From: Desulfuromonas sp. SDB
Lineage (GTDB): Bacteria; SDB-A
Assembly (NCBI GenBank): GCA_001412365.1
Contig: LKUE01000421.1
Location: 1 to 14,038 of the forward strand
Reading direction: 5' to 3'
DNA length: 14,038 bases
Numbering within the stretch: the stretch's first letter is position 1; every line of letters starts with the position of its first letter. The notes beneath the pieces were generated by a model. That model was given only the letters and a program-made list of their open reading frames with translations, was not told the origin of the DNA and ran no database searches. A program made the position numbers and the translations under genes. Below, piece by piece: positions 1 through 14,038 of this stretch.

Positions 1-782
1 ATAAAAAAATTAGCAGTAACAAAAACAGAATAAGCAATGGCTATGAATATCAATAAATTTTGAGGATTTACATTATCTTGATCTAAGCGCAGAGATAAAC
101 ACATTGCGGACAGTCTTGGACCAAGTAAAAATATTAAAATTAATACTGCGGTGAGGGGTAAAATTATTTTTATTATAAAACCGAGATTAAACGTCGCATG
201 TTTTTTGTTAATTCTGAAATTTTCCGACATCAGCCATAACAGTACAGGTAGATACATCACCGGGGAGACTGGGTAAATCTGGGGGGGTGAAGATTGAGGA
301 GATTTGAACAATAATATCAGCAGGATTACCGATAAAAGAAATATGCTTCCCAATATATGCCGGTCTCTTTTGGGCTGGAATAAACCGGAGATAAATATAA
401 TTACAGTCGGAAGAACAAACTTCAGTATATTTTCATTGATTAATCTGGTTAACATGGGGATGAGTAAAGGCATTGACAGTTTAACTATTACCAGTATGGC
501 CAGAACATAGAGGAGAACATTGTTGAAAATATAAATGAAGCTGAGAGCAGGCTGGTTTTTATAAATCAGAACTTGGGATATACTCCTGAAAAATGGAAAT
601 TGACTGTTGATGGAATAAGCCTGTAAGACATATATAATTACACATAGAAATATAATTAAAAGGTAAGACAAATTTTGATTTACCCAAAATTGTTGAAGTA
701 ATGGGGAAAAGATTATCAGCAAAGCCAAGGAAAACCAAAGATAATAATATCTAAGGGTAAACTGTTGTATGAATTTTTTCAT
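1..782 (-). CDS. Polytopic membrane protein of unknown function (partial, C-terminus outside window)
   Basis: The minus strand is open from an ATG at 782-780 to the window edge, giving 260 codons without a stop. The protein begins MKKFIQQFTLRYYYLW and is very hydrophobic. About eight membrane-spanning stretches can be seen, near residues 14-32, 39-57, 79-103, 119-136, 143-160, 174-188, 203-225 and 244-260. Short basic loops lie between them, for example QPKRDRH near 137. I see no glycosyltransferase, transporter ATP-binding or peptidase motif and do not recognise the family. The shape would suit an ABC-2-type permease subunit or a polysaccharide-related membrane protein, but nothing in the sequence decides this. 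No clear Shine-Dalgarno precedes the ATG. The gene is divergent from the one at 847, with only 64 nt between them. The long open frame and the consistent hydrophobic pattern make it a real gene. Confidence 0.8.
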   Translation of the reverse strand, partial: MKKFIQQFTLRYYYLWFSLALLIIFSPLLQQFWVNQNLSYLLIIFLCVIIYVLQAYSINSQFPFFRSISQVLIYKNQPALSFIYIFNNVLLYVLAILVIVKLSMPLLIPMLTRLINENILKFVLPTVIIFISGLFQPKRDRHILGSIFLLSVILLILLFKSPQSSPPQIYPVSPVMYLPVLLWLMSENFRINKKHATFNLGFIIKIILPLTAVLILIFLLGPRLSAMCLSLRLDQDNVNPQNLLIFIAIAYSVFVTANFF

Positions 783-846
783 AGTTATTGCATTAAGAGT
801 AATATATTCTCTGTAAAAATAAAACAATTTTTGAAAGGATGTGGAT
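783..846. promoter_or_regulatory. Divergent intergenic region
   Basis: This very AT-rich 64-nt gap separates the starts of two divergent genes, so both promoters must lie in it or reach into the coding starts. Possible sigma70-like pieces exist, such as TTGCAT at 788-793 and TAAAAA at 814-819, but their 20-nt spacing is poor and I cannot assign a promoter to either strand. Confidence 0.35.
834..839 (+). promoter_or_regulatory. Ribosome binding site that sets the start at 847
   Basis: AAAGGA lies 7 nt before the ATG at 847, but only 1 nt before the in-frame GTG at 841. The spacing therefore favours ATG 847 as the true start. Confidence 0.6.
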
Positions 847-1314
847 ATGGTAGCTTCAATGATTTTATTATTATTCCTGTCTATTCCAGGTCAGTCTCTG
901 GACTCTTTGAGAAATATTGAAGATTGTCAAGTAATTTGCCAGCAAGCCCTGCAATATTATTCTGAAAATCAAGATCCCCAGTTAATCTATGAACTGGTGG
1001 AAAATCATTGGTACCGGCAGGAGGAGGTTGTACCCACCTTGGATATGCTGGAAGAGTTATTAGATGACAATGCTTTTATAATATCAGAATTTGGAGATAT
1101 TATTCCCGGGGAATTTGAATTTCTGGGAGAATTAAATCTTGGCTCCTACCAAACTACATTGGTTTACCTGATAAAATATCAGTATGGACTGTATCCATGC
1201 AGTTTTAGATTTTATAAACCCAAACAATACTACCTGCTTAACGGAATGCAGTTTGGATCTTCAGCAGTGGAGATGATGGAGAAGTTTTATCAGGTTAACA
1301 TTACCGTTAATTAA
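847..1314 (+). CDS. Small exported protein of unknown function
   Basis: The 155-residue product starts MVASMILLLFLSIPGQS. This is a short hydrophobic leader that looks like a signal peptide, with possible cleavage after GQS near residue 17, so it is probably exported. The mature part is acidic and helical at first (IEDCQVICQQALQYYSEN). It then has an alternating hydrophobic stretch that ends in a YxxPCSFRFYKPKQYYLLNG segment near residues 115-135. That pattern (a strand, then FYKP, then an aromatic-rich strand) recalls small secreted NTF2-like or DUF3887-like proteins, but this is a loose resemblance and I would not name a family. Three cysteines occur in the mature part, two close together (DCQVIC) and one near residue 117, so a disulfide is possible. 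The next gene follows after 42 nt with its own strong ribosome-binding site, and the two may be co-transcribed. ATG 847 is preferred to GTG 841 because of the ribosome-binding-site spacing. Confidence 0.75.
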   Translation: MVASMILLLFLSIPGQSLDSLRNIEDCQVICQQALQYYSENQDPQLIYELVENHWYRQEEVVPTLDMLEELLDDNAFIISEFGDIIPGEFEFLGELNLGSYQTTLVYLIKYQYGLYPCSFRFYKPKQYYLLNGMQFGSSAVEMMEKFYQVNITVN

Positions 1315-1345
1315 ATTGTTAATATTCATTTTTTAATAAAATGGT

Positions 1346-1352
1346 AAGGAGG
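1346..1352 (+). promoter_or_regulatory. Ribosome binding site of the nitroreductase gene
   Basis: A near-perfect AAGGAGG lies 4 nt before the ATG at 1357. It is among the strongest Shine-Dalgarno sites in the window and fixes this start. Confidence 0.75.
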
Positions 1353-1356
1353 AAAT

Positions 1357-1971
1357 ATGAATGTGGAAAATACCCGTAAACCTGATTATCATGTTGATTG
1401 TATGTTTATAGACCGCTGGTCCCCCCGCTCCTTTGTAAACTCTCAACTAGATTCTGAAATTTTAAATTCATTGTTTGAAGCAGCCAGATGGGCTCCTTCC
1501 TGTTACAATGAGCAGCCCTGGTTATTTGTTTTTTCAACAAATGAACAGGAAAAAGAAAAACTGCTGGACACTTTATTGCCCGGCAACCGGACCTGGAACA
1601 AAAATGTTCCGGTTATCGCTTATATAATGGCTAGAAAGAAATTTTCGAAAAATAACAAATCCAATTTTCATGCGATGTTTGATACAGGAGCTGCCTGGAT
1701 GAGTTTAGCGCTGCAAGCCCGAAAATTAGGTTTGTACACTCACGCCATGGCAGGATTTGATAGAAAAAAAGTATATCAGTTGCTTAACCTGGAACCTCAG
1801 GAAATTGAAGTTATTGCAGCCCTGGCTATTGGATATGAAGATGAACCGGAAAAATTAGATGCAAAATTGCAGAAAATGGAATATCCCAACCAACGGAAAT
1901 CAATTGAAAATTTCAGTTTTTCCCTGAGCAGTTTCCAGCAAGGCGGCTTTAAATTAACCGGCACTGAATAA
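1357..1971 (+). CDS. Nitroreductase-family FMN-dependent oxidoreductase
   Basis: The 204-residue cytoplasmic protein has the nitroreductase fold markers in order. The FMN-phosphate motif RWSPRSF is at residues 20-26, and AARWAPSCYNEQPW is at 42-55. The central helix segment DTGAAWMSLALQARKLGL begins at 109, followed by HAMAGF at 129-134 and ALAIGY near 155-160. Members are usually homodimers that bind FMN and use NAD(P)H to reduce nitro compounds, quinones or other small molecules. The length matches the compact branch of the family (about 190-220 residues). The motif around residue 50 (SCYNEQPW) is the SxxNxQPW type seen in many uncharacterised members, so the substrate cannot be told. There is no signal peptide. 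The gene sits 42 nt after the small exported-protein gene and 123 nt before mfd, which has its own promoter. The role is probably general redox or detoxification. Confidence 0.9.
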   Translation: MNVENTRKPDYHVDCMFIDRWSPRSFVNSQLDSEILNSLFEAARWAPSCYNEQPWLFVFSTNEQEKEKLLDTLLPGNRTWNKNVPVIAYIMARKKFSKNNKSNFHAMFDTGAAWMSLALQARKLGLYTHAMAGFDRKKVYQLLNLEPQEIEVIAALAIGYEDEPEKLDAKLQKMEYPNQRKSIENFSFSLSSFQQGGFKLTGTE

Positions 1972-2001
1972 TATTACCTTTTAAATAAAGTTTTATAATT
2001 T

Positions 2002-2030
2002 TTGCTATAAATACGTCAGTTTTGTATAAT
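2002..2030 (+). promoter_or_regulatory. Sigma70-like promoter for the mfd-parvulin operon
   Basis: TTGCTA (2002-2007) and a perfect TATAAT (2025-2030) are separated by 17 nt, the ideal spacing. Transcription would start near 2037 and leave a leader of about 58 nt before mfd. This is the best promoter match I found in the window. It lies in the 123-nt gap after the nitroreductase gene, where I see no clear terminator. The following five genes are so closely packed that they probably depend on it. Confidence 0.5.
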
Positions 2031-2094
2031 TTATGCAATGTTTACGGGGAATTTTTGAGTGGAGAATTGATTAACTAATTTCCAAATCAACAAT

Positions 2095-5000
2095 ATGTTA
2101 TTTGATAAAAAATTTTTAATAGAAATTAATAATCTGATTGAAAAATATCAAAATGGAGAAATCAATTATACCCATTCATCAGAGTTAGCCTTACAAGCTG
2201 CAGCCCTCAAAGCTAAATTCCCAAAAAGAAATATTGTATTAGTAGTTGATGATGAAAAAGAAATTGAAAAAAATTTAGAAGATCTGGAAATTTTAACTCA
2301 GACAGAAGTTTACTCTTTTAAATCCTGGGATAAAGCAAAAATTGGAGAATTTTCCCCCAGCAATGATATTTCCGTAGATAGGATAAAATTCTTGTATAAA
2401 TTGATCAATGATACAGGAAATTTATTTATTTTAGAACAGAAGTTTCTTCATCACCTGATACCCAATGAGCAGAGATTGAAAAAATTTGTAGTTACCTTGA
2501 ACCCAGGACAATCCTCTCCCTATTATAAACTGGTGGAGCAGTTAATTTTAGGTGGATATGAACTTTGCACTAATGTCCTCAATGCTGGCGAATACAGCAG
2601 GAGAGGGGGGATCATTGATGTTTTTCCAGTAAATTTAAAGCATCCGGTGAGGATTGAATTCAGCGGAGAGGTTGTAGAAGAAATTAGATTTTTCGATCCA
2701 GGATTGCAGACCAGCTTTAAAACCGCGGATGAAGTTGAAATATTGCCAGCTAAAGAATACTTTTTAACCAGAAATGAAATTGACCGCTACCTCCATGATC
2801 ATCCTGAATATCCAGATGTTTTTATAGAAGGAGGGGAATTATTAGCTCAGAAAATTAGAAATGACGATATTAAAATTGATAAAATTCTGGAACAATCTAT
2901 GGTTTTATCTGCTGCTGAAGTAAAAAAATCATATAAATGGATACCCTGTCATTGGTCTACGGGAATATTCAGCCCTTTGGAACAATTTACCCTTGAATTG
3001 CACCAGGACCGGAATGATTTTTTAACTCATCTGTCCAGGGAATATGGGGATTGGAAAAAAATCATCTTGATCAGATCAAAATCAATGATCAAAAAGCTTA
3101 AAAAAATATTCCCCCGGGCTCAATATTATCCCTTCAGCTTAAGCAGCGGATTTAATATCCCTGACCTCCACTATCTGATTTTAACGGAGAAGGAATTGTT
3201 TCAGGTAGAATTTAAACGAAGTCCAAAAAAGTTTAGTAAAAATACTTTGAAACGTGATGAAATCATGTATTTACCCTACGGCTCATTAGTTGTTCACGAA
3301 CAGGCAGGCATCGGCAGATATCATGGGGTCAAAGTAATTGATTATCACCGCCAAAAGACAGAATGTCTGGTTCTGGAATATGCCAATCGAGCCTGGCTTT
3401 ATTTACCGGTCAACAAACTTTATCTGCTTTCCCGGTACATTGGACCGGAAAACAAAAAGAATCCACCGTTAAGTGTACTGGGGACAGCTCAATGGGAAAA
3501 AAGGAAATTAAAGGCAAAAAAAATTATCTGGGACTTAACCATGGAGCTGGCTGAATTGTACGGTAAAAGAACTCAATCAAAAACCAAAAAACTAACCTCT
3601 CAACATGAATTGGTTGAAGAAGTTGTTAATAACTTTGATTATGAAGAGACCGATGATCAGAATGTTGCCATTCAAGAAATATACCGGGATTTAGAAATGG
3701 ACAAGCCAATGGACCGGTTGCTGTGCGGGGAAGTAGGTTATGGCAAAACCGAGGTTGCTCTACGGGCAGCAGTTAAGGTGGTGGAAAGCAATCATCAGGT
3801 GGCTATTCTCGCCCCCACCACTATATTGGCTCAGCAGCATTTTGATGTGTTCAGGGAACGGTTGAAAAACCTTCCGGTGACGGTGGAAATGATAAGCAGA
3901 TTTGTGGAAAAGAGCAAGGTTGACTCTGTACTGGAGGATGCAGGCAAGGGGGTTGTGGATATATTGATAGGCACCCACCGTCTTCTCTCTGCCGATGTCA
4001 AATTTAAAAACATCGGTTTGCTGGTTATAGATGAAGAACATAAGTTTGGAGTAAAGCAGAAAGAAAAAATTAAAAAACTTAAAACTAATGTAAATGTACT
4101 ATCTATGAGTGCTACTCCCATTCCCCGAACACTTCACATGTCCATGTGGAATTTAATGGACATCAGCATGATCCAAACCCCTCCTCCCGGACGTTATCCG
4201 GTGGAGACCCATATTTTGCCATTTTCTGAACAGATTATCGTAGATGCAGTGAATTTTGAGATACAAAGAGGCGGGCAGGTGTTTTTCCTGCACAACCGGA
4301 TTGAAAGTTTAAGTTCAATTTATCAGTATCTATCCAGGATACTACCCAATATCTCTATTGCCTACGCTCATGGTAAAATGAGAAGTGCGGAAATAGAAAA
4401 GGTTATGTTTGATTTTTATCACCATCATTATGATCTGCTGTTAAGCACCAGTATTATCGAATCGGGAATTGACATCCCCAATGCCAATACCTTAATTGTG
4501 GATAGAGCGGATAGTTTTGGATTGGCTCAGCTTCATCAAATTAGAGGGAGAATTGGCAGAGGATTGCAAAGAGCTTATTGTTATTTTTTAATTCCGCTCA
4601 AGGGACCCAGAACTCATCAGGGCAAGGAAAGATTGAGGGCAATAAGATCATATTCTAAATTAGGAGCAGGTTATCAATTGGCGGTTCATGATATGAGAAT
4701 AAGGGGGGTGGGAAATTTACTGGGCTCTCAGCAGTCGGGTTTTGATTGTGATATCGGTTATGAACTTTATTTGAAATACCTGAATGAAGCCATCCATAAA
4801 CTCAGAGCAGGCAGCGGAGAGCAGGGCATAAAAGAGATTGAGTTAAGTGTTGATTTACCTTATTATCTTCCCCCTGATTATATTGAAGATTCACAGGAAA
4901 GGGTTTATCTGTACCGTCGGATATCTACAGCAGATATAGACAATTTAAAAAATATCAAAAATGAGTTAATTGACCGATTCGGAGATATTCCGCCTCAGGC

Positions 5001-5283
5001 GGAGAATTTTTTCAAGGTATCCAGGATCTATCGAATAATGAAAGATTTAGATTGGATGAAGGTGGTAATTGGAGAAGATCTAAAAATTGAATTTGCAGAA
5101 GATACAAAAAGATGTTATATTGAGAAATTTGTTAAATCTTTGCCTGAAAAATGGAATCCATTTTTTATCAGGCAACATCAACAGCTAGTAGTACAAATTA
5201 AAAACTGGAGTATGGATTTTAAGAAACTTGAGAATTTTATTGAAAGATTTAAAAAAATATTGAATCTAACCGAGGAAAAGTAA
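2095..5283 (+). CDS. mfd: Transcription-repair coupling factor Mfd
   Basis: Mfd is a double-stranded DNA translocase. It pushes stalled RNA polymerase off DNA lesions and recruits UvrA to start nucleotide-excision repair. All expected modules are present in 1062 residues (E. coli Mfd is 1148). The UvrB-homology region includes YSRRGGIIDVFP at 167-178. The RNA-polymerase-interacting (CarD-like) domain starts near 393 with VVHEQAGIGRYHG. Helicase motifs follow: Walker A GEVGYGKT (545-552), DEEH (646-649), SATP (672-675) and QIRGRIGRG (815-823). The translocation (TRG) motif runs from about 857 to 883, ending GSQQSGF, and a C-terminal TRCF domain lies near 920-1010. The ATG at 2095 has no clear Shine-Dalgarno, but an in-frame TGA at 2068 limits any extension. 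The Walker A variant GEVGYGKT replaces the usual GDVGFGKT conservatively. The gene heads a probable operon; the next start is 16 nt away. Confidence 0.98.
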   Translation: MLFDKKFLIEINNLIEKYQNGEINYTHSSELALQAAALKAKFPKRNIVLVVDDEKEIEKNLEDLEILTQTEVYSFKSWDKAKIGEFSPSNDISVDRIKFLYKLINDTGNLFILEQKFLHHLIPNEQRLKKFVVTLNPGQSSPYYKLVEQLILGGYELCTNVLNAGEYSRRGGIIDVFPVNLKHPVRIEFSGEVVEEIRFFDPGLQTSFKTADEVEILPAKEYFLTRNEIDRYLHDHPEYPDVFIEGGELLAQKIRNDDIKIDKILEQSMVLSAAEVKKSYKWIPCHWSTGIFSPLEQFTLELHQDRNDFLTHLSREYGDWKKIILIRSKSMIKKLKKIFPRAQYYPFSLSSGFNIPDLHYLILTEKELFQVEFKRSPKKFSKNTLKRDEIMYLPYGSLVVHEQAGIGRYHGVKVIDYHRQKTECLVLEYANRAWLYLPVNKLYLLSRYIGPENKKNPPLSVLGTAQWEKRKLKAKKIIWDLTMELAELYGKRTQSKTKKLTSQHELVEEVVNNFDYEETDDQNVAIQEIYRDLEMDKPMDRLLCGEVGYGKTEVALRAAVKVVESNHQVAILAPTTILAQQHFDVFRERLKNLPVTVEMISRFVEKSKVDSVLEDAGKGVVDILIGTHRLLSADVKFKNIGLLVIDEEHKFGVKQKEKIKKLKTNVNVLSMSATPIPRTLHMSMWNLMDISMIQTPPPGRYPVETHILPFSEQIIVDAVNFEIQRGGQVFFLHNRIESLSSIYQYLSRILPNISIAYAHGKMRSAEIEKVMFDFYHHHYDLLLSTSIIESGIDIPNANTLIVDRADSFGLAQLHQIRGRIGRGLQRAYCYFLIPLKGPRTHQGKERLRAIRSYSKLGAGYQLAVHDMRIRGVGNLLGSQQSGFDCDIGYELYLKYLNEAIHKLRAGSGEQGIKEIELSVDLPYYLPPDYIEDSQERVYLYRRISTADIDNLKNIKNELIDRFGDIPPQAENFFKVSRIYRIMKDLDWMKVVIGEDLKIEFAEDTKRCYIEKFVKSLPEKWNPFFIRQHQQLVVQIKNWSMDFKKLENFIERFKKILNLTEEK

Positions 5284-5299
5284 TTGAGGGGAATCCTAA

Positions 5300-7009
5300 A
5301 TGATAAAATATAGATTATTGAATAAAATATTTCTGATCATGGCTTTAGTGTCTGTAATTTTAACCAGTTGCAGCAGCAATGGTAATCTGGTGACAATAAA
5401 ATCCAAATTTGACCAATCCTGTCTATACATAAATGAAGAAGATTTGCCTGAATATGTTTATTATCTGGAAGAAGACAGTTTTTGGCTTTATCTGGATTCA
5501 GTAATTGATTTTAAAGTATTAATTCAAGCTGCTTATCAAAATAAAATTGATAGCGTGATAAGTTATGATTTAGTGGATATTAAAAGAATGCTGATGATTG
5601 ATAAATTATGGGAAGAAGTGGTAGACAGTTTTTTATCCGATCAGGACTCCCTGGCTTATTTTTACTGGAGAGCAGGACATTATAATCTTAATCTGATGGT
5701 GCTGAGGTTTTATCCTTCAGTTCAGAGTGAAATTGATCTGATTTCAAATACCCTGAATGAATTAATGGAAAATGACACCGTCGCCCTGGGAAGATATGCT
5801 GACAGTGTAGTGGGTAAATTTCGATCAAATCCTCTGTTTAGAGGACCTTTGGGCAATTTAGGTCCAGTTTCTGCAACCATATTGCCTTCAACCCAGGGCA
5901 ATCTGGTTCTGGAGATGCCGAATTATTCAATATCATCACCAATGATTACTGATACCGGTTTGTTTATATTTGTCAGACTGGGAAGCAGCGAAGTGGAAAG
6001 CCCCGGGGAGTTTGAACAGTTAAAAGAAATTTATATTCGAGATTTTCAAAATCATTTCCTGTTTGAACAAGCTCAGAGGTATATAGATAATTTAAAAAAA
6101 GAATTTAGTTATGAATTTAACTCTCAAGGTATTGAAATAATCAGCAGCTACTATCCTTTTTCCAGATTAACGGTAGAAGACCCGGTAGTGCTTCCTGATT
6201 ATAAACCGGAACATCTTCCGGTGTGGCTGGTATGCTTTTCCAATGGAGATTATGCTGATACAGTTACCATAGGTGATATGATTAACCGTTTATCCAGGGG
6301 AAGGATGCTCTACCCTGATTTATCTGACCGCAATAATCTATACGTATTTTTGATGAGGGATATAATACCCCCTCTATTATTAGAACATCAATGTCTGCAG
6401 CGGGGCTTTGATGAAAACCAGGAGATATTACAAAAATATAGACAGATAGCAGATTCCTTATTAGTTTCAACTCTGATCAGCAGGAGTATGGGTGAAGATT
6501 TGGACAGTACTGAATTATTTGTTTATTATCAGCAGAATCCTGACAGGTTTTCCATGCCGGAGAGAGTGGAGTTGTCTATTATCGGAGTGGAAGATTCAAG
6601 TTTTGCTGAAATTTTATATGATTCTTTAGCCCGGGGAAATGATTTTGATTCTTTAGCTTATTCCTGGTCAGAACTTCCTTCGGGAGATAATTACGGATAT
6701 GTGGGAATTGTGGAAAGAGGCCGTTACCGGGAGGAAGTTGATTCAATTATATTTTCTTTACCTGATTCTACCCCTTCCCCGGTTGTGTACATGGATGGTT
6801 ATTACGTGATACTAATGGTGTTAAATCATCATCCGAGTTCACTTATACCTTTTACCGAAGCATTTACCCGGGTGGAATACTTTTATCGAAAGGAGATGAA
6901 ACACCAGATTACTAGTTTAATTCTGGAATCAGCCCGTAAAAATGTAGAGATAGATATTGACAGTACTTTAATTAAAAATATATTGAGAGATAAAAAGGAG
7001 GAATTATGA
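5300..7009 (+). CDS. Lipoprotein with two degenerate parvulin (PpiC/SurA-like) domains
   Basis: The 569-residue product has a lipoprotein signal peptide ending in LTSC, so Cys24 would be lipidated and the protein held at the periplasmic face of a membrane. Two parvulin-like regions can be made out. The first (about 128-228) has only the strand pattern and a GxLGNLGP segment. The second (about 420-515) has the usual order: FDSLAYSWS, a GYVGIVERGRY turn, then VDSIIFSLPDS. Neither keeps the histidines of active parvulins: the first-strand position reads LSIIGVED and the last GYYVILMV. Prolyl isomerase activity is therefore doubtful and a chaperone-like role is more likely. The helical segments in between resemble the SurA N-terminal chaperone region, but weakly. 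Start: ATG 5300 with GAGGGG at 5286-5291. The stop codon overlaps the next start (ATGA). A diverged PpiC-family lipoprotein is the best call. Confidence 0.8.
   Translation: MIKYRLLNKIFLIMALVSVILTSCSSNGNLVTIKSKFDQSCLYINEEDLPEYVYYLEEDSFWLYLDSVIDFKVLIQAAYQNKIDSVISYDLVDIKRMLMIDKLWEEVVDSFLSDQDSLAYFYWRAGHYNLNLMVLRFYPSVQSEIDLISNTLNELMENDTVALGRYADSVVGKFRSNPLFRGPLGNLGPVSATILPSTQGNLVLEMPNYSISSPMITDTGLFIFVRLGSSEVESPGEFEQLKEIYIRDFQNHFLFEQAQRYIDNLKKEFSYEFNSQGIEIISSYYPFSRLTVEDPVVLPDYKPEHLPVWLVCFSNGDYADTVTIGDMINRLSRGRMLYPDLSDRNNLYVFLMRDIIPPLLLEHQCLQRGFDENQEILQKYRQIADSLLVSTLISRSMGEDLDSTELFVYYQQNPDRFSMPERVELSIIGVEDSSFAEILYDSLARGNDFDSLAYSWSELPSGDNYGYVGIVERGRYREEVDSIIFSLPDSTPSPVVYMDGYYVILMVLNHHPSSLIPFTEAFTRVEYFYRKEMKHQITSLILESARKNVEIDIDSTLIKNILRDKKEEL
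6995..7001 (+). promoter_or_regulatory. Ribosome binding site inside the preceding gene
   Basis: AAGGAGG lies 4 nt before the ATG at 7006, within the last codons of the upstream lipoprotein gene. Together with the ATGA stop-start overlap at 7006-7009, it indicates translational coupling of the two genes. Confidence 0.75.
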
Positions 7010-8733
7010 GAAAAATAACTTTTGGCGGCATAATCATTGGTTTAGCCCTGTTAAGTTTAATATCCTGTTCAACAAAACCTAAAGCGGTAGACAGAGATAC
7101 TTTATTGGTTACTATTGGTCAGGATGATTTGAAAAGAGAAATTGGTATTGTGGAGTTAAGAAATAATTTCTTTGTTTATGAAGGAGAAGATCCTGACACC
7201 GCCATGATGAGGATGGAGCAGGTTCTGGATAATCTTATTGAAATGCATTTATTAGCATTAGGAGCAGAGGAAGCCGGCTACTTAAATGATTCCACTTTGA
7301 TGATTTCTTTGAAAAAATCCAGGGAAAACAGCATATTGGGTGAACTGTACTGGCAGGTAGTAATCAATACCACCAAAGTTGATTCCATGGAAATAGTTAA
7401 GATGTGGGAAGACATGGCTGAAGAGATAAGATGCAAACACATTTTAGTAAAAGACAGCTTGCTTGCAGACAGTCTCTACCAGGTGTTGAATGCTGCTTGG
7501 ACTGATTCCGCGGATGAAAACTTATTCGACCAAATTGCCTCTGAATATTCTGAAGATCAAGGAACTAAAGACAGAGGGGGGGATTTGGATTATTTCAGCA
7601 AGGGCAGAATGGTAAAGACTTTTGAAGAAGCTGCTTTTGCCCTGGAAGATGGAGCTCTCTCTTCGCCGGTAAAATCTGATTTCGGCTGGCATATTATATA
7701 CAGGATGGCTACCCGGGAAAATCAGACCCGACGCCCCTTGGAAGAGATGTATCCTCATCTTCTCAGTATGAAGGAACAGGAGATGAGAAGAGAAGTTGCG
7801 GATAATTTTATAGACAGCTTGATAGAAGCAGCTCAAGTTGAAATTCAGGAACCAGCTTTGCTGGTACTGTATAAGAGATTATCGGAAAATTCCGGAGGTC
7901 CCTATGGCCCGGCTCCTCTTACTTTTTCAGAAGAAGAAAGTTCCATGATCTTTGTCACCTATAGTGATACCAGCATTACCCTGGGTGAGTTAAAACAGAG
8001 AGTAGATGACCGTGAATGGACCTTACCCATGTTTATGCCGGATACTAATGCATTCAGGGACGCCTGCAGCCGAATTATGATGACTGATTTATTAATGGAT
8101 GCTGCTGAAGATTTAAATATTGGTGATTTGCCGGTAGTAAAACGAAACACCTTTGCCCAGATTGACCGCTCTCTATCCTGGAGACTTACTGAGGATTCAA
8201 TTAAAGCTAAAGTTGTGGTGGAGGAAGAAGAAATTGCCCAGTACTATCAGAAAAACCTGCCAGAGTTTACTTTACCGGAAAGAAGAAGAGCAAGACTAAT
8301 TGAGCATAATTCTAAGGACAGCCTTGAAAATATTGTAAGACCACAACTAACTGCCGGAGATACAGTTAAGTTTGATACATTAGCCAAGCAGTATTCCATC
8401 CATTTCTCCTCACGCAGCGGAGGAAAACTGGGAATGTTTCCGGAGGGAAGATATTTGGCTTTTGATTCAGTAATCTTTTCTCTGCCGGTGAATGAAATCT
8501 CCGATGTTTTTGCAGTTGATTCAGGTCATTTTGCCATTGTAATGGTTGAAGAAATTGCCCCAGAATCAATACTCCCCTATGAAGATGTCAGGGCGAGAAT
8601 TGAAGGGAATTTAATAAATGCCAAAGTTGATTCTTTAAAGCAGACAGTTATCCAGGAATTGCAATCTGAATATCCCCAAACTAGAGTTGAAAATTTCGAT
8701 GAGATAATTCAAATTCTGATTAGCGGTGAATAA
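7006..8733 (+). CDS. PrsA/SurA-like lipoprotein with one canonical and one diverged parvulin domain
   Basis: This 575-residue envelope lipoprotein (lipobox LISC, Cys21) is the best conserved parvulin of the cluster. Domain 1 (about 141-235) has the full signature: RCKHILVKD with His145, FDQIASEYSED, RGGDLDYFSKG, FEEAAFAL and FGWHII with His229. It should catalyse cis-trans isomerisation of Xaa-Pro bonds in exported proteins. Domain 2 (about 427-520) keeps the layout, with FDTLAKQYS, SGGKLGMFPEGRY and FDSVIFSLP. The first strand reads RARLIEH and the last SGHFAIVMV, so the histidines are shifted or lost and it may only bind substrate. An N-terminal helical region (about 30-135) with a DNLIEMHLLALGAEEAG segment fits the SurA/PpiC N-terminal chaperone domain. 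The start overlaps the previous stop (ATGA) and has a perfect ribosome-binding site. PrsA, PpiD and SurA are all plausible family names; the two-domain lipoprotein layout favours a SurA/PrsA hybrid type. Confidence 0.9.
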   Translation: MRKITFGGIIIGLALLSLISCSTKPKAVDRDTLLVTIGQDDLKREIGIVELRNNFFVYEGEDPDTAMMRMEQVLDNLIEMHLLALGAEEAGYLNDSTLMISLKKSRENSILGELYWQVVINTTKVDSMEIVKMWEDMAEEIRCKHILVKDSLLADSLYQVLNAAWTDSADENLFDQIASEYSEDQGTKDRGGDLDYFSKGRMVKTFEEAAFALEDGALSSPVKSDFGWHIIYRMATRENQTRRPLEEMYPHLLSMKEQEMRREVADNFIDSLIEAAQVEIQEPALLVLYKRLSENSGGPYGPAPLTFSEEESSMIFVTYSDTSITLGELKQRVDDREWTLPMFMPDTNAFRDACSRIMMTDLLMDAAEDLNIGDLPVVKRNTFAQIDRSLSWRLTEDSIKAKVVVEEEEIAQYYQKNLPEFTLPERRRARLIEHNSKDSLENIVRPQLTAGDTVKFDTLAKQYSIHFSSRSGGKLGMFPEGRYLAFDSVIFSLPVNEISDVFAVDSGHFAIVMVEEIAPESILPYEDVRARIEGNLINAKVDSLKQTVIQELQSEYPQTRVENFDEIIQILISGE

Positions 8734-8735
8734 AA

Positions 8736-8741
8736 AAGGAG
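8736..8741 (+). promoter_or_regulatory. Ribosome binding site that selects a TTG start
   Basis: AAGGAG lies 8 nt before TTG 8750. It is downstream of the in-frame GTG at 8726, so it cannot serve that codon. Starting at TTG also puts the lipoprotein signal peptide directly at the N-terminus. Confidence 0.7.
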
Positions 8742-8749
8742 AGTTTATT

Positions 8750-9652
8750 TTGACTAAAAATTTTGCAATATGTATATTGTTGTTCACTATGGTGATTTCT
8801 GGACTTGCCTTGATTTCCTGCAGCTCAGAATCCGGGGTGAATGATCAAGAAACCAATGGTTCCAATGGTACCACCAATGGTGAAACCAGTCAGTTTCTGA
8901 TGGATGATGGTTCTTCTACTATTATTGCCGAGGTAAATGGTAATAAAGTGAGATACCAGCCTTTTCGGTCATATATAAGGTATATGATGGATGTAGATCC
9001 GGACACTTTACCTACAGAGATAGTTGAAGCTATGCTGGAAACCTGGCTTTCCCGAGAAGCAGTATACGGCTTAGGGGTTGAGGAAGGTTTGAACAGGGAC
9101 TCGCTGTTTATATTTATGCAGTTTGATGCCTCCCGGCAGATTATTACTCAGATGGTATTAGAAAGAATCACTTTAACTCTGCCTGGAGTAACTGAAGCGG
9201 ATATCCGGGAAGCTTACAACAAGTGGAAAGATGAAGTGAAATATGAAAAGGATGTGGTGCTGTATCAGTTCCTTTCCGAAGCTAATGCTCAACTTGCGGT
9301 GGAGATGATTGAACAAGGTGTGCCTGCTGAGGAAATTGCCGGATTGATTGGCTTAGATACATTGATGGAAGTGAGGAGATTGTATTCACAAATGGAGTTG
9401 ATTGAGGAAATAGTGGCTCCTCTAAATGAAGGAGAAATTTCCGAACCATTCAGATTAGGGGAAGGATACTATCTGGCTAAAGTAATTGATGAACGGTATA
9501 TTGAATCGCCTATAGCTCCCTTTGATCAGCTCAGACCTTATATTATGCTGTATCTTACTGAAATCAAGAAGTTTAACTACGTCAATCAGTTTATTGATAC
9601 ATTGATAGGGGAACGGGTGATTACCTATCCAGAAAGCTTAAAAGTTAGATAG
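8750..9652 (+). CDS. Lipoprotein with SurA-like N-domain and one degenerate parvulin-like domain
   Basis: The product, read from TTG 8750, is 300 residues long. It starts with a lipoprotein signal peptide whose lipobox is LISC, with the lipidated Cys at 24. A short Asn-Gly-Thr-rich linker follows (about 28-45), then IIAEVNGNKVRY (58-69), the usual opening of SurA/PpiC N-terminal domains. A helical region (about 75-160) comes next. A reduced parvulin-like segment (about 165-245) runs from DVVLYQFLSE to LNEGEISEPFRLGEGYYLAKV. The segment lacks the GG-L-G loop and both histidines, so an isomerase role is unlikely; it is probably a membrane-anchored periplasmic chaperone. The start at 8750 leaves a 16-nt gap after the previous stop. 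A GTG at 8726 would overlap the previous gene by 8 nt but add a charged tail before the signal peptide. The next gene begins 8 nt after this stop. Confidence 0.8.
   Translation: MTKNFAICILLFTMVISGLALISCSSESGVNDQETNGSNGTTNGETSQFLMDDGSSTIIAEVNGNKVRYQPFRSYIRYMMDVDPDTLPTEIVEAMLETWLSREAVYGLGVEEGLNRDSLFIFMQFDASRQIITQMVLERITLTLPGVTEADIREAYNKWKDEVKYEKDVVLYQFLSEANAQLAVEMIEQGVPAEEIAGLIGLDTLMEVRRLYSQMELIEEIVAPLNEGEISEPFRLGEGYYLAKVIDERYIESPIAPFDQLRPYIMLYLTEIKKFNYVNQFIDTLIGERVITYPESLKVR
8853..8881 (+). repeat. Three copies of CCAATGGT encoding an Asn-Gly linker
   Basis: CCAATGGT occurs at 8853-8860, 8862-8869 and 8874-8881. In frame it encodes repeated (T/S)NG units in the linker just after the lipid-anchored cysteine. 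Such repeats can expand or shrink by slippage and would change only linker length. Confidence 0.7.
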
Positions 9653-9660
9653 CTTCAATT

Positions 9661-10974
9661 ATGCATAAATTTTCGCTTTTTATAATATCATTGACTATAT
9701 TATCTGCCTCTTCATTTGCAGGAGAGGCAGATAAAATTGTAGCGGTAGTTAATGATGATGTAATTACCCAGTCTGAACTGGATAATTATTTCAAGATTTC
9801 TAAATTATTAATGGGGGTTGAAAAAATGCCCAATCCCCGGTTAGAAGAGAATTTACTTGAAGAGCGGTTGAATGCTTTAGTTAATTACGCTCTGGTGGAT
9901 AATATGCCGGAAAGCCTGTCTTACCTTAGAATTGATCAATCTGAAATTCAGAAGGAAAACCTGAGAATTCTGGAGGAATTTGCCTCGGAGATGTTCGGTG
10001 AAGAAGCAACTATTGACACCCTTAAATCTTATTTTGAAAATGCCGGTCTTGAGTGGGAATTATCAATGAGATTGATGGAAAAAGAATTAATGTACAATGC
10101 AGTAACTGAAAGATATCTGGCATTTAATTATCCGGAGCTGTCAAATTTCCAAAAATTTAATGTAGATGATGAAGAGCTGTTGGAGTTTTATCAACAGATT
10201 AAAGACAGTTTAAGAATGCCCCTCAGTTACCATCTTTCCCGAATAGTTCTCTCCCCCAATCCTTCAGAACAGAGAATGATGCAGATTAATCGTAAGGCAA
10301 ACCAGGTCCTTCAGGCACTGAGTGAAGGTGAAGATTTCCGGTCTATTGCCAGTATTTATTCCGAGGATAAAGAAACCGCAGCAAACGGAGGTTATTTAGG
10401 AATAGTACACCGGGGAGATATGTTGCCTGAAGTTGAAAATTCAATTTTTTCTATTGAACCCGGCAACATGGGAGTTATTCAGAGTATGGAGGGTATCCAT
10501 ATTCTTTATGTGCCAACCCGGTGGGCGGATAGTGCCAGAGTTTATCAAATATTTATCTCCATGCTACCCAATAGCGAAGATAGCTTGAGAGTTTTACAGA
10601 AGCTTGATTCGGTAACTGCTAGATTGGATAGAGGAGAGGATTTTGCACAAGTCGCTAGAATTTACTCAGATGATCCTTATTCCCGAGAGCAGGGGGGGGA
10701 TGTGGGAAATGTACCCGTGGATTCTATGGATGTGTCATTATTAAGTATATTAACCATGTTAGAACCGGGAGAATATACTTCGCCTATTCAATCTCCCTTC
10801 GGTTATGTGATTTTTAAACTGCATGAAGTTAATTTAGGAGAACCGGTAGATTTCCAAGAAGCTAAAGAGCAGTTAAAGCAAAATTATTTTCTCAGACAGA
10901 GACAGCAGGTTATCAATAGATGGATAGATTCATTAAAACAGCAATTGTATTTTGAACAACGGACAATTCCATAA
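9661..10974 (+). CDS. SurA-like periplasmic chaperone / peptidyl-prolyl isomerase
   Basis: The 437-residue protein has a classical signal peptide (cleavage probably after SSFA, residue 20) and no lipobox, so it should be soluble in the periplasm. IVAVVNDDVITQSELD at 26-41 is the hallmark start of the SurA N-terminal chaperone domain. Two parvulin domains follow, as in E. coli SurA (428 residues). Domain 1 (about 188-286) has YHLSRIVLS with His191, FRSIASIYSED, ANGGYLGIVHRGDMLPE and GIHILYV with His280. Domain 2 (about 292-388) has RVYQIFISM, FAQVARIYSDD, EQGGDVGNVPV and FGYVIFKL, where the last histidine is replaced by valine. SurA escorts unfolded outer-membrane proteins across the periplasm to the BAM complex. 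It probably acts with the three lipoprotein relatives upstream. No Shine-Dalgarno is visible before ATG 9661; translation may be coupled to the gene ending 8 nt upstream. The gene name surA fits by architecture, but orthology is not proven. Confidence 0.92.
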   Translation: MHKFSLFIISLTILSASSFAGEADKIVAVVNDDVITQSELDNYFKISKLLMGVEKMPNPRLEENLLEERLNALVNYALVDNMPESLSYLRIDQSEIQKENLRILEEFASEMFGEEATIDTLKSYFENAGLEWELSMRLMEKELMYNAVTERYLAFNYPELSNFQKFNVDDEELLEFYQQIKDSLRMPLSYHLSRIVLSPNPSEQRMMQINRKANQVLQALSEGEDFRSIASIYSEDKETAANGGYLGIVHRGDMLPEVENSIFSIEPGNMGVIQSMEGIHILYVPTRWADSARVYQIFISMLPNSEDSLRVLQKLDSVTARLDRGEDFAQVARIYSDDPYSREQGGDVGNVPVDSMDVSLLSILTMLEPGEYTSPIQSPFGYVIFKLHEVNLGEPVDFQEAKEQLKQNYFLRQRQQVINRWIDSLKQQLYFEQRTIP

Positions 10975-11227
10975 GAATTCGGAAAGACTTGATTTATTTT
11001 TATTTAAAGTTAGACTTTTCAAAAGCCGGACACTAGCTAATAAAGCCTGTGTTCAAAAAACTGTTTTAATTAATGATCAGGTGGCTAAGCCATCATCTCT
11101 GGTAAAATTAAATGATGTTTTGACCTTGAAACACTTATTTCAACAAAAAAAATACCTGGTACTGGGATTCCCCCGCAGAAATATGACTAAGCAGGAAGCA
11201 AAAGAATTGATTGAAGTTTTGTCTTGA
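10952..11227 (+). CDS. S4-domain RNA-binding protein (HslR/Hsp15-like)
   Basis: The 91-residue basic protein carries an S4 RNA-binding domain from about residue 11 to 58. ERLDLFLFKVRLFKSRTLANKAC matches the first two helices, followed by VLINDQVAKPSSLVKLNDVLTL. The pattern is that of Hsp15 (HslR). In E. coli Hsp15 binds free 50S subunits carrying nascent chains and helps recycle stalled ribosomes. This copy is shorter than E. coli Hsp15 (133 residues), with only a brief Lys-rich tail (FPRRNMTKQEAKELI). The only usable start is TTG 10952, because an in-frame stop lies at 10934 and no ATG or GTG occurs before the conserved RLD. The gene therefore begins 23 nt inside the SurA gene and probably depends on translational coupling. 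No good ribosome-binding site is seen. It ends the operon that starts at mfd. Confidence 0.85.
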   Translation: MNNGQFHKNSERLDLFLFKVRLFKSRTLANKACVQKTVLINDQVAKPSSLVKLNDVLTLKHLFQQKKYLVLGFPRRNMTKQEAKELIEVLS

Positions 11228-11243
11228 ACATTTATTTTGGAAA

Positions 11244-11272
11244 TTTACGATTTATATAATATGTTATATAAT
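11244..11272 (+). promoter_or_regulatory. Possible promoter for the CxxC membrane protein gene
   Basis: TTTACG (11244-11249) and TATAAT (11267-11272) are 17 nt apart, and the ATG follows at 11297. The sequence is so AT-rich that chance matches are likely; another TATAAT at 11255-11260 has no partner at proper spacing. Confidence 0.35.
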
Positions 11273-11286
11273 TAAAATAATTATAT
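11266..11286. promoter_or_regulatory. AT-only perfect dyad over the presumed -10 element
   Basis: Two 9-base arms (11266-11274 and 11278-11286) are exact reverse complements around a 3-base AAA centre. The dyad covers the candidate -10 element and ends 10 nt before the ATG at 11297. It could be an operator, or chance in AT-rich DNA. Confidence 0.3.
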
Positions 11287-11296
11287 TGTTAGAACC

Positions 11297-11638
11297 ATGA
11301 AAAACTTAGATATCGAAAAGCAAATGCTTCAAGAAGAAAGCGAATATAAACATAGCCACAAAAAGATGTCGCCGTTTGGCCAATTATTCAGATTCATGGG
11401 CTGGTGGTTTGGATTTACGGGTCTCTACTCTATGTTCGCTGTTTGCCCTTTTTGTGGTCAACAGGGGTGCCCGGTCGGTTTGGTCTCCGCAGGGACAGTG
11501 GGAGCATTGTTCGCGCTTTGTTTTCAAGACTGGAAGCGGTTATTCAGGTTTTTGAAACAGAAGCTATCAAAACAGAAGCTATCAATAGAAACAAAAGAGG
11601 AAACAAGTTCTAACAAACCGGATGCAGGCGACGGTTAA
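11297..11638 (+). CDS. Small two-helix membrane protein with a CPFC...C motif, unknown function
   Basis: The 113-residue protein has a charged N-terminus (about 1-25), a hydrophobic helix (about 33-49) and CPFCGQQGCPVG (Cys50, Cys53, Cys58). A second helix (about 60-76) with a further Cys75 follows, then a Lys-rich tail. The cysteines lie in the short turn between the helices. With two transmembrane passes and a basic C-terminal tail in the cytoplasm, the turn would face the periplasm. A CxxC plus a third cysteine could be a redox pair or a metal or cofactor ligand set; I do not recognise the family. No strong Shine-Dalgarno precedes ATG 11297, and ATG 11324 is a shorter alternative. The tail contains a 15-bp tandem duplication (KQKLS twice), and the last six codons are part of a strong hairpin. 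The gene stands 69 nt after the S4 gene and 52 nt before the peptidase gene. Confidence 0.75.
   Translation: MKNLDIEKQMLQEESEYKHSHKKMSPFGQLFRFMGWWFGFTGLYSMFAVCPFCGQQGCPVGLVSAGTVGALFALCFQDWKRLFRFLKQKLSKQKLSIETKEETSSNKPDAGDG
11555..11584 (+). repeat. Exact 15-bp tandem duplication
   Basis: The 15-base unit AAACAGAAGCTATCA occurs twice head to tail (11555-11569 and 11570-11584). It is a multiple of three, so the frame is kept and it duplicates KQKLS in the cytoplasmic tail of the small membrane protein. The exact identity suggests a recent slippage event. Confidence 0.9.
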
Positions 11639-11655
11639 TCGCCGCGCCTGATCCG
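11619..11655 (+). other. Strong GC-rich bulged hairpin enclosing a stop codon
   Basis: The transcript can fold into a 14-bp stem: 5 bp (11619-11623 with 11651-11655), 6 bp (11625-11630 with 11645-11650) and 3 bp (11632-11634 with 11642-11644). Single-base bulges lie at G11624 and A11631, and the 7-nt loop is 11635-11641. The TAA stop of the small membrane protein lies in the loop. No T-run follows, so it is not a standard intrinsic terminator. Its GC-richness stands out from the AT-rich surroundings. It may stabilise or process mRNA, partly terminate transcription before the peptidase gene, or be a small palindromic insertion. Confidence 0.7.
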
Positions 11656-11680
11656 CAGGATTAATTGAAACTAAACAACC

Positions 11681-11687
11681 AGGAGGA
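11681..11687 (+). promoter_or_regulatory. Ribosome binding site of the C25 peptidase gene
   Basis: AGGAGGA lies 3 nt before the GTG at 11691, and its core AGGAGG is 4 nt away. It supports GTG as the start, since that codon leads straight into a signal peptide and no nearby in-frame ATG does. Confidence 0.75.
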
Positions 11688-11690
11688 ATA

Positions 11691-14038
11691 GTGAAAAATA
11701 TAATTTTATTGCTGTTGTTATTACCTCTGGGACTTTATTCAGAAACAATTCAGTTATCTTCCCCCCAAACCGGGATGTCACTGAATTATTCTGATTTTAA
11801 TCAGATAAATTTAACCTGCGAATTTAATCAGGTTAACATTGATCAGATCCAGCAGGGGTATCAAATATTCAATACAGTTTCAGTTCCCCGCATTCACAGT
11901 TCGATGGCGGTTGGCTCCCCTCGATTGCCGGTTATGAGGAAAGTAATTGAAATTCCCGCGGGAGCTCAGGTGGAAGTTGAAGCTAATGCCGTAGTTGATC
12001 AGAAATTGTACATAACCAATATGCTCTATCCGGTACAGCCTCCTTTGGAAAAAATTCAAGGGAATCAGCCGGAATTTATAATTAATATGGATGCCTATAG
12101 TCAGGGTAATGTTTATGGTGAGCAGCCGGTGATTATAACTGATCAGGGATATATCAGAGGTCATCATTTTGTTACTGTAGATATTTATCCAATTAGATAT
12201 CAACCGGATATTGGTGAATTGGAGATAAGATCCCGCATTGAGGTTAATTTGTATTTAACCGGTTCTAATCCTGCAGTTACTGCAGAAAATTACCGGAAAT
12301 ACAACAGTCAACAAACCTCAGCTTTTATGGAGGAAATATTAGTTAATGCCAATGCTTATGATTTCAATGAAAATCCTCAGCTCCCCTGTGGTTTTCTTAT
12401 CATTGCCCCTGATGCCTATATTTCAAATTTAACTGACTTTGTCCAGTGGAAAAGAGAAAAGGGTTATCAGGTAACTGTGACCGCTACAAGTCAAACCGGG
12501 ACTTCCACCACCCAGATTAAAAATTACCTCCAGGATGCTTATGACAATTGGGCAGTCCCTCCTCAGTTTGTCATATTTGTTGGTGATAATAATCATATAC
12601 CCGGATACACCGGACAGGAGACTAATGTAATTTCAGATCATCCTTACACTCAGCTGGATGGAACAGATTTGTTTCCGGATATATGGCTGGGCAGATTGTC
12701 AGTAAGCAGTTCAGCGGAATTGGATTCTATTTTAGATAAAATATTGTACTATGAACAACCCGATCTGTGGACTGCCGGTAATGCCTGGTGCAAAAAAGCG
12801 GTATTTATGGCTAGTTCAGATAATCACAACGTCAGTGAAGGATCCCACCGCTGGGTAATCCAGACATACCTTGGACCGGACGGGTACAGCTGTGACAGCT
12901 TGTGGTACTACTATGGTGCAACTACCGGACAGGTCAGCAATGCTTTTAATGACGGAAGATCCTGGGGGATATACTCCGGGCACGGTAGTACTACTTCCTG
13001 GGCTGATGGACCACCTTTCAGCCAGTCTAATGTCAATGCTCTGACTAATGAAGGAATGTATCCAGTGGTGATGAGTTACGCCTGTAATACCGGGCAGTTT
13101 TCAGTATCCGAATGTTTTGCTGAAACCTGGATTAGAGCAGGCAATAAAGGTGCAGTAAGTTTTTGGGGATCATCTCCCAGCTCTTACTGGACAGAAGATG
13201 ACACTCTGGAACGGTGGGTTTTTCAGGCAATTTATGATTCTTCAATAACTTGGCAAAAAGGATTTTATGATTACGGCTTATTTGGAGTTTATACTTATGG
13301 GGGCACTTATGCTTCTCCCCAGTATTATTATGAGGCATACCACCTGTTTGGAGATCCTTCCATGGATGCCTGGACCGGTTATCCTCAGCAGGCAGTAGTA
13401 AATTATCCTTCAGCCATACCTATCGGAAGTGTAAACGTACAGGTTAACGTTTCTACATCTAAAGCACCGGTTGAAAATGCCCTGGTTGCTATTTCCGATC
13501 AGGATTCGCTGTGGACTGGATACACCAATTCCACCGGGGTGGCAAATATTATGGTCAATACCATTCAAGCCGGTTCATTAAATGTGGTAGTGACTGCCCA
13601 TAATCTGCAACCCCACCGTGGTACAATTTATATTACTAGTAATAATGCCTATGTCAGCTATTTGATGTTAAATCCCACTGGTGGATATAATAACGGTCAG
13701 ATAAATGCAGGATGCAATTATGATCTGGAAGTATATGTCAAAAACTGGGGAAATCAGACTGCTCATAATTGTTATGGGATATTATCCAGCACTGATCCCA
13801 ATATCAATATTACAGAAGACAGCGTTTATTACGGAGATATAAATCCTTCTGATTCCACCTCAGGAAACGGTTTATTCGCAGTAGATATTGCCTCTTCTAT
13901 CCCTGACGGATACAGCATTCCCTGTAATTTGACCATCACTGCTGCTGAGAGCACTTGGGTCAGTAATGTTGGCATTGCTGTTTCTGCTCCTTTGCTGGTT
14001 TTAGATGCGGTGGGAGGTCCGGATCAGGTATTGCCGGG
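11691..14038 (+). CDS. Secreted gingipain-type (C25) cysteine peptidase, C-terminus outside window
   Basis: The frame is open from GTG 11691 to the window end (782 codons). A signal peptide (MKNIILLLLLLPLGLYS) is followed by a propeptide-like region (about 20-225) with the GSPRLPV segment at 75-81. The catalytic domain (about 233-565) starts with CGFLIIAPD and includes SDHPYTQLDGTDLFPDIWLGR from 315. The catalytic His is in SGHGS (His431) and the catalytic Cys in SYACNTG (Cys465). Their 34-residue spacing is close to that of RgpB (His211/Cys244 as I recall it). HLFGDPSM (551-558) closes the domain. An immunoglobulin-like domain (about 575-655) with AHNLQPHRGTIYI, typical after C25 domains, precedes a CARDB-like segment. 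Such enzymes are secreted zymogens that cleave proteins outside the cell, often through the type IX system; the sorting domain that would show this lies beyond the window. Specificity (Arg, Lys or other) cannot be read from this. Confidence 0.93.
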   Translation, partial: MKNIILLLLLLPLGLYSETIQLSSPQTGMSLNYSDFNQINLTCEFNQVNIDQIQQGYQIFNTVSVPRIHSSMAVGSPRLPVMRKVIEIPAGAQVEVEANAVVDQKLYITNMLYPVQPPLEKIQGNQPEFIINMDAYSQGNVYGEQPVIITDQGYIRGHHFVTVDIYPIRYQPDIGELEIRSRIEVNLYLTGSNPAVTAENYRKYNSQQTSAFMEEILVNANAYDFNENPQLPCGFLIIAPDAYISNLTDFVQWKREKGYQVTVTATSQTGTSTTQIKNYLQDAYDNWAVPPQFVIFVGDNNHIPGYTGQETNVISDHPYTQLDGTDLFPDIWLGRLSVSSSAELDSILDKILYYEQPDLWTAGNAWCKKAVFMASSDNHNVSEGSHRWVIQTYLGPDGYSCDSLWYYYGATTGQVSNAFNDGRSWGIYSGHGSTTSWADGPPFSQSNVNALTNEGMYPVVMSYACNTGQFSVSECFAETWIRAGNKGAVSFWGSSPSSYWTEDDTLERWVFQAIYDSSITWQKGFYDYGLFGVYTYGGTYASPQYYYEAYHLFGDPSMDAWTGYPQQAVVNYPSAIPIGSVNVQVNVSTSKAPVENALVAISDQDSLWTGYTNSTGVANIMVNTIQAGSLNVVVTAHNLQPHRGTIYITSNNAYVSYLMLNPTGGYNNGQINAGCNYDLEVYVKNWGNQTAHNCYGILSSTDPNINITEDSVYYGDINPSDSTSGNGLFAVDIASSIPDGYSIPCNLTITAAESTWVSNVGIAVSAPLLVLDAVGGPDQVLP

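Follow-up and report, generated by a model that had tools for sequence, protein, structure and literature searches.

An mfd-linked array of parvulin-family genes in Desulfuromonas sp. SDB, probably for envelope protein folding, with an extra degenerate member

The genes described here have their closest known counterparts in SurA of Escherichia coli, the PrsA foldase lipoproteins, PEB4/HP_0175 and the SurA-like chaperone LIC12922. The prolyl isomerase (PPIase) activity of E. coli SurA seems not to be essential for the assembly of outer-membrane proteins (PMC9820271), and SurA binds its clients through its core and P1 domains (PMC11401910; this P1 is a domain of SurA, not the gene called P1 below). 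A comparable gene set is present in Flavobacterium (L043-L049), where it encodes a 656-aa PPIase, a 283-aa lipoprotein and a SurA of about 482 aa.

The window considered here, 14,038 nucleotides in length, is the whole of one contig (G000:C421) of the 3.14 Mb genome of Desulfuromonas sp. SDB. A tight gene run on its forward strand is headed by mfd, which encodes the transcription-repair coupling factor (2095..5283; NCBIfam TIGR00580, 911 bits against a cut-off of 800). Behind it, head to tail and all co-directional, lie genes for two predicted two-module lipoproteins, P1 (5300..7009, 569 aa) and P2 (7006..8733; Pfam, 113 bits), a predicted single-module lipoprotein with a PrsA/PEB4-like layout, P3 (8750..9652; PF13145, 34 bits), and a soluble SurA-like chaperone with two parvulin modules, P4 (9661..10974), identified by a SurA profile match. 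The spacings are 16 bp between mfd and P1, a 4-bp overlap between P1 and P2 in which the start of P2 overlaps the stop of P1 (ATGA), 16 bp between P2 and P3, and 8 bp between P3 and P4. For P3, the best reading of the start is the TTG at 8750, preferred over the listed GTG at 8726 because a ribosome-binding site (ggag) is found upstream of the former and not before the latter. With this start, the lipobox cysteines lie in the signal peptides at Cys24 (P1), Cys21 (P2) and Cys24 (P3), the positions given in an earlier note on this DNA, and all three are retained in three relatives. Counts of promoter- and terminator-like sites were close to those in shuffled sequence. The host phylum was sampled through four genomes (G000-G003) from two genera; P1-P2-P3-P4 is intact in all four, and mfd precedes it in three, the contig of G003 stopping at P1 with mfd on a separate contig. 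Further downstream in the window, an S4-domain protein (Hsp15-like; 10952-11227) has a TTG start that overlaps the end of P4, and the contig end holds a gene for a large predicted secreted protein (11691-14036), by eye resembling gingipain-type (C25) peptidases, that is conserved next to SurA in G001-G003.

The relationship of P4 to SurA extends over the whole protein. The profile of its family matches SurA (1m5y, residues 3-403) at full length with an E-value of 3.8e-55, and it matches the PPIase 8hm4 in the same way (1.5e-57; a literature search on 8HM3/BfUbb gave nothing relevant); the single sequence scores 29.6 bits against PF09312, just below the cut-off of 30.8. Like E. coli SurA, P4 has an N-terminal core, two parvulin modules and a C-terminal segment; unlike it, P4 is without both histidines of module 2 and the first histidine of module 1. 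P2 and P3 recall the PrsA foldases in the fold of P2 module 1 and of P3 and in their predicted lipid anchor, but P2 carries an additional module that is degenerate, P3 is without the active site, and both genes adjoin a SurA gene. P3 also matches the PEB4 profile over nearly its whole length (E 4e-15) and has LIC12922 as its best Foldseek match, differing from PEB4/HP_0175 and LIC12922 in its lipobox and its degenerate parvulin module. The Flavobacterium set shares the gene order of P2-P3-P4 and a degenerate middle lipoprotein; however, it has neither mfd nor P1, and the two modules of its 656-aa protein stand side by side, unlike those of P2.

Seven parvulin modules can be counted in the four proteins, two each in P1, P2 and P4 and one in P3. 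Six of them score above the curated Pfam cut-offs (PF00639, PF13145 or PF13616), namely P1 module 2 (Rotamase_2, residues 408-521), P2 modules 1 and 2 (140-232 and 405-529), the P3 module (155-270 in GTG numbering) and P4 modules 1 and 2 (187-284 and about 300-403). P1 module 1, too diverged for a Pfam match, was missed by this search, and its assignment comes from profile comparison. Residues 184-549 of P1 align colinearly with residues 191-556 of P2 (hhalign profile-profile, E 5e-20), and a comparison of P1 residues 118-238 with a parvulin profile of 111 rows, none of them from P1, gives a score of 36.1, where the maximum in 100 column shuffles was 15.6 and three other segments of P1 reached only 8.9-10.4. 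These two results support P1 module 1 as a predicted parvulin module and so bring the number to seven. The P1 profile also matches HP_0175 weakly (profile positions 186-264, E 0.003), and the AlphaFold model of P1, built from an alignment of only four sequences, has a pLDDT of 39.8. For P3, the predicted model of the module (residues about 171-257, with pLDDT mostly 70-88 in the strands) superposes on the PrsA PPIase fragment 6xd8 (VIA Z 9.4, rmsd 3.0 over 83 aa) and finds 3nrk by Foldseek (3e-8), and the module is clearly parvulin-folded in that model. The earlier note's description, four consecutive parvulin-family genes with about seven modules, comprising three lipoproteins and a soluble SurA-like protein, is therefore upheld, and of the two structural results that the note named as refuting it, the one for the gene at 8750 is contradicted by the model of P3.

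A complete active site (two His, Asp or Cys, Leu, Met and Phe), as read off the module alignment, is found only in P2 module 1 (H145, D184, GG191-192, L194, M202, F206 and H229), which agrees with the note's claim of one fully canonical module in the gene at 7006. One or both His, together with a further position, are missing from each of the other six modules. P4 module 1 keeps D236, the GG turn, L246, M254 and H280, with R194 in place of the first His and V258 in place of Phe. The positions of the two histidines are occupied by Q296 and V383 in P4 module 2, by R430 and F509 in P2 module 2, and by V134 and F222 in P1 module 1; in P1 module 2 and in P3 the first His is missing and a tyrosine (Y502 and Y249, the latter in GTG numbering) stands at the second. 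The distribution of these losses across genomes differs from module to module. In other genomes, the P2-type proteins mostly retain both histidines of module 1, and nearly all are without the pair in module 2, one having a His at the second site, so that the degeneration of P2 module 2 is old. The first His of SurA module 1 is absent from P4 and also from G006, G010, G009, G057 and Flavobacterium. SurA module 2 has lost both histidines in the host phylum; most other genomes keep the first and several keep both. The P3 site is degenerate in the present genome and in Flavobacterium, and both histidines are present in G060 and G104. The losses are therefore of different ages rather than the outcome of a single process. 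Catalysis may have been lost in the degenerate modules, as the note proposed.

The earlier note had proposed that the four genes arose by serial duplication, and here the comparisons point elsewhere. P2 and P4 resemble each other less than each resembles its counterparts in unrelated genomes, and P2 is closer to its counterpart in G006 (2e-44) than to P1 (1e-18). In a module tree, modules group by gene and position across lineages, with 10 label changes for the seven gene/position classes versus 31.9 in shuffles, many deep branches being weak. The order mfd-P2-P3-SurA occurs in G060, G076, G104 and G047, the first gene of the run being shorter in the last two (about 455 aa), and P2-P3-SurA occurs without mfd in G006, G010 and Flavobacterium (L060, L067, L049). 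The shared order and the clustering by gene and position together argue that the array is a widespread cluster type that was inherited largely assembled. P1 is the one gene of the four with the appearance of a duplication within the lineage, and a serial duplication of all four is rejected on these comparisons.

Several observations concern the surroundings of such genes. In a spread sample of 107 genomes, mfd is present in 98. Outside the host phylum, the genomes with a parvulin gene within a few genes of mfd number at least 31, each from a different family; this figure is a lower bound, drawn from the neighborhoods fetched among the parvulin matches listed. The placement of parvulin/SurA genes after mfd (2095-10974 here; L061, L071-L108) links a DNA-repair translocase to envelope foldases across unrelated families, and our literature search for an mfd-SurA operon found no paper describing a linkage of mfd with envelope PPIases. 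A further parvulin protein (L055 on G000:C256, L056, L057), 542 aa long in the relatives and cut by a contig end in the present genome, adjoins a conserved four-gene run of about 320, 470, 335 and 260 aa, one product of which resembles, by eye, an MBOAT-type acyltransferase. The relatives also have a PpiD-sized parvulin protein of 600-655 aa (G001:C82, G002:C28, G003:C12); no counterpart is among the PF00639 matches listed for G000, where the copy could be weak or unassembled.

The unusual part of the array is P1, which by these comparisons is an extra degenerate gene confined to the host phylum within our sample: it is present in all four host-phylum genomes and in none of the other loci read. 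P1 is probably a whole-gene duplicate of P2, specific to this lineage, that lost both sites. It is colinear with P2, its module 2 is sister to the host-phylum P2 module 2 (support 96/79), and a single clade of P1 and P2 is not rejected (p-AU 0.51). Against this reading, its module 1 has a long branch and is placed, loosely, with the first modules of P4. The whole-protein tree of P1 and P2 is weak (44/72), its group of P1 with host-phylum P2 also including L108, so that a lineage-specific duplication is likely and not proven. The long branches and weak support in that tree would suit an ancient paralog lost from other phyla; we regard this as possible and doubt it, because of the grouping of the second modules and because no gene in the mfd/SurA neighborhoods read outside the host phylum scores better with the P1 profile than with the P2 profile. 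P1 is also the most diverged of the four, with 37-38% identity to its orthologs as against 58-59% for P2, 54-57% for P3 and 45-48% for P4, as might be expected of a decaying pseudogene. However, its reading frame and lipobox cysteine are kept in all four genomes and many columns are invariant among its orthologs; decay is highly improbable, and we rejected it on the intact frames.

By analogy with SurA, P1-P4 are most likely a periplasmic PPIase/holdase set for outer-membrane proteins. We consider it fairly likely that the locus is a cluster of mfd, a PPIase lipoprotein, a small parvulin lipoprotein and SurA that serves envelope protein folding, P1 being an additional gene of the host phylum. 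All four proteins would be exported by Sec, with P1-P3 lipid-anchored and facing the periplasm and P4 free; P2 module 1 would carry out prolyl isomerization, and the core domain of P4 would deliver outer-membrane proteins, still unfolded, to BAM. In P1, P3 and P4, the degenerate modules would bind clients or partners rather than catalyze, and P1, copied as a whole gene from P2, would have been retained as a tethered non-catalytic chaperone. A more specific version, in which P1 serves as a dedicated pseudo-PPIase, having turned after duplication from a foldase into a tethered chaperone, and forms one client-handling assembly with P2, P3 and SurA, seems to us unlikely. Less likely still is that the four proteins physically associate as a membrane-tethered relay or complex, with clients passing from P1, P2 and P3 to SurA: the tight co-directional spacing and the order conserved in four genomes are what it would predict, but shared transcription could by itself account for gene order, and P2-P3-SurA occurs elsewhere without P1, which would make P1 dispensable for the core set. 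We likewise hold it improbable that the degenerate modules retain PPIase activity at their altered sites. Missing histidines are not proof of inactivity, because the human Pin1 double mutant H59L/H157L is described as active (Bailey et al. 2008, as cited in PMC2678132); Bacillus subtilis PrsA D154A retains half its activity (PMC2678132), and several of the degenerate modules retain Asp, Met or the GG turn. Against this, P1 and P3 have lost most site positions, beyond the His pair, and the replacements vary between modules.

Finally, we note that the folding cluster, with one complete and six degenerate modules and an apparent lineage-specific pseudo-PPIase, offers a natural test of why parvulin modules persist without the canonical site; SurA itself functions largely without isomerase activity.
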